Assembly: GCA_900315585.1 (NCBI GenBank)
Contig: OMZP01000007.1
Span: forward strand, 1-64,000
Length of the DNA: 64,000 nucleotides
Reading direction: 5' to 3'
Source: an uncultured Eubacteriales bacterium
Lineage (GTDB): Bacteria > Bacillota > Clostridia > Christensenellales > Aristaeellaceae
Positions 1-64,000 of the stretch are shown here, one piece after another. The notes under the pieces were generated by a model that made no database searches, was not told the DNA's origin, and saw only the letters and a list, made by a program, of their open reading frames with translations. Positions within the stretch are counted from its first letter, which is position 1. Each line of letters starts with the position of its first letter. The position numbers and the translations under genes are program-made.

Positions 1-387
1 AATGTCCTCCAAGCCCCGGTTTTTCAGACTGTTCAGCACTGTCGCCCAGTACTTCGCGCTCTCGTTCTCGCCGACCCACATCCCCAGCACGTCTTTACGC
101 CCATCCACATCGATTCCGATGGCGATGTACACCGCTTTCTTTACGACTTGGCCCTCGCTGCGCACGTGGTAGTGGATGGCGTCCAGAAATACCACCGCGT
201 AGATCGGCTCCAGCGGCCGGTTCTGCCAGTCCTTCACGACAGGCAGTATTTTGTCTGTCACCCGGCTGATCGTGCTGTCCGATACCTCCAGGCCGTAGAT
301 ATCCCGGATGTGCGTCTCGATGTCCCCGGTCGTCATCCCCTTCGCGTACATCGACAGGATCTTGTCCTCCACGTCCTGGCTGACGCT
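1..387 (-). pseudogene. IS256 transposase, C-terminal segment (partial)
   Basis: Read on the minus strand from 387, this encodes SVSQDVEDKILSMYAKGMTT, then PIYAVVFLDAIHYHVRSEG and GIDVDGRKDVLGMWVGENES. These are hallmark blocks of IS256-family (mutator-type) DDE transposases, including the Asp of the FLDAIH block. It runs off the left edge. The missing N-terminal part is at 3218-3552: the residues before the break there (KKNQTS) join directly to SVSQDVEDK here once the intervening IS21 element and one copy of its 5-bp duplication are removed. The gene was therefore intact before that insertion. Confidence 0.9.
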
Positions 388-461
388 TGAGTATTCCGCT
401 CCAGAACGAGCAGCGAGACCGGCGGCGTTGAGCAGCGATTCCGCTGCCGTTGAGCACCCTG

Positions 462-511
462 TATAATGAGTATCAGCATCTGCGAAGCAGGTGCAATATT
501 CATTAAGGAGG
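462..511 (+). promoter_or_regulatory. istA -10 region and ribosome binding site
   Basis: TATAAT at 462-467 lies just inside the terminal repeats of the IS21 element. AAGGAGG at 505-511 stands 8 bases before ATG 520, which decides that start over the ATG at 514, only 2 bases away. I see no convincing -35 box. Confidence 0.5.
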
Positions 512-519
512 TCATGTGT

Positions 520-2141
520 ATGACCAACTACAGGGAGATACTCCGACTGGACAGTATCGGGTTGAACAAGACGGAGATCGCTGCGAGCTGCGGCTGCTCC
601 AGGAACACGGTTGCCAGTACACTGAAGCGAGCGGCGGAGTGCGGGCTGAGCTGGCCGCTTCCGGCAGACATGTCGGATCAGCGTCTGGCGGGGATCCTGT
701 ATCCGAGCGCCGCTGGGAAACCGGAATACAGGATGCCGGACTACGAATACGTGTACCGGGAGATGTAGCGCAAGGGCGTCACGCTGAACCTGCTCTGGCT
801 GGAATACGTGGAGAAGTGTCGGCTGTCCGGAGATGTGCCGTACCAGTCCACGCAATTCAACAAGTATTACGGCGAATACGTTGCCAAACACAACGCCACC
901 ATGCATCTGAACCACAAGCCCGGGGAGATCATGCAGGTGGACTGGGCCGGGGATACCGCCGAAGTCATCGACAACATCACCGGCGAGATTCTGGACGTGT
1001 ACGTGTTCGTGGCGGTACTGCCGTACAGCGGATATGGCTATGTGGAGGGCTTCTTCTCCATGAACCAGGAGTGCTGGACCGCCGCGCACGTCAATGCGTT
1101 CCGCTACTTCGGCGGCGTGACCAGGATATTGCAGTGCGACAACCTGAAGACCGGCGTGGAGAGGCATGGTCGCAGCGAGGTGACGCTGAACAAGGCCTAC
1201 CAGGAGCTGAAGGTAATTTTGCTTTCGCAAAATTATCCCCGGCATCTGCCGGGGACGGCTCAGGCCAAATCAAAGATTTGGACTTTGCCGCCTCGGAGCA
1301 TTACAACGCCGCTGTCATTCCCTGCCGGGTGCGCTCTCCCAAGGACAAGGCCATGGTAGAGGGCACCGTGGGCGTCATCTCCACCTTCATCCTGGCAGCG
1401 CTGCGCAACCGGCAGTTCCTGTCGCTGAGTGAGCTGAATGAGGCTATCTTCGAGAAGCTGGAGGAGTTCAACCACAAGCCGTTCCAGAAGAAGGATGGCA
1501 GCCGGGCGCTTCTGTTTGAGGAAGAGAAGCCGTTTCTCCAGCCGTTGCCGCCCCGCCCGTTTGAACTGGCGACGTGGAAGGTCGCTACAGTTGGCCCGAA
1601 CTACCACATCTCCGTGGAGAAGATGAACTATTCCGTCCCGTATGAGTACATTCGCCAGAAGGTGGATGTGCGCGTCACCCGGAATACGGTGGAGGTATTC
1701 TTTGGAGGGAATCGCATTTGTTCCCATGTTAGGCTGTACGGCAGGGCAAATCAGTACAGCACCACCGAAGCGCATATGCCGCCCAACCACCGCCAGTACT
1801 CCCAGTGGAACGGAGACCGCTTTCGCCGCTGGGCTGGTAAGATTGGCCCCAACACCGGCATGGCGGTCTCCGCCATACTGTCCGGCTACAAGGTGGAGCA
1901 GCAGGGGTACAAGAGCTGCCTGGGGCTATTGAAGCTGGCGGACAAATACTCTCCCCAGCGTCTGGAGGGCGCCTGTACGCGGGCTTTGACCTTCACGCCG
2001 CGGCCTTCGCTCAAGAACATACAGGCCATACTGGCTTCCGGCCAGGACAGGCTGCCTGTGGAGGAATCCGCGAAGGCCGACACTTCCGCACAGTACGGCT
2101 TTACCCGGGGTGCCGACTATTACGGTGGGAGGGACAAGTGA
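520..2141 (+). pseudogene. istA: IS21 transposase IstA, broken by an amber codon and an inserted palindromic sequence
   Basis: IstA is the DDE transposase of IS21 elements. From ATG 520 the frame gives an N-terminal helix-turn-helix (LNKTEIAASCGCSRNTV), then stops at TAG 766-768 inside a block (EYVYREM-stop-RKGVTL) where IstA proteins normally read on. The same frame resumes with the catalytic region (MQVDWAGD, RILQCDNLKTGV) to about 1210. An 83-86 bp insertion at about 1211-1294 then shifts the frame by two. The rest (SEHYNAAVIPCRVRSPKDKA, with the third catalytic Glu in MVEGTVG) runs to the TGA at 2139-2141, which overlaps the istB ATG by one base. With two separate lesions this copy should make no transposase. 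Confidence 0.88.
1211..1294 (+). repeat. Three-hairpin palindromic insertion within istA
   Basis: This short block has no counterpart in IstA proteins. It consists of three consecutive perfect hairpins: AATTTTGC/GCAAAATT, CCCCGGCA/TGCCGGGG and CCAAATC/GATTTGG. Flanking istA sequence resumes in a frame shifted by two, so the net insertion is 83 or 86 bp. It resembles a mobile palindromic element comparable in style to Rickettsia palindromic elements, which also insert within genes. Confidence 0.75.
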
Positions 2142-2890
2142 TGCTTACAGAAGATACCATGAGAAAGCTGCACGAGATGCGCCTGACCGTAATGGCCCGA
2201 ACCCTCCGGGAGCAGTTACAGGATCCCACCTACAACGATATGCCCTTTGAGGATCGTGTCAGCCTCCTGGTGGACCGGGAATGGTGCGCCCGAAAGAACA
2301 ACCAGCTGGCGCGGCTGAAAAAGGCAGCTCATTTCGCCGACTCCAGCGCCTGCGTGGAGAACATTGAGTATCACGCGGATCGCTGCCTGGACAAGACCAT
2401 GATTGCGCGGCTGGCCACCTGCGCGTACATCACCGAAGCCCACAACGTCATCCTCATGGGCGCGACCGGTACGGGAAAGACCTATCTGGCCTGTGCCCTG
2501 GGCATGGCCGCTGTCCGCAATTTCATGAAGGTGCGCTATGTCCGCCTCCCGGAGTTGTTCACGGAACTGGCCATTGCCCGCGGCGACGGCTCCTTCCCGA
2601 AGGTCATCCAGCAGTACAAGCGTCCCGACCTGCTGATTCTGGACGAGTGGCTGCTCTACGGCCTGAAGGAAACGGAGGCCCGTGACCTGCTGGAGATCAT
2701 TGAGGCCCGGCACAAGGTCGCCTCCACCATCTTCTGCTCCCAGTTCAGCGTCCGCGGCTGGCAGGACAAGATTGGAGATCCCATTCTGGCCGACGCCATT
2801 TGCGACCGTATCGTCCACGATTCCTACACCCTCCTCGTGGAAGGCAAGGAGTCCATGCGCAAGCGCAAGGGCATCCCGGAAGACACCTAA
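2141..2890 (+). CDS. istB: IS21 transposition helper ATPase IstB
   Basis: IstB is the AAA+ ATPase that selects target DNA and activates IstA in IS21 transposition. The 249-residue product has the usual family length. It shows Walker A GATGTGKT near residue 108 and Walker B LLILDEWLL near residue 165, with the C-terminal arginine-containing region intact. I chose ATG 2141 because GGGAGGG stands 7 bases upstream; it overlaps the istA stop by one base (TGATG), implying translational coupling. The reading frame is intact although its partner istA is broken, so this helper could act only with an IstA supplied from elsewhere. Confidence 0.93.
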   Translation: MLTEDTMRKLHEMRLTVMARTLREQLQDPTYNDMPFEDRVSLLVDREWCARKNNQLARLKKAAHFADSSACVENIEYHADRCLDKTMIARLATCAYITEAHNVILMGATGTGKTYLACALGMAAVRNFMKVRYVRLPELFTELAIARGDGSFPKVIQQYKRPDLLILDEWLLYGLKETEARDLLEIIEARHKVASTIFCSQFSVRGWQDKIGDPILADAICDRIVHDSYTLLVEGKESMRKRKGIPEDT

Positions 2891-3217
2891 GGCGCCTTCG
2901 GCGCACCGGGCTCTGCCCGGACCCGAAGTTTATCGCTTTGGGTTTTCCAGGAAGGCGAGCGCGCTCACGCGCAAAAGAAAAGCGACGCAGCGCGCCGCCT
3001 TCCCACCAAACCTCGCACCGGCGCTCATGTCGCTCCATAGCGTTGCGCTATCCTCCGATGCGAGTAAAAGCACCTTCATGGTAACGCTATCCCCTCCGCT
3101 TGTCAATATTCAACGACGCGGTGACACTGCCCAATCTCGCCGGCGACGCTGCTCAATCTCAGCGGAATCGGTGCTCAATTCGGCCGGTTTTGGTGCACTG
3201 GCGCGGCGGTATACTCA

Positions 3218-3552
3218 ACGCTCGTCTGGTTCTTCTTGATCAGCTGCGGCTCGAATTCGCACTTCCGGTCCCGGAGCGTTTCGATCTCGATCTCCCCATA
3301 GCTCGTCTTCAGTTTCTTAGAACTGTGACCATTCCGGCTGTTGTCCGTGGCCTTGTCCCGGTAGTCGTACTTGCTGTAGCCCAGCTCCTCGTCCAGCTCA
3401 GCCTCCAGCCCATTCTCCATGAATTCCCCGATGGTTTCCTTGAACAACTCGTGGATGTCGTCCATGCTCCCTACGTTCGCCAGTTGCAGCAGCTCCCGTA
3501 TCTTCTCTCGTCGGGCCAACTCTTCCGGGCTTCTGTCTTTCTTCCGTGCCAT
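3218..3552 (-). pseudogene. IS256 transposase, N-terminal segment
   Basis: From ATG 3552 (GGAGG 7 bases upstream) the minus strand encodes the first ~110 residues of an IS256-family transposase, including KETIGEFMENGLEAELDEEL and the GYSKYDYRDK and SRNGHSSKKLKTSYGEIEIE blocks typical of this family. It stops matching after KKNQTS at the junction with the IS21 element and then reads into IS21 terminal sequence for about 14 residues. Together with 1-387 it forms one interrupted gene. Confidence 0.9.
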
Positions 3553-3622
3553 TCTAAAACCTCCATTGCAGTGTTTCTATTCTACACCGCTTTGGAGGTT
3601 TACACAACTTTGGCGATGGTCT

Positions 3623-3828
3623 CCGCACATATGAGCCTCGTATATAGCGTTACATTGCAACACTCAAGTATGTCTCAGATAATAAGCGAGGGATCGACCT
3701 GACTAGGCCAATTCCCTTGCTTATTGGGCTATGACATTACCTTTGGTCTCAGCAGATAAAAACAATTATCATATATCATGTCTGAATTACATCCTTTCTT
3801 GTATCCAATTGTCTGAATGGAGAATAAC
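3623..3828. other. Spacer between the two insertion sequences; no gene
   Basis: No credible coding sequence. One long hairpin is visible: AATAAGC-AGGGA at 3682-3694 pairs with TCCCT-GCTTATT ending near 3727. It has no T-run, so it is not an obvious terminator. AATAAC at 3823-3828 is one copy of the target duplication of the next IS element. Confidence 0.6.
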
Positions 3829-3968
3829 TGTGAATGTCAACGAAAATCTAAGCCAAGTGCTAACCAATATTTGAGCCACATGTGCTAACGAATACTTGAG
3901 CCACCAAAACCAAAAGTGACAGCGAATACCTGAGCCACGTGTGAATGAAACTTGAGCCACCGTAGCTC

Positions 3969-4000
3969 TTGACACCATCCCCTGATACTGGTACTATAAT
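3969..4000 (+). promoter_or_regulatory. Strong promoter inside the IS21 element, opposite to istAB
   Basis: TTGACA at 3969-3974 is followed by TACTAT at 3992-3997 (17-base spacing) and overlapping TATAAT at 3995-4000 (20-base spacing). It points away from the left end toward the structured segment 4006-4102. Confidence 0.6.
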
Positions 4001-4005
4001 AGTGT

Positions 4006-4102
4006 CTTTCCCCATGGGAGGTAAGGGGCAACGCTGGAGAGCGACCCTGGGGCGTCCATGGGGTTACGGGGGGAGTGATACCGCTTGGTATTACTCCTTT
4101 TT
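4006..4102 (+). ncRNA. Candidate structured small RNA carried by the IS21 element
   Basis: The segment begins just after a good promoter and ends in an intrinsic terminator. A long-range stem pairs CCCCATGG (4010-4017) with CCATGGGG (4056-4063), enclosing a smaller CGCT/AGCG hairpin. An 11-bp terminator stem (GGAGTGATACC/GGTATTACTCC, 4072-4097) is followed by five T. There is no open reading frame. I do not recognise the family. The role could be control of the transposition genes, which are read on the other strand. Confidence 0.45.
4072..4102 (+). terminator. Intrinsic terminator
   Basis: GGAGTGATACC and GGTATTACTCC pair around a GCTT loop with one G-T pair and are followed by TTTTT. It ends the candidate small RNA. 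Confidence 0.7.
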
Positions 4103-4188
4103 CAGGCTAATAACCCGCGCGTGAGCGCGACACTCCCCCTGGAAACCAAAGCCATAAACTCCGGGGTCTGGGGCAGAGCCCCAGGGCG

Positions 4189-4941
4189 TTACTGGTTTGC
4201 ACTGGCTTGGGCGGTAAGCAGCCGGTAGGACGGGCCGCTCATATCAAGGACATGGGAGCGGAAGGTCAGCCGGTCGACCAGTGCCGAAACCAGGGTGTTG
4301 TTCTCAAACAGTTCCGTCCAACGGGAGAACGGCAGATTAGTGGTGACGATGGTGCTGGATCTTTCGCTGCGGTCCGAGATGACCTTGAAGAGCAGCTCAG
4401 ATTCGTATTTGTTGAAACTCATGTAGCTGAGCTCGTCCAGAATCAGCAGATCCGTCTTATCCAGCAGACGTTCAATGCGGCCCAGCTGGTATGCGTCACG
4501 GGCTTACGTCAGTTCTGTGGAAAGGCTTCCGGCGTTCTTGAACAGAACCCGATATCCCTGCAGGCAGGCTTTCAGTCCAATGGCAATGGAAATGTGAGTC
4601 TTGCCCCTTCCGGGATTGCCAATCATGACGATGTTCTTGTGTTCATCAATGAATTTGCAGGATGCTAATTCCTGAATGAACACCGGAGTGACGCTCTCGT
4701 TCAGCTGGGTAAAGTCGAAATCGTCCAGGGTCTTCTGGTAAGGGAACGCCGCGGCTTTGAGACGCCTGCGGTTCTGGTTCTCCTGCCGCGCATTTGCCTC
4801 AGCCATGAGCAGATCCAGCAGCAGATCACTGAAATCCGCGTCGGGCTTGGCCTGGCGCAGGATATCCGTGTAATTGGCGAATGTAGGCAGCTTCAGTTGC
4901 TTGGACAGCAGCTTTATCTGCTCTTCTCTGTGGTCAATCAT
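4189..4941 (-). pseudogene. istB: IS21 helper ATPase IstB with an internal ochre codon
   Basis: From ATG 4941, overlapping the end of istA by ATGA, the frame encodes IstB residues 1-145 including Walker A GNPGRGKTH. It then meets TAA at 4504-4506 directly after SLSTELT. The same frame continues without a shift through ARDAYQLGRIERLLDKTD, Walker B LLILDELSY and the sensor region to the stop at 4189. A single base change appears to have truncated the protein before Walker B, which should abolish ATPase function. A sequencing error at one base would be the alternative. Confidence 0.88.
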
Positions 4942-6359
4942 GAGACGGCAGCCCCCTTCCCATACAGGGAATCATACGCCTCGAGATCCACAGGAGGAAC
5001 GGTAACGGCATCCTGAATTGTCGGCTGTTCTTTCGCAGACACGGTTCCGGCCATAACAGCAATGTAGCCGACTTCCAGACACCGGGTCAGCATTTCCACG
5101 ATCTCCTTGGCTGTAAGTTCCTGGCATTCCAGCCAATCAATAAACTGGGCTGGAACGGCGTTCTGCACAGGCCGGGCATAGCGTATTGCACGCCCCTTCT
5201 GAGCGAGGATCGGGAGATAATGCTGCAAGTCCAGCGATTCTTCCTTACGCCCAAAGAGCCGGTCATGCCGGGCAACCATGGTACCTTCAATCCAAACCTC
5301 TATGTGGTTCGGATAAGCCTTCACCGTGGTTGCCTTGCCGCGATACTTGCAGGGGACGGAATAGTGATTCGTCTCGAATAGAACCGTGGAATACCGGCCA
5401 ACCGTGGGATACACCTTCTTGGAGATGTCCGGCGTATAGCGGGGCATGGGCTGCAAGGCCGCCTGATCCTCGTTCAGCATTACGCCCACCTTATCGGGAC
5501 GTCCTTCAATCTGGTGATTCAGGTACTGAGTGCATTTTGCCAGCAGCTTCGCGTTCAGCTCGTCCAGGCTCTTCACCCGAGGCAGCGGGACGCAGACGTT
5601 ACGGCGAATGTAGCCCACCAGGTTCTCAACCAATCCCTTTTCGTTGCCGGAGGCGGGATTACAGAAGACCGGCTCAAAGCCATAATGGGCAGCCAGTTGA
5701 CTGTAATCATCCTGGGCTGCAGCCTGAGCACCAAAGCCGCTCTTCACCGCAACTCTGGCATTGTCGAAAATGAGACGCCGGGGAACGCCGCCAAAGTACT
5801 GAAACGTGTGGATGATGGCATCCAGAAAGCTTTCCAGATTCTGCCGCTTGTACGCTATGACATAGGGCGCACAGCTGTGGCACAGGCGGGCGCAGAAGAG
5901 GTTGACCTTCTCCTTTTCACCGTCCATGATGACTGTGGCTTCTCCCCAGTCGATCTGTACCGCGTCTCCTGGCGCAAATCGCAGTGGGATGAAAACCTGA
6001 CTGATTCTCCGTGCTGCCCTCATGTCGTGTACAAGGTTGCGCACGGAGGATTCGCTTCCTGTGAAGCCGCGTTCTTCAACAAGCCGCTGGTATATCCGGC
6101 GTGCCGTATGTCGCTGCCTCTTGATATTGACGGCATCGTCTTCATCCAGGCAGTCCTTCACGAACTGAACCACTTCGGGCGTCATGACTGTCGCATCACG
6201 GTTGTAGGGTTTGTGCTCCCACGGAACGTTATCTCCTTCCCAATATTTCTTCACTGTGTTCCGCGAGATCCCCAATCGTTTCGCCGCTGTGCGCTGGCTG
6301 GTCACGCCCTCCAACCGCAGCCGACGGATCTCCTTGTAAACATCCAAGGTTGTAACCAC
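4938..6359 (-). CDS. istA: IS21 transposase IstA
   Basis: This is the DDE transposase of the second IS21 element, 473 residues, near the usual IstA length. The N-terminus carries a helix-turn-helix (SQRTAAKRLGISRNTVKKYW, about residues 20-39). The integrase-type core shows the three acidic residues in VQIDWGE, LIFDNARV and GNEKGLVENL. A C-terminal beta-barrel-like segment (YSVPCKYRGKATTVKAYP) follows. The start is GTG 6359, with a GAAGGGG motif about 10 bases upstream. The stop overlaps the istB ATG (ATGA). The frame is intact, so with a working IstB it could be active. Confidence 0.92.
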   Translation of the reverse strand: MVTTLDVYKEIRRLRLEGVTSQRTAAKRLGISRNTVKKYWEGDNVPWEHKPYNRDATVMTPEVVQFVKDCLDEDDAVNIKRQRHTARRIYQRLVEERGFTGSESSVRNLVHDMRAARRISQVFIPLRFAPGDAVQIDWGEATVIMDGEKEKVNLFCARLCHSCAPYVIAYKRQNLESFLDAIIHTFQYFGGVPRRLIFDNARVAVKSGFGAQAAAQDDYSQLAAHYGFEPVFCNPASGNEKGLVENLVGYIRRNVCVPLPRVKSLDELNAKLLAKCTQYLNHQIEGRPDKVGVMLNEDQAALQPMPRYTPDISKKVYPTVGRYSTVLFETNHYSVPCKYRGKATTVKAYPNHIEVWIEGTMVARHDRLFGRKEESLDLQHYLPILAQKGRAIRYARPVQNAVPAQFIDWLECQELTAKEIVEMLTRCLEVGYIAVMAGTVSAKEQPTIQDAVTVPPVDLEAYDSLYGKGAAVS

Positions 6360-6472
6360 CTTTCAACGCCCCTTCCAATAGTGCTGTGACTATTGTAGGG
6401 CACATAGTCCGGTGGCTGAAATATTCGTTGGCATTTTCCTAAATGTGGCTCAAGTCCATTTTAGCATTCACA

Positions 6473-6633
6473 AATAACTCGGTATTTCCATTTTATTACT
6501 TGATTCTAAGTTAGTAGACCTCTTTGCCATATTATTTCTAACCGTTCTCATTTTAAACATAAACCCTCAAGAATCAAGATTCACGCCCATCTATCTCATC
6601 TATTATAGACACTTAAAAACCTTTTCCCAGGTC
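6473..6633. other. AT-rich spacer after the defence operon; no gene
   Basis: This short AT-rich stretch separates the end of the three-gene operon from the IS21 element. It begins with the AATAAC duplication. I see no gene, and no clear GC-rich terminator hairpin for the operon. Confidence 0.5.
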
Positions 6634-8127
6634 TTAAATCAAGCTTTGTGGATGGCTTATGCGTAGCTGCTTATTCGTAATTCGTTCCAAGAATATCTGC
6701 GTTAATTCCCTCTCCGCCACTCTTGAAAACTGATATATAACAGCTTTATACTGATCCATATCTCCGCTCGTTATTCTCGCCCATAAATGCGGCATATATC
6801 GAACAATAATGGACAACGCATAAAGGATAACAACGGAATACACTTCCCAATCATCTGTACGTCCTAGAAATGGCTGTATCACTACCGATGTTCCTATGCC
6901 TTTATGTGCATTGTAACTATCAAAATGGTTTCCACCTTCTGGGTACTGGACAAAAGCTTCCCACCCTCCTCTATCATATTTACTTTCTTTATGCTTGCCA
7001 ACAATTGTTATTGGCCCCAGGAAGGATTCGATCAAATTTTTCTCCCATTCATAATCTGTTGTTCCGTCCACATTTATAAAATAAACATAACCTCCGGTGA
7101 AAGACTTTTCATAGTTAGATTTCGCGCTGTTGACAACGTGATTGAACGACATATCATATGCGGGATATAAATATCGTGGTTTGTATCCATTATCTATTTC
7201 TTGTATAATCCCTTGCAACTCAGGAATGTACTCAAACAATTCCTTCAAAGATACCTTCAATTCTGACGTTTCTGCCAGTTTTCTGGTCTCTGCAAAATCC
7301 TTTGCATCAATCCCTCGCACCTTCAGCCAAGAATAAAACAAGCCGCTTCTTATGAAACCTATGTAGAAGTCATCAAGTGTTGCTGCGTCTCCAAACGTGT
7401 GCATGCCATGGCCATTTCTTGTGATTCGTTCAATATCCAACAAGTTTTTATACTTGTTGCCGGTCGCCAACATCTCTGCTTCCATAAAACAAACAGTCCC
7501 ATAATACAAATTCAGCAAGCGTTGTATGATGTTTTCAGTTGATGCGTTATTATAGTAATCTATCGCATTGTGGACAAGTTGTGTTACGCCTTCCGCCTTG
7601 TTTCGATACTCTTCTTCTGTTAACCCGCTTACATGATTCCTTATGGTCTCCTCCGCCACAGTTCTACTCGTCAAAGCATTCAAGTGGGTGTATATCTGCC
7701 TAAGAGGATCTTCCTCAATGATGTGAATACTCTTTTTCGAGCGCCTGAAATGTGGATTTTTAATAGGCTCTGCTCCCAGATGCTTCATATTCCAGTCTGT
7801 TAAGACATATAAAAAATCACTCTCAGGAAGCACTTGTATTGGACAGTTTTTGCTGAAAGTGTTTTCTGGATCATAGCCAGTGAGCCCACGTATAAAAATG
7901 ACTTCGACTGATTTTGCCAGCATATCATACATCTGTATGCTGGTAGATTGCGAATAGAGGTAGGCTGCACTATGTCTGGTCTGGCCTTTGGTAACGCAAA
8001 ACACAATATAGCTTCCAGAGCTTTCTTGCCTATTAACAGTTATCGTCCATCCCAGCGCTTCGCACTTCTTTTCAAAATCGGTATTTGCTTTTCTGAACAA
8101 CTCTAAACCTCTTGATTCTTGCTGCAT
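6634..8127 (-). CDS. YaaC-like protein, third gene of the ATPase-HNH operon
   Basis: The 497-residue product is unlike known Septu subunits. Its C-terminal ~300 residues resemble the YaaC family (type member Bacillus subtilis YaaC, function unknown): a helical block RLLNLYYGTVCFMEAEM, then GHGMHTF, a LKELFEYIPELQGII block, and a helical end with YALSIIVRYMPHLWARI and a long amphipathic tail. The first ~200 residues have no match I recognise. I prefer ATG 8127, with AGGAGGG 12 bases upstream, over ATG 8223, which overlaps the HNH gene by 26 bases and lacks a good ribosome site. With the HNH stop at 8198, the operon spacing is about 70 bases. AT-rich composition and codon use match its two partners. 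Regulatory or effector subunit is an inference from context only. Confidence 0.75.
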   Translation of the reverse strand: MQQESRGLELFRKANTDFEKKCEALGWTITVNRQESSGSYIVFCVTKGQTRHSAAYLYSQSTSIQMYDMLAKSVEVIFIRGLTGYDPENTFSKNCPIQVLPESDFLYVLTDWNMKHLGAEPIKNPHFRRSKKSIHIIEEDPLRQIYTHLNALTSRTVAEETIRNHVSGLTEEEYRNKAEGVTQLVHNAIDYYNNASTENIIQRLLNLYYGTVCFMEAEMLATGNKYKNLLDIERITRNGHGMHTFGDAATLDDFYIGFIRSGLFYSWLKVRGIDAKDFAETRKLAETSELKVSLKELFEYIPELQGIIQEIDNGYKPRYLYPAYDMSFNHVVNSAKSNYEKSFTGGYVYFINVDGTTDYEWEKNLIESFLGPITIVGKHKESKYDRGGWEAFVQYPEGGNHFDSYNAHKGIGTSVVIQPFLGRTDDWEVYSVVILYALSIIVRYMPHLWARITSGDMDQYKAVIYQFSRVAERELTQIFLERITNKQLRISHPQSLI

Positions 8128-8197
8128 ATCTGCTTGTTCCCTCCTATAAATATCCTCCTGATTATCGCATAATAATTTCAAGCATATTATAGTCCCT

Positions 8198-9400
8198 CTA
8201 TTTGCAAAGGTCAATATCAGCATCGACAATATCTATCCCCGAATCCTCCCCTACTCTATTTTGGTACAGCCCGTCTATTTCCTCCTTAATGTCGTGTGTC
8301 AACTTAGCCAGTGGACGGTCCTTCCAATGTTCCGGTTCGGTGTTCATCATAAGCAACATATGCTTGACTTCTTCTTTAGATGGGAATAATTCTTGAAATT
8401 GTTTATGGATAGCATCAATCAATTCATCCGTTATTATGTAGCGCTGGAAGTACATATCAGAAACGTAAGTCTTGTGCGATTGGTAAAGGTCGTTTACTGC
8501 GAATATGTCGATTGAATTCATAATCCTAGTTTCAAATTGGCGATCAACCGGTTTTAAGCCAGGCGCGAGCTTGATCTCAAAATCTTGTGGAGCCATGCGG
8601 GCTCCCGATAACAGCAAAGCTATTCTATTATCCCTTGGTTCTGTTCGGAATACATATCTGTCTTCAACTCCCTCCTGATACGGATACAGGATATCTTTGT
8701 CCTTATTATGCTTGAGCAAGTTGCATACGCCGCAACTCGGGATAAGATTGTTGATAGATAGCGCGAAATATGGATACTCCTTCTTGTTCTTAAAGTGATC
8801 CAATTGTGGACGGATAGGTTTTGAATCATTTGAAACAGTTGTAATATACTGGCGGTTACAATATGGGCACACTTCAACCCCAAGCATTTTTACAAATCTA
8901 TAAATATCCGGATGATTTGAAAAAGCTTCATACCGAAAAACATGATCGTACATATCATCCGAATATTGTTTGTAGTATGGTTGCTGTGCTTTGCTCCGCC
9001 TATTTCTGTAATCAATATCTGCCGGCGGCTTACCAAAAGGCATTGAAAATGTCAGCAGTCTACGTAATCCCTCTGGATTGACATGTCCGCCCGAAAAGCC
9101 ACGATATAGTGCCTCGTGCATATCAATAGAGTAATGCTTTATAATCTCTTGCGCAAGCAAAGCATCAACAGTGCGCTTCTCCTTATTCTCTATAGCCTTC
9201 TCATCAAAGTAATGCGATAGCACTTTCAGATACTTATTTGTCCTATTACGCGGCTTATTCCCGCGCATTGTAGCGGCTTTTGGAAAATCCCACAGGACAT
9301 CCTCCGGGAAAAATGGAACGACATCTGCTATCATGTTCAAATAAGTAGCCAATATCTTCTTCTGATCAGGCAAATCAAAGTATGGCGTAATCTTAATCAT
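8198..9400 (-). CDS. HNH endonuclease, PtuB-like partner of the upstream ATPase
   Basis: The 400-residue protein has a zinc-containing HNH nuclease core: CPYC at residues 178-181, LDHF around 200-203 and NLIPSCGVCN at 218-227, in the order CxxC - DH - N - CxxC. This is the arrangement of the HNH subunit (PtuB) of Septu anti-phage systems and relatives. N-terminal (1-170) and C-terminal (260-400) helical extensions make it longer than I expect for a minimal PtuB. ATG 9400 overlaps the TGA of the ATPase gene as ATGA, so the two are probably co-translated. It would cut DNA or RNA once released or activated by the ATPase; the substrate is unknown. Confidence 0.85.
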   Translation of the reverse strand: MIKITPYFDLPDQKKILATYLNMIADVVPFFPEDVLWDFPKAATMRGNKPRNRTNKYLKVLSHYFDEKAIENKEKRTVDALLAQEIIKHYSIDMHEALYRGFSGGHVNPEGLRRLLTFSMPFGKPPADIDYRNRRSKAQQPYYKQYSDDMYDHVFRYEAFSNHPDIYRFVKMLGVEVCPYCNRQYITTVSNDSKPIRPQLDHFKNKKEYPYFALSINNLIPSCGVCNLLKHNKDKDILYPYQEGVEDRYVFRTEPRDNRIALLLSGARMAPQDFEIKLAPGLKPVDRQFETRIMNSIDIFAVNDLYQSHKTYVSDMYFQRYIITDELIDAIHKQFQELFPSKEEVKHMLLMMNTEPEHWKDRPLAKLTHDIKEEIDGLYQNRVGEDSGIDIVDADIDLCK

Positions 9401-11538
9401 TGTTTTTCCAGCTCCCACATCATTCTATGTACCAGATCCAGCTGTTCCTCTTTTGAAAGACGCATTGATTCCGCAAGAATGCGGTCAATCTTATGTGCGG
9501 CATCCTCATTTTTCCGTAATTCCATTTTATTCTCCTCTTCTAGAAACATCTGTTCCAGCTTTGTCCGAAGTACTCCTGGTGCTACAAGGTTTATCATCTG
9601 ACGAAGCTCTTTTATCTTCTGAATTTTCTGATTTGCTGTGTCCTGTCGATTGTTGATTTCTCTTATGTCCGCCGCCATTTTATTGATTTTTTGGGCTGCG
9701 AATTCACCGATAGTGCCTCGATTAAGGAAGAAACTGTCCTTAAGAATCGTATGAATGTTTTGTCCAAAGGTCTCACTGGGCGTTTTACAGATTGTGGTAC
9801 TCTCCTCATCTTTCAATTTATTGGATGCCAGATATACTACATTCTCCTGTGGGATATCGCCCAGAAGGAGCGGCGAATGGGTAGAGAGCAGCAACTGGAT
9901 ATTTCCGACACATGTGTTCGGATAGATATGTGGAATGAATGTCGTAAGAACGTAAATCAATCGCCTCTGCCACTCCGGGTGCAGAGTCAAATCTGCTTCG
10001 TCCATTAAGATCATTACTGAATCGCATTCTATTTCCTCGTTACATATACTGCGTTCATTATTATAAATCTTATTTGGTCCATATCGTCCACTGCTATAGT
10101 CACATTTAAATATGTGATAAAGGCCCGAAAAAAGTCGAAGCATATTCTCTTCTCCGCTGCTAAGGCCCCAATCAAAATCAATCGTATATGTAGGCTCGCA
10201 TGTATAACGATATGCTCTGATAAACTCTGTTATAGTCTTCGCTAATTCATTTTTACCTTCCAACATTTCAAGGGACATCTCGTAAGTAAGTGGTTCTGTC
10301 GATATTTCTTTAAACAGCGAGAACAACCCTTCTCCCTCTTTCTGTAGAAAATCTATATATATCTTGCAGTTTACGCCCAACTCTTTTGCAATTCCAATAT
10401 GTCGTGAAGAAAAATCACTACCACTGAAGTAAGCTAATCTGATAGCCTCTATCTGCGCGGCAAAGATTTCTGAAGAAATCTTGTCATAGAATCGGGGCAA
10501 CTGCATTTCAGAAAACGGGATTCGCCTGGAACGGTGTGTCAGTATTCTCAGATTCTCAGAATACGCAAACACACACAGAACCGATAATTGAAGTGGTAAT
10601 TCTAAATCAGACATCTGCGCGACTTCACTTATCTTCCTATCGTTATATAGCAAATCGACATTCGACAAAACACTTTTATAATCGTCGAATGCAGAATCAT
10701 CTATTCGTGGTATCAATCGCAATGCCCTTGGCATTATAAGCTCTGGAATCTTCTTCTCCAGTTTTTTTCTGATTGCATATTGCTGACCATCGAAAACATA
10801 CTTGACCTGTTTATATACTTCATACGGAAAAAACTGTGCAACTGAAGATCCGATAGCCGCGCCAGTTGTACAATCGTATACGAAATAATCTCTCAGTCTC
10901 TCGTTGTTTTCCCTGATATGCAGTTCGTAATCTCTTTGTGTCAGCATATTGGTCATATGAATGATTTTTATCTTTCTGAATTTGTCCAAGAATTCCTTAC
11001 AACCATTATTATGGATTCTTCTCATGTGAGGATACATATGAGCATATGTAACAATTTGCAGGTCAAGCAAAGTTGGCTGCACTTTAATTTGAGCCGGGAT
11101 TCCTTTCCTTGCTCCGGGATATAGGTCAACTAGGAAGAACTTGCATTCCTTATCTGCATCGTCTTCAAAGAGCAAGATGTTTCTATGCTCAGATACGTCG
11201 AAACGAATGCCCTTTTTATCTCCTTGGGAATATTGAACTAAGCCATTAAAGATATAATAAAGCGTATCAATTAGATAATTAATTACCGTCGTTTTTCCAG
11301 AACCATTCTCACCAGCGATCACGTTGACATTGTATATATTCGTCTCTTCAGAGTCATTTGACCAAAATTCTTTGGGAAGCGGTTTTCGCCTGCACTCATG
11401 CATAAGAGTATTAGTGCCCTTATCATACAAAAAGGTCACCTTCGTAGAAAAGTTCAATTCAATATTATCTAGCCCTCTGAATGATTTTGGCTTCCCGTCA
11501 GCACCACAAAATTCAGCATAGAAATACAATAGTCTCAT
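9397..11538 (-). CDS. ABC/SMC-like ATPase, PtuA-like sensor of a defence operon
   Basis: The 713-residue protein has the split ATPase layout of overcoming-lysogenization (OLD)/PtuA-type ATPases. Walker A GENGSGKT lies at residues 76-83, an ABC signature-like SSGEEN at 460-465, Walker B VMILMDEAD at 508-516 and an H-loop STHS near 552. The middle ~370 residues would form the inserted helical region. A C-terminal extension (about 600-713) is rich in charged heptad-like sequence. There is no TOPRIM domain, and the nuclease is a separate downstream gene, as in Septu. The start ATG 11538 follows AAGGAGA by 6 bases. It is the first gene of the operon, and its ATGA overlap with the HNH gene implies fixed stoichiometry. 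Likely role: sensing infection and controlling the nuclease through ATP binding. Confidence 0.85.
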   Translation of the reverse strand: MRLLYFYAEFCGADGKPKSFRGLDNIELNFSTKVTFLYDKGTNTLMHECRRKPLPKEFWSNDSEETNIYNVNVIAGENGSGKTTVINYLIDTLYYIFNGLVQYSQGDKKGIRFDVSEHRNILLFEDDADKECKFFLVDLYPGARKGIPAQIKVQPTLLDLQIVTYAHMYPHMRRIHNNGCKEFLDKFRKIKIIHMTNMLTQRDYELHIRENNERLRDYFVYDCTTGAAIGSSVAQFFPYEVYKQVKYVFDGQQYAIRKKLEKKIPELIMPRALRLIPRIDDSAFDDYKSVLSNVDLLYNDRKISEVAQMSDLELPLQLSVLCVFAYSENLRILTHRSRRIPFSEMQLPRFYDKISSEIFAAQIEAIRLAYFSGSDFSSRHIGIAKELGVNCKIYIDFLQKEGEGLFSLFKEISTEPLTYEMSLEMLEGKNELAKTITEFIRAYRYTCEPTYTIDFDWGLSSGEENMLRLFSGLYHIFKCDYSSGRYGPNKIYNNERSICNEEIECDSVMILMDEADLTLHPEWQRRLIYVLTTFIPHIYPNTCVGNIQLLLSTHSPLLLGDIPQENVVYLASNKLKDEESTTICKTPSETFGQNIHTILKDSFFLNRGTIGEFAAQKINKMAADIREINNRQDTANQKIQKIKELRQMINLVAPGVLRTKLEQMFLEEENKMELRKNEDAAHKIDRILAESMRLSKEEQLDLVHRMMWELEKQ

Positions 11539-11614
11539 AACGTTCTCCTTCTCTAGTAGTTCACCTCAAGGATTAAACTATTTCATTCTCTTTAGCATAC
11601 ATAAAAGCATAACA

Positions 11615-11815
11615 TTATTCTTCAACAATACCTCCATTCATTTTTATTATTTGTCTTAACTTCGGGGTCGCGAATTTTGCTCCCGAAAAATCACAGTCGG
11701 TTAAGGCAATGCACGGAATTGCTTGCAAAGTTGCAAAGGCATGAATATCCGAATTTGCTTTCACATTTGTAACATCCCATAGCCGTAAGGTTCCGTCACT
11801 TGATGAACTAGCCAT
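11615..11815 (-). pseudogene. C-terminal remnant of a WD40-repeat protein
   Basis: The 66-codon frame starts with MASSSSDGTLRLWDV, a textbook WD40 blade ending, followed by a degenerate blade (ALTDCDFSGAKF) and a tail ending IKMNGGIVEE. Upstream the frame meets a stop (TAA) four codons before the ATG, and no further blades are found. It looks like the last ~60 residues of a larger WD40 protein, such as a STAND/NACHT-WD40 type, whose body has been lost. It ends only 77 bases before the ATPase start, so the operon promoter may lie inside the remnant. Confidence 0.65.
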
Positions 11816-12062
11816 ATAGCGCAGTTATTAAGTGTGTTTGAATTTGCGCTAATATTTCAGACAAAATCACTGTGCTTTATTGAGTTTTCAAATTCATCTG
11901 AGAAATATATCCTATCCGAAAAACTACATTTTTGCTTTTTGAAACTCATGATCGAAAACTCTTTTTAAGCAGTGTAAACCTAGCATTAAGATTCTCGACA
12001 GCCAAACAATCGTTACTTGTGATTATTTCTCAATACATACATATCTCCTTTGTATGTTTTCT
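11816..12062. other. AT-rich spacer; no gene
   Basis: No reading frame with a ribosome site and no clear hairpin. It presumably once held the rest of the WD40 gene. Confidence 0.5.
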
Positions 12063-12749
12063 TTAAGACAAGTTCTTGCTATCAACAGCTGTTTCGAAAG
12101 CACAAAGCATTAATTCTGCTTTATTGTAAAGGATTACCCTTTTTGTATCATTAAGCTTGCTTCTTTTATTCCAATGGTATTTATATACACGATAAGAAAA
12201 GACCACTAGAAACACTTCAAATGTTAGCAGTAGTATTGGTTTGACAGCAACGGCTTGAACAAACTCATCAATGCTTGATGCCTCAACATTGATAGCCCCT
12301 ATTAGCATTGGAATAGTAATTCCTGTTAGTATATAATTTGTCAACACATTCTGCCGATTCATAGTAAACTCCGCTGCGGCCGGTCCATTATCTGTTAGGA
12401 AGTTTTCCCTTTCAAGTTTGATTGCTTTATGACATAAAGAAATCTTTTCTTTTAACCTTTTTATCTTTTCTATTTCTATTGCTTCGGAATAGAGTTCTAC
12501 TAATTTATCAACAGATTTCGCAATACTTGTCTTGCCATTTTCCCTCGTAATCACTGTTTCTGCTTCGACAAGTCTTTCCACTTCTTCGATACTCTTTGAA
12601 TTCAAGCCAAAGTATATGCTTGGATAAAAAGAACGGGGATTCGCTTTAAATGTAGTTAACGGTGTATCCTTTATCTTATGTTTGGTCTCATAAGCCCTCC
12701 CCCAAAACCAACACACTACACCTATGATTACAACTAGTATATGAATCAT
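12063..12749 (-). CDS. Membrane protein of unknown function
   Basis: I do not recognise this 228-residue protein. A hydrophobic N-terminal segment (MIHILVVIIGVVCWFW) is followed by a charged, probably coiled-coil stretch (about residues 50-130, rich in E, K and I). Two more hydrophobic helices follow (YILTGITIPMLIGAI and ILLLTFEVFLVVF, about 140-195) and a basic C-terminus. ATG 12749 is preferred over upstream starts because GGGAGGTT lies 7 bases before it. It stands alone between spacers and shares the AT-rich composition of the defence operon. A membrane-acting accessory of the island is possible but unproven. Confidence 0.7.
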   Translation of the reverse strand: MIHILVVIIGVVCWFWGRAYETKHKIKDTPLTTFKANPRSFYPSIYFGLNSKSIEEVERLVEAETVITRENGKTSIAKSVDKLVELYSEAIEIEKIKRLKEKISLCHKAIKLERENFLTDNGPAAAEFTMNRQNVLTNYILTGITIPMLIGAINVEASSIDEFVQAVAVKPILLLTFEVFLVVFSYRVYKYHWNKRSKLNDTKRVILYNKAELMLCAFETAVDSKNLS

Positions 12750-12829
12750 GAGACAACCTCCCTCTATTATAATTGATTCCTTTCGGTTCTCACTATATAT
12801 TTTCTTGAAAAACTCCCCAAGCATAACGC

Positions 12830-13262
12830 GTGTTCATTCTCTGATACAAGCCTCTATTAAACTGACTCTACTCGTTTTCTCTAGCTTCACGTCTTCTGAT
12901 TCACAATAGCTATAGCTGCTATTGTACTCATTTTGCAATTAATCAGCGTATATCGCGTCAAATTATCTGAAGTAATCCAAAGGATACTAGAATGCCATTA
13001 TCAACATACACAATATAGGCTGATAACAGAACGCTCTCATAGAAATGATACCTCTTATACCAGATCTCGCTTACCTGTACAATAACCTCACAGGAGCCGT
13101 CAATAATGTTAAGAAAAAGCGACATATCCTACTATTCTGTCACTCTACAGGATAAAAAAACTCTCCGTATGACCGATTCAAAACGTCCTTATCAATACAG
13201 TACTAATGGTATACATCTCACTAGGACAGGCTCTTTATTCGAGAAGCATTACTAATCATAGT
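12830..13262. other. AT-rich intergenic stretch; no gene seen
   Basis: About 430 bases on both strands without a supported reading frame, tRNA or clear terminator. The promoter of the membrane protein gene must lie at its left edge. Confidence 0.5.
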
Positions 13263-14117
13263 TCATTTTCTTTTTCTCACGGTTTTCATGAACCTCATAT
13301 TCTGGTCACTCAAGCGAGGAAAGCGCATAACATACTCACTCCCCAACGGCTCCACTCTCAACCAATTAGCTAAATCATCGACTATCATCGGATCCCGTAA
13401 CGCTGCGAATTTCTGAACCATCGGGCACCGCTGGTCATCATTGGAAATAGAAATCATTACTCCAAGTCCAGAATAGAACTTTTTCTCTTTCTTGTATGGC
13501 AGAATGAATAGTGCTCTGTCGACAATCTCTTGGGCACACGCAAAGTATATAAAAGTATAGTTGCTTTCTGGCGGACTGACCAATTTACATTCATACGTCA
13601 AGTTTCCCAGAGTTGCATCACCACCTACATAACTATTGTGTTCAATTCCAGTAAACGCGACTTGAAGTCTGCTCAGTTCTCCACCTTCCTCAAAATCCGG
13701 CGATGCAAAATAGAACGAAAAATCTCTTCTTCCCTTTGTTTCGCTTACATACTGCTTCAATCGTTTGACATGTAACTCACTATCATCATAGGCAGCCGAG
13801 TGCCCATCCGTTACTTTCTTCGGTGCATGCTTCCCGAAGAGAATTGCTGCGTCCTGATCGGTTCCACCAAACGTATAAAAGGCTTGTATCAAATCAGGGA
13901 ATGAAGGTGACTTTGGTCCGGATTTCCTGCTCCCAGATTCAATCCTCTGATATGTCTTTTCAGAACACCATGCCTGTCTAGCATAGTTTTTCTGTGTGAA
14001 ACCAGCTCTTATTCTCATATACTTAAGCTGCTGACCTGCATTTCGCAAAATCTCGACCAAGCGTTCTTCAGTAATACTAATCACCACCCGACAAATTTGA
14101 CCAGTTGAACTTCCCAA
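13263..14117 (-). CDS. HTH (XRE-like) regulator with a large C-terminal domain
   Basis: The product is up to 284 residues. A Cro/C1-type helix-turn-helix is visible near the N-terminus (LKYMRIRAGFTQKNYARQAW then CSEKTYQRIESGSRKSG, residues 31-67). The remaining ~200 residues are a mixed alpha/beta domain I do not recognise, possibly for ligand sensing. The start is uncertain: TTG 14117 or GTG 14087/14084, none with a strong ribosome site. It is divergent from the small gene at 14182, with 64 bases between, the arrangement of a regulator controlling its neighbour. Confidence 0.7.
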   Translation of the reverse strand: MGSSTGQICRVVISITEERLVEILRNAGQQLKYMRIRAGFTQKNYARQAWCSEKTYQRIESGSRKSGPKSPSFPDLIQAFYTFGGTDQDAAILFGKHAPKKVTDGHSAAYDDSELHVKRLKQYVSETKGRRDFSFYFASPDFEEGGELSRLQVAFTGIEHNSYVGGDATLGNLTYECKLVSPPESNYTFIYFACAQEIVDRALFILPYKKEKKFYSGLGVMISISNDDQRCPMVQKFAALRDPMIVDDLANWLRVEPLGSEYVMRFPRLSDQNMRFMKTVRKRK

Positions 14118-14127
14118 ATCTTTCGAA

Positions 14128-14156
14128 TTGCAAAACTTCCTATAGTATCTTATAGT
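14128..14156 (+). promoter_or_regulatory. Promoter of the small divergent gene
   Basis: TTGCAA (14128-14133) and TATAGT (14151-14156) are spaced by 17 bases. A second TATAGT in the spacer makes an AT-rich repeat that could bind the divergent HTH regulator. Confidence 0.6.
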
Positions 14157-14181
14157 ATAAACACAAAAGGAGGTGTTGCCA

Positions 14182-14508
14182 ATGAATGTTGCTGATACTA
14201 CAACTTATCACTCCGCGCTCTCGCACATCGACATGCAAAGGGGGCATACCATGACTATCAACGACATTATCTCTGCTCTGCCGGATGCTTTGGCAAAGCC
14301 CTTTCTCTCGGCTCAGAAAAATCGACTGATAACGGAACTTGTCTCTGAAGCAATGGAATACGCGCATGAAGAAAACATGGCGAAGATTCACCTAATCGAA
14401 AGTATGGTCAATAATGGTTTGATTCTGCCTGAGCAAGTCCCACTATACATGCAGTATATCATACAGCCACAATTCGTAATTGATTCACGCCACCTTTACC
14501 TGACCTAA
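14182..14508 (+). CDS. Small protein of unknown function
   Basis: This gene encodes 108 residues, start ATG 14182 with AGGAGGTG 6 bases upstream, promoter at 14128 and an intrinsic terminator 7 bases after the stop, so it is a single-gene transcript. The protein is predicted mostly helical (INDIISALPDALAKPFLSAQ, ITELVSEAMEYAHEENMAKI), with no cysteines and no membrane segment. I cannot assign a family. Its pairing with a divergent XRE-type gene suggests a regulated accessory function of the island. Confidence 0.7.
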   Translation: MNVADTTTYHSALSHIDMQRGHTMTINDIISALPDALAKPFLSAQKNRLITELVSEAMEYAHEENMAKIHLIESMVNNGLILPEQVPLYMQYIIQPQFVIDSRHLYLT

Positions 14509-14514
14509 TCCTTT

Positions 14515-14546
14515 GGGAAGACTCATTCGTGAGCCTTCCCTTTTTT
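14515..14546 (+). terminator. Intrinsic terminator
   Basis: GGGAAG-CTCA (14515-14525) pairs with TGAG-CTTCCC around a TTCG loop and is followed by six T. Confidence 0.85.
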
Positions 14547-15454
14547 CTGGAATGGCGTTAGACTAATTGTCTGTATTCTCCGTATCTCTCAGAATCCATC
14601 CTGTGTGCATTAATCTATTAGCACTAATCAAATAAATAATCGTCCTACCTCTTATCAGTTTGAAATCCAATATTGTCTTTGATAAATCACCTGACTGAAA
14701 ACTCATGAGCACACTATACTCCACAGAATAATACATTCCAAATTACCATTTACACTTTCTCTTCCTAATTGTTCGGCCATTATAGCAAAGCTTATCAACA
14801 ATATCAGATTATTATCACAAAAGTCATGAAATGCTGAACGCCAATACAATCATTCTAATCCCATCAGATTCTTTACGGCCAGCATCCTTCTTGCTATATA
14901 AGACAACTCTGTGTAGCATTTTGCATAACTAATATTATGAACCTATCTAGCATTAGAGGTGCTATTATTCTCAAAAAGGTTAAAGTATATTATGCCAACC
15001 ACTTACAAATAGATTCCAAGTCAACTGCTTACAACTGAATCCCAAGCAAAACTACATATAAATCATCCCAAGCCACCTATCGTTGCCCCAAATTTGGTTA
15101 TGTAAGCATACTAGTATATTCACCCAACTTTTCTTTTCATTTCATCTCTTTTGATCCCTTACTGCCTTACTGTAACCTATCGCTTCCATTATTCACTGAA
15201 GAGCTATTTTTCTAGATTTGCATATTCCTGTTATCACAACTGTGTATATATGAGGTTTGCTATATGATATCAGTTTTCTAAACAATAATCAATGGGTTTA
15301 TGCAAATTCAAACAACTAAGGGACATCAAATACTCAGACTATAGTCACATAGGTAAGTCAACGAGTTTAAAGCCAATAACTATATGTCCACGATGCCGGG
15401 GGCCTCCTTCGCTGTTGTTTTCACAAAAAACTATCAGCGAATGGAGGATTATAA
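14547..15454. other. AT-rich non-coding stretch with IS-end-like repeats
   Basis: About 900 bases with no supported gene. A 65-codon frame at 15292-15489 has no ribosome site and overlaps the next gene, so I do not accept it. The only organised feature is the set of spaced repeats at 15001-15076. Confidence 0.55.
15001..15076. repeat. Three spaced repeats resembling a solo IS21-type end
   Basis: Three ~25-bp units share the pattern ACTNN..ACAA..GA-TCCCAAGC (15001-15023, 15024-15050, 15051-15076). The spacing and the conserved -CCAAG(C/T)- core resemble the multi-repeat ends of IS21 elements such as 3840-3960, but the sequence differs. No transposase lies nearby, so this is probably a relic. 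Confidence 0.4.
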
Positions 15455-15955
15455 GTGAAATACCCGCCCAAGAAGGTCTTTATACTTGAAAACGGAGAAT
15501 ACCTTGAGATTTCTTTTAAAGAATTACGCTGGCGTACAGAACACGACATTACCTACAAGAACCGGCTTTTCCTACCACTTCATGGTATGCTGATGGAGGT
15601 GACGCAAGAGGACTATAATGAGTTTTACAAGGCAGATCGTCGGCAGAGGTATCAGAACGAAGTTTCAATGAACAACGGTGACGTCTCCTTCGACACCTTG
15701 CCCGATGATGTCTTTGCTGATCCAACACGTGACGATAGTGCCGATGTCAGCAGCATTGTCGAGAAACGCATCATGAGCAGGATGTTGAACAACACCATCG
15801 CAACTCTTCCGGAAGAAGATCAGTTATTGATCTATCGGCACTATTATTCTGGATTATCCGAACGGGAGCTGGCTGAACTCTACGGAGTTACTCAGCAGGC
15901 TATCAGTTGGAGGATAGGCCAGATACGGGCTCGGCTAAAGAAAATTTTAGGTTAA
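15455..15955 (+). CDS. Sigma-70 region 4-like protein of a mobile element
   Basis: The 166-residue protein has a sigma region 4 helix-turn-helix at its end (LPEEDQLLIYRHYYSGLSER, then ELAELYGVTQQAISWRIGQI), joined to an N-terminal ~90-residue part without regions 1-2. Proteins of this type accompany excisionase and integrase genes in Tn916-like conjugative elements (orf7 type), where they promote element transcription. The start is GTG 15455 with GGAGG 7 bases upstream. A terminator follows 22 bases after the stop. Whether it is a true sigma factor or a DNA-binding activator cannot be told from sequence. Confidence 0.8.
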   Translation: MKYPPKKVFILENGEYLEISFKELRWRTEHDITYKNRLFLPLHGMLMEVTQEDYNEFYKADRRQRYQNEVSMNNGDVSFDTLPDDVFADPTRDDSADVSSIVEKRIMSRMLNNTIATLPEEDQLLIYRHYYSGLSERELAELYGVTQQAISWRIGQIRARLKKILG

Positions 15956-15977
15956 ATCTCTCGTTTTCTATTTGTGG

Positions 15978-16018
15978 CCCCCTCATTTTTTCGGCATGTA
16001 TTATGAGGGGGTTGTTTT
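15978..16018 (+). terminator. Intrinsic terminator
   Basis: CCCCCTCA (15978-15985) and TGAGGGGG (16004-16011) pair around an 18-base loop, followed by TTGTTTT. It ends the sigma-like gene. Confidence 0.75.
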
Positions 16019-16079
16019 ATACCCGCTCAGGTGAACCAATGATCTTTGACAACTTCATAGCTTTTCCATGTGAACATAA

Positions 16080-16460
16080 TGGGAGAACCCGAGCTCGCCA
16101 AGACTGCCTGCGGAACCGATCCGTCAACGGTGAAACAAAGCCCAAGGCACGAGCGGCACGTTCTGCGGCGCACACTGCGCCGGGGGCATTATGTTATGAT
16201 TGTCGGCGTCTGCGCTTTGCGAAGCCGCCGACCCGGCCAACCGCCCTTCGGGCCGGTTGCCTAATCATACAGCCTTGAACCACGCACCCGCTGGGAATGG
16301 ATGCGTCAGGGGTGATCCCAGGACAATGATACTTCTGCCTGGCTATCGTCACGGATAAGGGGCAGCCCGTCGAATCGGGGGGAGCGGCCTGCCGCGCAGC
16401 AGCGCAGCACGGCCGGCTATGGTCCGCACCCAGCGGCGCATGGAGGAGCATCTTTATACT
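16080..16460 (+). ncRNA. Candidate structured RNA or excision control region
   Basis: This GC-rich block of ~380 bases lies in an otherwise AT-rich region, just upstream of the excisionase gene, and has no gene. A three-way junction is evident: TATGATT (16195-16201) pairs with AATCATA (16263-16269) and encloses GTCGGCG/CGCCGAC (16202-16232) and CAACCG/CGGTTG (16238-16259). Further G+C hairpins follow (16285-16440). A 5' leader controlling xis-int or a stand-alone RNA are both possible. Confidence 0.4.
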
Positions 16461-16512
16461 GAACCCGTTGCAACACAACTTAACATAGACACATGAAATG
16501 GAGGTTGTCCCT

Positions 16513-16782
16513 ATGGCACGAGCTGAACTTGTGGAAGCGGTTGACGCGACTGGAATCGAGTTATTGACGATCAATGACCTGATGGAAATCACGGGCATCA
16601 AGCGAACGGCGGCTTACGCGCTGGTTCGCAGCAAGGGCTTCCCCAGCGTGTACATAGGCGGCAGCGTCCGCGTTCCGAAGCTGCTCTTTGTGGCATGGCT
16701 GCTGGATTCATGCCCTTACAAGCCCCAATGCGAGTTTGATGTCTCGCGCATCAAGGAGTTGAGGGGGATGGCAAATGCCTGA
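16513..16782 (+). CDS. xis: Excisionase-type helix-turn-helix protein
   Basis: An 89-residue basic protein with a MerR/excisionase-type winged helix (LLTINDLMEITGIKRTAAYA, then VYIGGSVRVPKLLFVAWL). Small proteins of this kind bend DNA at att sites and steer the integrase toward excision. I chose ATG 16513 because GGAGG lies 8 bases upstream; ATG 16498 has none. The stop overlaps the integrase start by 8 bases, giving a coupled xis-int pair as in Tn916-type elements. Confidence 0.85.
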   Translation: MARAELVEAVDATGIELLTINDLMEITGIKRTAAYALVRSKGFPSVYIGGSVRVPKLLFVAWLLDSCPYKPQCEFDVSRIKELRGMANA

Positions 16783-18010
16783 GAAACGCACTACCGATGG
16801 TTTTATCCGGCAAAGGCCCAACGGCCTATGGGAGGCCCGCTACACAGCCGGGTATGATCTGAACGGCAAACAAGTTCAGAAGTCCATTTATGCCCCTGAT
16901 GAGCGAACCGCCAAGCGGAAGCTCCGCATGGCTTTGGCCGAAGTGGAGATGGGCCAGGTTGCCTACGGCACCGGCACGCTCGGTGAGTGGCTGGATACAT
17001 GGATGAAGGACTACAAGTTTCGTGCTTTGGAGCCAATCACCTACACCCAGTACACACGCATCATCGAAACGATCATCAAGCCCGCGATTGGGCAGAAAAA
17101 GCTGGCTTCCATCAAGACGCCGGACATCCAGAAGTTCATCAACAGCCTTCAGCGCGACGGCATCCGGCAGGACAGCGGCGCAGGGGGCTACTCTACGGCA
17201 TACATCCAAAAAATTCGGAATATGCTTCACGACGCTTTCGATCAGGCCGCAACAAACGGCATGATCATCCGCAATCCGGTGAACGGCGTGGAAATGCCCA
17301 AGCAGACCAAGCCGCAGATCCGCGTGCTGTCCCACGACGAACAGGAACGCTTCATAAAGGCCCTGGATGGCTTTGAATTGAGGCCGATGTTCATGCTGGC
17401 ACTCTGTACCGGAATGCGGCGAGGCGAGCTCCTGGGGCTCACCTGGGGCTGTGTGGACTTCCGAAACAAGACCATCACGGTCCGACAGTCCGCCACGCGC
17501 TACAAGGACCCCGTGACCGGTCAGGCCATCCATACCATCAAGGAACCCAAGACCTGGACGAGCTATCGGAAGATCCCGATGGTGGACAACATCATCCCGA
17601 TTCTGAGGAACCACATGCAGAGCCAGCGCGTACACATGATAGACCCGAACTGGAATCCCAACGATCTGGTCTTTTGTTCGTCGAAGGGCACGATCATCGA
17701 GGCCAACACAGTGAACCGCTATCTGAATCAGATCATCAAGCGGGCGGAACTGGAGAAGTTCAGTATGCACGCCCTGCGGCACACCTTCGCCACGCGAATG
17801 ATGGAAGCGGGTGTGCCCGCGAAGGTCGTCCAGGAGATGCTGGGACATAAGGATGTGGCACTCACATTGAACACCTACACTCACGTCACTTTGGATACTG
17901 CACATCTGGAAATTGCAAAAATCAATGATCTCATTGAAATGAAGGACAGCGATGATTCTCGCAATACTCCACCTGATCGTGCCAATTTTCCATCCCGCTT
18001 TGGTCGTTGA
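16775..18010 (+). CDS. int: Tyrosine integrase of the mobile element
   Basis: The 411-residue protein has the three parts of Tn916/lambda-type integrases: an AP2-like arm-binding N-terminus (GLWEARYTAGYDLNGKQVQK), a SAM-like core-binding domain (about 65-170) and the catalytic domain. Catalytic residues are visible: Arg in CTGMRRGELLGL (near 213), the HALRHTF box (near 331), GHKDVALT and the final Tyr in LNTYTHV. GAGGGGG lies 7 bases before ATG 16775. It ends 121 bases from the 3' end of tRNA-Thr, the expected attachment region. It should insert and excise the element spanning the AT-rich block to its left. Confidence 0.95.
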   Translation: MPEKRTTDGFIRQRPNGLWEARYTAGYDLNGKQVQKSIYAPDERTAKRKLRMALAEVEMGQVAYGTGTLGEWLDTWMKDYKFRALEPITYTQYTRIIETIIKPAIGQKKLASIKTPDIQKFINSLQRDGIRQDSGAGGYSTAYIQKIRNMLHDAFDQAATNGMIIRNPVNGVEMPKQTKPQIRVLSHDEQERFIKALDGFELRPMFMLALCTGMRRGELLGLTWGCVDFRNKTITVRQSATRYKDPVTGQAIHTIKEPKTWTSYRKIPMVDNIIPILRNHMQSQRVHMIDPNWNPNDLVFCSSKGTIIEANTVNRYLNQIIKRAELEKFSMHALRHTFATRMMEAGVPAKVVQEMLGHKDVALTLNTYTHVTLDTAHLEIAKINDLIEMKDSDDSRNTPPDRANFPSRFGR

Positions 18011-18029
18011 TAACACAACCGTAATGTTC

Positions 18030-18083
18030 CTTATAATGGTATTTTCAATGGTACGGCCAGAATCGCACGCTTATAATGGTACG
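18030..18083 (+). repeat. Direct repeats between integrase and tRNA (possible arm sites)
   Basis: CTTATAATGGTA occurs at 18030-18041 and 18070-18081, exactly 40 bp apart, and AATGGTACG at 18047-18055 and 18075-18083. Position and spacing fit integrase arm-binding sites near the attachment core. Confidence 0.55.
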
Positions 18084-18093
18084 ATGGGCATAA

Positions 18094-18124
18094 GAAAAAC
18101 CCTGAAAACGCCGTGTTTTCAGGG
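18094..18124 (-). terminator. Intrinsic terminator of the tRNA-Thr gene
   Basis: On the minus strand CCCTGAAAAC and GTTTTCAGGG form a perfect 10-bp stem around ACGGC, followed by TTTTTC. It lies 7 bases beyond the tRNA end. Confidence 0.85.
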
Positions 18125-18131
18125 CCTCTCA

Positions 18132-18207
<76 letters not shown>

Positions 18208-18272
18208 GCAGTTCGCATTTCGTCGAACGCAAGTGTTATTATACTACAGGGTGGAGGAAAAAGCAAGTGTTT

Positions 18273-18305
18273 CACGGCAAAATTACCGGTTTGCCGTGAT
18301 TTTTT
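18273..18305 (+). terminator. Terminator-like hairpin upstream of cysK
   Basis: CACGGCAAA and TTTGCCGTG pair perfectly (18273-18298), followed by ATTTTTT. It faces cysK but lies upstream of the cysK promoter at 18380, so it is not an attenuator of that promoter. It may be left from a lost gene. Confidence 0.7.
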
Positions 18306-18379
18306 ACATTTGGCGGCGGCGGGGGCGGTATTGGCAAAAGCTATTGGAGGCCATCGAAGAGAGGTATAGGCCGAATCTA

Positions 18380-18408
18380 TTGACACATTCCGAGGCAAAT
18401 GGTAAGAT
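18380..18408 (+). promoter_or_regulatory. cysK promoter
   Basis: TTGACA (18380-18385) and TAAGAT (18403-18408) with 17-base spacing, 32 bases before the cysK ATG. Confidence 0.7.
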
Positions 18409-18439
18409 ATAGCCAGTTTTTGAGAAGGGAGTGCTGCAC

Positions 18440-19372
18440 ATGGCACGCATCTACACCGCCGCCGACCAGTTGATCGGAGGGACCCCCCTGCTGGAGCTGA
18501 AGCACATCGAGGCCGCCGAGGGCCTGAAGGCGCGGCTTCTGGCGAAGCTGGAATACTTCAACCCCGCGGGCAGCGTGAAGGACCGCATCGCCAAGGCGAT
18601 GATCGACGAGGCGGAGGCCTCCGGGAAGCTAAAGCCCGGCGCGACCATCATCGAGCCCACCTCCGGCAACACCGGCATCGGCCTGGCCGCCGTGGCCGCG
18701 GCGCGGGGCTATAAGATCATCATCGTGATGCCGGAGACCATGTCGGTGGAGCGCCGCCAGCTGATCGCCGCCTACGGCGCTCAAATCGTGCTCACCGAGG
18801 GCGCGAAGGGCATGAAGGGCGCCATTGCCAAGGCGGAGGAGCTGTCGAAGGAGATCGCGGGCAGCTTCATCCCCGCCCAGTTCGACAACCCCGCCAACCC
18901 GAAGGCCCACCTCGACACCACCGGCCCGGAGATCTACGAGGACACCGACGGCGAGGTGGACATCTTCGTGGCGGGCGTGGGCACCGGCGGCACCGTCACC
19001 GGCGTGGGCCAGTACCTGAAGTCGAAGAAGCCCGGCGTGAAGGTGGTGGCCGTGGAGCCCACCGACTCCCCCGTGCTGAGCAAGGGCACCGCCGGCCCCC
19101 ACAAGATCCAGGGCATCGGCGCGGGCTTCGTGCCCACCGTGCTGGACACGGCGGTGTACGACGAGGTCATCCCCGTCTCCAGTGCCGACGCCTTCGCCAC
19201 CGGCAAGGCCATCGGCCGCCGGGAGGGCGTGCTGGTGGGCATCTCCTCCGGCGCGGCGGCCTGGGCGGGCATCCAGCTGGCCAAGCGCCCGGAGAACGCG
19301 GGCAAGACCATCGTGGTGCTGCTGCCCGACACCGGGGACCGGTACCTGTCCACGCCGCTGTTCGCGGATTGA
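18440..19372 (+). CDS. cysK: Cysteine synthase (O-acetylserine sulfhydrylase)
   Basis: This PLP enzyme makes cysteine from O-acetylserine and sulfide in the cytoplasm. The 310-residue length is normal for the family. Motifs in order: GGTPLLEL, the PLP lysine in [10 protein letters not shown] (residue ~42), the substrate loop [10 protein letters not shown] (~70), the phosphate-binding [10 protein letters not shown] (~177) and the C-terminal [10 protein letters not shown] with the PLP-contacting Ser. I chose ATG 18440 because GAAGGGA lies about 10 bases upstream, whereas GTG 18431 directly abuts that site. It has its own promoter at 18380. It marks the return to GC-rich chromosomal sequence beyond the tRNA. 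Confidence 0.96.
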
Positions 19373-19404
19373 TTGGGAAGGCTTGGGGAGAATCGCGCAG
19401 AAGT

Positions 19405-19540
19405 ATAGCCTTCCCCATGGGGGAAGGCTTTTGGCACGAAGAAATCCCGCGCTGGAATCAATGGCGCGGGATTATATTGTGGAGACCTCATCCGTCACGG
19501 CTTCGCCGTGCCACCTTCCCCATAGGGGAAGGCTTTTGGA
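19405..19540. repeat. Palindromic repeat, CCTTCCCC/GGGGAAGG family
   Basis: Two copies of CCTTCCCCAT(G/A)GGGGAAGGCTTTTGG flank a segment containing GAGACCTCATCCGTC. Related elements occur at 43587-43855, 49527-49735 and 63690-63832. Always intergenic, here between cysK and a convergent gene. Confidence 0.8.
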
Positions 19541-19548
19541 AATGAAGC

Positions 19549-20769
19549 TCAATCGTCCTGAGCGGCCTCCTGGGCCTCGACCTTGAAGGCATCCTTGCCC
19601 AGCATGCCCAGGCGGGAATGGAAGGGGATGTCGGAGTTGGGATACCGCTTGTAGAACAGCTGGCGGATGCGCTCCATGACCATGCTGCCGGTCTTGTAGT
19701 TGACGGTGGGCAGCAGGAGCGCGATGACGCTGGGGCTGAAATGGGTGATGATGTCGCCCTTGCGCAGGTTGTCCCGCAGGATCTCGATCAGGCCGTTCAT
19801 GATGTTGTCCTGGCGGATGCTGTCGGAGCCGTTGTCGTCGTCGCCGACCATGATGATGCCCAGGAACATGGTGGTGCCCAGGCGCTCCAGGTTGCGCATC
19901 TCCAGGTTGTAGATGGCCTTGAACATCTCGTAATCGCAGACGAAGGCGCCGCGCTCCATGCTGCTGTTGTGCAGCTCGGTGCGGATGGCCTCCAGGTTGT
20001 ACTTCAGGGTCTGGCGAGCCTTGTTCATCTCCTGGTAGAAGGCCATCATCTCCGGGCTCGGCGGCGTGCCGAGATAGCGGTAGGTCAGGTTGGTGGCATG
20101 CTTGTACTGCACCAGGGCGTCGCTGGTGCGGTTCAGGCTCACCATGGCCTTCATCAGCTCGATGTGCAGCCGGTCGTCGAAGCTGTCCACCTCCAGGGCG
20201 GTGCGGCAGACGGCGATGATCTCGTTGAACTGCTCGGCCTTGCGCAGCAGCTCGATGTAGCCGTAGACCGCGCCCAGGTACTGGCTGTGCAGCTGCTGGG
20301 CGAAGCCGGTGTCCCCTTCGAGGTCGCCGGTCTGGAACAGGTCGCCCTCGTAGAGCTCCAGCACCCGCTCGTACATCTCCCGGAGCACGGCGGTCTCTCG
20401 CTCCACGCCGATCTTGTCGAACAGGTCCATCAGCTCCATGGCGTCGATGCGCATGTCCGGCATGCTCTGCCAGTGATAGGCGCCGCGGTCGGACACGATG
20501 CACGCGCCCAGGCCCGGGGACATCTGGTTCAGCAGCGTGCGCATACGGCTGACCAGCGTCTTCAGGGCGTTCTCCGGGTTGGTGACGCTGTGCTCCGGCC
20601 AAAGGGCGTGCAGCAGCTGCTGGTTCGGCACGGGCTTGCCCCGGTGCAGCACCAGGAACTCCACCAGGGCCGTGCCCTTGCGGGATTTGCTGACGGGGTT
20701 CTCCACCCGCTGCTCGTTGATATAGATGAGGAAGCTCCCCATCATCTGAATGCGAATCATGTCGCTCAT
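19549..20769 (-). CDS. SARP-like transcriptional regulator with C-terminal degenerate GGDEF-like domain
   Basis: The 406-residue protein begins with a winged-helix DNA-binding domain of the OmpR/SARP type (LVEFLVLHRGKPVPNQQLLH then NALKTLVSRMRTLL, about residues 10-95). A bacterial transcriptional activation (BTAD)-type helical repeat region follows (about 115-270: LYEGDLFQTGDLEGDTGFAQ, VCRTALEVDSFDDRLHIELM). The final ~120 residues (IIMVGDDDNGSD, DIITHFSPSVIALLLP) resemble a GGDEF fold without the GGDEF signature. ATG 20769 follows AGGAGG. It is last in an operon with an Hpt protein and a response regulator-EAL protein. Inference: an output regulator of that signalling system. Confidence 0.82.
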   Translation of the reverse strand: MSDMIRIQMMGSFLIYINEQRVENPVSKSRKGTALVEFLVLHRGKPVPNQQLLHALWPEHSVTNPENALKTLVSRMRTLLNQMSPGLGACIVSDRGAYHWQSMPDMRIDAMELMDLFDKIGVERETAVLREMYERVLELYEGDLFQTGDLEGDTGFAQQLHSQYLGAVYGYIELLRKAEQFNEIIAVCRTALEVDSFDDRLHIELMKAMVSLNRTSDALVQYKHATNLTYRYLGTPPSPEMMAFYQEMNKARQTLKYNLEAIRTELHNSSMERGAFVCDYEMFKAIYNLEMRNLERLGTTMFLGIIMVGDDDNGSDSIRQDNIMNGLIEILRDNLRKGDIITHFSPSVIALLLPTVNYKTGSMVMERIRQLFYKRYPNSDIPFHSRLGMLGKDAFKVEAQEAAQDD

Positions 20770-20785
20770 GTTGATCCTCCTGCGA

Positions 20786-21133
20786 TTACAGATTGCGCGC
20801 CTTCTCCAGCTGGTCGAAAACCTCTTCCGCCAGCAGCCGGCACTGGGACGGAATGGGCTGATCGGTGTGACCCTTCAGCATGTCGCTGAGCTTGCACACC
20901 GGCTCAAAGACGGGCGTCAGAGAGACGTTCCCCACCGCGCCCTTCAGCGCGTGGGCGGCCTCGAAGGCGGCGGGGGTGTCCCCCGCGTCCATGGCGGCCT
21001 TCAGCTTGTCGAAGTTTTTATCCGCGAGGACCATGTTCACCATTCTCAGGTAGAAATCCCCGTTGTTGATGCAGCGGGCCAGGCCATCGTCCACGTTGGC
21101 GCCGTAGGCCCTCAGCGCATCCAAAGTCAGCAT
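20786..21133 (-). CDS. Histidine phosphotransfer (Hpt) domain protein
   Basis: The 115-residue four-helix protein carries the Hpt phospho-acceptor histidine in AAHALKGAVGNVSL (about residue 62). Single-domain Hpt proteins pass phosphate between a hybrid kinase and a response regulator. It lies 42 bases after the response regulator-EAL gene and 16 bases before the SARP-like gene, all on the minus strand, so the three are probably one transcript. No partner kinase is adjacent. Confidence 0.88.
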   Translation of the reverse strand: MLTLDALRAYGANVDDGLARCINNGDFYLRMVNMVLADKNFDKLKAAMDAGDTPAAFEAAHALKGAVGNVSLTPVFEPVCKLSDMLKGHTDQPIPSQCRLLAEEVFDQLEKARNL

Positions 21134-21175
21134 AGATTCAACCCTCCGTTGTCGATTGGGAAACCGCCGGGGCGG

Positions 21176-22858
21176 TCAAATATCCTTGAGCATCGGCTCG
21201 AAGCTGGCGGCGTCCACCGGGCGGGAGAAGTAATAGCCCTGGATGATGTCGCAGCCCACCTGCTTCATCCGGCGATACTGCTCCTCGTCCTCCACGCCCT
21301 CCACGATGGCCGGCACGCCCAGGGCGCGGGCCATTTCGATCACCAGCTCCACCATGCGGTAGCCGGTGGCGGAGGTGGCCACGTTGCGCACGAACTTCAT
21401 GTCGATCTTCAGCGCGTCGATGGGCATCAGGCACAGCATGTTCAGCGAGGAATAGCCGCTGCCGAAGTCGTCCATCTCGATGTGGAAGCCCGCCTGGCGC
21501 AGCTCGCCCACGGTCTTGAGCATCTGGTCCATGTTCTGGGAATAGGCGCTCTCCGTGACCTCCAGGATGAGGTTTTCCACGGGGATGCCGTTTTCCGCCA
21601 CGATGGCCAGCAGTCGGTCCTTCAACAGAGGATCGTAGAAGTCCATCCGGGACAGGTTCACCGACACGGGCAGGCTCACGCCCAGGCGATCCTTCCAGTC
21701 GCGGATCTGCGCCGCCGCCTGGCGCCAGACATAGTCGTCCAGCTTGGCGATCAGGCCGTTCTCCTCGAACAGCGGGATGAACGCGCCGGGGCTGATGAAG
21801 CCCAGCTCCGGGTGGATCCAGCGCACCAGCGCCTCCGCCGCGTAGAGCTTCGGCTTTTCGCCGCGGATGTCGTACTTGGGCTGGTAGTAGACGGCGAACT
21901 GCCTGTCGGCGATGGCGCTCTCCATGTCGGCGATGAGCCGCTCGTTGTAGAGCTCCTTCTCGTGGAGCGAGTCGTCGTAGAGCACCACGCCCCGGGTGTA
22001 GTTGCCGCGGATGGTGTCGCAGGCGGCCTTGGCGGCCACGCAGTACCAGTCCAGGGGCCGCGCGTCCTCCACGCCGGTGTACACGCCAATGCGCAGGCGC
22101 ACGTTGGCCTGGCGGTTCAGGGCGTGGACCCGGGCCATCAGGCCGGCGTACACCGCCTCGTAGTCCTCCCGGTGGTCCAGCAGCAGGTAGAACAGGTCCA
22201 CGTCGGCGCGGCAGCCGATGCCGAAGCCCTCATGGGCGACCTCGTACAGGCCGTCCGCCACGGCGCAGAGCAGCCCGTCGGCAAAGCCCTTGCCGTACAC
22301 CTCGTTCACCAGGCGGAAGTGATCCACGTCCACGGCGATCACGTCCCGTTTCGCCCCGTCCTTCGGCGCGGGCAGGCGGCGGCAGTATTCAAAGAAGAAG
22401 CCGCGGGTATACAGGCCGGTGAGCTCGTCCCGTTCGATGTCCTGGATGATCTGGCGATCCTCCACGAACTCGATGATCCGCTGGATGCGGGCCAGGATGA
22501 TCTGGGGCATGTCAAAGGGCTTGGCGATGAAGTCCAGCGCGCCCAGCTTCAAGGTTTGCAGCTCCGCGTCCCTGTCGGAGGTGAGCACGATCACCGGCAC
22601 GCGGCACAGGGCCTCGTCCATGGCCCGGCGCTTCAAAAACTCGATGCCGTCCATGCGGGGCATGAGGATGTCCAGCAGCACCATGGCGATGCGGCCGGGA
22701 TGGGCGCGGAGGGTCTCCAAAGCCTCGACGCCGTCCCGGGCGATGAGCACATCATAGGTATCCCGCAGAATCAAGCTGAGAAGCTCCCGATTGACCGCCT
22801 CGTCCTCCACGATCAAAACCGTGTGCCGCTTGTTGCGAATCAATGCGTCGGTATTCAT
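21176..22858 (-). CDS. Response regulator with GGDEF and EAL domains (probable c-di-GMP phosphodiesterase)
   Basis: A 560-residue, three-domain protein. Receiver (about 12-130): VLIVEDEAVNRELL, phospho-Asp in MVLLDILMPRMDG, and the KPFD lysine. GGDEF-like domain (about 160-300): DVDHFRLVNEVYGKGFADGL, but the signature is CRADVDLF instead of GGDEF, so cyclase activity is unlikely. EAL domain (about 310-560), apparently complete: AAEALVRW, VNLSR, LEVTES, DDFGSGYSSL, KIDMKFV, EGVE and QGYYFSRPV. Expected role: c-di-GMP hydrolysis controlled by phosphorylation. I chose ATG 22858 with GAGGAGAAGGA upstream. A strong promoter precedes it at 22977-23006. Confidence 0.92.
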   Translation of the reverse strand: MNTDALIRNKRHTVLIVEDEAVNRELLSLILRDTYDVLIARDGVEALETLRAHPGRIAMVLLDILMPRMDGIEFLKRRAMDEALCRVPVIVLTSDRDAELQTLKLGALDFIAKPFDMPQIILARIQRIIEFVEDRQIIQDIERDELTGLYTRGFFFEYCRRLPAPKDGAKRDVIAVDVDHFRLVNEVYGKGFADGLLCAVADGLYEVAHEGFGIGCRADVDLFYLLLDHREDYEAVYAGLMARVHALNRQANVRLRIGVYTGVEDARPLDWYCVAAKAACDTIRGNYTRGVVLYDDSLHEKELYNERLIADMESAIADRQFAVYYQPKYDIRGEKPKLYAAEALVRWIHPELGFISPGAFIPLFEENGLIAKLDDYVWRQAAAQIRDWKDRLGVSLPVSVNLSRMDFYDPLLKDRLLAIVAENGIPVENLILEVTESAYSQNMDQMLKTVGELRQAGFHIEMDDFGSGYSSLNMLCLMPIDALKIDMKFVRNVATSATGYRMVELVIEMARALGVPAIVEGVEDEEQYRRMKQVGCDIIQGYYFSRPVDAASFEPMLKDI

Positions 22859-22976
22859 GCGAGTCCTTCTCCTCGTGCAAAGCATTTCCCGCGGAGATTG
22901 CGCTGATTCTCATTTCCTGCGTTTGGGCGATGTAACCCGCGAGACCGCGTCTCTCCACTTATAAATCCACATTATA

Positions 22977-23006
22977 ATTATATCCCATCACACGAGCCAT
23001 TGTCAA
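22977..23006 (-). promoter_or_regulatory. Promoter of the signalling operon
   Basis: Minus-strand TTGACA (23001-23006) and TATAAT (22977-22982), spacing 18 bases. Confidence 0.8.
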
Positions 23007-23053
23007 TATGTAACCGTGTAACCGCAAGGATTGAGCAGAAGATTTACATAAGA

Positions 23054-23092
23054 AGAGGTCCCATCAAAGCCATTGGCTTTGATGGGACCTCT
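23054..23092 (-). terminator. Strong hairpin after the flavoprotein gene
   Basis: AGAGGTCCCATCAAAGCCA and its exact complement form a 19-bp stem, followed on the minus strand by TTCTTATG. It lies 16 bases after the stop of the flavoprotein gene. Confidence 0.75.
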
Positions 23093-23107
23093 CGTGTTTC
23101 GCAACGA

Positions 23108-25009
23108 TTACGCTGCGGGTTCCAGCGCCTCGGACAGGGAGGCGGCGTAGGCCGCCGCCTGCTCGCCCGCGATGCGACCGAACACCACGAAGTCGGCCAC
23201 GGCGTTGCCGCCCAGGCGGTTGCCGCCGTGGACGCCGCCGGTGACCTCGCCCGCCGCGTACAGGCCGTTGATGGCCTCGCCGGACGTGTTCAGCACGTGG
23301 GTCTCGGGGTCGATCTTCAGGCCGCCCATGGTGTGATGAATGCCGGCAGTCACCTTCACCGCGTAGAAGGGCGCGGTGTCCAGCGGCTGGGCAAAGGAGG
23401 TGCGGCCGAAGTCCGGGTCGTTCTTCTCGGCCACATAGCCGTTCCAGGTGTCCATCGTGGCCGCGAAGGCGTCCGCGGGGATCTCCAGCGCCCCGGCCAA
23501 TTCCTCATAGGTCTCGCCGGAGAGCATGAAGCCCTTCTTGATGTAGCCCTGGATGACGGTGGAGGCGTCCACCATCTTCTGGTCCACCACCAGCCAGCTG
23601 AAGGAACCGGGCTGCTCGATTTCGGCGGCGGAGACCACGTCGCGGGTGCCCACCTCGTCGATGAAGCGTTCGCCATTGGCGTTCACCAGGATCGCGCCGT
23701 CGCCGCGCAGGCCCTCGGTGATCAGGGAAGCGGTGTCGGCCTGCACGGTGGGATGGATCTGGATCTGATCCATGTCCACGGTGGCCGCGCCCAGCGCCTC
23801 GGCCATCAGGATGCCCTGGCCCTGGATGCCGGCGGCGTTGGTGGTCATGAAGCCCTCCAGCTGGGGCGCGTACTTCACCACCATGTCCAGGTTCGCGCCG
23901 AAGCCACCGGTGGCCAGCACCACGGCCTTGGCGTTCACGGTGACCTTGTTGCCGGTCTTGCCGGTGGCCGACACGCCCACGGCGCAGCCGTCGTCGTCGG
24001 TCAGGATGGCGTCGGCGGTGGTGTCGGTCAGCAGCAGGATGTTGTCCCGCGCCTCGCAGGCCTTCTCCAGCAGCGGCACGGTGTACGCGCCCACGGACAC
24101 GGTCTTGCCGTTCTCGTCCACGGGACGATGGATGCGCTTCACGGAAGCGCCGCCGAAGGACGCCACGTCGGTCAGGTCGATGCCCTGGGTGCGCAGCCAT
24201 TCGATGGCGTCGGCGCTGCCGTTCACCAGGGTGTTCACCAGCTCGGGATCGTTGATGCCCTTGCCGCCGATGAGGGTGTCCAGGGCGAACAGCTCCACGC
24301 TGTCGAAGTAGCCCTCGGGATTGGCCTTGTAGGCGTCCCACTGCTCCTGCACCTTCGCGGCCAGGGCGGTGATGGCCTCGTTGTCGGCCCACTTCTCCGC
24401 CGCGGTGGCCAGGGTCTTCTCCACGCCGGCCTCCTCGCCGAACTCGTTCTCGTCCTGGTCGGCGGTCTTGGCGGCGTTCATGCCGCCGGTGGACTTCACG
24501 GAGTTGCCGCCCACGGCGGGCTCCCGCTCCAGCACGACGACGGTCGCGCCCGCGTCCGCGGCGGTGATGGCGGCGGTCATGCCCGCGCCGCCGGCGCCGA
24601 CGATCACCACATCCGCCTCATAGACCTCGTCCTCGGCCTGCTCCTCGGCCATTTCGACCATGTAGTCGTCGGGGTTCACGCCGGCATCCTCCAGCGCGGC
24701 CCTTGCGGCCTCGATAAAGCCGGCGCGGGTGAAGCCCGCGAAGGTGGCGCCGGTGTAGGTGTCCACGATGCCGCCCGCCTCGACAAAGGCCGCGGGCCAC
24801 TCGTTGATGATGTTCTTGCCGATGCCGTCGGTCTCGTCGTCGCCCGAGGCGGACACGCCGGTCAGCGCGCCGTCCTCCAGGGTGACCTGGACCGTGATCT
24901 CGCCGCCGTAGCCCTGGGCGGTGCCGTTGCCGATGACGGGCTCAGCCAGGGCCGCGCTCGCCAGCAGCAGCATCAGCGCCAGCGCGATTGCCAGGATGCG
25001 TTTCTTCAT
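23108..25009 (-). CDS. Secreted flavocytochrome c-type reductase (FMN-binding domain plus FAD flavoprotein)
   Basis: The 633-residue protein has a Sec signal peptide (KKRILAIALALMLLLASAAL, cleavage near ALA-EP). An FMN-binding domain follows (about 25-125) with the covalent flavinylation motif DTYTGAT. The rest is a fumarate reductase/succinate dehydrogenase-type FAD domain: VVIVGAGGAGMTAAITAADA, GGNSVKSTGG and the C-terminal GGNRLGGNAVADFVVFGRIA. No heme-binding CxxCH is present. Such enzymes use extracellular flavin-based electron transfer to reduce an organic acceptor such as fumarate, urocanate or an acrylate. The acceptor cannot be told from sequence. ATG 25009 follows GAAGGAGG; the promoter is at 25058-25086. 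It is monocistronic. Confidence 0.9.
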   Translation of the reverse strand: MKKRILAIALALMLLLASAALAEPVIGNGTAQGYGGEITVQVTLEDGALTGVSASGDDETDGIGKNIINEWPAAFVEAGGIVDTYTGATFAGFTRAGFIEAARAALEDAGVNPDDYMVEMAEEQAEDEVYEADVVIVGAGGAGMTAAITAADAGATVVVLEREPAVGGNSVKSTGGMNAAKTADQDENEFGEEAGVEKTLATAAEKWADNEAITALAAKVQEQWDAYKANPEGYFDSVELFALDTLIGGKGINDPELVNTLVNGSADAIEWLRTQGIDLTDVASFGGASVKRIHRPVDENGKTVSVGAYTVPLLEKACEARDNILLLTDTTADAILTDDDGCAVGVSATGKTGNKVTVNAKAVVLATGGFGANLDMVVKYAPQLEGFMTTNAAGIQGQGILMAEALGAATVDMDQIQIHPTVQADTASLITEGLRGDGAILVNANGERFIDEVGTRDVVSAAEIEQPGSFSWLVVDQKMVDASTVIQGYIKKGFMLSGETYEELAGALEIPADAFAATMDTWNGYVAEKNDPDFGRTSFAQPLDTAPFYAVKVTAGIHHTMGGLKIDPETHVLNTSGEAINGLYAAGEVTGGVHGGNRLGGNAVADFVVFGRIAGEQAAAYAASLSEALEPAA

Positions 25010-25057
25010 GGGGTTTCCCTCCTTCTCTGCAAACCGTCGGGCAGTTTGCGATGTTTA

Positions 25058-25086
25058 ATTATAACATGAGCAGAGAATAAAGGCAA
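25058..25086 (-). promoter_or_regulatory. Promoter of the flavoprotein gene
   Basis: Minus-strand TTGCCT (25081-25086) and TATAAT (25058-25063), spacing 17 bases. Confidence 0.7.
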
Positions 25087-25088
25087 CC

Positions 25089-25118
25089 AAAAAACGACGG
25101 AACCCTGCGGTTCCGTCG
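25089..25118 (-). terminator. Intrinsic terminator of the pilus operon
   Basis: CGACGGAACC and GGTTCCGTCG pair around a four-base loop, followed on the minus strand by a run of six T. It lies 19 bases after the pilT stop. The -35 box of the flavoprotein gene begins just beside it. Confidence 0.88.
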
Positions 25119-25136
25119 CTCTTTAATTTATCTCTA

Positions 25137-26189
25137 TCACAGCCGCTTGGACAGCGTCTCCGGGCTGACGGCATAGGTGATGGCCACGTCCTTGCTGATG
25201 ACCCCGGCGCGATAGAGGCGCTGGAGCTCGTTGTCCATGGAGATCATGCCCTGGCCCGCGCCGCCGAAGATGGCGTTGTCGATCTGGTGGGTGCGGCCGT
25301 CGCGGATCAGGTTCTGCACGGCGGGGTTCACCGTCATCACCTCGAACACCGCCACCTGGCCGCCGCCGATCTTGGGCACCAGGCGCTGGGACACCACGGC
25401 CCGGAGCACCATGGAGAGCTGCATGCGCACCTGGGCCTGCTGCTCCGCCGGGAAGGTATCCAGGATGCGGTCCACGGTCTTGGACGCGCCGGTGGTGTGC
25501 AGGGAGGACATCAGCAGATGGCCGGTCTCCGCCGCGGTGATGGCGATGCGGATGGACTCGATGTCGCGCATCTCGCCCAGCAGGATCACGTCCGGGGCCT
25601 CGCGCAGCGCGGCGCGCAGGGCGCGGGCGAAGGTGGGCGCGTCGTTGGGCACGTCCCTCTGGCTCACCAGGGACTTCTTGTGGTTGTGGATGTACTCGAT
25701 GGGGTCCTCGATGGTGACGATGTGGCCCGTGCGCTCCCGGTTGATGCGGTCGATCATGCAGGCCAGGGTGGTGCTCTTGCCGCTGCCGGCGGGGCCGGTG
25801 ACCAGGATCATGCCGTTCAGGTTCTTGGTCAGCTCCATCACCAGGTCCGGCACGCCCAGCTCCCGGGGGTCCGGCAGGCCGAAGGCCACCATGCGCAGCG
25901 TGGCCGCCACGGTGCCGCGCTGGATATAGGCGTTGCAGCGGAAGCGGCTCAGGCCCGGCATGGCGAAGGAGAAGTCGTCGTCGCCCTCCTCGTGGAGCTT
26001 GGCGATGTCCCGCCCGCACATTTCGTAGGCTTCCTTCACCAGTTCCTCGGTGCCCGCGGGCTTCACGATGTCCTCCGACAGGGGCACCATGTCGCCCTTG
26101 ACCTTGCAGGTCACGTGGGCGCCCGGCACAATGAAGATGTCCGATCCGTTCAGCTCATAGGCTTTTTTCAGGTAGTCCCTTAATTCCAT
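25137..26189 (-). CDS. pilT: Type IV pilus retraction ATPase PilT
   Basis: This 350-residue secretion ATPase of the PilT/GspE superfamily is of normal PilT length. It has an N-terminal sensory-like domain (LKKAYELNGSDIFIVPGAHV), Walker A GPAGSGKST (~130), the Asp box, Walker B with VILLGEMRDIES, and AETGHLLMSSLHT, which is PilT-like. It powers pilus retraction at the inner face of the membrane. The start overlaps the preceding gene by 10 bases. It is the last gene of a six-gene operon that contains no PilB extension ATPase, so an extension motor must be encoded elsewhere. Confidence 0.93.
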   Translation of the reverse strand: MELRDYLKKAYELNGSDIFIVPGAHVTCKVKGDMVPLSEDIVKPAGTEELVKEAYEMCGRDIAKLHEEGDDDFSFAMPGLSRFRCNAYIQRGTVAATLRMVAFGLPDPRELGVPDLVMELTKNLNGMILVTGPAGSGKSTTLACMIDRINRERTGHIVTIEDPIEYIHNHKKSLVSQRDVPNDAPTFARALRAALREAPDVILLGEMRDIESIRIAITAAETGHLLMSSLHTTGASKTVDRILDTFPAEQQAQVRMQLSMVLRAVVSQRLVPKIGGGQVAVFEVMTVNPAVQNLIRDGRTHQIDNAIFGGAGQGMISMDNELQRLYRAGVISKDVAITYAVSPETLSKRL

Positions 26190-26623
26190 ATTTCCTCCGT
26201 CCTGGCCGTGAGGCGATGTTCCCGCCAGGTCATTCTTTCGCCTTCTTCGCCCAGGGGCAGCACCTCCACCGCGCAGCTGAGGGTGCGCAGCTCGTCGCTC
26301 TCCTCCCAGCGGATCACGCGCCCGTCCATCAGCATGCCCGCGGGAAGCAGCCCGCGAATGGCCGCCAGATAGGTCTCGTCGTCGCTGGAGACCGCCTGGC
26401 AGGTGGACAGCACGCCGTCCAGGGTGGCCAGGTCGCGCTCGGCCTTTTCATTCAGGGCGTAGCCCGCCTCCACCACCGCGATGCTGCGGCTGGAGAGCCG
26501 GCTGTCGTTGCGGGCGTTCATCAGCGCCAGCATGCCCAGCACGCTCATGCTGAGGATGACCACGATCAGAATCAGCGAGGCCGCGCCGGGGCCGAAGGAT
26601 ACCGCGCTCTTGTGCTTCCTCAT
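26180..26623 (-). CDS. Pilus-operon protein with N-terminal membrane helix (PilX-like)
   Basis: 147 residues: a short basic N-terminus, one long hydrophobic helix (PGAASLILIVVILSMSVLGM, residues ~11-33) and an extracellular mixed region with two cysteines. This resembles the PilX/minor-pilin-associated accessory proteins of type IV pili. ATG 26623 overlaps the upstream stop as ATGA and is preferred over an in-frame start 111 bases further upstream inside the previous gene. The 3' end overlaps pilT. I assign it to pilus assembly mainly from context. Confidence 0.75.
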   Translation of the reverse strand: MRKHKSAVSFGPGAASLILIVVILSMSVLGMLALMNARNDSRLSSRSIAVVEAGYALNEKAERDLATLDGVLSTCQAVSSDDETYLAAIRGLLPAGMLMDGRVIRWEESDELRTLSCAVEVLPLGEEGERMTWREHRLTARTEEIWN

Positions 26624-27045
26624 GCCGACACCCCCTTGTACTTCGCGCAGGGCAGCGAGAACAGCTCCTCGTCCTCCTGGCGCGCCTGGTCGGGGTTGCG
26701 CAGCTTGTAGAAGGCGCTCACGGAGCCGGTCCACAGCTCGCCCGCGTTGGTGGGCTGGAGCTCGCCGGTCACGTAGAGGGTATAATCCCCGCAGTCCTTG
26801 GACCAGGTGCCGTGGGAGCTGACGAAGGAGAGCTTCTCCAGCGTCGCGTCCACGTCCTGGGCGGCATACAGGGTCTCGGCCACGTTCTGGGCCTCCACCA
26901 GCGCCCGGGATTCCACGCCGCTCTTCACGGTCAGGTTCCGGGCCCCAATGAACACCCGCACCAGCACCGTGGCCGACAGCATGAAGAACAGCACCGCGAT
27001 GAGGATCTCCACCAGCAGTATGTTCGATCGGTTCTTGTTTCTCAT
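26620..27045 (-). CDS. Type IV prepilin-like minor pilin
   Basis: 141 residues with a basic leader (MRNKNRS) followed by a hydrophobic helix containing a Glu near its start (NILLVEILIAVLFFMLSATV), like the class III prepilin N-terminus, though the usual Gly-Phe processing site is not obvious. The C-terminal half has two cysteines (DCGD and LPCAK) that could form the pilin disulfide loop. AAGGAG precedes the ATG. Part of the pilus operon. Confidence 0.75.
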   Translation of the reverse strand: MRNKNRSNILLVEILIAVLFFMLSATVLVRVFIGARNLTVKSGVESRALVEAQNVAETLYAAQDVDATLEKLSFVSSHGTWSKDCGDYTLYVTGELQPTNAGELWTGSVSAFYKLRNPDQARQEDEELFSLPCAKYKGVSA

Positions 27046-27070
27046 GGTTCGCTCCTTACAGAAACGCGCT

Positions 27071-27553
27071 CTACCCTGCGCAGCGCAGGCCCACGCGCAC
27101 CTCGCTCATCTCGTCCTCGGCGTTCACCACGAACACGGTCAGCAGGCCGCCGTCCAGCTTGGGCACGAAGTGCTTCGCCGGGCAGATGGCCGTGCCGGAT
27201 TCGGGCTCGAACTCCCGGTCCGCGCCGGTGAACTGCTCGTAGAGCTGGCCCTCGTAGCAGTACAGCCAGGTGACGTAGGGCTCGCCCTCGATCTCCTCGT
27301 GCAGGGCCAGGGTCTGCACGCCGTCGTGGTCCTCCACGGTCACGGCGTCCGCCCCGTCCTCGGCGCGGATCATGCTGCGCACATAGGCGCTCAGCACGCG
27401 GCCCTGGTTGTTGGCGGTGGCATGATCCACCGTGTTGCGGTACATCTGCGCGCCCAGCAGCACCATCAGCGTGCTCATCACCGCGAACAGCCCCAGCAGC
27501 ACGAACACGAACGCGCCCTGCATGCTGTGGGTCACCATCTTGCGATTGTCCAT
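27071..27553 (-). CDS. Pilus-operon protein with one membrane helix (DUF4860-like)
   Basis: 160 residues with a cytoplasmic tail (DNRKMVTHSMQG), one hydrophobic helix (AFVFVLLGLFAVMSTLMVLL) and a mostly beta extracellular region that ends with a conserved-looking VRVGLRC. It matches my memory of the DUF4860 family found in clostridial pilin operons. The second of two tandem ATGs (27553) has the better spacing (7 bases) from GGAGG. The start overlaps the previous stop by one base. Confidence 0.72.
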   Translation of the reverse strand: MDNRKMVTHSMQGAFVFVLLGLFAVMSTLMVLLGAQMYRNTVDHATANNQGRVLSAYVRSMIRAEDGADAVTVEDHDGVQTLALHEEIEGEPYVTWLYCYEGQLYEQFTGADREFEPESGTAICPAKHFVPKLDGGLLTVFVVNAEDEMSEVRVGLRCAG

Positions 27554-27855
27554 CATCTGCCCTCCACTTCCGTCACATAGATCTCAGGCAGCAGGTTGGA
27601 GGCGAAGGCGCTGTAGCGCACCATGTAGCGGTCCTGGTCGTAGGCCAGGCCGTAGTGGGTGCGCAGGTACTCCACGTCGTCCGGATAGGCGCCCTCCACC
27701 GCGTAGCAGGTCAGCGCCGCGTTCTGCACGGCGTCGGTGACGAACTGGGTCTGGGCGTTGTCCGAGGACGTGCCCACCCGGCTCACCAGCAGCCACACGC
27801 CGACCAGCACCAGCAGCATCAGAAGGACGATGGCGATTTCTTTCCGATAGGCCAT
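27553..27855 (-). CDS. Small pilin-like protein
   Basis: 100 residues: MAYRKE, then a hydrophobic helix (IAIVLLMLLVLVGVWLLV), then a short globular part with TCYAVEGAYPDDVEYLRTHY, a pattern common in the pseudopilin beta-sheet lead-in. No canonical prepilin peptidase site is seen, so it could be a membrane-anchored assembly protein instead. AAAGGAG precedes the ATG. It is the second gene of the operon after the PilC-like gene. Confidence 0.75.
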   Translation of the reverse strand: MAYRKEIAIVLLMLLVLVGVWLLVSRVGTSSDNAQTQFVTDAVQNAALTCYAVEGAYPDDVEYLRTHYGLAYDQDRYMVRYSAFASNLLPEIYVTEVEGR

Positions 27856-27880
27856 GGTTTTCTCTCCTTTTTCGGCACGC

Positions 27881-28930
27881 TCACAGCATGCTGGACAGGA
27901 TGCCGGCCATGGGCAGCATCACGCTCAGCAGCACCGCGCCGATGACGATGGCCAGCAGCACGATCAGCGTGGGCTCGATGATGGCCACCAGGCGGGCGAT
28001 GCCGTCTTCCACCTGTTCCTCGTAGAGGTCCGCGATCTTGCCCATGACCTGGTCCTCGCGGCCGGCGGCCACGCCCATGCGGATCATGCGGTCGTGGAGG
28101 CCGTCAAACAGCTTGGAGTGGGAAATGGCGTCGGCAAAGGCCGCGCCGCTGTCCAGCTCCCTGCGAATGCCCTCCACCTTGTCGGAGGCCTCGTCGTCGG
28201 AGAGGACGGAGGGCAGCAGCCGGAAGGCTTCGTTGGTGGGGAAGCCGCTGGAGAGCATCATGGAGAGCACGCTGGCCACGCGGGAGGAGGCCAGCTTCAT
28301 GCTCAGGTTGCGCACCGGCGGGAAGAGCTTGCGCACAAAGCCCAGAACGCTGTCCCGGGCAGAGGTCTTCATCAGGGCCGCGCCCACCAGCACCGCCAGC
28401 ACGATCACGGCCACCAGGGCCAACACCACCCAGCCGATGGTGGAGCCCAGGCGCATCAGCGCGCTGCCGGAGGCGGACATCTCCGCGCCCATGCTGTTCA
28501 GCACCCGCTGGAACACGGGCAGCACCTTCCACAGCATGATGGCGATGATCAGCACCAGCATCACGCCCAGCACCATCGGGTAGGTGATCGCGCCGATGAC
28601 GGAGGAGCGGATGCGGTCCTCACGGGCATAATAATCGGAAAGGCCGTTCATGACCTTCTCCAGCTGGCCGGTCTGCTCGCCGATGCCGACCATCTCGACC
28701 AGGTAGGTGGGCCAGCGGTCGTCCCGCTGCAGCGCCTGGTAGAGCGAGCCCGTCTCGGTGACGCCCTTGCTGGCGTCCTCGTAGAGATCGGCGTACTCGC
28801 TGCCCCGGGTGGTCTCCGCCAGGGTCTCCATGCCGTCGTAGAGCGGCAGGCCCGCGCTGAGGATCAGCGCCACCTGGCTGCAGAAGCTCGACAGCTCCGC
28901 AGAATCAAGCGCACGTTTCTTTCCGGCCAT
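27881..28930 (-). CDS. Type II secretion/type IV pilus inner membrane platform protein (PilC/GspF family)
   Basis: 349 residues with two repeated T2SF domains, each a helical bundle followed by membrane helices (GAITYPMVLGVMLVLIIAIM, VLALVAVIVLAVLVGAAL, IEPTLIVLLAIVIGAVLLSV). Length and layout match PilC/GspF. It is the platform that couples cytoplasmic ATPases to pilin assembly. ATG 28930 is preferred over TTG 28936 because AGGAGG stands 9 bases upstream. It is the first gene of the operon running to pilT. Confidence 0.9.
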   Translation of the reverse strand: MAGKKRALDSAELSSFCSQVALILSAGLPLYDGMETLAETTRGSEYADLYEDASKGVTETGSLYQALQRDDRWPTYLVEMVGIGEQTGQLEKVMNGLSDYYAREDRIRSSVIGAITYPMVLGVMLVLIIAIMLWKVLPVFQRVLNSMGAEMSASGSALMRLGSTIGWVVLALVAVIVLAVLVGAALMKTSARDSVLGFVRKLFPPVRNLSMKLASSRVASVLSMMLSSGFPTNEAFRLLPSVLSDDEASDKVEGIRRELDSGAAFADAISHSKLFDGLHDRMIRMGVAAGREDQVMGKIADLYEEQVEDGIARLVAIIEPTLIVLLAIVIGAVLLSVMLPMAGILSSML

Positions 28931-29063
28931 GAACAATAACCTCCTGTAAGTTCAGTGTGGGACGACACCCAATGATAATGCTCTGATATAGGACAAGATG
29001 AATGGATGGGTCGCGTTTCAGATTCTTCGGCTTTGGCTGCGCCTTGCCTCAGAATGACATTCC

Positions 29064-29118
29064 CCCGTCATCCTGAGCGGCGCGGGACCGCAGGCCCGCG
29101 AAGCGAAGGATCTTTTAA
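29064..29118. repeat. Palindromic repeat, CATCCTGAGCG family
   Basis: CGTCATCCTGAGCGGC and GCGAAGCGAAGGATCT flank a GC-rich hairpin (GCGGGACCGCAGGCCCGC). Two further copies in inverted orientation lie at 59516-59585. Confidence 0.75.
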
Positions 29119-29936
29119 TAGAAGCGTTCCGTGGTGTACTTGCTGGCGTTCAGGCAGCCGATGGCCTGGGTGGGATCGAAGAAGACCTCCTGCCCGTCCA
29201 CCACCGCCACGGTCCAGGCGTGGTAGTACTTGTCGGCGTAGCCGATCATCAGCTTGGCCGGGATGCCCTGCACCCGCAGCATGCACACCATCACGGCGGA
29301 CAGGTCCTGGCAGATGCCGGAGCGGGCGTCGAAGCACTGCTCGATCTCCGGCAGGGTGCCGGCGGCGATGGTCTTGGCCCGGACGAAGTCGTAGCTGAAC
29401 TCGTTGGTCATGAAGTCGCACACGGTCTGGTAGATGTCGCCCTGGGTGGCCAGCTCGTCGCTCTTGAGCACCGCGTTGGTGGTCCGCACATAGTCCACGT
29501 ACTGGTTGGGCACCAGGAAGGCGGCGTTCTCGTCGTTCAGCTGGGCCGTCAGGGAAACCTTGCCCTCGGCGGAGTACTTCGAGCCGGACACGTTTTCGTA
29601 CAACGCGAAGTCATAGTTGCCGGAGCCCAGCTGCAGCGGGAAGACCACGTAGTCCCCGTCGTTGTCCAGGTCGTAGTCCAGCTGCGCGCCGGTGGCATAG
29701 GTCATGCGCACCTTCAGGCGGTGGCTGGTCGGCGCGGACACGCAGCACATGATGTAGCCCTGGTCCATGTGGCTGGCGTCGATGATCAGCTTGCCGTCAG
29801 AGGCGATGTATTCGCCGGAGCTCTCCGGCCATACGGCGTCCGCGGACGAGGCATGGGCCATGACCCCGAAGGCGAACCAGACGCCCAGAAGCAGGAAAAG
29901 AATCAGGCCCATACGAAAGATACTCATTTTACGCAT
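29115..29936 (-). CDS. Secreted transglutaminase-like cysteine protease-fold protein
   Basis: 273 residues with a signal peptide or membrane anchor (MGLILFLLLGVWFAFGVMAH). A beta-rich middle follows and then a transglutaminase-like core with the catalytic triad visible: Cys in SGICQDLSAVMVCMLRVQGI, His in YYHAWTVAVV, Asp in VFFDPTQA. Such proteins hydrolyse or cross-link peptides at the cell surface. ATG 29936 has GGGAGGGTG 8 bases upstream, and a promoter with 17-base spacing lies at 29969-29997. It is monocistronic. Confidence 0.88.
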   Translation of the reverse strand: MRKMSIFRMGLILFLLLGVWFAFGVMAHASSADAVWPESSGEYIASDGKLIIDASHMDQGYIMCCVSAPTSHRLKVRMTYATGAQLDYDLDNDGDYVVFPLQLGSGNYDFALYENVSGSKYSAEGKVSLTAQLNDENAAFLVPNQYVDYVRTTNAVLKSDELATQGDIYQTVCDFMTNEFSYDFVRAKTIAAGTLPEIEQCFDARSGICQDLSAVMVCMLRVQGIPAKLMIGYADKYYHAWTVAVVDGQEVFFDPTQAIGCLNASKYTTERFY

Positions 29937-29968
29937 GGTGTAACACCCTCCCATAACTCTACAGATAA

Positions 29969-29997
29969 ATTATACCATAACTGAAATGACAATGCAA
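29969..29997 (-). promoter_or_regulatory. Promoter of the transglutaminase-like gene
   Basis: Minus-strand TTGCAT (29992-29997) and TATAAT (29969-29974), spacing 17 bases. Confidence 0.7.
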
Positions 29998-30247
29998 CGG
30001 CGCGGCAGGGAAAAATCCGCGCAAAAAAGCGACAAAAGCAGCCTTGGGTCACGCAGCTCCCTCACAGCGTCACAATCAGATATATTTATCAGTTACATTG
30101 TAACTCGTTAACAAATTGTTTACAAATTTTTCCTCAGAAATTGCTCCCAGGGTATATCTTTTTTTTGTTAAATGTAGTATAATAACAAAGAGTTCACTAT
30201 AAGCGTCACGGGTGTCCGGCGCGATTCCATCCCGAAAGGATGCAAGT
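29998..30247 (+). promoter_or_regulatory. AT-rich divergent control region of the diguanylate cyclase gene
   Basis: This unusually AT-rich island in GC-rich DNA contains a perfect palindrome AGTTACATTGTAACT (30091-30105), a GTTAACAAATTGTTTAC imperfect palindrome just after it, and a -10 box TATAAT at 30178-30183 without a clear -35. The palindromes look like operators for an unknown regulator. No c-di-GMP riboswitch was found. Confidence 0.5.
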
Positions 30248-31396
30248 ATGGCTACGCTGCTCTACGCCGAAGTGTATATCATCTGCATCATCATCGTCTG
30301 GCTGTGCCTGTTTTGGGTCACCAGGCGCTCTTCGGGTTCCGCCTCCGAGCACTGGCTGCACATCGCGCTGGTGGGCTTCATGGTCAGCTTCGTGGCCAAC
30401 CTGCTGTTCACCATCTTCAACGGGGTGAAGGTCCTTCCGGGGCTGGTCTATCCCCTCTCCTATTTCTTTAAATCCGTCTACCACATGGCCCTGTGCTTCG
30501 GCGTGTACGCCTGGTGCGGCTACGCGGACACCGAGTGCCGCGGCCAGCTTTTCACCACCCGCAAGAAGCAACTGCTGGCCGGCCTGCCGCTTGTGGGCAT
30601 GGCGGCGCTCATCATCAGCAACCTGTGGACCCACCGGATGTTCGTGATCGACGAGGGCGAGGCCTACATGCGCAGCGGCTTGTTCCAGGTGGAGATGGCC
30701 CTGCTGGTGGCGGTCACCACGGCCATGGCCGTGAAGCTGCTGGTCCGCCGCCAGAACGAGACCGACCCCATCAAGCGCAGCCACATGATGCTGGTGGCCT
30801 CCTTCCCGCTGTGCCTGATCGTCGCCTGGGCGCTGACCTTCATCGGCGAGGGCCTGCCCATCATCTGCGTGACCATCACCATCGAGCTGCTGTGCCTGTT
30901 CATGGGCACCTCCACCCAGCAGATCTCCATGGACAAGCTGACCCAGGTGAACAACCGGCAGAACCTGCTGGGCTTCCTGGACTACAAGCTGATGAACCAT
31001 GACGAGAAGATCTTCCTGCTGATGATGGACCTGGATTACTTCAAGACCATCAACGACACCTACGGCCACCTGGAGGGCGACGACGCGCTGATCCGCGCGG
31101 CCCAGGCCCTGAAGATCGCCTGCGGCGACTTCAAGCGCCGGCCCTACATCGCCCGTTACGGCGGCGACGAGTTCATCGTGGTGATCGAGTCCAGCAAGCC
31201 GGAGGCCGAGGCGCTGATCGCCCGCATCCGCGAGACCCTGAGCGGCCTGAACGACCAGGCCAAGCGGCCCTACACCCTGGCCTTCTCCATCGGCGTGGGC
31301 GAGTACCACCCCGGCATGAACGCCAACGACCTGATCGAGGCCGCCGACCACGCCCTCTACGAAATCAAGCGCGCCCGCCCGCCGAGGCCGCGCTGA
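30248..31396 (+). CDS. Membrane-bound diguanylate cyclase (GGDEF)
   Basis: 382 residues. The N-terminal ~215 residues form six or seven hydrophobic helices, including YIICIIIVWLCLFW and ICVTITIELLCLFM, a membrane sensor. The GGDEF domain follows (DKLTQVNNRQNLLGFLDYKL, DLDYFKTINDTYGHLEGDDA, the active-site loop ARYGGDEF and FSIGVGEY). The inhibitory RxxD site before GGDEF appears absent (KRRPYIARYGG), so product feedback may be weak. It should make c-di-GMP from GTP. ATG 30248 follows GAAAGGA by 7 bases. A clear terminator lies 15 bases after the stop. Confidence 0.92.
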   Translation: MATLLYAEVYIICIIIVWLCLFWVTRRSSGSASEHWLHIALVGFMVSFVANLLFTIFNGVKVLPGLVYPLSYFFKSVYHMALCFGVYAWCGYADTECRGQLFTTRKKQLLAGLPLVGMAALIISNLWTHRMFVIDEGEAYMRSGLFQVEMALLVAVTTAMAVKLLVRRQNETDPIKRSHMMLVASFPLCLIVAWALTFIGEGLPIICVTITIELLCLFMGTSTQQISMDKLTQVNNRQNLLGFLDYKLMNHDEKIFLLMMDLDYFKTINDTYGHLEGDDALIRAAQALKIACGDFKRRPYIARYGGDEFIVVIESSKPEAEALIARIRETLSGLNDQAKRPYTLAFSIGVGEYHPGMNANDLIEAADHALYEIKRARPPRPR

Positions 31397-31411
31397 TGGC
31401 CCAAATAAAAT

Positions 31412-31438
31412 CCGCCACCGAAAGGTGGCGGTTTTCTT
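31412..31438 (+). terminator. Intrinsic terminator of the diguanylate cyclase gene
   Basis: CCGCCACC and GGTGGCGG around GAAA, followed by TTTTCTT. Confidence 0.92.
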
Positions 31439-31440
31439 GG

Positions 31441-31738
31441 CATGAATGAGGAATGAGGAGTGAGGAATGAGGAATTTCGGTGGAAACCCTGCGGGTTTCT
31501 TTTATTTTTAAAAAACCAGATTGCCACGTCGGGCTTGCGCCCTCCTCGCAATGACGTTGACCTGAAACCATTGAATCATTTCTACAGAAATCAGAGCCAT
31601 CACAATGACCCACGTCATTGCGAGGCCGAAGGCCGTGGCAATCCGGGTCCTGGTACGGGGCGGGCGCCGCAACGGCGCCCCTACACCCGCGCGACAGCGG
31701 CATCCTTCAACTCCTCACTCCTAACTCCTCACTCGCTC
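31441..31738. repeat. Heptamer inverted-repeat element (GAGGAAT type) with other repeats nested inside
   Basis: The left arm (31443-31475) is tandem TGAGGAA/TGAGGAG units. The right arm (31706-31738) is the complementary TCCTCAC/TCCTAAC units. Between them lie two copies of the GATTGCCACGTC/GTCATTGCGAGG repeat (31516-31552, 31610-31645) and a GGGCGCCGCAACGGCGCCCCTAC repeat near 31660-31684. The right arm abuts the stop of the aminopeptidase gene. Confidence 0.75.
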
Positions 31739-33118
31739 TCAGCTCTCCAGAAACGCCCCGTACCCCTTATACGCCTCCCAGAGGTCGGCCTTGGAGATCA
31801 GCTCCCAGGGGGCGTGCATGGAGAGCACCGGCACGCCGCAGTCGATGACGCTCATGGCGTACTTGGCGCAGAGCCAGGCGATGGTGCCGCCGCCGCCCAC
31901 GTCCACCTTGCCCAGCTCGCTGGTCTGCCAGCACACGCCCGCGTCGTCCATCACCCGGCGCACCTCGGCCATGAACTCGGCGTTGGCGTCGCTGGCCCCG
32001 CTCTTGCCGCGGGAGCCGGTGTACTTGTTGAAGCACACGCCCAGGTTCAGCATGGCGGCGTTTTTCTTCTCGAACACGCTGGAATAGGTGGGGTCGTAGC
32101 CCGCGGAGACATCGCTGGACAGCATGCGGCTGTTCTGCAGCGCCCGCCGCACGGACAGCTCCCGCTCGAAGCCCAGCAGCGCGCAGAGCTCCGCCACGGT
32201 GTTTTCAAAGTAATGGGAGTTCATGCCGGAGGCGCCCATGCTGCCGATCTCCTCCTTGTCGGTGAGCACCGCGCAGAGGGTCCTCCCCGGCACGCCGTCG
32301 AAGTCCATCACGGCCCGAAGGCTCGGATAGGCGCACACCCTGTCGTCGTGGCCGTAGCCCAGGATCATGCTGCGGTCCAGGCCCGCGTCCCGGGCCTTGC
32401 CGGCGGGCACGGCCTCCAGCTCGGCGGACACGAAATCCTCCTCCGTAACGCCCAGATCCCGCGCCAGCACCGCCAGCACCGCCGCCTTCACCGGGTCCTT
32501 CTCCTCCCCGGCCTTGGGCGCGCTGCCGATGAGGATGTTCAACGCCTCGCCGTCCACGAACTTCGAGGCGGTCTTGGCCATCTGGTCCTGGGCCAGGTGG
32601 GGCAGCAGGTCGCTGATGCAGAGGACCGGGTCGTCCTCGCCCTCGCCGATGGCCACCGGCACCACGCCGCCGTCCTTCTTCACGATCACGCCGTGCAGCG
32701 CCAGGGGCAGCGCCAGCCACTGATACTTCTTGATGCCGCCATAGTAGTGGGTGTCCAGGTAGGCCAGGCCGTCGTCCTCGAACAGCGGGTTCTGCTTCAC
32801 GTCGATGCGGGGGGAGTCGATGTGGGCGCCCAGGATGCTCATGCCCTTTTCGATGGACTCGCTGCCCACCACGAAGGCCATGAAGCTCTTGTTCATCCAC
32901 TTGCGGTACACCCGATCGCCCGGGCCCAGGGGCTCGCCGGAATCGATCAGCGCGTCCAGGTTGCGGAAGCCCGCTTCCCGGCAGAGCCGCTCCGCCTCGT
33001 CCGCCGCCTCGCGCTCGGTCTTGGCGCTGTCCAGGAATGAGCGATAATCGTCGGCAAAGGCGCCCAGCAGCGCCCGCTCCTCCCCCGAATACTGCTCCCA
33101 TGCGTTTTTTCTGTACAT
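31739..33118 (-). CDS. M18-family aminopeptidase
   Basis: A 459-residue cytosolic zinc aminopeptidase of the M18 family, usual length. Metal and catalytic residues are visible: His/Asp in LGAHIDSPRI (~97), the catalytic EE in LTDKEEIGSMGASG (~290), Asp in SSDVSAGYDPTYSS (~340) and the C-terminal zinc His in LSMHAPWELISK (~430). It releases N-terminal residues from peptides, often acidic or hydrophobic ones. ATG 33118 follows GGGAGG. It is monocistronic. Its stop TGA lies at the edge of a heptamer repeat arm. Confidence 0.93.
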   Translation of the reverse strand: MYRKNAWEQYSGEERALLGAFADDYRSFLDSAKTEREAADEAERLCREAGFRNLDALIDSGEPLGPGDRVYRKWMNKSFMAFVVGSESIEKGMSILGAHIDSPRIDVKQNPLFEDDGLAYLDTHYYGGIKKYQWLALPLALHGVIVKKDGGVVPVAIGEGEDDPVLCISDLLPHLAQDQMAKTASKFVDGEALNILIGSAPKAGEEKDPVKAAVLAVLARDLGVTEEDFVSAELEAVPAGKARDAGLDRSMILGYGHDDRVCAYPSLRAVMDFDGVPGRTLCAVLTDKEEIGSMGASGMNSHYFENTVAELCALLGFERELSVRRALQNSRMLSSDVSAGYDPTYSSVFEKKNAAMLNLGVCFNKYTGSRGKSGASDANAEFMAEVRRVMDDAGVCWQTSELGKVDVGGGGTIAWLCAKYAMSVIDCGVPVLSMHAPWELISKADLWEAYKGYGAFLES

Positions 33119-33149
33119 GGTATAACCTCCCTTGAGAATAATGGTTTGG

Positions 33150-33246
33150 ATAATGAGGAATCAGGAGTGAGGAATGAGGAATTGATAGCGGCTTCCGCGC
33201 GGCTGTTCATTCCTCATTCCTGATTCCTCATTCCTCATTCATTGAA
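33150..33246. repeat. Heptamer inverted-repeat element (GAGGAAT type)
   Basis: Left arm units ATGAGGA/TCAGGAG/TGAGGAA (33154-33181) face right arm units TTCCTCA/TTCCTGA (33208-33240). The centre contains GCGGCTTCCGC-type sequence. It sits between the aminopeptidase start and the end of the metalloprotease gene. Confidence 0.8.
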
Positions 33247-33256
33247 TCCTTCCTTA

Positions 33257-33967
33257 TCACAAATACAAATCGTCAGCGTGTCCCTTCAGCCACTTCTTCC
33301 ACGCCTCGTATTCCGGCATCTGGCTCTCCACCAGGCTCCAGAAGCGGGGCGAGTGGTTGAACTCGAGCCGGTGGCAGAGCTCGTGGATCACCACGTAGTC
33401 CAGCACCGGCGGCGGGGCCATGATGAGCTTCCAGTTGAAGTTCAGATTGCCCTTGCGGGAGCAGCTGCCCCACCGGCTCTTCTGGTCCCGGATGGCCACC
33501 CGGCCGAAGGTGACGCCGATGCGGGGCGCGTAGAGATCCAGGCGCTCCCGGATGCGCTTCAAGGCCATGGCCGACAGCACGCTCTTGATGGCGGCGCGCA
33601 CGGCCTCGTCGTGCTCCGGCTCCGGCAGGGTCAGGTGAAATTCGTCCCCCTCCGCCCGACCCGTGCGCCGGGCGCCCGCGTGCAGCCGCAGGGCGCAGCG
33701 CCGCCCCTCGATGAGAATCGGGCTGCCGTCCGCCACCGGATGGGCCCGGCGGCTTTCCTCCAGCCGGGCCTCCACCTCCCGCTGCATCCGCACAAGCTCC
33801 CCGGCCCGCTCCTTCACCAGCGCGTCCACGTCCCGCAGGCGCATGTACTTCGGCGCGTACACCCTTATGCCCGCCCCCGGCAGCGCCTGGAGCAGCACGT
33901 CCCGGCGGGTGGACTGGACGAGGGTGTATTCCACTGTTTGCCCGTTCGCGGTCACAGCTCGCTTCAT
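33257..33967 (-). CDS. YgjP-like (DUF45) zinc metallopeptidase-type protein
   Basis: 236 residues ending in the YgjP/DUF45 metal-binding block: VIHELCHRLEFNHSPRFW, an HExxH-related HELCH motif with a downstream His. It is preceded by the family's SRWGSCSRKGNLNFNWKLIM block. The exact substrate is unknown for this family. The ATG is 4 bases after the stop of the MreB/FtsA-like gene, so the two form a tight operon and may act together at the cell envelope. Confidence 0.88.
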   Translation of the reverse strand: MKRAVTANGQTVEYTLVQSTRRDVLLQALPGAGIRVYAPKYMRLRDVDALVKERAGELVRMQREVEARLEESRRAHPVADGSPILIEGRRCALRLHAGARRTGRAEGDEFHLTLPEPEHDEAVRAAIKSVLSAMALKRIRERLDLYAPRIGVTFGRVAIRDQKSRWGSCSRKGNLNFNWKLIMAPPPVLDYVVIHELCHRLEFNHSPRFWSLVESQMPEYEAWKKWLKGHADDLYL

Positions 33968-33971
33968 GGGG

Positions 33972-34997
33972 CTACCAGACCTGTCTCGACTGCCTGTCCT
34001 GCAGCATCGCGGCGTAGGCGGCGGGGTTTTCCATGATCCTCCACAGCCCGCGGATGGCGCAGGTCTCCGGCGCGTCGGCCACCCGGCAGGGGATGCCCAG
34101 GGCCTGGCCCAGGCGGCGATCCAGCTCCGTCATGGCCGCGCCGCCGCCGGTGAGCACCGCGCCCGCGTCGTTCAGATCCGCGGACAGCTCCTCCGGGGCG
34201 TTGTCCACCACGGTGCCCACCAGGCGGCAGAGCTCCGCCACCACGTCCTCGCAGGCGTCCAGCACCGGCTTGGTCTCCACGTCGAAGGTCACGGGCATGC
34301 GCTCCTTCATGGCGATACCGGTGGCGTGCATGATGATGTCTCGAGGGGCCTTGTCGGGCATGGCGCTGCCCAGGGTGTGCACGATCTCCTCCGCCGCGGC
34401 CTTGCCCACGCGATAGCCGTAGTCGCTCCGCAGGATGCGCCGCACCCGGTCGTCGATGCGGTTCACGCCGTAGGGCAGGTAGCCGAAGGCGGCGACCCGG
34501 CCGAAGGTGAACAGCGTGCAGGTGATCTTCCCCGCGCCCACGTCCACCAGCAGCTTGGCCTCCGGGCCGTTCAGATCCAGCCCCGCGCCCACCGCCGCGG
34601 CGGCGTCGCTGCGCACCAGCACGGCCTCCGCCGCGCCCGCGTCGATGGCGGCGGTCAGCATGGCCTCCCGCTGCACGGGTCGGGCAAAGGGCGCGCAGGT
34701 GATCATCGCGCCGAAGCGCCGCCGCCCGCCCACGGCCTCCGAGTGCTTGAACAGCCACTGGAACAGGCTCGCCGCGTAGAGGTTGTTCTCCAGCACGCCG
34801 TCCCGCAGCGGATAGACCACCTCCACGCCCTGGCAGGTGCGGCCCACCAGGCGCTCGGCAATCTCCCCCGCGCAGATGGGCACGCGGTTGCCCTCCCGGA
34901 AGGCCAGCGCCGCCGGGGCGCTCATCGTCGGCCCGCTTTTCAGTTCAGCGACCCGCACGCTCTGCGTGCCCAGGTCGATGCCAATATCCCATTTCAT
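33972..34997 (-). CDS. MreB/FtsA/Hsp70-superfamily ATPase
   Basis: 341 residues with the actin-like ATPase motifs: phosphate 1 IGIDLGTQSVRVAEL (near residue 5), phosphate 2 KLLVDVGAGKITCTLFTFGR (~148) and the adenosine motif AVLTGGGAAMTELDRRLGQA (~288). The length matches MreB (about 340), but overall sequence and the pairing with a YgjP-like gene point to an MreB-like paralogue rather than the main rod-shape MreB, which usually precedes mreC. GGAGGGAC lies upstream of ATG 34997. Expected role: a cytoskeletal or scaffold filament, or a chaperone-like ATPase. Confidence 0.82.
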   Translation of the reverse strand: MKWDIGIDLGTQSVRVAELKSGPTMSAPAALAFREGNRVPICAGEIAERLVGRTCQGVEVVYPLRDGVLENNLYAASLFQWLFKHSEAVGGRRRFGAMITCAPFARPVQREAMLTAAIDAGAAEAVLVRSDAAAAVGAGLDLNGPEAKLLVDVGAGKITCTLFTFGRVAAFGYLPYGVNRIDDRVRRILRSDYGYRVGKAAAEEIVHTLGSAMPDKAPRDIIMHATGIAMKERMPVTFDVETKPVLDACEDVVAELCRLVGTVVDNAPEELSADLNDAGAVLTGGGAAMTELDRRLGQALGIPCRVADAPETCAIRGLWRIMENPAAYAAMLQDRQSRQVW

Positions 34998-35052
34998 GCT
35001 CGTCCCTCCATGATTCGCCGGTTATCATTATAGCATAGAAGCGGGGATTTGG

Positions 35053-35238
35053 GAAGGGAATGATCACCAAGGGAACAGGGAATAGGGAACAGGGAATGCT
35101 GCTTCCGCACGTCCTGATGGAGCATAGCATCAGAAATGGCGGCAGCCACTATTCCTATTCCCTATTCCCTATTCCCTATTGCCTATTGCCTATTCCCTAT
35201 TCCCTGTTCCCTATTCCCTGTTCCCTGTTCCCTACTCC
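35053..35238. repeat. Heptamer inverted-repeat element (TAGGGAA type)
   Basis: Left arm of GGGAACA/GGGAATA units (35063-35096), a centre containing ATGCTGCTTCCGC and GGCGGCAGCCACTATTCC (35097-35160), and a right arm of TTCCCTA/TTGCCTA/TTCCCTG units (35153-35236). The right arm ends directly at the -35 box of the amidohydrolase promoter. Confidence 0.88.
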
Positions 35239-35239
35239 C

Positions 35240-35267
35240 TCGACAAATCCGCTTTCCGTGATATAAT
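35240..35267 (+). promoter_or_regulatory. Amidohydrolase promoter
   Basis: TCGACA (35240-35245) and TATAAT (35262-35267) with 16-base spacing. Confidence 0.65.
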
Positions 35268-35292
35268 AAAAGAAAAACACAGGAGCGCGCCT

Positions 35293-36441
35293 ATGAAACT
35301 GATCCAAAACGCCAACATCCACGACGCCATCCACGACGAAGCCTGCGTCGGCGACATACTGATCGACGGAAGCAGAATCGCCGCCATCGGCCAAAGCCTC
35401 GCCGCCCCGGAGGGCGCGGAGATCCTCGACGCCTCGGGGCTGGACGCCTGGCCCGGCCTGGTGGAGGCCCACGGCCACATCGGCCTGGACGGCTGGGCGG
35501 TGGGCTACGAGGGCAAGGACTACAATGAGTACAACGACCCGGTGACGCCCCAGCTGCGGGCCATCGACGCCATCAACCCCTTCGACGAATCCCTCAGGGA
35601 CGCGGTGCGGGGCGGGGTCACCACCCTGTGCACCGGCCCCGGCAGCAGCAACGTGCTGGGCGGCACCTTCGCGGCCTTCAAGCCGGTGGGCCGCTGCATC
35701 GACGACATGTGCCTGAAGCCGGAGGCCGCCATGAAGTGCGCCTTTGGCGAGAACCCGAAGCGTTGCTACCGGGACAAGGGCATCTCCAGCCGCATGAACA
35801 CCGCCGCGAAGCTGCGGGAGATGCTGTTCAAGGCCCGGGAGTACATGGAGAAGCTGGACGCCGCCGGGGACGACCCCGCCAAGAAGCCCGCCTTCGACCT
35901 GCGTCTGGCGGCGCTGATGCCGGTGCTGCGCCGGGAGATCCCGCTGAAGGCCCACGCCCACCAGGCCAACGACATCCTCACCGCCCTGCGCATCGCCCGG
36001 GAGTTCGACGTGAAGCTGACGCTGGAGCACGTCACCGAAGGCGCGCTGATCGTGGACGAGCTGGTGAAGGCGGACGTGCCCCTGGCCATCGGCCCCACCT
36101 TCGGCCAGCCCAGCAAAATTGAGCTGCAAAACAAGAGCTGGGAGACGCCGGTGATTCTGAACGCCGCCGGGTGCCGGGTGTCCATCATCACCGACAGCCC
36201 CGTGACCCAGCAGAGCCACCTGCGCTTCTGCGCCGCCATGGCCATCGCCAGCGGCATGCCCGAAGCCGACGCCCTGCGCTGCATCACCCTGAACCCCGCC
36301 CGCCACATCGGCGTGGAGGACCGGGTGGGCTCGCTGGAGGCGGGCAAGGACGCGGACCTCGTGCTCACCGAGGGCAGCCTGTTCGACATGCGGGGGAAGA
36401 TCGCGGGCGTGTTCGTAAACGGGGAGCGGGTCGCGCCGTAA
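35293..36441 (+). CDS. Imidazolonepropionase-like amidohydrolase
   Basis: A 382-residue metal-dependent hydrolase of the amidohydrolase superfamily. Ligand motifs in order: HGH in VEAHGHIGLDG (~64), His in LKAHAHQANDIL (~220), His in TLEHVTEG (~241) and the catalytic Asp in IITDSPVTQQ (~300). It ends with the conserved PARHIGVEDRVGSLEAGKDA and DLVL block. Its closest general resemblance is to imidazolonepropionase-like proteins, but the substrate is not predictable. ATG 35293 follows AGGAG within the short leader. It is monocistronic, with a palindromic terminator 66 bases after the stop. Confidence 0.88.
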   Translation: MKLIQNANIHDAIHDEACVGDILIDGSRIAAIGQSLAAPEGAEILDASGLDAWPGLVEAHGHIGLDGWAVGYEGKDYNEYNDPVTPQLRAIDAINPFDESLRDAVRGGVTTLCTGPGSSNVLGGTFAAFKPVGRCIDDMCLKPEAAMKCAFGENPKRCYRDKGISSRMNTAAKLREMLFKAREYMEKLDAAGDDPAKKPAFDLRLAALMPVLRREIPLKAHAHQANDILTALRIAREFDVKLTLEHVTEGALIVDELVKADVPLAIGPTFGQPSKIELQNKSWETPVILNAAGCRVSIITDSPVTQQSHLRFCAAMAIASGMPEADALRCITLNPARHIGVEDRVGSLEAGKDADLVLTEGSLFDMRGKIAGVFVNGERVAP

Positions 36442-36506
36442 ATATCGGCACCTCTGGCCACCGTCAGGCATAGTCTATCCCGATCACAGAAAAGTTTGCA
36501 CGATTT

Positions 36507-36540
36507 AACAGAAGTTAGATATATCTAACTTCTGTTTTGT
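36507..36540 (+). terminator. Perfect 30-bp palindrome acting as terminator
   Basis: Positions 36507-36521 and 36522-36536 are exact complements (core TTAGATATATCTAA), followed by TTTGT. There is no unpaired loop in the DNA sequence, so in RNA the central bases would form the loop. It ends the amidohydrolase transcript. Confidence 0.65.
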
Positions 36541-36805
36541 GCTAGAGTGTGCTTATAAAGTCAAGGATGTGCAGTTTCGAGGGTATCAGGCTGCATTTCA
36601 AGGCGCTTTTCCGCAGGCTTAGTGGCATCGAGCGCCTGGAAAACAGTCCAGTGGACTGTTTTCAGCGAGATGGGGCCGGCAGGCCCGTGGATGCAAGTCA
36701 AGGAAAAGCAACACGGAAATGCAGTCTGAGACGCCGAAAATGCACGTTCGGGATTTTATAAACACACTCTATGATGACCCTGAACGAACCAAGGGAGGTT
36801 TGAAC
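36541..36805 (+). promoter_or_regulatory. Leader region of the ZIP transporter gene
   Basis: About 265 bases with no gene. It contains a hairpin GAAAACAGTCCA/TGGACTGTTTTC (36640-36664). GGGGCCGGCAGGCCC-type pairing lies just downstream. I do not recognise a known metal riboswitch. A ribosome site AAGGGAGG (36791-36798) precedes ATG 36806. Confidence 0.4.
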
Positions 36806-37588
36806 ATGAACATGGAAGTGCTTCGGGGAATCCTGATTCCCTTTCTCGGAACTTCGCTGGGCGCGGCCTGCGTATTCTTCATGCGAGGGAAGCTGAACCC
36901 GATGGTGCAGCGGGCGCTGACGGGCTTTGCGGCGGGGGTGATGGTGGCGGCGTCGGTGTGGAGCCTGCTGCTGCCGGCCATCGAGCAGAGCGAAGGCATG
37001 GGCCAGTGGGCGTTCCTGCCCGCGGCGGCGGGCTTCTGGATCGGCGTGCTGTTCCTGCTGATTCTGGACAGGACGGTGCCCCACCTGCACGCGGGCACGG
37101 GCGACGTGGAGGGGCCGCGCAGCGCCCTGGCCCGCACCACGAAGCTGGTATTGGCGGTGACGATCCACAACCTGCCGGAGGGCATGGCCGTGGGCGTGGT
37201 GTACGCGGGGCTCTTGCAGGGCAACGCGGGCATCTCCGCGGCGGGGGCGATGGCCCTGGCCCTGGGCATCGCCATCCAGAACTTTCCGGAGGGCGCGATC
37301 ATCTCCATGCCCCTTCGGGCCGAGGGCGCGAGCACGGGCAGGTCCTTCCTCTACGGCGTGCTGTCCGGCGCGGTGGAGCCCATCGGCGCGCTGCTCACCA
37401 TCTGGCTCTCGTCGCTGATCGTCCCGGCCCTGCCCTACATGCTGGCCTTTGCCGCCGGGGCCATGCTGTACGTGGTGGTGGAGGAGCTGATCCCGGAGAC
37501 CGCCGCCGGGGCCCACTCCAACCTGGGCACGATCATGTTTGCTCTGGGCTTCACGGTGATGATGGTCCTGGACGTGGCCCTCGGGTGA
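36806..37588 (+). CDS. ZIP-family metal transporter
   Basis: 260 residues with eight predicted membrane helices and the ZIP metal-binding pair: VTIHNLPEGMAVG in helix 4 (~120) and IAIQNFPEGAIIS in helix 5 (~155). A short histidine-bearing loop (PHLHAGTGD, ~93) precedes helix 4. ZIP proteins import zinc, iron or manganese into the cytoplasm; the metal cannot be fixed from sequence. ATG 36806 is selected over an in-frame ATG at 36719 because AAGGGAGG stands 7 bases upstream. Confidence 0.92.
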   Translation: MNMEVLRGILIPFLGTSLGAACVFFMRGKLNPMVQRALTGFAAGVMVAASVWSLLLPAIEQSEGMGQWAFLPAAAGFWIGVLFLLILDRTVPHLHAGTGDVEGPRSALARTTKLVLAVTIHNLPEGMAVGVVYAGLLQGNAGISAAGAMALALGIAIQNFPEGAIISMPLRAEGASTGRSFLYGVLSGAVEPIGALLTIWLSSLIVPALPYMLAFAAGAMLYVVVEELIPETAAGAHSNLGTIMFALGFTVMMVLDVALG

Positions 37589-37618
37589 GGGCAGCGCCCT
37601 CTGGTGAGGGCAGCGCCC
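37573..37618 (+). repeat. Tandem small hairpins at the ZIP stop codon
   Basis: GAGGGCAGCGCCCTC is repeated twice in a row with a further GCCCTC ahead of it. The TGA stop at 37586-37588 lies inside the array (GGGTGAGGGC). Confidence 0.75.
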
Positions 37619-37684
37619 TCGGGCAACTGCTGCCGCCCGGAACATGGGATGTTCCATTCCGATCGCTGCCGCCTTTCTACAGAC

Positions 37685-37719
37685 GATTTCCCGCCCCACT
37701 GATTCAAGGGCGGGAAATC
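37685..37719. terminator. Hairpin between convergent genes
   Basis: GATTTCCCGCCC (37685-37696) and GGGCGGGAAATC (37708-37719) pair exactly around 11 bases. It lies between the ends of the ZIP and XRE genes; no long T-run is present on either side. Confidence 0.55.
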
Positions 37720-37780
37720 TTCGTTATCCGGTTATTCCAAAAGCCTTCCCCTTTGGGATGAACGCGCGGCGGCAAGCCGA

Positions 37781-38548
37781 TTAACGCTTCTTGTAGAGGA
37801 CCAGCTCCGGGTCGGCGCCGTCTTTGCCGTAGGTGCTGACCAGGATGAAGTCCATGTTGGCCAGCACGCCGAAGCACCGGTCCCCGCCATACAGCGGTTC
37901 CAGCTGGTTGCCCAGGTAGGTGGCCCCGTCGTCCAGCAGCTTCACCTTCGCGCCGCCGGGCAGCGGGTACTCCAGGTTCACATAGCTTCCGACGAGGGCG
38001 TTCAGCTTCTCCACCACCGGCATCCCCTCGATGTTGAGCGCGTTGATCTCGTCGATCAGCTGCGCCTTGAACGCCTCGAACTGGCCGCCGTCGCTGAGCT
38101 CCTCATACCGCTTCCAGTAGTCCAGCGTGGGCAGCACCTGCCGCAGGTGGGCGCGGGCCTGCTCCTCGGTGACGCCCTCGCCCGCCATGTTGCCCACGCA
38201 GACCTCGATCAGGTCGTCCATGTTGCTGTACATGTAGGTTCCGTCGGCGTAGCACCACTTGCAGTAGTCCTCGTTGAACGCGCCGTCCTTCTCCCGGCTG
38301 ATCACGCCGTCCTCCGTCAGGGGCATGCCGCAGCACTGGCAGAACAGCTGGCGGGGCGCGCCCAGCAGGGTGTTGATGGACACGTCAAACTCCTTCGACA
38401 GCAGCTTCAGCGTCTCGGTGTTGGGCAGGGTCTCCCCCGTCTCCCAGCGGCTGACGGCCTGCCGGGTCACCAGCACCTTCTCCGCCAGCGCGTCCTGGGT
38501 CAGGCCCCGACCCTCCCGAAGCGTGCGCAGAATCTCCTTGGTCTCCAT
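37781..38548 (-). CDS. XRE-family regulator with a zinc-ribbon domain
   Basis: 255 residues. The N-terminal Cro/C1 helix-turn-helix (LREGRGLTQDALAEKVLVTR, QAVSRWETGETLPN) covers residues 1-66. It is followed by a putative zinc ribbon with paired cysteines (CQCCGMPLTED near 72 and YCKWCYADG near 95). The rest is a helical domain and a C-terminal segment of about 80 residues (VEKLNALVGSYVNLEYPLPG). Such multi-domain XRE proteins are common clostridial regulators of metal or stress responses. It is convergent to the ZIP transporter; a link is possible but not shown. ATG 38548 is chosen for its GGGAGA site. Confidence 0.85.
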   Translation of the reverse strand: METKEILRTLREGRGLTQDALAEKVLVTRQAVSRWETGETLPNTETLKLLSKEFDVSINTLLGAPRQLFCQCCGMPLTEDGVISREKDGAFNEDYCKWCYADGTYMYSNMDDLIEVCVGNMAGEGVTEEQARAHLRQVLPTLDYWKRYEELSDGGQFEAFKAQLIDEINALNIEGMPVVEKLNALVGSYVNLEYPLPGGAKVKLLDDGATYLGNQLEPLYGGDRCFGVLANMDFILVSTYGKDGADPELVLYKKR

Positions 38549-38687
38549 GGGTCTCCCTCCGTTTCCGGTTGATGACACCATTATACCCGACGGGCCGACG
38601 GCGCGCAAGCAACGCGCTGTTGCCCTCCTGCACAGAAAGGGCGGGAAAACGGCATTCTCAGTTTCTCACTCCATACGCACATTTAAC

Positions 38688-38716
38688 TTGCATTCCCCGT
38701 CTGCGGCGCGTATAAT
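38688..38716 (+). promoter_or_regulatory. queT promoter
   Basis: TTGCAT (38688-38693) and TATAAT (38711-38716) with 17-base spacing. It gives a leader of about 210 bases before queT. Confidence 0.75.
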
Positions 38717-38736
38717 ACCCCTTGCAACTGAATACG

Positions 38737-38795
38737 AGACAGTTCGAGGCCCTCCTGTCTGACGGACGCACGCGTCCCGAAAAAACAAAACCAGG
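38737..38795 (+). promoter_or_regulatory. Candidate preQ1 riboswitch in the queT leader
   Basis: AGACAG/CTGTCT (38737-38760) closes a 12-base loop beginning TTC, followed by a short hairpin (GGACG/CGTCC) and the A-rich tail CGAAAAAAC. Small stem, TTC-starting 12-base loop and A-rich tail match the preQ1-I layout, but the conserved core bases are only partly met. Position upstream of queT supports the idea. Confidence 0.4.
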
Positions 38796-38805
38796 TATCG
38801 TCTGA

Positions 38806-38885
38806 CAAGGCGTTTTGAGGGCATGGTTTCGACCATGCCCCGCGTTTTGTCCGGCGTATGAGGGCATGGCTTCGGCCATGCCGCT
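38806..38885 (+). repeat. Duplicated UUCG-loop hairpins in the queT leader
   Basis: GGCATGGTTTCGACCATGCC (38820-38839) and GGCATGGCTTCGGCCATGCC (38863-38882) are two copies of one hairpin. They differ at a base pair in a compensatory way (T-A versus C-G). The first is embedded in a longer stem GACAAGGCG/CGTTTTGTC. Confidence 0.7.
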
Positions 38886-38932
38886 TCTTTTGGGGGGAGC
38901 TCCGTCTCGAAACAAATCAGGAGGAAACCCCC

Positions 38933-39457
38933 ATGAACGCAACCTATTCCCAGAAGTCCCAATTCTCCACCCGCTCCATCGTGCGCGCCGGCCTGATCGC
39001 CGCGATGTACGTGGCCCTGACGCTGATCTTCCAGCCCATCAGCTTCGGCGCGATCCAGTTCCGCATCGCCGAGGCCCTGACGCTGCTGCCCATCCTGACG
39101 GTGGACGCGGTGCCGGGCCTGTTCATCGGATGCCTGATCGCCAACCTGGCGGGCGGCGGCGTGTGGTTTGACGTGGCGCTGGGCTCCGTCGCCACGCTGC
39201 TGGCGGCGCTGTGCACCCGCAAGACGCGCAGGCAGCCCTTCCTCGCGGCCGTCTGGCCCACCGTGTTCAACGGCCTGATCGTGGGCCCGGTGGTGTACTT
39301 CGCCTATGTCCGCGCCCCCGGCGACCCCGTCAGCCTCGGAACCCTCCTCTTCAACATGGCCACCGTCGCCCTGGGCGAAGTGGTGGTGTGCTACGTGCTG
39401 GGCATCCCGCTGGTCTTCGGCCTGAAAAAGCTGCCCGGGAATATCTTTGAAGAATAG
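38933..39457 (+). CDS. queT: QueT-type transporter (queuosine precursor, ECF S component)
   Basis: 174 residues with about six membrane helices and the QueT signature stretch (MYVALTLIFQPISFGAIQFR then IAEALTLLPIL). QueT proteins are thought to be the substrate-binding S components of ECF transporters importing queuosine precursors such as preQ1 or preQ0. ATG 38933 has AGGAGG 6 bases upstream and replaces an earlier in-frame start at 38858 that lies in the leader hairpins. The leader carries a possible preQ1 riboswitch. Confidence 0.92.
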   Translation: MNATYSQKSQFSTRSIVRAGLIAAMYVALTLIFQPISFGAIQFRIAEALTLLPILTVDAVPGLFIGCLIANLAGGGVWFDVALGSVATLLAALCTRKTRRQPFLAAVWPTVFNGLIVGPVVYFAYVRAPGDPVSLGTLLFNMATVALGEVVVCYVLGIPLVFGLKKLPGNIFEE

Positions 39458-39479
39458 TCGAAAAACGTTATACACAGTC

Positions 39480-39652
39480 GTAGGGGCGGCGTTGCGCCGC
39501 CCGCCTTTCCCCTGATCGCATTCCGCAATTTCGCGCGGCAGCGATTGGGACCCGGCCCTGCCGGGGGCGGGCGGCGAAACGCCGCCCCTACGGCTGCCAC
39601 GCGGCAGCAGCCATTCCTATTGCCTATTGCCTATCCCCTATTGCCTGTTCCC
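39480..39652. repeat. GTAGGGGCGGC palindromic repeat followed by one heptamer arm
   Basis: GTAGGGGCGGCGTTGCGCC (from 39480) and GGCGAAACGCCGCCCCTAC (ending 39591) form the ends of a 112-bp palindromic element. From 39596 a one-sided heptamer array follows (CGGCAGCAGCCATTCC, then TATTGCC/TATCCCC/TGTTCCC units) and runs into the end of the PFOR gene, whose TAG stop lies within a repeat unit. Confidence 0.75.
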
Positions 39653-42600
39653 CGCCAGCTTCTCATACCGCTCCCGGGCCAGCTTTGCGCCCTCGGCGAA
39701 GAGGGTTTGGGCGTTCTCCGGGAAGGTGCGGCGCAGGGAGGCGTAGCGCACCTCGCCGTCCAGGAAGGCCTCGTAGTCCAGGGTCGGGGCCTTGGAATCC
39801 AGGTGGAACCGGGGCTCGGCGGTGGGGTTGTAGCGATAGAGGAACCAGTAGCCCGCGTCCACGGCCCGCTTCATCTCGTCCTGCACCTTCGCCATGCCGC
39901 ACTTGAGGCCGTGGCTCTGGCAGGGGGCGTAGGCGATGATCACGCTGGGGCCGTCGAAGGCCTCGGCCTCCCGGATGGCCTTCACCAGCTGGGCGTTGTC
40001 CGCGCCCATGGCCACCTGGGCCACGTAGACGTTGCCGTAGGTCATCAGCATGCCGCCCAGGTCCTTCTTGGGCCGGGTCTTGCCCGCCGCGGCGAACTGG
40101 GCCACCGCGCCCACGGGCGTGGCCTTCGAGCTCTGTCCGCCGGTGTTGGAGTAGATCTCGGTGTCCACCACCAGCACGTTCACGTTCTCGCCGCTGGCCA
40201 CCACGTGGTCCAGGCCGCCGAAGCCGATGTCGTAAGCCCAGCCGTCGCCGCCGTACATCCAGAAGGTCTTCTTGGCCAGCTGATCCCTGTATTTGAGGAT
40301 CTCCTCCGCGTCCCCGGCCCGCTCCAGCGCCGCGATCAGCGCCCGGCTGGCGGCGGCGGAGGCGTCGAAGTCCTCGAAGGTTTCAAGCCACTTGTCGATG
40401 GCGGCGTTCACGGCCTCGTCCCGGCAGTTCGCCCGGTAGGCCTGAACGCGCATCTTTTCCGCCGCCCGCTGCTGCTTCACGGAGAGCACCATGCCCAGGC
40501 TGAACTCGGCGTTGTTCTCAAACAGCGAGTTGCTCCAGGCCGGGCCCTGGCCGCAGCGGTTCACGGTGTAGGGGATGCCGGGCATGGCCGAGCCCCAGGC
40601 CTGGGAGCAGCCGGTGGCGTTGGCCCAGTACACCCGGTCGCCGTACAGCTGGGTGAGCAGCTTGGCGTAGGGCGTCTCGCCGCAGCCCGCGCAGGCGGCA
40701 GAGAACTCCAGCAGGGGCGTTCTGAACTGGCTGCCCTTCACGGTATAGGGGTCGAACACGTCGCCCTTGTCCGTGGTGGACAGCGCGAAGGCCCAGGCCG
40801 CGGCGGTGTCCGGCGCGTCGCTGGCGGGCACCATCGTCAGCGCCTTCTCCTTCGCCGGGCACACGTTCTCGCAGGACCCGCAGCCGGTGCAGTCCAGGTT
40901 CGAGACGGCCATGGCGAAGTACAGACCCTCGGCCTGTTTGCCCTTGGCGGGGACGATTTTCATGCCCGCCGGGGCGCTTTCTTTTTCCTCTTCGCTCAGC
41001 AGGTAGGGCCGGATCACCGCGTGGGGGCACACGTAGCTGCACTTGTTGCACTGGAGGCACTTGTCCCCGTCCCACACGGGCACCCGGGTGGCGATGCCCC
41101 GCTTCTCGTAGGCGGTGAGGCCCATGTCCATCACGCCGTCCTCGTAGCCCGCAAAGGCGGACACGGGCAGGTCGTCGCCCTTCTGGGCGTTGATGGGGTC
41201 GAGCAGCTTGGTCACGACCTCCGGCACGTTGCGCGCCGGCGCGGGCGCGTCCTGGGCGTCGGCCCACGCGGCGGGCACCTCCACCTTCACCAGGCCCTCG
41301 CTGCCCGCGTCGATGGCGGCCAGGTTCTTGTTCACCACGTCCTCGCCCTTGGCGAAGTAGGTCTTGGTGGCGGCGGCCTTCATGTAGCCCACCGCCTCCG
41401 CCTCGGGGATGACGGGCATCAGGTGGAAGAAGGCGGATTGCAGCACCGTGTTGGTGTGGCTGCCCAGGCCCAGGCCACCGGCGATCTTCACCGCGTCGAT
41501 GGTGTAGAATTTGAGGCCCTTCCGGGCGATGTCCCGCTTGGCGGCGGCGGGCAGGCGCTTCTCCAGCTGCGCCGCGTCCCAGGGGCAGTTCAACAGCAGC
41601 GTGCCGCCGGGCTTGACCTCCCCGGCGATGTCGTAATGCTCGATGTAGGTCGGGTTGTGGCAGGCCACGAAATCCGCCGACTTCACGTAGTAGGAGGAGC
41701 GGATGGGCGTATCCCCGAAGCGCAGGTGGCTCTTGGTGACGCCAAAGCTCTTCTTGGCGTCGTACTCGAAGTAGGCCTGGCCGAACTTGGGGGTGTGGCT
41801 GTTGATGATCTCCACCGTGTTCTTGTTGGCGCCCACGGTGCCGTCGCCGCCCAGGCCCCAGAACTTGCAGCTGACGCCGCCGAAGGATTCGCCGATGGGC
41901 GCGTCCGGCAGGGACAGGTGGGTCACGTCGTCGGTGATGCCGATGGTGAAGCTGTTCACCGGGCAGGCGGCGCGGAGGTTTTCAAAGGCGGCGGCGATCT
42001 GGGCGGGAGTGGTGTCCTTGCTGGACAGGCCGTAGCGCCCGCCCACCACGGTCAAATCACTGCGTCCGCGAAGCGCGGTGCACACGTCCTGGTACAGCGG
42101 CTCGCCCGCGCTGCCCATCTCCTTGGTGCGATCCAGCACCGCCACGGCCTTCACGGTCTCCGGCAGGGCGGCGACGAACTTGTCCACGTCGAAGGGCCGG
42201 AACAGGTGCACCTGCACAAAGCCCACCTTCTCGCCCCGGGCGTTCAGCGCGTCCACGGTCTCCTCCACGCAGCCGGAGACGGAGCCCATGGCCACCACCA
42301 CCCGATCCGCGTCCGGCGCGCCGTAGTAGTTGAAGCAATGATACTCCCGGCCGGTGAGGGCGGAGATCTTCGCCATGTAGCCCTCCACGATGTCCGGCAG
42401 GGCGGCATAGCCTGTGTTGTTGGCCTCGCGCACCTGGAAGTAGATGTCCGGGTTCTGCACGGTGGCGCGGATCATCGGGTGCTCCGGGTTCAGGGCCCGG
42501 GCCCGGAAGGCGTCCAGCGCGTCGGTGTCCAGCAGGGCTTTGAGGTCGTCATAGGAAATCTGCTCCACCTTGTCGATCTCATGGCTCGTGCGGAAGCCGT

Positions 42601-43126
42601 CGAAGAAGTCCATGAAGGGCACCCGGCCCTTGATGGCGGAAAGGTGCGCCACGCCGGAAAGGTCCATGACCTCCTGAACGCTGCCCGTGCACAGCATGGC
42701 GAAGCCGGTGTTGCGGCAGCTCATCACGTCCGAGTGGTCGCCGAAGATGCTCATGGCGTGGGTGCCCACCGTCCGCGCCGCCACGTGCAGCACGCCCGGC
42801 AGGCGCTCGCCCGCGATTCGGTGCAGCACCGGGATCATCAGCATCAGCCCCTGGGAGCTGGTAAAGCTGGTCGCCAGCGCGCCGGTCTGCAGCGCGCCGT
42901 GCACCGCCGCCGCCGCGCCCGCCTCGCTCTGCATCTCGATGAGCCGCACGGTCTGGCCAAACAGGTTCTTTTTGCCCTTGGCGCTCCACACGTCCGTCTT
43001 GCCCGCCATGGGGCTGGAGGGCGTGATGGGATAGATGGCGGCGATCTCCGTAAAGGCGTAGGCGACGTACGCCGCGGCCTCGTTGCCGTCCACGGTGACA
43101 AACACGGGATTCTTCTTCACGGTCAT
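39638..43126 (-). CDS. nifJ: Pyruvate:ferredoxin (flavodoxin) oxidoreductase
   Basis: This 1,162-residue single-chain PFOR is of normal length. It converts pyruvate and CoA to acetyl-CoA, CO2 and reduced ferredoxin, the central step of clostridial fermentation. Domains in order: pyrimidine-binding domain I (ITPSSPMAGKTDVWSAKGKK), domain II, the gamma-like domain, and two 4Fe-4S clusters (CLQCNKCSYVCPHAVIRP and CTGCGSCENVCPAKEKAL). A further cluster ligand motif CAGCGETPYAKLL and the TPP-binding GDGWAYDIGFGG ... NTGGQSSK follow. ATG 43126 follows AGGAGGT. The TAG stop lies inside a heptamer repeat unit. Confidence 0.97.
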   Translation of the reverse strand: MTVKKNPVFVTVDGNEAAAYVAYAFTEIAAIYPITPSSPMAGKTDVWSAKGKKNLFGQTVRLIEMQSEAGAAAAVHGALQTGALATSFTSSQGLMLMIPVLHRIAGERLPGVLHVAARTVGTHAMSIFGDHSDVMSCRNTGFAMLCTGSVQEVMDLSGVAHLSAIKGRVPFMDFFDGFRTSHEIDKVEQISYDDLKALLDTDALDAFRARALNPEHPMIRATVQNPDIYFQVREANNTGYAALPDIVEGYMAKISALTGREYHCFNYYGAPDADRVVVAMGSVSGCVEETVDALNARGEKVGFVQVHLFRPFDVDKFVAALPETVKAVAVLDRTKEMGSAGEPLYQDVCTALRGRSDLTVVGGRYGLSSKDTTPAQIAAAFENLRAACPVNSFTIGITDDVTHLSLPDAPIGESFGGVSCKFWGLGGDGTVGANKNTVEIINSHTPKFGQAYFEYDAKKSFGVTKSHLRFGDTPIRSSYYVKSADFVACHNPTYIEHYDIAGEVKPGGTLLLNCPWDAAQLEKRLPAAAKRDIARKGLKFYTIDAVKIAGGLGLGSHTNTVLQSAFFHLMPVIPEAEAVGYMKAAATKTYFAKGEDVVNKNLAAIDAGSEGLVKVEVPAAWADAQDAPAPARNVPEVVTKLLDPINAQKGDDLPVSAFAGYEDGVMDMGLTAYEKRGIATRVPVWDGDKCLQCNKCSYVCPHAVIRPYLLSEEEKESAPAGMKIVPAKGKQAEGLYFAMAVSNLDCTGCGSCENVCPAKEKALTMVPASDAPDTAAAWAFALSTTDKGDVFDPYTVKGSQFRTPLLEFSAACAGCGETPYAKLLTQLYGDRVYWANATGCSQAWGSAMPGIPYTVNRCGQGPAWSNSLFENNAEFSLGMVLSVKQQRAAEKMRVQAYRANCRDEAVNAAIDKWLETFEDFDASAAASRALIAALERAGDAEEILKYRDQLAKKTFWMYGGDGWAYDIGFGGLDHVVASGENVNVLVVDTEIYSNTGGQSSKATPVGAVAQFAAAGKTRPKKDLGGMLMTYGNVYVAQVAMGADNAQLVKAIREAEAFDGPSVIIAYAPCQSHGLKCGMAKVQDEMKRAVDAGYWFLYRYNPTAEPRFHLDSKAPTLDYEAFLDGEVRYASLRRTFPENAQTLFAEGAKLARERYEKLAGNRQ

Positions 43127-43174
43127 GGGAGGACCTCCTTTTCTTGTAAAGCGGGAAAGACAATAAATTGGAAG

Positions 43175-43522
43175 CTATCGACGTATCAAAATGCCTTTCA
43201 TATAGGGCGTTTCATTGTGTGTTTGATATACTTCCATTATCTCTTCTTCCGTGCATCCGATCAGTATTTTGATTTCTGAATCTCTCTTCATCAAATCAAC
43301 ATTACACATGACGGCATCAACCTTTTTACCATCGCTTCCAACCCATACATCAATTCCCCCACCATCCATAGAGGCGGTGTTTTTCAAGTATCCATAGTCG
43401 ACCCGGTATATGAAATCCGGGAATCTGGGATGAGCTGAACCCTTCGGTCTGTCGATTACGATTTCGGAAGTGTTCACCAATTCATCTATCGCTTTCCAGA
43501 AATCTTCAAGGCAATCATTCAC
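43175..43522 (-). CDS. Inorganic pyrophosphatase-like protein
   Basis: 115 residues with soluble inorganic pyrophosphatase features: FIYRVDYGYLKNTASMDGGG followed by DVWVGSDGKKVDAVMCNVDL, which correspond to the YPxxYGY...GDPLDVLV blocks of family I enzymes in degenerate form. Several usual acidic metal ligands appear replaced, and the protein is shorter than the ~170-residue norm, so activity is uncertain. The start is GTG 43522 with GGAGGAGATAAG immediately upstream; longer in-frame extensions run into repeat sequence. Confidence 0.78.
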   Translation of the reverse strand: MNDCLEDFWKAIDELVNTSEIVIDRPKGSAHPRFPDFIYRVDYGYLKNTASMDGGGIDVWVGSDGKKVDAVMCNVDLMKRDSEIKILIGCTEEEIMEVYQTHNETPYMKGILIRR

Positions 43523-43586
43523 CTTATCTCCTCCACAACTTCCGATTGGTCGAACCGTACTGATCCGCCACGATTCTGTTCGCCAC

Positions 43587-43855
43587 CTCCAAAGCCTTCC
43601 CCCGATGGGGAAGGTGGCATTTGCGGAGCCTGCGGAGCAAATGACGGATGAGGTCCTTTGAGGATGGCTCCGCGCCTTTATCGCGGCAGAGGCGCGAAGC
43701 GATACGCGTGGAGACCTCATCCGGCCTCGCTTCGCTCGGCCACCTTCCCCATGGGGGAAGGCTTTTGGGCGGGTGGCGACCTCATCCTCTGCTTCGCAGA
43801 CACCTTCCCCTGAACCGCAGGCTTCGCCTGCTGGGGAAGGCTTTTGGGGCCCCGG
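43587..43855. repeat. Palindromic repeats, CCTTCCCC/GGGGAAGG family (two or more copies)
   Basis: Copies of GCCTTCCCC..GGGGAAGGTGGC with GACGGATGAGGTC spacers occur in opposite orientations (43590-43662, 43711-43771), and a third variant lies at 43779-43853. Composite insertion of one family. Confidence 0.8.
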
Positions 43856-44018
43856 CCAACTCGCCAGGGACACCGGAAGGAGGCAGCGCCCCGATCTTCA
43901 ATCGTACGCGGCGGCATGTACGCCGCGGGCGGGGCTTTTTTCACGGCAGGGAGCCTGTCGACCAGAGTGAAAAAAGCTGCCTTGCAGATTTTGCGGCCAG
44001 AGCCTTCAGGCTCAAGCA

Positions 44019-44067
44019 AAATCTGTCAAAGGGGTGGTCTTGGCGGGGGAAGCAGGTCCCCCGCCAA
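44019..44067 (+). repeat. 49-bp dispersed repeat, copy A
   Basis: Matches 56093-56141 in inverted orientation with one mismatch in 49 bases. The core includes GTCAAAGGGGTGGTCTTGG. Both copies follow or precede hairpin-rich DNA near gene ends. Confidence 0.85.
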
Positions 44068-44074
44068 ATCAATT

Positions 44075-46570
44075 TTACGCCGTTTCGATCGCCGCGTCCT
44101 GCTGCAGGCCCAGCTTTTCCACGGCCATCTCCCGCATCTTGTACTTCTGGATCTTTCCGGCGTCGTTCATGGGGAAGCCGTCCACGAAGTCGATGTACTT
44201 GGGCACCTTGTGCTTGGCCATGTGGTCGCGGATGTAGGTCTTCATCTCCTCCACGGTCATGGTCTCGCCCTCCTTGAGGATGATGCAGGCCATGATCTCC
44301 TCGCCCATGGCCTTGTCGGGCACGCCGATGACCTGGACATCGGAGACCTTCGGGTGGGTGTAGATGAACTCCTCGATCTCCTTGGGATAGATGTTCTCGC
44401 CGCCGCGGATGATCATGTCCTTGAGGCGGCCGGTGATGCGGTAATTGCCCTCGGGGGTGCGGCAGGCCAGATCGCCGGTGTGCAGCCAGCCGTCCTTATC
44501 GATGGCGGCGGCGGTGGCCTTGGGCATCTTGTAATAGCCCTTCATGATGTTGTAGCCCCGGGCCACGAACTCGCCGATCACCTCGTCCGGGCAGTCCTCG
44601 CCGGTCTCGGGATCCACGATCTTGCACTCGATCTCCGGGAAGGCGCTGCCCACGGTGGCCACGCGCACCTCCAGCGGGTCGCTGGTGCGGCTCATGGTGC
44701 AGCCGGGGGAGGCCTCGGTCTGGCCGTAGACGATGACGATCTCCGGCATGTGCATCTTCTCCACCACGTCCCGCATCACGGCGATGGGGCACGGGCTTCC
44801 GGCCATGATGCCGGTGCGCATGTGGGAGAAGTCGGTCTTGGGGAAGTCCGGGTGGCCCAGCATGGCGATGAACATCGTGGGCACACCGTGGAAGGCGGTG
44901 ATGTGCTCGTTGTGGATGCAGGCCAGGGAGGACTTGGGCGAGAAGTACGGAAGGGGCAGGATGGTGCCGCCGTGGGTCATGGTGGCCGTCATGGCCAGCA
45001 CCATGCCGAAGCAGTGGAACATGGGCACCTGGATCATCATGCGGTCGGCGGTGGACAGATCCATGCCGTCGCCGATCATCTTGCCGTCGTTGACGATGTT
45101 GTAGTGGGTCAGCATCACGCCCTTGGGGAAGCCGGTGGTGCCGGAGGTGTACTGCATGTTGCACACGTCGTTGATGTCCACGGCGGCGGCCATGCGGCGG
45201 ATCTCCTCGACGGGCGTGCGGGGCGCGTACTCCAGGGACTCCTCCCAGGTCATCGCGCCGGGCATGCGGAAGCCCACGGTGATCACGTTTCTCAGGAACG
45301 GCAGGCGCTTGCTGTGCAGCGGCTGGCCGGGCTTGTTGCCGGCCAGCTCCGGGCAGAGCTCGCCCACGATCTGCCTGTAGTTGGAATCGCGGTAGCCCTC
45401 GATCATCACCAGGGTGTGGGTGTCGGACTGGCGCAGCAGGTACTCCGCCTCGTGGATCTTGTAGGCGGTGTTCATCGTCACCAGCACCGCGCCGATCTTC
45501 GTGGTGGCCCAGAAGGTGAGGAACCACTGGGGCACGTTGGTGGCCCAGATGGTCACCTTGCTGCCGGCGCGCACGCCCAGGCTCACCAGCGCCCGGGCGA
45601 ACTCGTCCACGTCGTCCCGGAACTGGCTGTAGGTGCGGGTGTAGTCCAGGGTGGTGAACTTCACGGCCAGCTGGTCCGGGTAGTTCTCCACCATCGTATC
45701 CAGCACCTGGGGGAAGGTCTTTTCGATCAGGGTCTCCTTCTTCCAGGGATAGGTGCCCGTGTGGCGGTTGTTCCAGTAGAGGTGCTTGCGGCCCAGGCGG
45801 GTGCCCTCGAAGCGGGACATGCAGCTTGAAAAGTGGGTGAGGATGATTTCGATGTCCCCGAGGCCCTCGATCCAGTCCGGGTTCCACTGCAGGGAGATGA
45901 ACCCGTCGTAGTTCACCGAGCGCAGGGCGTTCATCAGCTCCTCGATGGGCAGCGCGCCCTCCCCCACCAGCTCCGGCACGAAGAGGCTGCCCTCCCGGCG
46001 GAAGTCGTGGATGTGCACGTGGCGCACGTAGGCGCCCAGGTTGGTGATGGTGGCCTCGGCGTCCTCGCCGAAGACGCAGGTGGAGTGCATGTCCCACAGG
46101 GCGGCCATGCGGTCATCGGCAAACTGGTTCAGCAGGTCCCGCAGCCGCGCCGTGTCGGCGTAGGCCCCGGTGGTGGCCACCAGCAGCGTCACCGGCTTGT
46201 CGCCCACGATCTCCAAAAGCCGCGCCATGCGCTCCACGCATGCGGCCTGGTTGGCCTCGTCGGTGTGGATGGACACATAGCGAACGCCCAGGTTCACGGC
46301 CACCTCCAGGCACTCCGCCAGCTCGTCCACGAACCGCTGGTCGGTGAAGTCGCCCACGGTGTCCACGCAGGGCAGGGACAGCCCCTGGTTGGTCAGGCTC
46401 CGGCGGGTGGCGGCGGCCAGCTCCGGGTTGGTGGGGCTGCCCTTGCCCGCGAACATCGCGCCGTTCACGTCCCACAGCTCCAGGCCGCAGAGCTTCGCGT
46501 CGATGGCGGCGGCTACGGCATCCGCCCAGGTGAGGTTTTTCCAATACTGTATCGAAAATGAGAGTTTCAT
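44075..46570 (-). CDS. Fusion of a sugar-phosphate isomerase-type TIM barrel and an acyl-CoA synthetase
   Basis: An 831-residue two-part protein. Residues 1 to about 272 form a xylose isomerase-like TIM barrel (GLELWDVNGAMF, HTDEANQAACVERM, MAALWDMHSTCVFGEDAE, RHVHIHDFRREG, ISLQWNPDWIEGLGD) with candidate metal ligands Glu, Asp-His and His. Residues from about 290 onward are a complete AMP-forming acyl-CoA synthetase: P-loop-like YTSGTTGFPKGV, YGQTEASPG, GWLHTGDLA, GGENIYPKEIEE and the catalytic Lys in NDAGKIQKYKM. ATG 46570 follows AGAGGT. A frameshift artefact is unlikely, since the frame is open through the linker. The substrate is unknown; an acid made by the barrel or bound by it could be passed to the ligase. 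Confidence 0.9.
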   Translation of the reverse strand: MKLSFSIQYWKNLTWADAVAAAIDAKLCGLELWDVNGAMFAGKGSPTNPELAAATRRSLTNQGLSLPCVDTVGDFTDQRFVDELAECLEVAVNLGVRYVSIHTDEANQAACVERMARLLEIVGDKPVTLLVATTGAYADTARLRDLLNQFADDRMAALWDMHSTCVFGEDAEATITNLGAYVRHVHIHDFRREGSLFVPELVGEGALPIEELMNALRSVNYDGFISLQWNPDWIEGLGDIEIILTHFSSCMSRFEGTRLGRKHLYWNNRHTGTYPWKKETLIEKTFPQVLDTMVENYPDQLAVKFTTLDYTRTYSQFRDDVDEFARALVSLGVRAGSKVTIWATNVPQWFLTFWATTKIGAVLVTMNTAYKIHEAEYLLRQSDTHTLVMIEGYRDSNYRQIVGELCPELAGNKPGQPLHSKRLPFLRNVITVGFRMPGAMTWEESLEYAPRTPVEEIRRMAAAVDINDVCNMQYTSGTTGFPKGVMLTHYNIVNDGKMIGDGMDLSTADRMMIQVPMFHCFGMVLAMTATMTHGGTILPLPYFSPKSSLACIHNEHITAFHGVPTMFIAMLGHPDFPKTDFSHMRTGIMAGSPCPIAVMRDVVEKMHMPEIVIVYGQTEASPGCTMSRTSDPLEVRVATVGSAFPEIECKIVDPETGEDCPDEVIGEFVARGYNIMKGYYKMPKATAAAIDKDGWLHTGDLACRTPEGNYRITGRLKDMIIRGGENIYPKEIEEFIYTHPKVSDVQVIGVPDKAMGEEIMACIILKEGETMTVEEMKTYIRDHMAKHKVPKYIDFVDGFPMNDAGKIQKYKMREMAVEKLGLQQDAAIETA

Positions 46571-46596
46571 ATGTTTGTACCTCTGGTGGAAGGATG

Positions 46597-46770
46597 GATT
46601 CAAGGGAACAGGGCCCAGGGCCCAGGGAACAGGAATGGTGGCTGCCGCCCGGAATAACCGGGGAGCTGCATAAACCGCTTCGCGGGAGATGGGGCTGGAA
46701 TGACCGCGAATATTGGTGCGCGGCTTTCCCTGTTCCCTGTTCCCTGTTCCCTGGGCCCTGTTCCCTGGCG
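46597..46770. repeat. Heptamer inverted-repeat element (AGGGAAC/AGGGCCC type)
   Basis: Left arm (46600-46634) of AGGGAAC/AGGGCCC units, a centre with GGTGGCTGCCGCCCGG, right arm (46726-46770) of TTCCCTG/GGGCCCTG units. It lies between the LeuA-like stop and the fusion gene start. Confidence 0.85.
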
Positions 46771-46783
46771 AATTGAGCTCCGC

Positions 46784-48193
46784 TCAATTCGCCTCATACA
46801 CGATCTTGTTCAGCGCGCTGATGTATGCCCGGATGGAGGCGCCGATGATGTCGGTGGAGATGCCATTGCCGGAGTACACCCGCCCGTCGGCGCGGAGCTT
46901 CACCAGGGCGCTGCCCATGGCGTCGCGGCCCTCGGTGACGGTCTGGATCTGGAAGTCGTCCAGCTCGTAGTGATGGCCGATGATCTGCTCGATGGCCAGG
47001 AACGCGGCGTCGATGGGGCCGTCGCCCACGCCCACGCCCCGCAGCTTTTCGCCGTTCCGGTTCAGCAGGATGTTGGCGGTGGCGGTGATCACGTTGCCGC
47101 TGTTGATGACGTAGTTTTCAATGTGGTAGGTGCTGGGCACCTGCAGGGCGGTGCTGGCGATGATGGCGTCCAGCTCCCGGGTGCCCACGAAGTGCTTGCG
47201 GTCGGCGACGCGCTTGAAGGCCTCGTAGACCTTGGCGTTGTCCTCCTCGGAGAGGTCGTAGCCCAGCTGGCGGACCACCTTCACCACCTCGCCGATCTCG
47301 TCGTTCGCGTCCAGGCACACCCCGGCGGCGTCGCCGATGGCCATATTGGCGAAGGGAGACTCGTTCTCCTCATGGGGCTGCAGCAGCTTGTTCAGCTGGC
47401 CGGACACCCGGGTCAGCTCCGTGGTGCGCAGGTTCATGGCGATGTCCAGGGCCGCGCCCTTCACCTCCACGAACCGGGCCAGCTGCTGGAGCGTGGGATA
47501 GCCCGCGGGCACCGCCACGCACTTCACGCCGTCCACGCCCTGGGCGACGGCGGCGGCGGCGCAGGCCGCGCCCATGCTCATTTCGTCGCTCACCTGCACG
47601 AACAGCTCCGCATTGGCAAGGGCCGGGACATTTTCCTTCACGCCCGAAACGAAGGCGGCGAACTCGTCCGGCAGCAGAATGCCGGCGGTGTCGCACAGCG
47701 TCACCCGGTTCGCGCCCGCCTCGATGGCGGCGGAAATGGCCTGATACAGGAACTCGCCCTCGGCGCGGGTGGCGTCCACGGCGGAGAACTCCACGCTCTC
47801 GCACACGCCGCGGGCGGCCTTCACCTGCCTGACGATCGCCTCCAGCATGGCCGGGGCCTTCTTGTGGCAGCTGTACTCCATCAGCGCCGGGGACAGGGGC
47901 GCCAGCAGGTTGAGCCGAGGGTGCCGCGCGCCCCTCACGCTCTCCCAGGTTGCCTCCAGGTCGCCGGAGGCCACGTCCACCGCCGCGATCAGCGCCGTGG
48001 ACACCATGGCCGCGATGGTCTTGCCGGACAGCTGGTCCGCCTTGCCGCCGTCCACCGGGGCCAGCTCGATGCCGTCCACCTTCAGGCGATCCAGGCCGCG
48101 GGCGATCTCCAGCTTCTCCTTGAAGGTCAGCGCGCCGCCCTTCAGGGCGTTCACTTCTCTGAGGGTCATGTCAATCAGCTTAATGGTCTTCAT
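46784..48193 (-). CDS. LeuA-like protein (HMGL barrel plus isopropylmalate synthase regulatory domain)
   Basis: 469 residues: an HMGL-type TIM barrel (LIDMTLREVNALKGG, ELAPVDGGKAD, FSAVDATRAEGEFL, NRVTLCDTAGILLPDEFAAF), then the LeuA C-terminal allosteric dimer domain (FVGTRELDAIIASTAL, GVGVGDGPIDAAFLAIEQII). It differs from true 2-isopropylmalate synthase at two places: LREVN replaces the usual LRDG, and the metal-ligand block HxHND is replaced by VQVSDEMSM. Catalysis may therefore differ or be lost. A T-box with a probable Leu specifier precedes it, so expression should rise on leucine starvation. ATG 48193 is chosen over an upstream frame that reads through the leader. Confidence 0.85.
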   Translation of the reverse strand: MKTIKLIDMTLREVNALKGGALTFKEKLEIARGLDRLKVDGIELAPVDGGKADQLSGKTIAAMVSTALIAAVDVASGDLEATWESVRGARHPRLNLLAPLSPALMEYSCHKKAPAMLEAIVRQVKAARGVCESVEFSAVDATRAEGEFLYQAISAAIEAGANRVTLCDTAGILLPDEFAAFVSGVKENVPALANAELFVQVSDEMSMGAACAAAAVAQGVDGVKCVAVPAGYPTLQQLARFVEVKGAALDIAMNLRTTELTRVSGQLNKLLQPHEENESPFANMAIGDAAGVCLDANDEIGEVVKVVRQLGYDLSEEDNAKVYEAFKRVADRKHFVGTRELDAIIASTALQVPSTYHIENYVINSGNVITATANILLNRNGEKLRGVGVGDGPIDAAFLAIEQIIGHHYELDDFQIQTVTEGRDAMGSALVKLRADGRVYSGNGISTDIIGASIRAYISALNKIVYEAN

Positions 48194-48229
48194 GGTGTCA
48201 CTCCCCGATCGAAATTCTGATGGATTCCG

Positions 48230-48515
48230 GCGTAATAAAACCCGAAGCACGTCTCTTCGTGCTTCGGGACGATAAGATATAAATCCAACCGCGGTACCAC
48301 CCGGATTGCCGCAACGCGGCCACTCTTCAACGCTCCATCAAGCGTCCAGCCATGGTAACGGGGCCTCCGTGCCTCCCTACTTTGGGCCTTGAACCCCATT
48401 GTTCAGGAGACCTGCTCAGGCACGAGACTGCCTCCCCGTTCGCCCATCGGCTTCCACCAACCGCCGACTCTCTTGAGGCGCGCACCGGGCGCATAATGCC
48501 TTCATCGCATTTCAA
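48230..48515 (-). promoter_or_regulatory. T-box riboswitch (probable leucine specifier)
   Basis: The minus-strand leader shows stem I with AGAGAGTCGG and GGTTGGTGGAAGCCGAT distal elements, and the T-box core GGGTGGTACCGCGG (48287-48304). A terminator CCCGAAGCACG/CGTGCTTCGGG (48241-48268) is followed by TTTTATT. In the specifier loop, between GGAGGC and TGCCT (about 48421-48435), the sequence AGTCTCG offers CTC (Leu) followed by a purine. Uncharged tRNA-Leu would favour the antiterminator. Confidence 0.92.
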
Positions 48516-48535
48516 GCTATGATTTAGCTGGGTAA

Positions 48536-48564
48536 AGTGTACCCCATTCCCCCGCCCCTGTCAA
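48536..48564 (-). promoter_or_regulatory. Promoter of the T-box/LeuA-like transcript
   Basis: Minus-strand TTGACA (48559-48564) and TACACT (48536-48541) with 17-base spacing, about 25 bases before stem I. Confidence 0.75.
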
Positions 48565-48684
48565 GCGCCTGAAACGGATTTTTCATATAATTCACATTTG
48601 GCGCAAATCGATTCCAAAACCTGGAACCAACGCCCTCCGCCCCGCGTCCAACGGTCAACAGCGGATTAACGGGAGGTTGATTTC

Positions 48685-49455
48685 ATGAAAAAACTGCTTT
48701 GTCTGGCGCTGCTGGCGGCGCTGCTGATGGCGCTGTTGATGGCGGGCGCGGCGCTGGCGGAGGCTGTGCCCTGCGAGGCGAGGGAGACCCTGCCCGGCCC
48801 GTCCAACGAGGCGCTGGCCACGCTGAGCGCCACGGGCTTTGTCTCCGAGAAGCCCGGCGCGATCCGCGTCCTCTATGCCCTGACCAACGACTGCGGCCTG
48901 GCCCTGACCCGGATCACCTTCAACGTCACCTACCTGGACGCCTACGGCGAAGCCCTCCGGGATCCCATCCAAATCGTCAAGGGTTATCTGGAGGCGCCGC
49001 TGCCCGCCGGTGAAACCGCCGCCTTCGAGCATTCCCACTACTTCGAGGGCGCGGAGCAGACCGCCGGCATTGCCATCGAGCCCGTCCTGGCGGAGACGGA
49101 GCTGGATCTGAAGTCCTGGAACCCGGTGCGGCCCAACCGCCTGCTGCTGGACTTCTGCAACGACCCGGACTTCTCCGCCCACTTTGAAAACCTGGAGGAG
49201 AACCCGCCGGTGGCGCTGGTCATCCGCCGGGACGAGCAGCCGGAGATCGTCATCGACGACCCGGAGGCCATCCTTGCGGAGCTTCAAAGCCTGCGCGACA
49301 TGCGCATCGGCGAGGAGAGCGACGTTACCGTCACCGACTCCGCCAGCTACTACGCCTTCACCATGGCGGACGGCGAGGAGTGGGGCGTGTCCTTCGAGGC
49401 CCCCGGCCTGTTCTACTGGCACGGCCGCGTCTACGAGGTGCTGAGAGAGGAGTGA
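48685..49455 (+). CDS. Secreted protein of unknown function
   Basis: 256 residues with a clear signal peptide (KKLLCLALLAALLMALLMAG, cleavage near ALA-EA) and no lipobox at the cleavage point. The mature part begins with a beta-rich domain (GAIRVLYALTNDCGLALTRI, FNVTYLDAYGEAL) that resembles an immunoglobulin-like FxLyD-type fold. It is followed by a C-terminal alpha/beta part of about 110 residues. I do not recognise the family. ATG 48685 follows GGGAGGTT. It is divergent from the T-box operon and monocistronic. Confidence 0.8.
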   Translation: MKKLLCLALLAALLMALLMAGAALAEAVPCEARETLPGPSNEALATLSATGFVSEKPGAIRVLYALTNDCGLALTRITFNVTYLDAYGEALRDPIQIVKGYLEAPLPAGETAAFEHSHYFEGAEQTAGIAIEPVLAETELDLKSWNPVRPNRLLLDFCNDPDFSAHFENLEENPPVALVIRRDEQPEIVIDDPEAILAELQSLRDMRIGEESDVTVTDSASYYAFTMADGEEWGVSFEAPGLFYWHGRVYEVLREE

Positions 49456-49526
49456 CCCCGCCGCCCGCGGACGCCATGAAGGGCAGCCCTGCGGTTGATG
49501 GGTACCGACAGCTGTTTGGCGGCAGC

Positions 49527-49757
49527 CCCAAGCCTTCCCCTTCAGGGGAAGGTGGCCGAGCAGGTGCGCAGCACCGTCGCGAGGACGGATGAGGTCGCCT
49601 CCCCTGGCATCGCGATTCGCCACGATGTGTGCGGTACGCGAAGCGTTGGGGAAACGACCTCATCCGTCACTCCGCTTCGCTCCGTGCCACCTTCCCCTGA
49701 ACCGCGCCTGTCGGCGCTGGGGAAGGCTTTTGGCGGGCGGCGCAACGCCGCCCCTAC
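49527..49757. repeat. Palindromic repeats: CCTTCCCC family plus GCCGCCCCTAC end
   Basis: AAGCCTTCCCC/GGGGAAGGTGGCC at 49530 and the complementary arrangement ending near 49732 enclose GACGGATGAGGTCG and CGACCTCATCCGTC. GGCGGCGCAACGCCGCCCCTAC follows at 49736-49757. Confidence 0.8.
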
Positions 49758-49793
49758 ATAGGTGTAACACTATACACCTGTTTTGGGGAAACA

Positions 49794-49912
49794 GGATTGC
49801 CACGTCGGTCAAGGCTTTGCCTCGACCTCCCCGCTATGACGCATCGTGAAGCTGAATCCATATAACGTCATTGCGAGGAGGGACATGAAATGTCCCGACG
49901 TGGCAATCTGGT
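49794..49912. repeat. Palindromic repeat, GATTGCCACGTC family
   Basis: GGATTGCCACGTCGG (49794) and its inverted counterpart CCGACGTGGCAATC (49898-49911) bracket a segment with GTCATTGCGAGGAGGGAC. The same family occurs at 31516-31645. Confidence 0.8.
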
Positions 49913-49933
49913 CCCCTTGCTGGATGGGCTCGC

Positions 49934-52417
<2,484 letters not shown>

Positions 52418-52449
52418 GGAATTTACCTCGTTGGTTGGTTTGTTGTGGG

Positions 52450-52640
52450 GAGGGATTAGGGACTAGGGATTAGGGATTAGGGACTAGGGAATAGGCAATA
52501 GGCAATAGGCAATAGGAATAGTGGCTGCCGCGATTTGCAGGTCTGTTTCAGGAGAAATGGGCGGCAGCCTTGGCTCCCCTTTCAAGGGGAGCTGTCACCG
52601 CAGGTGACTGAGGGGTTTCCCTAATCCCTGATCCCTCACT
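52450..52640. repeat. Heptamer inverted-repeat element (TAGGGAT/TAGGGAC type) between csoR and copA
   Basis: Left arm (52450-52516) has about nine units, AGGGATT/AGGGACT changing to AGGCAAT. The centre has GTGGCTGCCGCGATTT and GGGCGGCAGCC. The short right arm at 52616-52640 (TTCCCTAATCCCTGATCCCTCA) contains the csoR stop codon. Confidence 0.88.
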
Positions 52641-52947
52641 TCAACTTCTTCATCAGCTCCACAGTCTCGCCGATGATCTCGTCGTTGCCCTGCCGGAGCT
52701 CCTCGGCCACGCAGGCCTCCATGTGGCTCTGGAGCACGGCGTAGCCGAAGTTTTGAAGCGCCCGCTGCACGGCGCTGATCTGGATCAGTATGTCCCCGCA
52801 ATAGCGGTTTTCATCCAGCATCCTGCCGATGCCGTTCAGCTGGCCGGTCATGCGGCTGATGCGGTTCTTCAGCTGCCTCAGCTCCGCGTCGCTGCGGGGC
52901 GTGTGCCGCTGATGGCAGGCGGGACAGGTTTCATGCTCGTGATTCAT
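52636..52947 (-). CDS. csoR: Copper-sensing repressor CsoR
   Basis: A 103-residue all-helical repressor of the CsoR/RcnR family, usual length. The Cu(I) ligand set C-H-C is visible: Cys in ENRYCGDILIQISAVQRAL, and His and Cys in LQSHMEACVAEEL. An N-terminal extension with CPACH adds a possible extra metal site. It represses the copper export genes until Cu(I) binds. ATG 52947 has GAGGAG 7 bases upstream. Two palindromic operators lie directly upstream, so it should autoregulate. Confidence 0.95.
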   Translation of the reverse strand: MNHEHETCPACHQRHTPRSDAELRQLKNRISRMTGQLNGIGRMLDENRYCGDILIQISAVQRALQNFGYAVLQSHMEACVAEELRQGNDEIIGETVELMKKLK

Positions 52948-52965
52948 GGTATCGCTCCTCATCAA

Positions 52966-53022
52966 ATACCCCTATGGGTATCTTCCGAAGGGTATTATAT
53001 ACCCCCCGGGGCTATTTGTCAA
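52966..53022 (-). promoter_or_regulatory. csoR promoter with two CsoR operators
   Basis: Minus-strand TTGACA (53017-53022) and TATAAT (52994-52999), spacing 17. A perfect palindrome GGGTATTATATACCC (52990-53004) covers the -10 box, and a second, ATACCCCTATGGGTAT (52966-52981), lies over the transcript start. Both fit the G/C-tract-plus-TA pattern of CsoR boxes. Confidence 0.85.
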
Positions 53023-53033
53023 GGGACGGAACG

Positions 53034-53069
53034 CAAAAACCCCGACGCCGTTTCAGGCATCGGGGTTTT
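53034..53069. terminator. Bidirectional terminator
   Basis: AAAACCCCGACGCC and GGCATCGGGGTTTT pair around TTTCA. A-runs and T-runs on both sides allow use by the jag operon on the minus strand. Confidence 0.85.
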
Positions 53070-53082
53070 CAGTCAGTCCCGC

Positions 53083-54024
53083 TTATTTCAGCGTGATGAT
53101 CACCCGGCGATAGGGCTCCTCACCCTCGGAATGGGTGGTGACCTCCGGGTCGTTCTGCAGCGCGGAATGCAGGATCCGGCGCTCGTAGGGGTTCATGGGC
53201 TCCAGCGCCACGCGGCGGCCGCTCTTCTTGGCGCGGCCCGCCATGCGCACGGCCAGCTTCCGCAGGGCCTCCTCGCGCTTGGCGCGGTAGTTCTCGGTGT
53301 CGATGGACACCCGCAGGTACTCCTCCCGGCCCCGGTTGATGTTCAGGCTGGTGAGGTACTGCAGCGCGTCCAGGGTCTCGCCCCGGCGGCCGATCAGCAG
53401 GCTCATGTTCTCGCCGGCCATCTGCATGCGCAGCTGCTCGGGGGTCTCCATCAGCTCGATGGACACCGGCACGCCCATGCGATCCGTCAGGCCCGCCAGG
53501 AAAGCGGCGGCCTTCTTGGCATCGTCGGACTGGTCGGCCTCGGCGGTGGCCACGAAGGGCTCGTGCTCGATCACCGGCGCGGGCTCGGCGATGGACTGCT
53601 CCTCGCCCTCGCTGGCCTCGACGGCCTCGCCCTCGCTCCTGGCGCCGCCCTTGCGACGGCGGCGGTTGCGGCTCTTCTTCTCCTTCGGCGCGTCCTCGGA
53701 GGCGGCCTCCTCGGCGGCGTCGGTCTCGACGGCCTCAGCCTTGGCGGGCTTCTCCGCCCTGGGCTTCTCGGCCTTGCGCTTGTCGCTCTTCTGCTTCTTG
53801 GCGCCGGCGTCCAGCGAGAGCACCGGCATCTCGATGTCCAGCGCGGGGTCCTCCGCCTTCACGGTGAGGCGGACCTTGGCGGGCTTGCCGAACATGCCGA
53901 ACAGTCCGGGGCTGCCCATTTCTACTACCTGAATATCGACGTCATCGGAATCGCATCCCAGCTCTGCCAGGCCGTTCCGGATGGCGTCCTTAACCGTCTT
54001 GCCAGTGGCTTCAATGGATTTCAA
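53083..54024 (-). CDS. jag: RNA-binding protein Jag/KhpB (SpoIIIJ-associated)
   Basis: 313 residues: Jag_N domain (MKSIEATGKTVKDAIRNGLA, residues 1-50), a long acidic/basic Ala-rich linker (about 75-165), then KH (LLIGRRGETLDALQYLTSLN) and R3H (LEPMNPYERRILHSALQ) domains. Jag binds RNA with KhpA and affects cell elongation; its gene normally follows yidC, as here. The start is TTG 54024 with AGGAGG 9 bases upstream; no ATG is available before the domain. The stop is followed by a bidirectional terminator that ends the rpmH-to-jag unit. Confidence 0.93.
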   Translation of the reverse strand: MKSIEATGKTVKDAIRNGLAELGCDSDDVDIQVVEMGSPGLFGMFGKPAKVRLTVKAEDPALDIEMPVLSLDAGAKKQKSDKRKAEKPRAEKPAKAEAVETDAAEEAASEDAPKEKKSRNRRRRKGGARSEGEAVEASEGEEQSIAEPAPVIEHEPFVATAEADQSDDAKKAAAFLAGLTDRMGVPVSIELMETPEQLRMQMAGENMSLLIGRRGETLDALQYLTSLNINRGREEYLRVSIDTENYRAKREEALRKLAVRMAGRAKKSGRRVALEPMNPYERRILHSALQNDPEVTTHSEGEEPYRRVIITLK

Positions 54025-54048
54025 GGCACGTTGCCTCCTTATTTACTG

Positions 54049-55050
54049 TTACTCTTCGGTCTTCCCGGCAGCGGCGGCCTCCTTGGCGTCCTGGCGCTCG
54101 AAGTACCAGTTCAGGGCCAGCTGCTGCACGATCTGGATGACGTTGGCGGCCATCCAGTAGATGGAGAACGCGGCGTTGGAAGTGGCGCAGATCCAAACGG
54201 AGAAGATCGGGAAGAACCACTTCATCACCGGGCTGTTCATGGGGTTGCTCTGGGACTGGTCGGCCTTCCCGGCCTCGGCCAGCTCCTTCTGCTCCGGGGT
54301 CTGCTTGCCATTCATCAGCTTGGTCATCAACAGCTGGCTCACGCCCGCCAGGATCGGCAGGATGAACAGGCCGTTGCCATACTGGAACAGATTGGCCAGG
54401 CTGTTGGGCACGGTCATGTTGATGGTGGTGAAGATGATCGGGATGGAGACGTTGGTGAACGCGCTCGCCGGGGCCAGCGCCGCCGCCAGGTGGCTGTAGT
54501 CGCTGGACTTCAGGTACTCCAGGACCGCAGTGATGTTCGCCTCGGTCAGGATGGCGGAGGCGTTCGTGGGACGGATCATCGCCAGGTTGCTGTTCACCGC
54601 GGGCAGGATGGTGGCCGCGAAGGAATCCGGCTGGAACACGTTCTTGATCCACAGCCAGCTCTGTAGCTGAGGCAGGGAGCCGGTGTTCTTCATGTCCAGA
54701 AGCATCTGGATGGTGATCTCGTTGCCCACCGTGCGCATGGCGGAGAACATGATCCAGAGGATCGGGAGGGAGATCAGCATGGGCAGGCAGCCCGCGGTGG
54801 GGCTCACGTGCTCCTTGCGATAGAGCTCCATGGTCTTCTGGTTCAGCTTGTCCTTGTCGTTGGCGTACTTCTTCTGAAGCGCCTGCATCTGGGGCTGGAT
54901 CTTGGAGATCTGGCGCATGCTCTTCTTGCTCTTGATGTCCAGGGGCAGAAGCACCATGCGGATCACCAGCGTAAAGAGCACGACGGACCAGCCGTAGTTG
55001 TGGACGATGCTGTTGATCCAGTTCAGCAGGTTGATAAATAAGCCCGTCAT
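54049..55050 (-). CDS. yidC: Membrane protein insertase YidC/OxaA
   Basis: 333 residues with five predicted membrane helices and the YidC core: NYGWSVVLFTLVIRMVLLPL with the conserved hydrophilic-groove Arg, KIQPQMQALQKKYANDKDKL, PTAGCLPMLISLPILWIMFS, and a C-terminal helix with AFSIYWMAANVIQIVQQLAL. There is an inserted, less conserved region at about 95-180. It inserts proteins into the membrane with or without SecYEG. ATG 55050 has GGAGG 8 bases upstream. It lies between yidD and jag in the conserved order. Confidence 0.95.
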   Translation of the reverse strand: MTGLFINLLNWINSIVHNYGWSVVLFTLVIRMVLLPLDIKSKKSMRQISKIQPQMQALQKKYANDKDKLNQKTMELYRKEHVSPTAGCLPMLISLPILWIMFSAMRTVGNEITIQMLLDMKNTGSLPQLQSWLWIKNVFQPDSFAATILPAVNSNLAMIRPTNASAILTEANITAVLEYLKSSDYSHLAAALAPASAFTNVSIPIIFTTINMTVPNSLANLFQYGNGLFILPILAGVSQLLMTKLMNGKQTPEQKELAEAGKADQSQSNPMNSPVMKWFFPIFSVWICATSNAAFSIYWMAANVIQIVQQLALNWYFERQDAKEAAAAGKTEE

Positions 55051-55128
55051 TCGTTGGCCTCCATTGGGTTGTTGGCCCATTCACAGAAAACGCCCCGCCG
55101 CGCATCGTGGCTGCGGAGCATCGCCGTG

Positions 55129-55359
55129 TCAGGGTACGGGGTCATAGCCGCCCGCGTGAAACGGATGGCAGCGCAGGATTCGCCGAACCGCCAGCCAGCC
55201 CCCCTTGAGGGCGCCGTACTTCTCCACCGCCTCCAGCGCATATTGCGAGCAGGTGGGCGTGAAGCGGCAGCAGCCCGGGTGCAGGGCCGACAGGTTCGCG
55301 CGATAAAAGCGGATCATCCAAAGCAGCAGGCGCTTCGGAAGGGAATGCAGCCAGCGCAT
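55129..55359 (-). CDS. yidD: Membrane protein insertion efficiency factor YidD
   Basis: A 76-residue amphipathic protein with the YidD signature [20 protein letters not shown] then [16 protein letters not shown] and the [12 protein letters not shown] ending. It assists YidC-dependent insertion at the inner face of the membrane. Its ATG directly abuts the rnpA stop (TGA-ATG), and its ribosome site GAGGTAAAC lies inside the last codons of rnpA, so translation is coupled. Confidence 0.95.
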
Positions 55360-55761
55360 TCAGTTTACCTCGCTTGTGCGGTCGGGCATGTCCTTCAAAA
55401 GGTTCGCACGCTTCAGGAGCTTTTTCAGCTCCCGCGTCACGGCCTCATGAGGCACGCCCACGATGCTCGTGCGGGCAATGAACACATACTTGCCGCACTT
55501 CATCTCCTCGCGCAGCCTCCGCACGTCCTCCCGAAGGCAGCGGCGGATGCGGTTGCGCGTGACGGCGTTGCCCACCTTGCCGGAGACCGAGAACCCGATC
55601 TTCAAATCCCGGCCCTTCAGGTGGATCAACACCAGGTTGCGGGAGGGGTAGGACTTGCCCCTGCGATAGACATAGCGGTAGTTCCTGTTGCCGCCCAGTC
55701 GATAGCGGCGCGGGAAGGCCTCGCTGCGGCCCGCCCTCGCGCCCTCGCGCTTCCCCTCCAT
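55360..55761 (-). CDS. rnpA: Ribonuclease P protein component
   Basis: 133 residues, the protein subunit that helps the RNase P RNA cut 5' leaders from tRNAs. It has the RnpA features NRNYRYVYRRGKSYPSRNLV, the RNR-type motif GNAVTRNRIRRCLREDVRRL, and KYVFIARTSI. The first ~15 residues (EGKREGARAGRSEA) are basic and family-variable. ATG 55761 has no clear Shine-Dalgarno sequence, being only 8 bases after the rpmH stop; it may depend on coupling. Confidence 0.95.
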   Translation of the reverse strand: MEGKREGARAGRSEAFPRRYRLGGNRNYRYVYRRGKSYPSRNLVLIHLKGRDLKIGFSVSGKVGNAVTRNRIRRCLREDVRRLREEMKCGKYVFIARTSIVGVPHEAVTRELKKLLKRANLLKDMPDRTSEVN

Positions 55762-55769
55762 GGCGGCGC

Positions 55770-55907
55770 TTACGCGGACAGGACCTTGCGGCCGCGGGCG
55801 CGGCGGGCCTTCAACACGTTGCGGCCGGCGCGGGTCTTCATGCGGGCGCGGAAACCGTGCACCTTGCTCCTCTGACGCTTCTTGGGCTGATAGGTACGGA
55901 CAGACAT
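55770..55907 (-). CDS. rpmH: Large ribosomal subunit protein bL34
   Basis: A 45-residue, very basic protein beginning [20 protein letters not shown] and ending in GRKVLSA, the complete bL34 sequence pattern with the [17 protein letters not shown] core. It is a 50S ribosomal protein. GGAGTGTTCCAA lies upstream of ATG 55907. It heads the conserved rpmH-rnpA-yidD-yidC-jag cluster, but dnaA and an origin are not on the other side, where an acyltransferase gene stands instead. Confidence 0.97.
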
Positions 55908-56220
55908 TTGGAACACTCCTTACAAATTAATATGTCGCATTCGCCGCGCGCCGGTTGCGCCACGACGAATAATGCCAAAGTAACAGCCTTATAATTATAT
56001 GAGATTTCACCGGGGCTGTCAAGTGTGGTTGTGTGAAATGTCTTGGTTTTGGCGGAATTGCGGTTACCATTCCCCCTTCGGGCGAATGGTAATTGGCAGG
56101 GGACCTGCTTCCCCCGCCAAGACCACCCCTTTGACAGATTTGCCTGAAATCCCGCGGATTTCCGGGCGGCAAATCCGCAAGGAAGGCTGCGCCGCCCCGG
56201 CTCGCGGGGCTGTGACGTTC
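55908..56220. other. Spacer upstream of rpmH; no gene, no origin
   Basis: It contains the presumed rpmH promoter (a TATAAT-like ATATAATTATAAGG on the minus strand near 55988-56001) and a hairpin CCATTCCCCCTTC/GGGCGAATGG. The 49-bp dispersed repeat (56093-56141) and a hairpin-rich tail follow. No DnaA boxes (TTATCCACA or near matches) were found. Confidence 0.6.
56093..56141 (-). repeat. 49-bp dispersed repeat, copy B
   Basis: Inverted copy of 44019-44067 with one mismatch. It lies between rpmH and the acyltransferase promoter. Confidence 0.85.
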
Positions 56221-56249
56221 TTGTCAATCCCTTCCCTGTCTGCTATAAT
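56221..56249 (+). promoter_or_regulatory. Promoter giving a leaderless acyltransferase mRNA
   Basis: TTGTCA (56221-56226) and TATAAT (56244-56249), spacing 17. The ATG at 56256 is only 7 bases after the -10 box, where transcription should begin, and no ribosome site exists. Confidence 0.7.
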
Positions 56250-56255
56250 ACAGCC

Positions 56256-57467
56256 ATGACGGACGTGAAGAAGCACAACTCAAAGCGCCTTGCCCCGGCT
56301 CCCGCGGATCACGCGGCGGCGGGGGATTCCCTGCGGGTCTTATGCGTGGGGATGATCGCCTGGTACCACATCTGGCAGCAGAGCTGGCTGAGCCCGACGC
56401 TGGAGCTCGGCGGCGCCCGGCTGAGCCTGATGTCGGCGGTGCGGGCGGGCTACATGTTCGTGGATCTGATGCTGATGCTCAGCGGCTTTCTGCTCTACCT
56501 GCCCTACGCCAACGGCAAGGAGCGCACCCCGGCGGCGTTTTACCGGCGGCGGGCGCTGCGCATCCTGCCCAGCTACTGGCTGTGCCTGATCGTGATGCTG
56601 GCCTTCGCGCTCCTGGCCCCGGACTTCAAGGACGGCCCCGGCCTGGCCAGGGACCTGGCCGCTCACCTGACCTTCACCCACAACCTGTTCTACCCGAGCT
56701 ACGTGGCCACCCGGCTGAACGTGGTGCTGTGGACGCTGGCGGTGGAGGTGCAGTTCTACCTGCTGCTCCCGGCGCTGGCTCCGGCGTTCCGGAAGCGCCC
56801 GCTGATCGGCTGGCTGGCCATGGTGGGCGCGGCACTGTGCTTCCAGCGGCTGTGGACGGGGCAGATGGCCGACACCACGCTGTTCGTGAACCGCCTGCCC
56901 AACTTCCTGGACGTGTACGCCAACGGCATGCTGGCGGCCCATGTCTACGCGAAGCTGGCGAAGCGGAAGAAGCGCCGGGGCCTGATCGCCGCCCTGGGCA
57001 CCGCCGCCTGCCTCCTCGGGCTGTGGGGCATCTGGCGGCTGCTGGTGGGCCAGGCATCCGTCTACGGCTACGACCTGCTGCGCCAGGGCCAGCTGGACCG
57101 CCGCTTTTTGTTCAGCGCCTGCGGGGCCCTGTTCCTGGCGGGCGGCAGCCTGAGCTACGGAGCAGTGCGCCGCTTCCTCTCCAATCGCGTCGTGCGCTTC
57201 CTCTCCGGCGTCAGCTTCAACTTCTACATCTGGCACCAGTGGCTGGCCGTGAAGCTGAAGGAATGGCGCATCCCGCCCTACCTGGCCGCCAGCGACCCCA
57301 ACCAGGCCGGGGAGATGCCCTGGCAGCTCCACTACACGCTGATCTGCTTCGCTGCGGCGCTGATCGTGGCCGTGGCGATGACCTACCTGGTGGAGAAGCC
57401 GGCGGCGCGATGGGGACAGCGAAAGCTGAAAACCGAATTTCCTGTTAAATCCTCCCCTGTTCATTGA
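56256..57467 (+). CDS. Acyltransferase family 3 membrane protein
   Basis: 403 residues with about ten membrane helices. Family features: SLRVLCVGMIAWYHIWQQSW (helix 1 with the conserved His), RAGYMFVDLMLMLSGFLLYL, FYRRRALRILPSYWLCLIVM (the RR-P block) and a C-terminal FLSGVSFNFYIWHQWLAVKL. Such enzymes O-acetylate sugars or peptidoglycan-linked polymers at the membrane; the acceptor is unknown. The start at 56256 is fixed by the promoter at 56221, with no upstream alternative. It is transcribed divergently from rpmH. Confidence 0.88.
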   Translation: MTDVKKHNSKRLAPAPADHAAAGDSLRVLCVGMIAWYHIWQQSWLSPTLELGGARLSLMSAVRAGYMFVDLMLMLSGFLLYLPYANGKERTPAAFYRRRALRILPSYWLCLIVMLAFALLAPDFKDGPGLARDLAAHLTFTHNLFYPSYVATRLNVVLWTLAVEVQFYLLLPALAPAFRKRPLIGWLAMVGAALCFQRLWTGQMADTTLFVNRLPNFLDVYANGMLAAHVYAKLAKRKKRRGLIAALGTAACLLGLWGIWRLLVGQASVYGYDLLRQGQLDRRFLFSACGALFLAGGSLSYGAVRRFLSNRVVRFLSGVSFNFYIWHQWLAVKLKEWRIPPYLAASDPNQAGEMPWQLHYTLICFAAALIVAVAMTYLVEKPAARWGQRKLKTEFPVKSSPVH

Positions 57468-57588
57468 TTAAAACACAAATCGTAGTATAATAAAGCTGTC
57501 TCCAGGCGGGGGAACCCGCCGCAGGTGATTTCCGTCCAAGCGATGCGGACGACGGAAACCGCACCCAACATGAAGGAGGAAAGAAAAC
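57464..57588 (+). promoter_or_regulatory. Promoter and structured leader of the secreted-protein gene
   Basis: TTGATT (57464-57469) and TATAAT (57486-57491), spacing 16, precede a leader of about 90 bases. It contains GGCGGGGGAACCCGCC and TTTCCGTCC/GGACGACGGAAA hairpins, and GCACCC. GGGGGAACCC and GGTGATTTCC are reminiscent of parts of ydaO-type c-di-AMP riboswitches, but the full consensus is not present. Confidence 0.45.
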
Positions 57589-58302
57589 ATGAAGAAGATT
57601 CTGGCTGCTGTTCTGGCGCTGACCCTGGCGCTGGCCCTGTGCGGCATGGCCCTGGCTGAGGAAGCCGCGACCATGACCTATGCCGACTACGCCGCCGCCG
57701 CGGTGGACGACGCCGTGACCGTGGAGTGCTACGTGCAGGCCCATCAGTCCTGGTGGGACAATCAGGTGACCGTCTATGCCGCCGATCAGGACGGCGCGTA
57801 CTTCATCTACAACATGGCCTGCTCCGAGGAGGATGCCGAAAAGCTCGTGCCCGGCACCAAGATCAAGGTGACCGGCTACAAGAGCGAGTGGTCCGGCGAG
57901 GTTGAGATCGTGGACGCCACCTTCGAGTTCGTCGACGACGCCGAGCCCTACATCGCCGAGGCCGTGGACGTGACCGACCTGCTGGGCAAGGACGAGCTGG
58001 TGGACCATCAGAACCAGCTGGTGTCCTTCAAGGGCATGACCGTGGAAGCCTACGACGAGAGCGGCGCCGCCTTCGCCTACAAGGATCCCGAGGGCAAGAC
58101 CGACGACCTGTACTTCAAGGTTTCCAAGGACGGCGCGACCTATGACTTCTGCGTGGAGTTCTATCTCTGCGGCCAGGATACCGACGTCTACAAGGCCGTC
58201 GAGGCCCTGAACGTGGGCGACGTGGTGGATCTGGAGGGCTTCCTCTACTGGTATGAGGGCGCCAATCCCCACATCACCGCCGTCACTCCCGCCGCGGAAT
58301 AA
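57589..58302 (+). CDS. Secreted OB-fold-like protein of unknown function
   Basis: 237 residues with a signal peptide (KKILAAVLALTLALALCGMA, cleavage near ALA-EE). The mature acidic protein appears to contain two OB-fold-like units: AVTVECYVQAHQSWWDNQVT with GTKIKVTGYKSEWSGEVEIV, then LVSFKGMTVEAYDESGAAFA with VGDVVDLEGFLYWYEG. The pattern resembles nucleic-acid-binding OB domains of secreted bacterial proteins, but no ligand can be named. AAGGAGGAAAG lies 7 bases before the ATG. It is followed by a strong terminator. Confidence 0.8.
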   Translation: MKKILAAVLALTLALALCGMALAEEAATMTYADYAAAAVDDAVTVECYVQAHQSWWDNQVTVYAADQDGAYFIYNMACSEEDAEKLVPGTKIKVTGYKSEWSGEVEIVDATFEFVDDAEPYIAEAVDVTDLLGKDELVDHQNQLVSFKGMTVEAYDESGAAFAYKDPEGKTDDLYFKVSKDGATYDFCVEFYLCGQDTDVYKAVEALNVGDVVDLEGFLYWYEGANPHITAVTPAAE

Positions 58303-58358
58303 GCCGATCAAATCGGCTGTCCATCGCGCCGCGCGCCCTCGCGGATCGCGGGCAGCAC

Positions 58359-58400
58359 AACAGAAAACCGTCTCGCTGATGCGAGGCGGTTTTCTGTTCT
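58359..58400 (+). terminator. Intrinsic terminator
   Basis: AACAGAAAACCGTCTCG and CGAGGCGGTTTTCTGTT pair around CTGATG; the T-run is in the descending arm. It ends the secreted-protein gene. Confidence 0.85.
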
Positions 58401-58408
58401 ATCGGCTC

Positions 58409-58543
58409 ATACTAAATTCCTTCTAAAACATGTACAAATGCGGAGTGGATTTTTCGTTCTGGCAAAGCTGAGCGGAGGGAGGCGATGCAGCGCATCGTTG
58501 ACTGAAGCACGCAGATGTGCATGGATTAGATGGAATTTAGTAT
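58409..58543. repeat. 135-bp MITE-like element with 12-bp terminal inverted repeats
   Basis: ATACTAAATTCC (58409-58420) and GGAATTTAGTAT (58532-58543) are perfect inverted repeats bounding a segment without a gene. The right tip coincides with the last base of the ribU stop codon. Confidence 0.55.
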
Positions 58544-59136
58544 CATTTCCTCCCCTTCAAAATCGGCGACAGCGGCTTGTAGATGATGAACGTCATCACC
58601 ACGCTGCACAGGCCCTTGACGAAGGTGAAGGGGGTGTTGAACCAGATCAGCGCCTGCCACAGGTTCTCCACCTTCGGGTTGATGGCCTGGTACATGCCGA
58701 TGATGGCCTCCATGGGCATGAAGGCGGTGTACATGGGATAGACGATGTAGTAGTTGAAGAACACGCTGAGCACGGACATCACCGCGCAGCCGATCAGGGC
58801 CCCGATCAGCGCGCCGGAGCGGCTGCGCTTTTTCATGTAGACGATCCCGGCGGGCACCACGAAGGACACGCCCAGCAGGAAGTTGCACAGCGTGCCGATG
58901 CCGCCGCTGGAGGTCTTCAAGAGCGCGATCAGGTTCTTCACCAGGCACACCGCCACGCCGGCGATGGGCCCGTAGGCGAAGGACGCGATCAGCGCGGGCA
59001 GCTCCGCGAAGTCCAGCTTGATGAAGGAGGGCATCAGCGGCACCGGGAAGGACAGGAAGCTCAGCACGACGGACACCGCCGAGAGCATCGCCACGCCGGT
59101 CAGCATACGGGTACGGGTAACGGTTGAAGCGGTCAT
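58543..59136 (-). CDS. ribU: Riboflavin ECF transporter S component RibU
   Basis: 197 residues with six membrane helices and the RibU pattern: VVLSFLSFPVPLMPSFIKLD near the start, FAELPALIASFAYGPIAGVA, then KNLIALLKTSSGGIGTLCNF and FNYYIVYPMYTAF. It binds riboflavin and works with the shared EcfAA'T module. The FMN riboswitch and promoter directly upstream confirm the vitamin assignment. ATG 59136 has GGAGGTG 7 bases upstream. Confidence 0.96.
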   Translation of the reverse strand: MTASTVTRTRMLTGVAMLSAVSVVLSFLSFPVPLMPSFIKLDFAELPALIASFAYGPIAGVAVCLVKNLIALLKTSSGGIGTLCNFLLGVSFVVPAGIVYMKKRSRSGALIGALIGCAVMSVLSVFFNYYIVYPMYTAFMPMEAIIGMYQAINPKVENLWQALIWFNTPFTFVKGLCSVVMTFIIYKPLSPILKGRK

Positions 59137-59220
59137 ACAATACACCTCCAAAATGAGAGACACGCCCGCAGGAAAAGCCCTGGGGCGTGGACCATTTCAC
59201 AGGCGCGCATGCGCGTGTTC

Positions 59221-59342
59221 GTCTTCTTCCATCCAGACTGGCGTCGTTATGACGTTCACTGTCGGTACCGGAATTGCACCGGTTCGGCCCGAAGGCTCGC
59301 GGACTGTACCGCCGGTCGGGAATTGCACCCTGCCCCGAAGAC
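59221..59342 (-). promoter_or_regulatory. FMN riboswitch (RFN element)
   Basis: The minus-strand sequence holds the classic RFN blocks in order: CTTCGGGGCAGGGTG, AATTCCCGACCGGCGG, TACAGTCCGCGAGCC, ACCGGTGCAATTCCGGTACC, GACAGT and the closing GGATGGAAGAAG. High FMN should shut off ribU, probably at translation or by early termination. Confidence 0.97.
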
Positions 59343-59363
59343 TTGATCTTGCGATCTGGCTTA

Positions 59364-59392
59364 GTTATACTCCTTTAACGCGGCGTTGTCAA
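59364..59392 (-). promoter_or_regulatory. ribU promoter
   Basis: Minus-strand TTGACA (59387-59392) and TATAAC (59364-59369) with 17-base spacing, about 22 bases before the riboswitch. Confidence 0.82.
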
Positions 59393-59423
59393 TAGGCCGA
59401 AGGTTAATTCTGTGGGACGGAGG

Positions 59424-59690
59424 GAGGAGAGGGAGTAGGGACTAGGGACTAGGGATTAGGGAGGACGGCACAGCGGATTGCGAAAGCAGCCATGTTGCCC
59501 TTTCCGAGATGTACAGATCCTTCGCTACGCTCAGGATGACAACGATATAAGTCCGTCATCCTGAGCGTAGCGAAGGATCTGTACACGTCTCAAAGAAGGA
59601 CGAGAAGAGAAGCCACTTTCCCATGCCGTTCCCCAGCTATTCCTAATCCCTAATCCCTAATCCCTAGTCCCTCTTCTCTTCTGCTCCCTG
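59424..59690. repeat. Heptamer inverted-repeat element with a nested CATCCTGAGCG palindrome
   Basis: Left arm TAGGGACTAGGGACTAGGG (59434-59462), right arm CCTAATCCCTAATCCC (59642-59675). Inside lie two inverted copies of AGATCCTTCGCTACGCTCAG (59516-59535 and 59561-59581). The right arm provides the TAG stop of the histidine kinase gene. Confidence 0.85.
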
Positions 59691-60974
59691 CTCCCCATTC
59701 ACCGGGATGTACATCCTGATCCTCGTTCCCAGCTCCGGGCGGGAGACGACCTCGAAGTGGCCCTGGTGGCGCTCCACGATCCAGCGGGCGATGGACAGGC
59801 CCAGGCCGGTGCCGCCGCTGGCGCGGGCGCGGGCGGGGTCGGCCCTAAAGAACCGGTCGAAGATGCGGGGCACGTCGCCGTCGGCGATGCCGATGCCCCC
59901 GTCCTGCACCTCCAGCCACGCGGAATCCCCCTCCACGCCCGCGGACAGGCGGATGGAGCCCCCCGCGGGGGTGTAGCGCACGGCGTTGTCGATCAGCACC
60001 CGGGCCGCCTGCTTGAGCAGGGCCGGGTCCGCCGTCACGGGGGCGCCCTCCAGTTTCCCCTGCTTCCACTCGTGGGCCTCGTCGATCATCCGGTATTCGG
60101 TGAGCAGCTCCGCGGCCAGGGCGGAAAGATCCATGCCCTCCGGGTTCATCTGCTGGCGGCCGCTGTCGCCCCGGGCCAGGAACAGCAGCTGCTCCACCAG
60201 GGTCTTCATGTGGTCAGTCTCGGTCTTGATGGCGGCGATGGACTCCTCCAGCACCTTCTCGTCGTCCTTGCCCCAGCGGTCCAGCATCCGCACGTAGCCT
60301 TGGATCACGGCGATGGGCGTGCGCAGCTCGTGGGAGGCGTCGGAGACGAACTGGGCCTGCTGGCGATAGGCCGCGTGCATGCGGGCGAGCAGGTCGTTGA
60401 TGGCGTCCTCCAGGCCCTGCAGGTCCTTGTCGCCGGTAGAAAGCTTATCGCCGATGTCGATCTGCTCGATGGCGTGCTCCAGGCTGTGGAACTTCTCCTC
60501 GTCCATGACCCCGCCCCGCTTCTGCTGCTGGGCGGCCTCGTCGGAGAGCCGCTGGGCCGTCTGGGCCATCCGGTCCAGGGGCTTCAAAAGCCGCCGCGCG
60601 CCCTTGACGCTGCCGAAGAAGCCCAGCAGCCAGAGCACCAGCTCGCCGCCCAGCAGCGGCCCGCCGAACTGGATCACCACGCCCACGAAGGCCTTCAGGG
60701 AAAAGGCGTAGACCTCCCCCTCCCAGGTGAAGCTGTAGGTGAGGCTGTCCATCACCGCCCGCAGCGAATCCGCGTCGCCGCTGACCACCAGGGACCGGGG
60801 GATCTGCCAGCCCGCGAACGCGCCGGTCACCGCCGTCTCCCGGGCATACAGGAAGCCCGCGAACACCGCCGCCAGCGCCAGCAGATTCAAAAGCAGTATC
60901 TGCCACAGCTTCTTCCACTGCCACGCGCTGTGGATGCGCCGGGCGATGGAATTGAATCGGCGATTGGCGTTCAT
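59664..60974 (-). CDS. Sensor histidine kinase
   Basis: 436 residues. The N-terminus has two membrane helices (LLNLLALAAVFAGFLYARET and a second near 115) around a small extracytoplasmic sensor of about 60 residues. It is followed by a HAMP-like linker, the dimerisation/phospho-acceptor box FVSDASHELRTPIAVIQGYV (~215-234), N box LIDNAVRYTPAGGSI, and G boxes GGIGIADGDVPRIFDRFFRA and ASGGTGLGLSIARWIVERHQ. AAGGAG precedes ATG 60974. It lies downstream of the OmpR-type regulator and is co-oriented with it. The last residues (GEQGAEEKRD) and the stop are encoded by heptamer-repeat sequence, so its tail is probably not conserved. Confidence 0.94.
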   Translation of the reverse strand: MNANRRFNSIARRIHSAWQWKKLWQILLLNLLALAAVFAGFLYARETAVTGAFAGWQIPRSLVVSGDADSLRAVMDSLTYSFTWEGEVYAFSLKAFVGVVIQFGGPLLGGELVLWLLGFFGSVKGARRLLKPLDRMAQTAQRLSDEAAQQQKRGGVMDEEKFHSLEHAIEQIDIGDKLSTGDKDLQGLEDAINDLLARMHAAYRQQAQFVSDASHELRTPIAVIQGYVRMLDRWGKDDEKVLEESIAAIKTETDHMKTLVEQLLFLARGDSGRQQMNPEGMDLSALAAELLTEYRMIDEAHEWKQGKLEGAPVTADPALLKQAARVLIDNAVRYTPAGGSIRLSAGVEGDSAWLEVQDGGIGIADGDVPRIFDRFFRADPARARASGGTGLGLSIARWIVERHQGHFEVVSRPELGTRIRMYIPVNGEQGAEEKRD

Positions 60975-61007
60975 GACAAAACTCCTTGTTGATAAAAATG
61001 CCCAGGC

Positions 61008-61133
61008 TTGAGGGATTAGGGACTAGGGATTAGGGATTAGAAAATGCTGCTGCCGCGATTCTATAGGTCTGTTTCAGGAGAAACGGCGGCAGCCACTATT
61101 CCTAATCCCTAATCCCTCTTCCCTAATCCCTGA
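61008..61133. repeat. Heptamer inverted-repeat element between regulator and kinase genes
   Basis: Left arm AGGGATTAGGGACTAGGG (61011-61040), centre with TGCTGCCGCGATT and GGCGGCAGCC (61046-61095), right arm CCTAATCCCTAATCCCTC (61101-61133). The right arm supplies the response regulator stop codon TAG (GGGATTAGGGA read on the minus strand). Confidence 0.9.
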
Positions 61134-61797
61134 TCACATACCCCACGCCCCGCACGGTCTGGATCAGCTTGACATCATAGGCGTCGTCGATCTTGCCGCG
61201 CAGGTAGCGCACGTACACGTCCACGATGTTGGTCTCGCCCATGTAGTCGTAGCCCCACACCCGCTCCAGCAGCGTGGCGCGGCTCAGGACGATGCCCTTG
61301 TTGGCGAGCAGGGTCTCCAGCAGCGAAAACTCCCGCTGGGTGAGCTCGATCTCCTGCCCGGCGTAGGCGACGGTGTGCCGGTCCACGTCCATGCGCAGCT
61401 GCCCCGCCTCCAGCACCTTCGTGTCCGGGGCTCGGCGCTCGCTCTTGCGCAGGGTGGCGCGGATGCGGGCCAGCAGCTCCTCGATCTCGAAGGGCTTGGT
61501 CATGTAGTCCTCCGCGCCCATGTCCAGGCCGGTGACCTTGTCCATCACCGAGTCCCGGGCCGTGAGCATGATCACCGGCGTGTCCACCGTGCGCCGGGCC
61601 CGGCGGAGCACCTCCAGGCCGTTCAACCCCGGCAGCATGATGTCCAGCAGCGCCAGGTCATACCCGCCGCCCTCCAGCTTCTCCAGGCCGGAGCGCCCGT
61701 CGAAGGCCTTGTCCACCTCGTAGCCCTCGTGAACCAGCTCCAGCTCCACAAATCGCGCCAGCTTCTCCTCGTCCTCGACGATCAGGATCTTGGGCAT
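61123..61797 (-). CDS. OmpR-family response regulator
   Basis: 224 residues: receiver domain (ILIVEDEEKLARFVELELVH, phospho-Asp in LALLDIMLPGLNG, conserved TARD and KPFE) and a winged-helix output domain (ELTQREFSLLETLLANKGIV, VWGYDYMGETNIVDVYVRYL, GVGYVIRD). It is paired with the histidine kinase downstream; the two are separated by 148 bases occupied by a heptamer element. ATG 61797 has AAAGGAG upstream. The target genes are not evident here. Confidence 0.95.
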   Translation of the reverse strand: MPKILIVEDEEKLARFVELELVHEGYEVDKAFDGRSGLEKLEGGGYDLALLDIMLPGLNGLEVLRRARRTVDTPVIMLTARDSVMDKVTGLDMGAEDYMTKPFEIEELLARIRATLRKSERRAPDTKVLEAGQLRMDVDRHTVAYAGQEIELTQREFSLLETLLANKGIVLSRATLLERVWGYDYMGETNIVDVYVRYLRGKIDDAYDVKLIQTVRGVGYVIRD

Positions 61798-61837
61798 GGG
61801 GTTGCTCCTTTCGTTGTCAAAAACACAGGCTTCGCCT

Positions 61838-61932
61838 GAGGGAACAGGCAACAGGGCCCAGGGAACAGGAATAGTGGCTGCCGCGCTTTCCGGCATTTCC
61901 TGTTCCCTGTTCCCTATTCCCTGTTCCCTGCA
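61838..61932. repeat. Heptamer inverted-repeat element (AGGGAAC type)
   Basis: Left arm GAGGGAACAGGCAACAGGG (61839-61868), centre GTGGCTGCCGCGCTTTCCGGC, right arm CCTGTTCCCTGTTCCCTA (61900-61932). It lies between the DUF4342-like gene end and the response regulator start. Confidence 0.9.
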
Positions 61933-61938
61933 CCTCGC

Positions 61939-62451
61939 TCAATGCTCTCCGGTAACCTCTTCCTTCACCTTTTCCACGGCCTCGGCGGCCTTATTCATGG
62001 CGTTGTTCACGCTCTCGCGGCCCAGCTCCGCGCCGGAAAAGCTGTAGCGGAAGCCGGCGAACAGGCCGATCACCAGCAGGGGCAGGCACACCCAGAAGGC
62101 GAACAGCATCAGCAGCACCAGCACCAGCACCGGCATCTCCAGCAGCACCTCGTCGCCCCGGCGCACCTCAAAGCGGTTGCGGTTGCCCAGGGTGATGGCG
62201 CTGCGCAGCAGGTCGCCCAGGCTGTTCACGATCCCGCGACGGCGCTCCCTGGCCCGCTCGCGCTCGCTGCGCTCCTCCTCGGTCTCGGCCGCGGTGGAAT
62301 AGGCCTCCTGGTTCGCCGCGCCGTGCTTCTTCTCCAGCATCAGGGCCGCGTCCAGCATCTCCCAATCGCAGGCCTCCAGGGCCTCCTTGGCCTCCTCCAG
62401 GCTCACGTTCAGCTTCTCGGCCAGCTTTTCAGTCATCTCATAGTGCGTCAT
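61939..62451 (-). CDS. UBA-like N-terminal domain membrane protein (DUF4342 type)
   Basis: 170 residues: an N-terminal UBA-like three-helix domain (TEKLAEKLNVSLEEAKEALE, CDWEMLDAALMLEK), a charged linker rich in E and R, a conserved DUF4342-type segment (LGDLLRSAITLGNRNRFEV), two adjacent membrane helices (MPVLVLVLLMLFAFWVCLPL), and an amphipathic C-terminal helix. The function of the family is unknown. ATG 62451 follows GGAGGACAT by about 9 bases. It sits upstream of the two-component genes and may share their transcript. Confidence 0.8.
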   Translation of the reverse strand: MTHYEMTEKLAEKLNVSLEEAKEALEACDWEMLDAALMLEKKHGAANQEAYSTAAETEEERSERERARERRRGIVNSLGDLLRSAITLGNRNRFEVRRGDEVLLEMPVLVLVLLMLFAFWVCLPLLVIGLFAGFRYSFSGAELGRESVNNAMNKAAEAVEKVKEEVTGEH

Positions 62452-62559
62452 TTTGGATGTCCTCCGTTCGTTTTGATGGGCCCATTATAACGCCCGAATA
62501 TGAAATGGCAAGAAAAGTGGATTAGAGAAGGATTAGAAAGCCGTGATTCTTTTCTAAGA

Positions 62560-62639
62560 GGCAATAGGCAAAAGTCAATAGGCAATAGGGGGATTGCCGA
62601 CTCAGCATTTCCTATTCCCTATTGCCTATTCCCTATTGC

Positions 62640-62643
<4 letters not shown>
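62560..62643. repeat. Heptamer inverted-repeat element (AGGCAAT/AGGGAAT type)
   Basis: Left arm AGGCAATAGGCAAAAGTC (62560-62590), short centre GGATTGCCGACTCAGC, right arm TTCCTATTCCCTATTGCC (62608-62643). The right arm contains the galE stop codon TAG. Confidence 0.9.
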
Positions 62644-63641
<998 letters not shown>

Positions 63642-63689
63642 ATATATGCCCTCCTCGGTTTTTGAGAGTTATGAGTGAATGCACATCCA

Positions 63690-63832
63690 AACGCCTTCCC
63701 CTCTGGGGAAGGTGGCCGAGCAAAGCGAGGTCGGATGAGGTCGAATTCGTGCAGCATATCGAAACACGCAACCGACCTCATCCGTCTTGCCGCTGCGCGG
63801 CAATCCACCTTCCCCAAAGGGGAAGGCTTTGG
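63690..63832. repeat. Palindromic repeat, CCTTCCCC/GGGGAAGG family
   Basis: CGCCTTCCCC..GGGGAAGGTGGCC with GGTCGGATGAGGTCG (63690-63745) and the inverted counterpart CGACCTCATCCGTC..CCACCTTCCCC..GGGGAAGGC (63773-63830). The two halves form one large palindrome around a short AT-rich centre. Confidence 0.85.
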
Positions 63833-63836
63833 GAAG

Positions 63837-64000
63837 CTACAGCTCCCGTCTGCCCTCGAACGCCCGCAGCAGCGTCACCTCGTCGGTGTATTCCAGCTCG
63901 CCGCCGATGGGCACGCCGTGGGCGATGCGGGTCACCTTCACGCCCATGGGCTTGATCAGCCGGGAGATGTAGGCCGCGGTGGCCTCGCCCTCCACGTCCG
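63837..64000 (-). CDS. recR: Recombination mediator RecR, C-terminal part
   Basis: The last 53 residues of RecR, reading [20 protein letters not shown], then [33 protein letters not shown] and stop TAG at 63837. These blocks belong to the C-terminal TOPRIM region and tail of RecR, which loads RecA in the RecFOR pathway. The gene continues beyond the right edge. Confidence 0.95.

What the first reader, a model, noticed from the sequence alone, without database searches (positions are those of the whole stretch)
3969..4102. Promoter, structured RNA and terminator inside an IS21 element
A consensus -35/-10 pair leads into about 95 bases that form a long-range 8-bp stem (CCCCATGG/CCATGGGG) and an 11-bp terminator with T5, on the strand opposite to istAB and with no reading frame. 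IS21 elements are not known to me to encode a small RNA. It could regulate istB expression or act at the left end during transposition.
Basis: partly seen in the sequence, partly recalled or inferred. Interest (0 to 1): 0.6.

Follow-up and report, generated by a model that had tools for sequence, protein, structure and literature searches.

The report
New structured RNA inside transposable elements
The segment is a real, previously uncatalogued structured RNA gene that sits near one end of many unrelated bacterial transposable elements (IS3, IS21, IS256, IS30, IS110 types) in one large bacterial group, which suggests that these elements share a common RNA-based accessory whose job is still unknown.

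Summary
The IS21 element (3829-6472) carries an RNA gene on the strand opposite istAB. The same RNA recurs in a second IS21 copy in this window (3073-2916, minus strand), in an IS3 element elsewhere in this genome, and in 60 of 348 genomes sampled across the phylum. On 23 family sequences 13 of 16 core pairs show double changes (89.9% paired against 67.7% shuffled); on 45 further sequences the figure is 93.5% against 68.8%. The core has two near-invariant internal loops (AGGAUA/GAGCG and CAA/A). A second arm, closed by a coevolving stem that reaches past the 'terminator', makes a Y-shaped RNA of about 120-155 nt. It has no Rfam match. Of 120 distinct loci, 55 have a transposase ORF within 1.7 kb, from six unrelated kinds; 41 are convergent, median 97 nt from the stop codon. 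Element ends mapped in several families place it inside the element. It is therefore a new RNA family shared by unrelated insertion sequences, not an IS21 peculiarity. Base pairing to the transposase start is not supported. Best guess: a regulatory RNA acting through a common host factor; the mechanism is unproven.

The parts
3829..6472 (-). IS21-family element number 2 that carries the RNA (TGTGAATG...CATTCACA ends, AATAAC flanking repeat)
   Evidence: 97.5% identity to L034 stops exactly at 3829 and 6472; flanks read AATAAC on both sides; istA and istB Pfam hits
3858..3962 (+). Left-end terminal repeats (TTGAGCCAC repeats), outside the RNA gene
   Evidence: the repeat finder D1, D7, I1, I2; repeat positions 3871, 3896, 3931, 3952
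3969..4000 (+). Promoter: TTGACA 3969-3974, extended -10 TACTAT 3992-3997 (TATAAT 3995-4000)
   Evidence: -10 enrichment in relatives, 40% against 9.5%
4002..4072 (+). RNA core: P1 (4010-4017 with 4056-4063), internal loops and P2/P3 hairpin (GGGCAACGCTGGAGAGCGACCC)
   Evidence: R1 89.6 bits, R2 41.3 bits; covariation
4067..4102 (+). Terminator-like hairpin and T5, tip of the second arm
   Evidence: terminator-like in 62 of 94 relatives against 12% in shuffles
4061..4147 (+). Second arm: long-range stem 4061-4077 with 4131-4147, which in this copy competes with the local terminator hairpin
   Evidence: I3, 82% complementary over 17 nt; coevolution of this stem in relatives, own -24.0 against swapped -13.3 kcal/mol; fold of 4002-4160
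4148..4160 (+). Conserved 3' element AAAGCCATAAAC: closes the junction with 4002-4009 (P0)
   Evidence: conserved AAAGCGATAAAC in 59 of 95 relatives; MFE structure
4161..4184 (+). Conserved G-rich hairpin (CCGGGGTCTGGGGCAGAGCCCCAG) between the RNA and the istB stop codon
   Evidence: recurs in many genomes of the family and behind most copies
4189..4941 (-). istB of element 2, convergent with the RNA; interrupted by one in-frame stop at 4504-4506
   Evidence: Pfam PF01695; one TAA inside
4938..6359 (-). istA transposase of element 2
   Evidence: Pfam Mu-transpos_C_2, rve
2916..3073 (-). Second copy of the RNA, belonging to IS21 number 1, convergent with its istB (2138-2890, + strand)
   Evidence: R2 68.9 bits at 3071-3004; downstream conserved element AAAGCGATAAAC; fold z -3.3

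Best explanation
The segment is a member of a new family of small structured RNAs that insertion sequences of several unrelated families carry as an accessory module near one end. Shown by comparison: the RNA strand, the P1-P3 hairpin with two near-invariant internal loops, the second arm, the location inside the element near the terminal repeat, and the recurrence with unrelated transposases. Inferred: transcription starts at the conserved -10 box and gives a short form ending at the internal terminator and/or a longer Y-shaped form. Proposed mechanism (inference): the invariant loops bind a common cellular partner (protein or other ligand), and the RNA acts as a regulator of the element, most likely lowering transposase output from all copies that carry it, rather than by pairing with the transposase message or serving as a cofactor of one transposase.
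For: Covariation: 13 of 16 pairs with double changes, score 0.582 against 0.179 shuffled and 0.04-0.14 slid; order and phylum set 93.5% paired, 0.697 against 0.224 (aligned to the model). Strand: 90 G-U against 50 A-C cells, 33 against 4 at the first P2 pair. Second arm coevolves: own -24.0 against swapped -13.3 kcal/mol, median rank 0.017. Inside the element: ends mapped in IS3, IS256 and IS110 multi-copy elements, IS30, IS21. Unrelated transposases share it: IS3, IS256, IS21, IS110, IS30, DDE+AAA. In G852 all seven IS256 copies have it at the same place. Promoter and terminator signals are enriched. No start-site complementarity.
Against: No expression data; transcription is inferred. No partner has been identified. 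About half of the loci (65 of 120) have no transposase ORF nearby: some are element remnants (G652), others may be independent. Orientation is not universal: convergent in 41, downstream on the same strand in the DDE+AAA group, upstream in IS30. Many related IS elements do without it.
Confidence: 0.4

Rival explanations
1. Cis attenuator: the promoter fires into the element, and the P1-P3 hairpin senses something and decides between stopping at the terminator and reading on into the antisense strand of the transposase gene (or into the transposase itself in IS30), so transposase expression is controlled by interference.
For: Aptamer-like invariant loops and a terminator-like hairpin in 62 of 94 copies; convergent geometry in 41 loci; IS30 copies have the RNA 147-149 nt upstream of the transposase in the same direction; in the window the local hairpin and the long-range stem exclude each other.
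Against: In the DDE+AAA group the RNA lies downstream on the same strand, where read-through would not meet the transposase. The competing strand lies downstream of the terminator, so it cannot be a classical antiterminator.
Confidence: 0.25
2. Insulator: the module mainly stops outside transcription from entering the element and ends element transcripts, like the IS-borne terminators described as mobile attenuators.
For: Terminator-like signal in two thirds of copies; position between element end and transposase; IS 5' and 3' terminators and their exaptation are described (PMC2965389).
Against: A terminator needs neither a promoter nor invariant internal loops with covarying helices; one third of copies lack the T-run.
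Confidence: 0.2
3. Antisense RNA to the transposase start, as RNA-OUT of IS10, art200 of IS200 or RNA-C of IS30.
For: Such RNAs are the usual kind encoded by insertion sequences (literature).
Against: Own RNA against own transposase start pairs no better than with other elements' starts: mean rank 0.48 over 31 elements.
Confidence: 0.05
4. A DNA-level or passenger feature: repeated hairpin DNA at element ends that happens to look like an RNA gene.
For: Repeats with hairpins are common at element ends; some copies are alone.
Against: G-U is preferred over A-C in the helices, the -10 box is enriched, and loops are conserved more than helices.
Confidence: 0.07

Closest known systems
Ssr9 and Asr9 small RNAs of ISPpu9 (Pseudomonas putida; PMC8450116)
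   Same: About 180-nt RNAs encoded within an insertion sequence, one downstream of the transposase; free copies of ssr9 also occur away from the element.
   Different: Tied to one element; they work by base pairing with the transposase 5'-UTR or with each other; no structured family shared across unrelated IS families is described there.
RNA-OUT (IS10), art200 (IS200), RNA-C (IS30)
   Same: IS-encoded RNAs on the strand opposite the transposase.
   Different: Antisense to the transposase start or coding region; here the RNA mostly lies beyond the transposase stop codon and no start-site pairing was found.
omegaRNA of TnpB/IscB elements (IS200/IS605/IS607) and bridge RNA of IS110
   Same: Structured RNAs encoded near the end of a mobile element (from general knowledge; reRNA and TnpB in PMC11061315, listed).
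   Different: Each belongs to one protein family and guides it; here unrelated DDE and DEDD transposases share one RNA, transcribed inwards, without a variable guide next to the element end.
Mobile attenuators (IS-borne terminators; PMC2965389)
   Same: IS-borne terminator structures next to transposase genes in Bacilli and others.
   Different: Described as terminators; no promoter-driven RNA with conserved internal loops.

Membership tests
IS21-family element (host of the RNA) | istA with DDE core and istB AAA+ ATPase, adjacent and co-oriented | tested here: met
   PF22483, PF00665 and PF01695
IS21-family element (host of the RNA) | Terminal inverted repeats with internal repeat blocks and a short target duplication | tested here: met
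   (TGTGAATG/CATTCACA, AATAAC)
Any Rfam family | Score above a gathering threshold | tested here: not met
New RNA family (this report) | P1-P3 helices with compensatory changes | tested here: met
   window copies score 89.6 (R1) and 68.9/41.3 bits (R2)
New RNA family (this report) | Second arm and conserved AAAGCGATAAAC element | tested here: met
   (59 of 95 copies with a recognisable 3' element); window element 2 has the variant AAAGCCATAAAC
Antisense RNA of the RNA-OUT/art200 type | Complementarity to the transposase translation start | tested here: not met
Bridge RNA of IS110 / omegaRNA | Obligate link to one nuclease or recombinase family | tested here: not met
   six unrelated transposase kinds
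Riboswitch / attenuator | Ligand-dependent choice of terminator | not testable with these tools
   needs in-line probing and transcription assays

The most novel reading that the evidence does not exclude
A categorically new layer of transposon biology: one RNA gene family that is exchanged between unrelated insertion-sequence families and acts as a common, transposase-independent accessory (for instance by capturing one host factor), with non-autonomous derivatives that carry only the RNA.
Probability: 0.3. Interest if true: 0.92.

Novelty: new variant of a known kind. Interest (0 to 1): 0.76.

Why it matters
IS-encoded RNAs known so far each belong to one element or one protein family. A single structured RNA maintained next to DDE transposases of five kinds and a DEDD recombinase implies a shared selective benefit or a shared host target. 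It was found in 17% of the phylum genomes sampled, in elements with up to seven identical copies in one genome. It gives a direct handle on how insertion sequences in these bacteria control their activity or deal with the host, and a covariance model to find them.

Tried and rejected
Rfam at gathering and relaxed thresholds: only chance matches. Antisense to the transposase start: rejected. Small peptide: group-B copies have AGGAGG-N8-ATG inside the hairpin, but group A has ACG at that place with the pair kept (T-A to C-G), and no frame is conserved. RNA on the transposase strand: less likely by G-U against A-C counts and an RNAalifold energy of -0.9 against -12.5. Riboswitch in front of a fixed host gene: 140 neighbouring ORFs of copies without a transposase show no recurring family. 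MITE reading: only 7 of 50 solitary copies have an inverted repeat pair, shuffled control 2; L156 is a plausible case. Named hosts: blastn found no copies in plasmids, phages or E. coli; six Bradyrhizobium plasmid hits at E 0.05-0.6 lie inside repC and were taken as chance. The nearest plasmid-borne IS256 relatives lack the RNA. Other phyla could not be searched. One search failed for a wrong coordinate and was repeated; one search failed for a wrong pattern and was repeated; one search was a formatting error.

Full report
OBSERVATION. The window holds two IS21-family elements. Element 2 runs from 3829 to 6472: the 97.5% identical copy in L034 stops at exactly these positions, the ends read TGTGAATG...CATTCACA, and AATAAC flanks both sides. 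It encodes istA (6359-4938) and istB (4941-4189, with one in-frame stop) on the minus strand. Between its left terminal repeats (3858-3962) and the istB stop codon lies the reported segment, on the plus strand. The promoter, the CCCCATGG/CCATGGGG stem and the hairpin with T5 are all there, and the stretch folds far better than shuffles (z -4.2, 0 of 200).

RELATIVES. A DNA search of 300 genomes of the same family found the segment at 69-81% identity outside close copies of this element, next to distantly related IS21 genes (istB about 41-43% identical to that of element 1) and in loci without any IS21. A covariance model (R1) found three copies in this genome: the reported one, one at 3073-2973 on the minus strand behind the istB of element 1, and one on another contig behind an IS3-type orfB. 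R1 hit 22 of 150 family genomes. A second model (R2) hit 15 of 347 genomes of the order and 60 of 348 of the phylum, with up to eight matches per genome.

STRUCTURE. The core is P1 (9 bp), an internal loop AGGAUA/GAGCG, P2 (3 bp), an internal loop CAA/A, and P3 (4 bp) with a purine-rich tetraloop. On 23 sequences 89.9% of pair cells are standard (67.7% in shuffles, 0 of 500 as high), 13 of 16 pairs show double changes, and the covariation score is 0.582 against 0.179, falling to 0.04-0.14 when the partners are slid. On 45 sequences from the order and phylum searches, aligned to the model and partly overlapping the first set, it is 93.5% and 0.697. Across 95 distinct copies G-U cells outnumber A-C cells 90 to 50, and 33 to 4 at the first P2 pair, which points to RNA of this strand. 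Behind the core a conserved 3' element (AAAGCGATAAAC) recurs. Between it and the core lies a second arm whose two strands coevolve: the own pair averages -24.0 kcal/mol against -13.3 for swapped partners, median rank 0.017 over 59 copies. The IS256 copy of G852 and the window copy trimmed at 4160 fold as a three-way junction. When the sequence is taken on to 4175 the window copy prefers the local terminator hairpin instead, so in this copy the two folds compete. A terminator-like hairpin with a T-tract is present in 62 of 94 copies (12% in shuffles), and a -10-like hexamer of at least 5 of 6 in 40% (9.5% in a control window); the -35 signal is weak.

LOCATION. Of 120 distinct loci, 55 have a transposase-type ORF within 1.7 kb: IS3, IS256, IS21, IS110, IS30, and a DDE (rve, Mu-transpos_C) plus AAA_22 pair. 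These are the only neighbour families that recur widely. In 41 loci the transposase is convergent, at a median 97 nt from the end of the RNA core to the stop codon. In the DDE+AAA group the RNA follows the ATPase gene on the same strand. In two IS30 elements it lies 147-149 nt upstream of the transposase in the same direction. Comparing identical copies in complete genomes put the RNA inside the element, with about 85-114 nt between element end and RNA start for IS3 (G633, G925) and IS256 (G852), and also inside an IS110-type element of G773. The IS30 of G799 has matching inverted repeats outside the RNA. All seven IS256 copies of G852 carry the RNA while its IS21 copies do not. Both full-length istB genes of the window's own genome have it. 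Neighbours of the 65 loci without transposase show no recurring family; some are remnants with fragments or one end of an IS256.

FUNCTION. Pairing with the transposase start is not supported (mean rank 0.48 over 31 elements). The shared loops with unrelated transposases, and the variable orientation, argue against a cofactor of one transposase and against purely antisense action. I therefore favour a regulatory RNA acting through a common cellular partner, with cis attenuation of antisense transcription and simple insulation as serious rivals. No step of the mechanism has been shown experimentally.

KNOWN. No Rfam family matches. Literature searches found IS-encoded RNAs that are each tied to one element, such as Asr9/Ssr9 of ISPpu9 (PMC8450116), and IS-borne terminators called mobile attenuators (PMC2965389), but no RNA family shared between unrelated IS families. 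The library is partial and supplements could not be read, so an unnamed candidate in a large published list cannot be excluded. Distribution outside this phylum could not be tested, apart from blastn searches of plasmids, phages and E. coli, which found no credible copies.

Noticed in passing
window 1-410 and 3175-3552: The two sides of element 1 carry parts of one Mutator/IS256-type transposase gene (profile 96-226 and 5-100, both minus strand), so IS21 number 1 appears to be inserted in it.
   Followed up: partly
window 4504-4506: istB of element 2 has one in-frame stop; the closely related copy in L036 is open.
   Followed up: no
window 8198-11538: HNH protein (PADLOC PDC-M62B, E 2.6e-66; also weak PtuB) next to a 713-aa ORF whose sequence looks like an AAA-type ATPase: a candidate anti-phage defence pair beside the IS21 elements.
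   Followed up: partly
window 4161-4184 and many genomes of the family: The G-rich hairpin GGGGTCTGGGGCAGAGCCCC recurs in many genomes, sometimes with no RNA core nearby; its role is unclear.
   Followed up: partly
L097, L114, L151: IS30-type elements with the RNA upstream of the transposase in the same direction, possibly as part of its leader.
   Followed up: partly
L156: Solitary RNA copy flanked by a matching inverted repeat (GTGTAAATGGTTT / AAACCATTTACA), possibly a non-autonomous element.
   Followed up: no
window 59217-59346, 48262-48514, 18132-18207: FMN riboswitch, T-box leader and tRNA-Thr, all on the minus strand.
   Followed up: no
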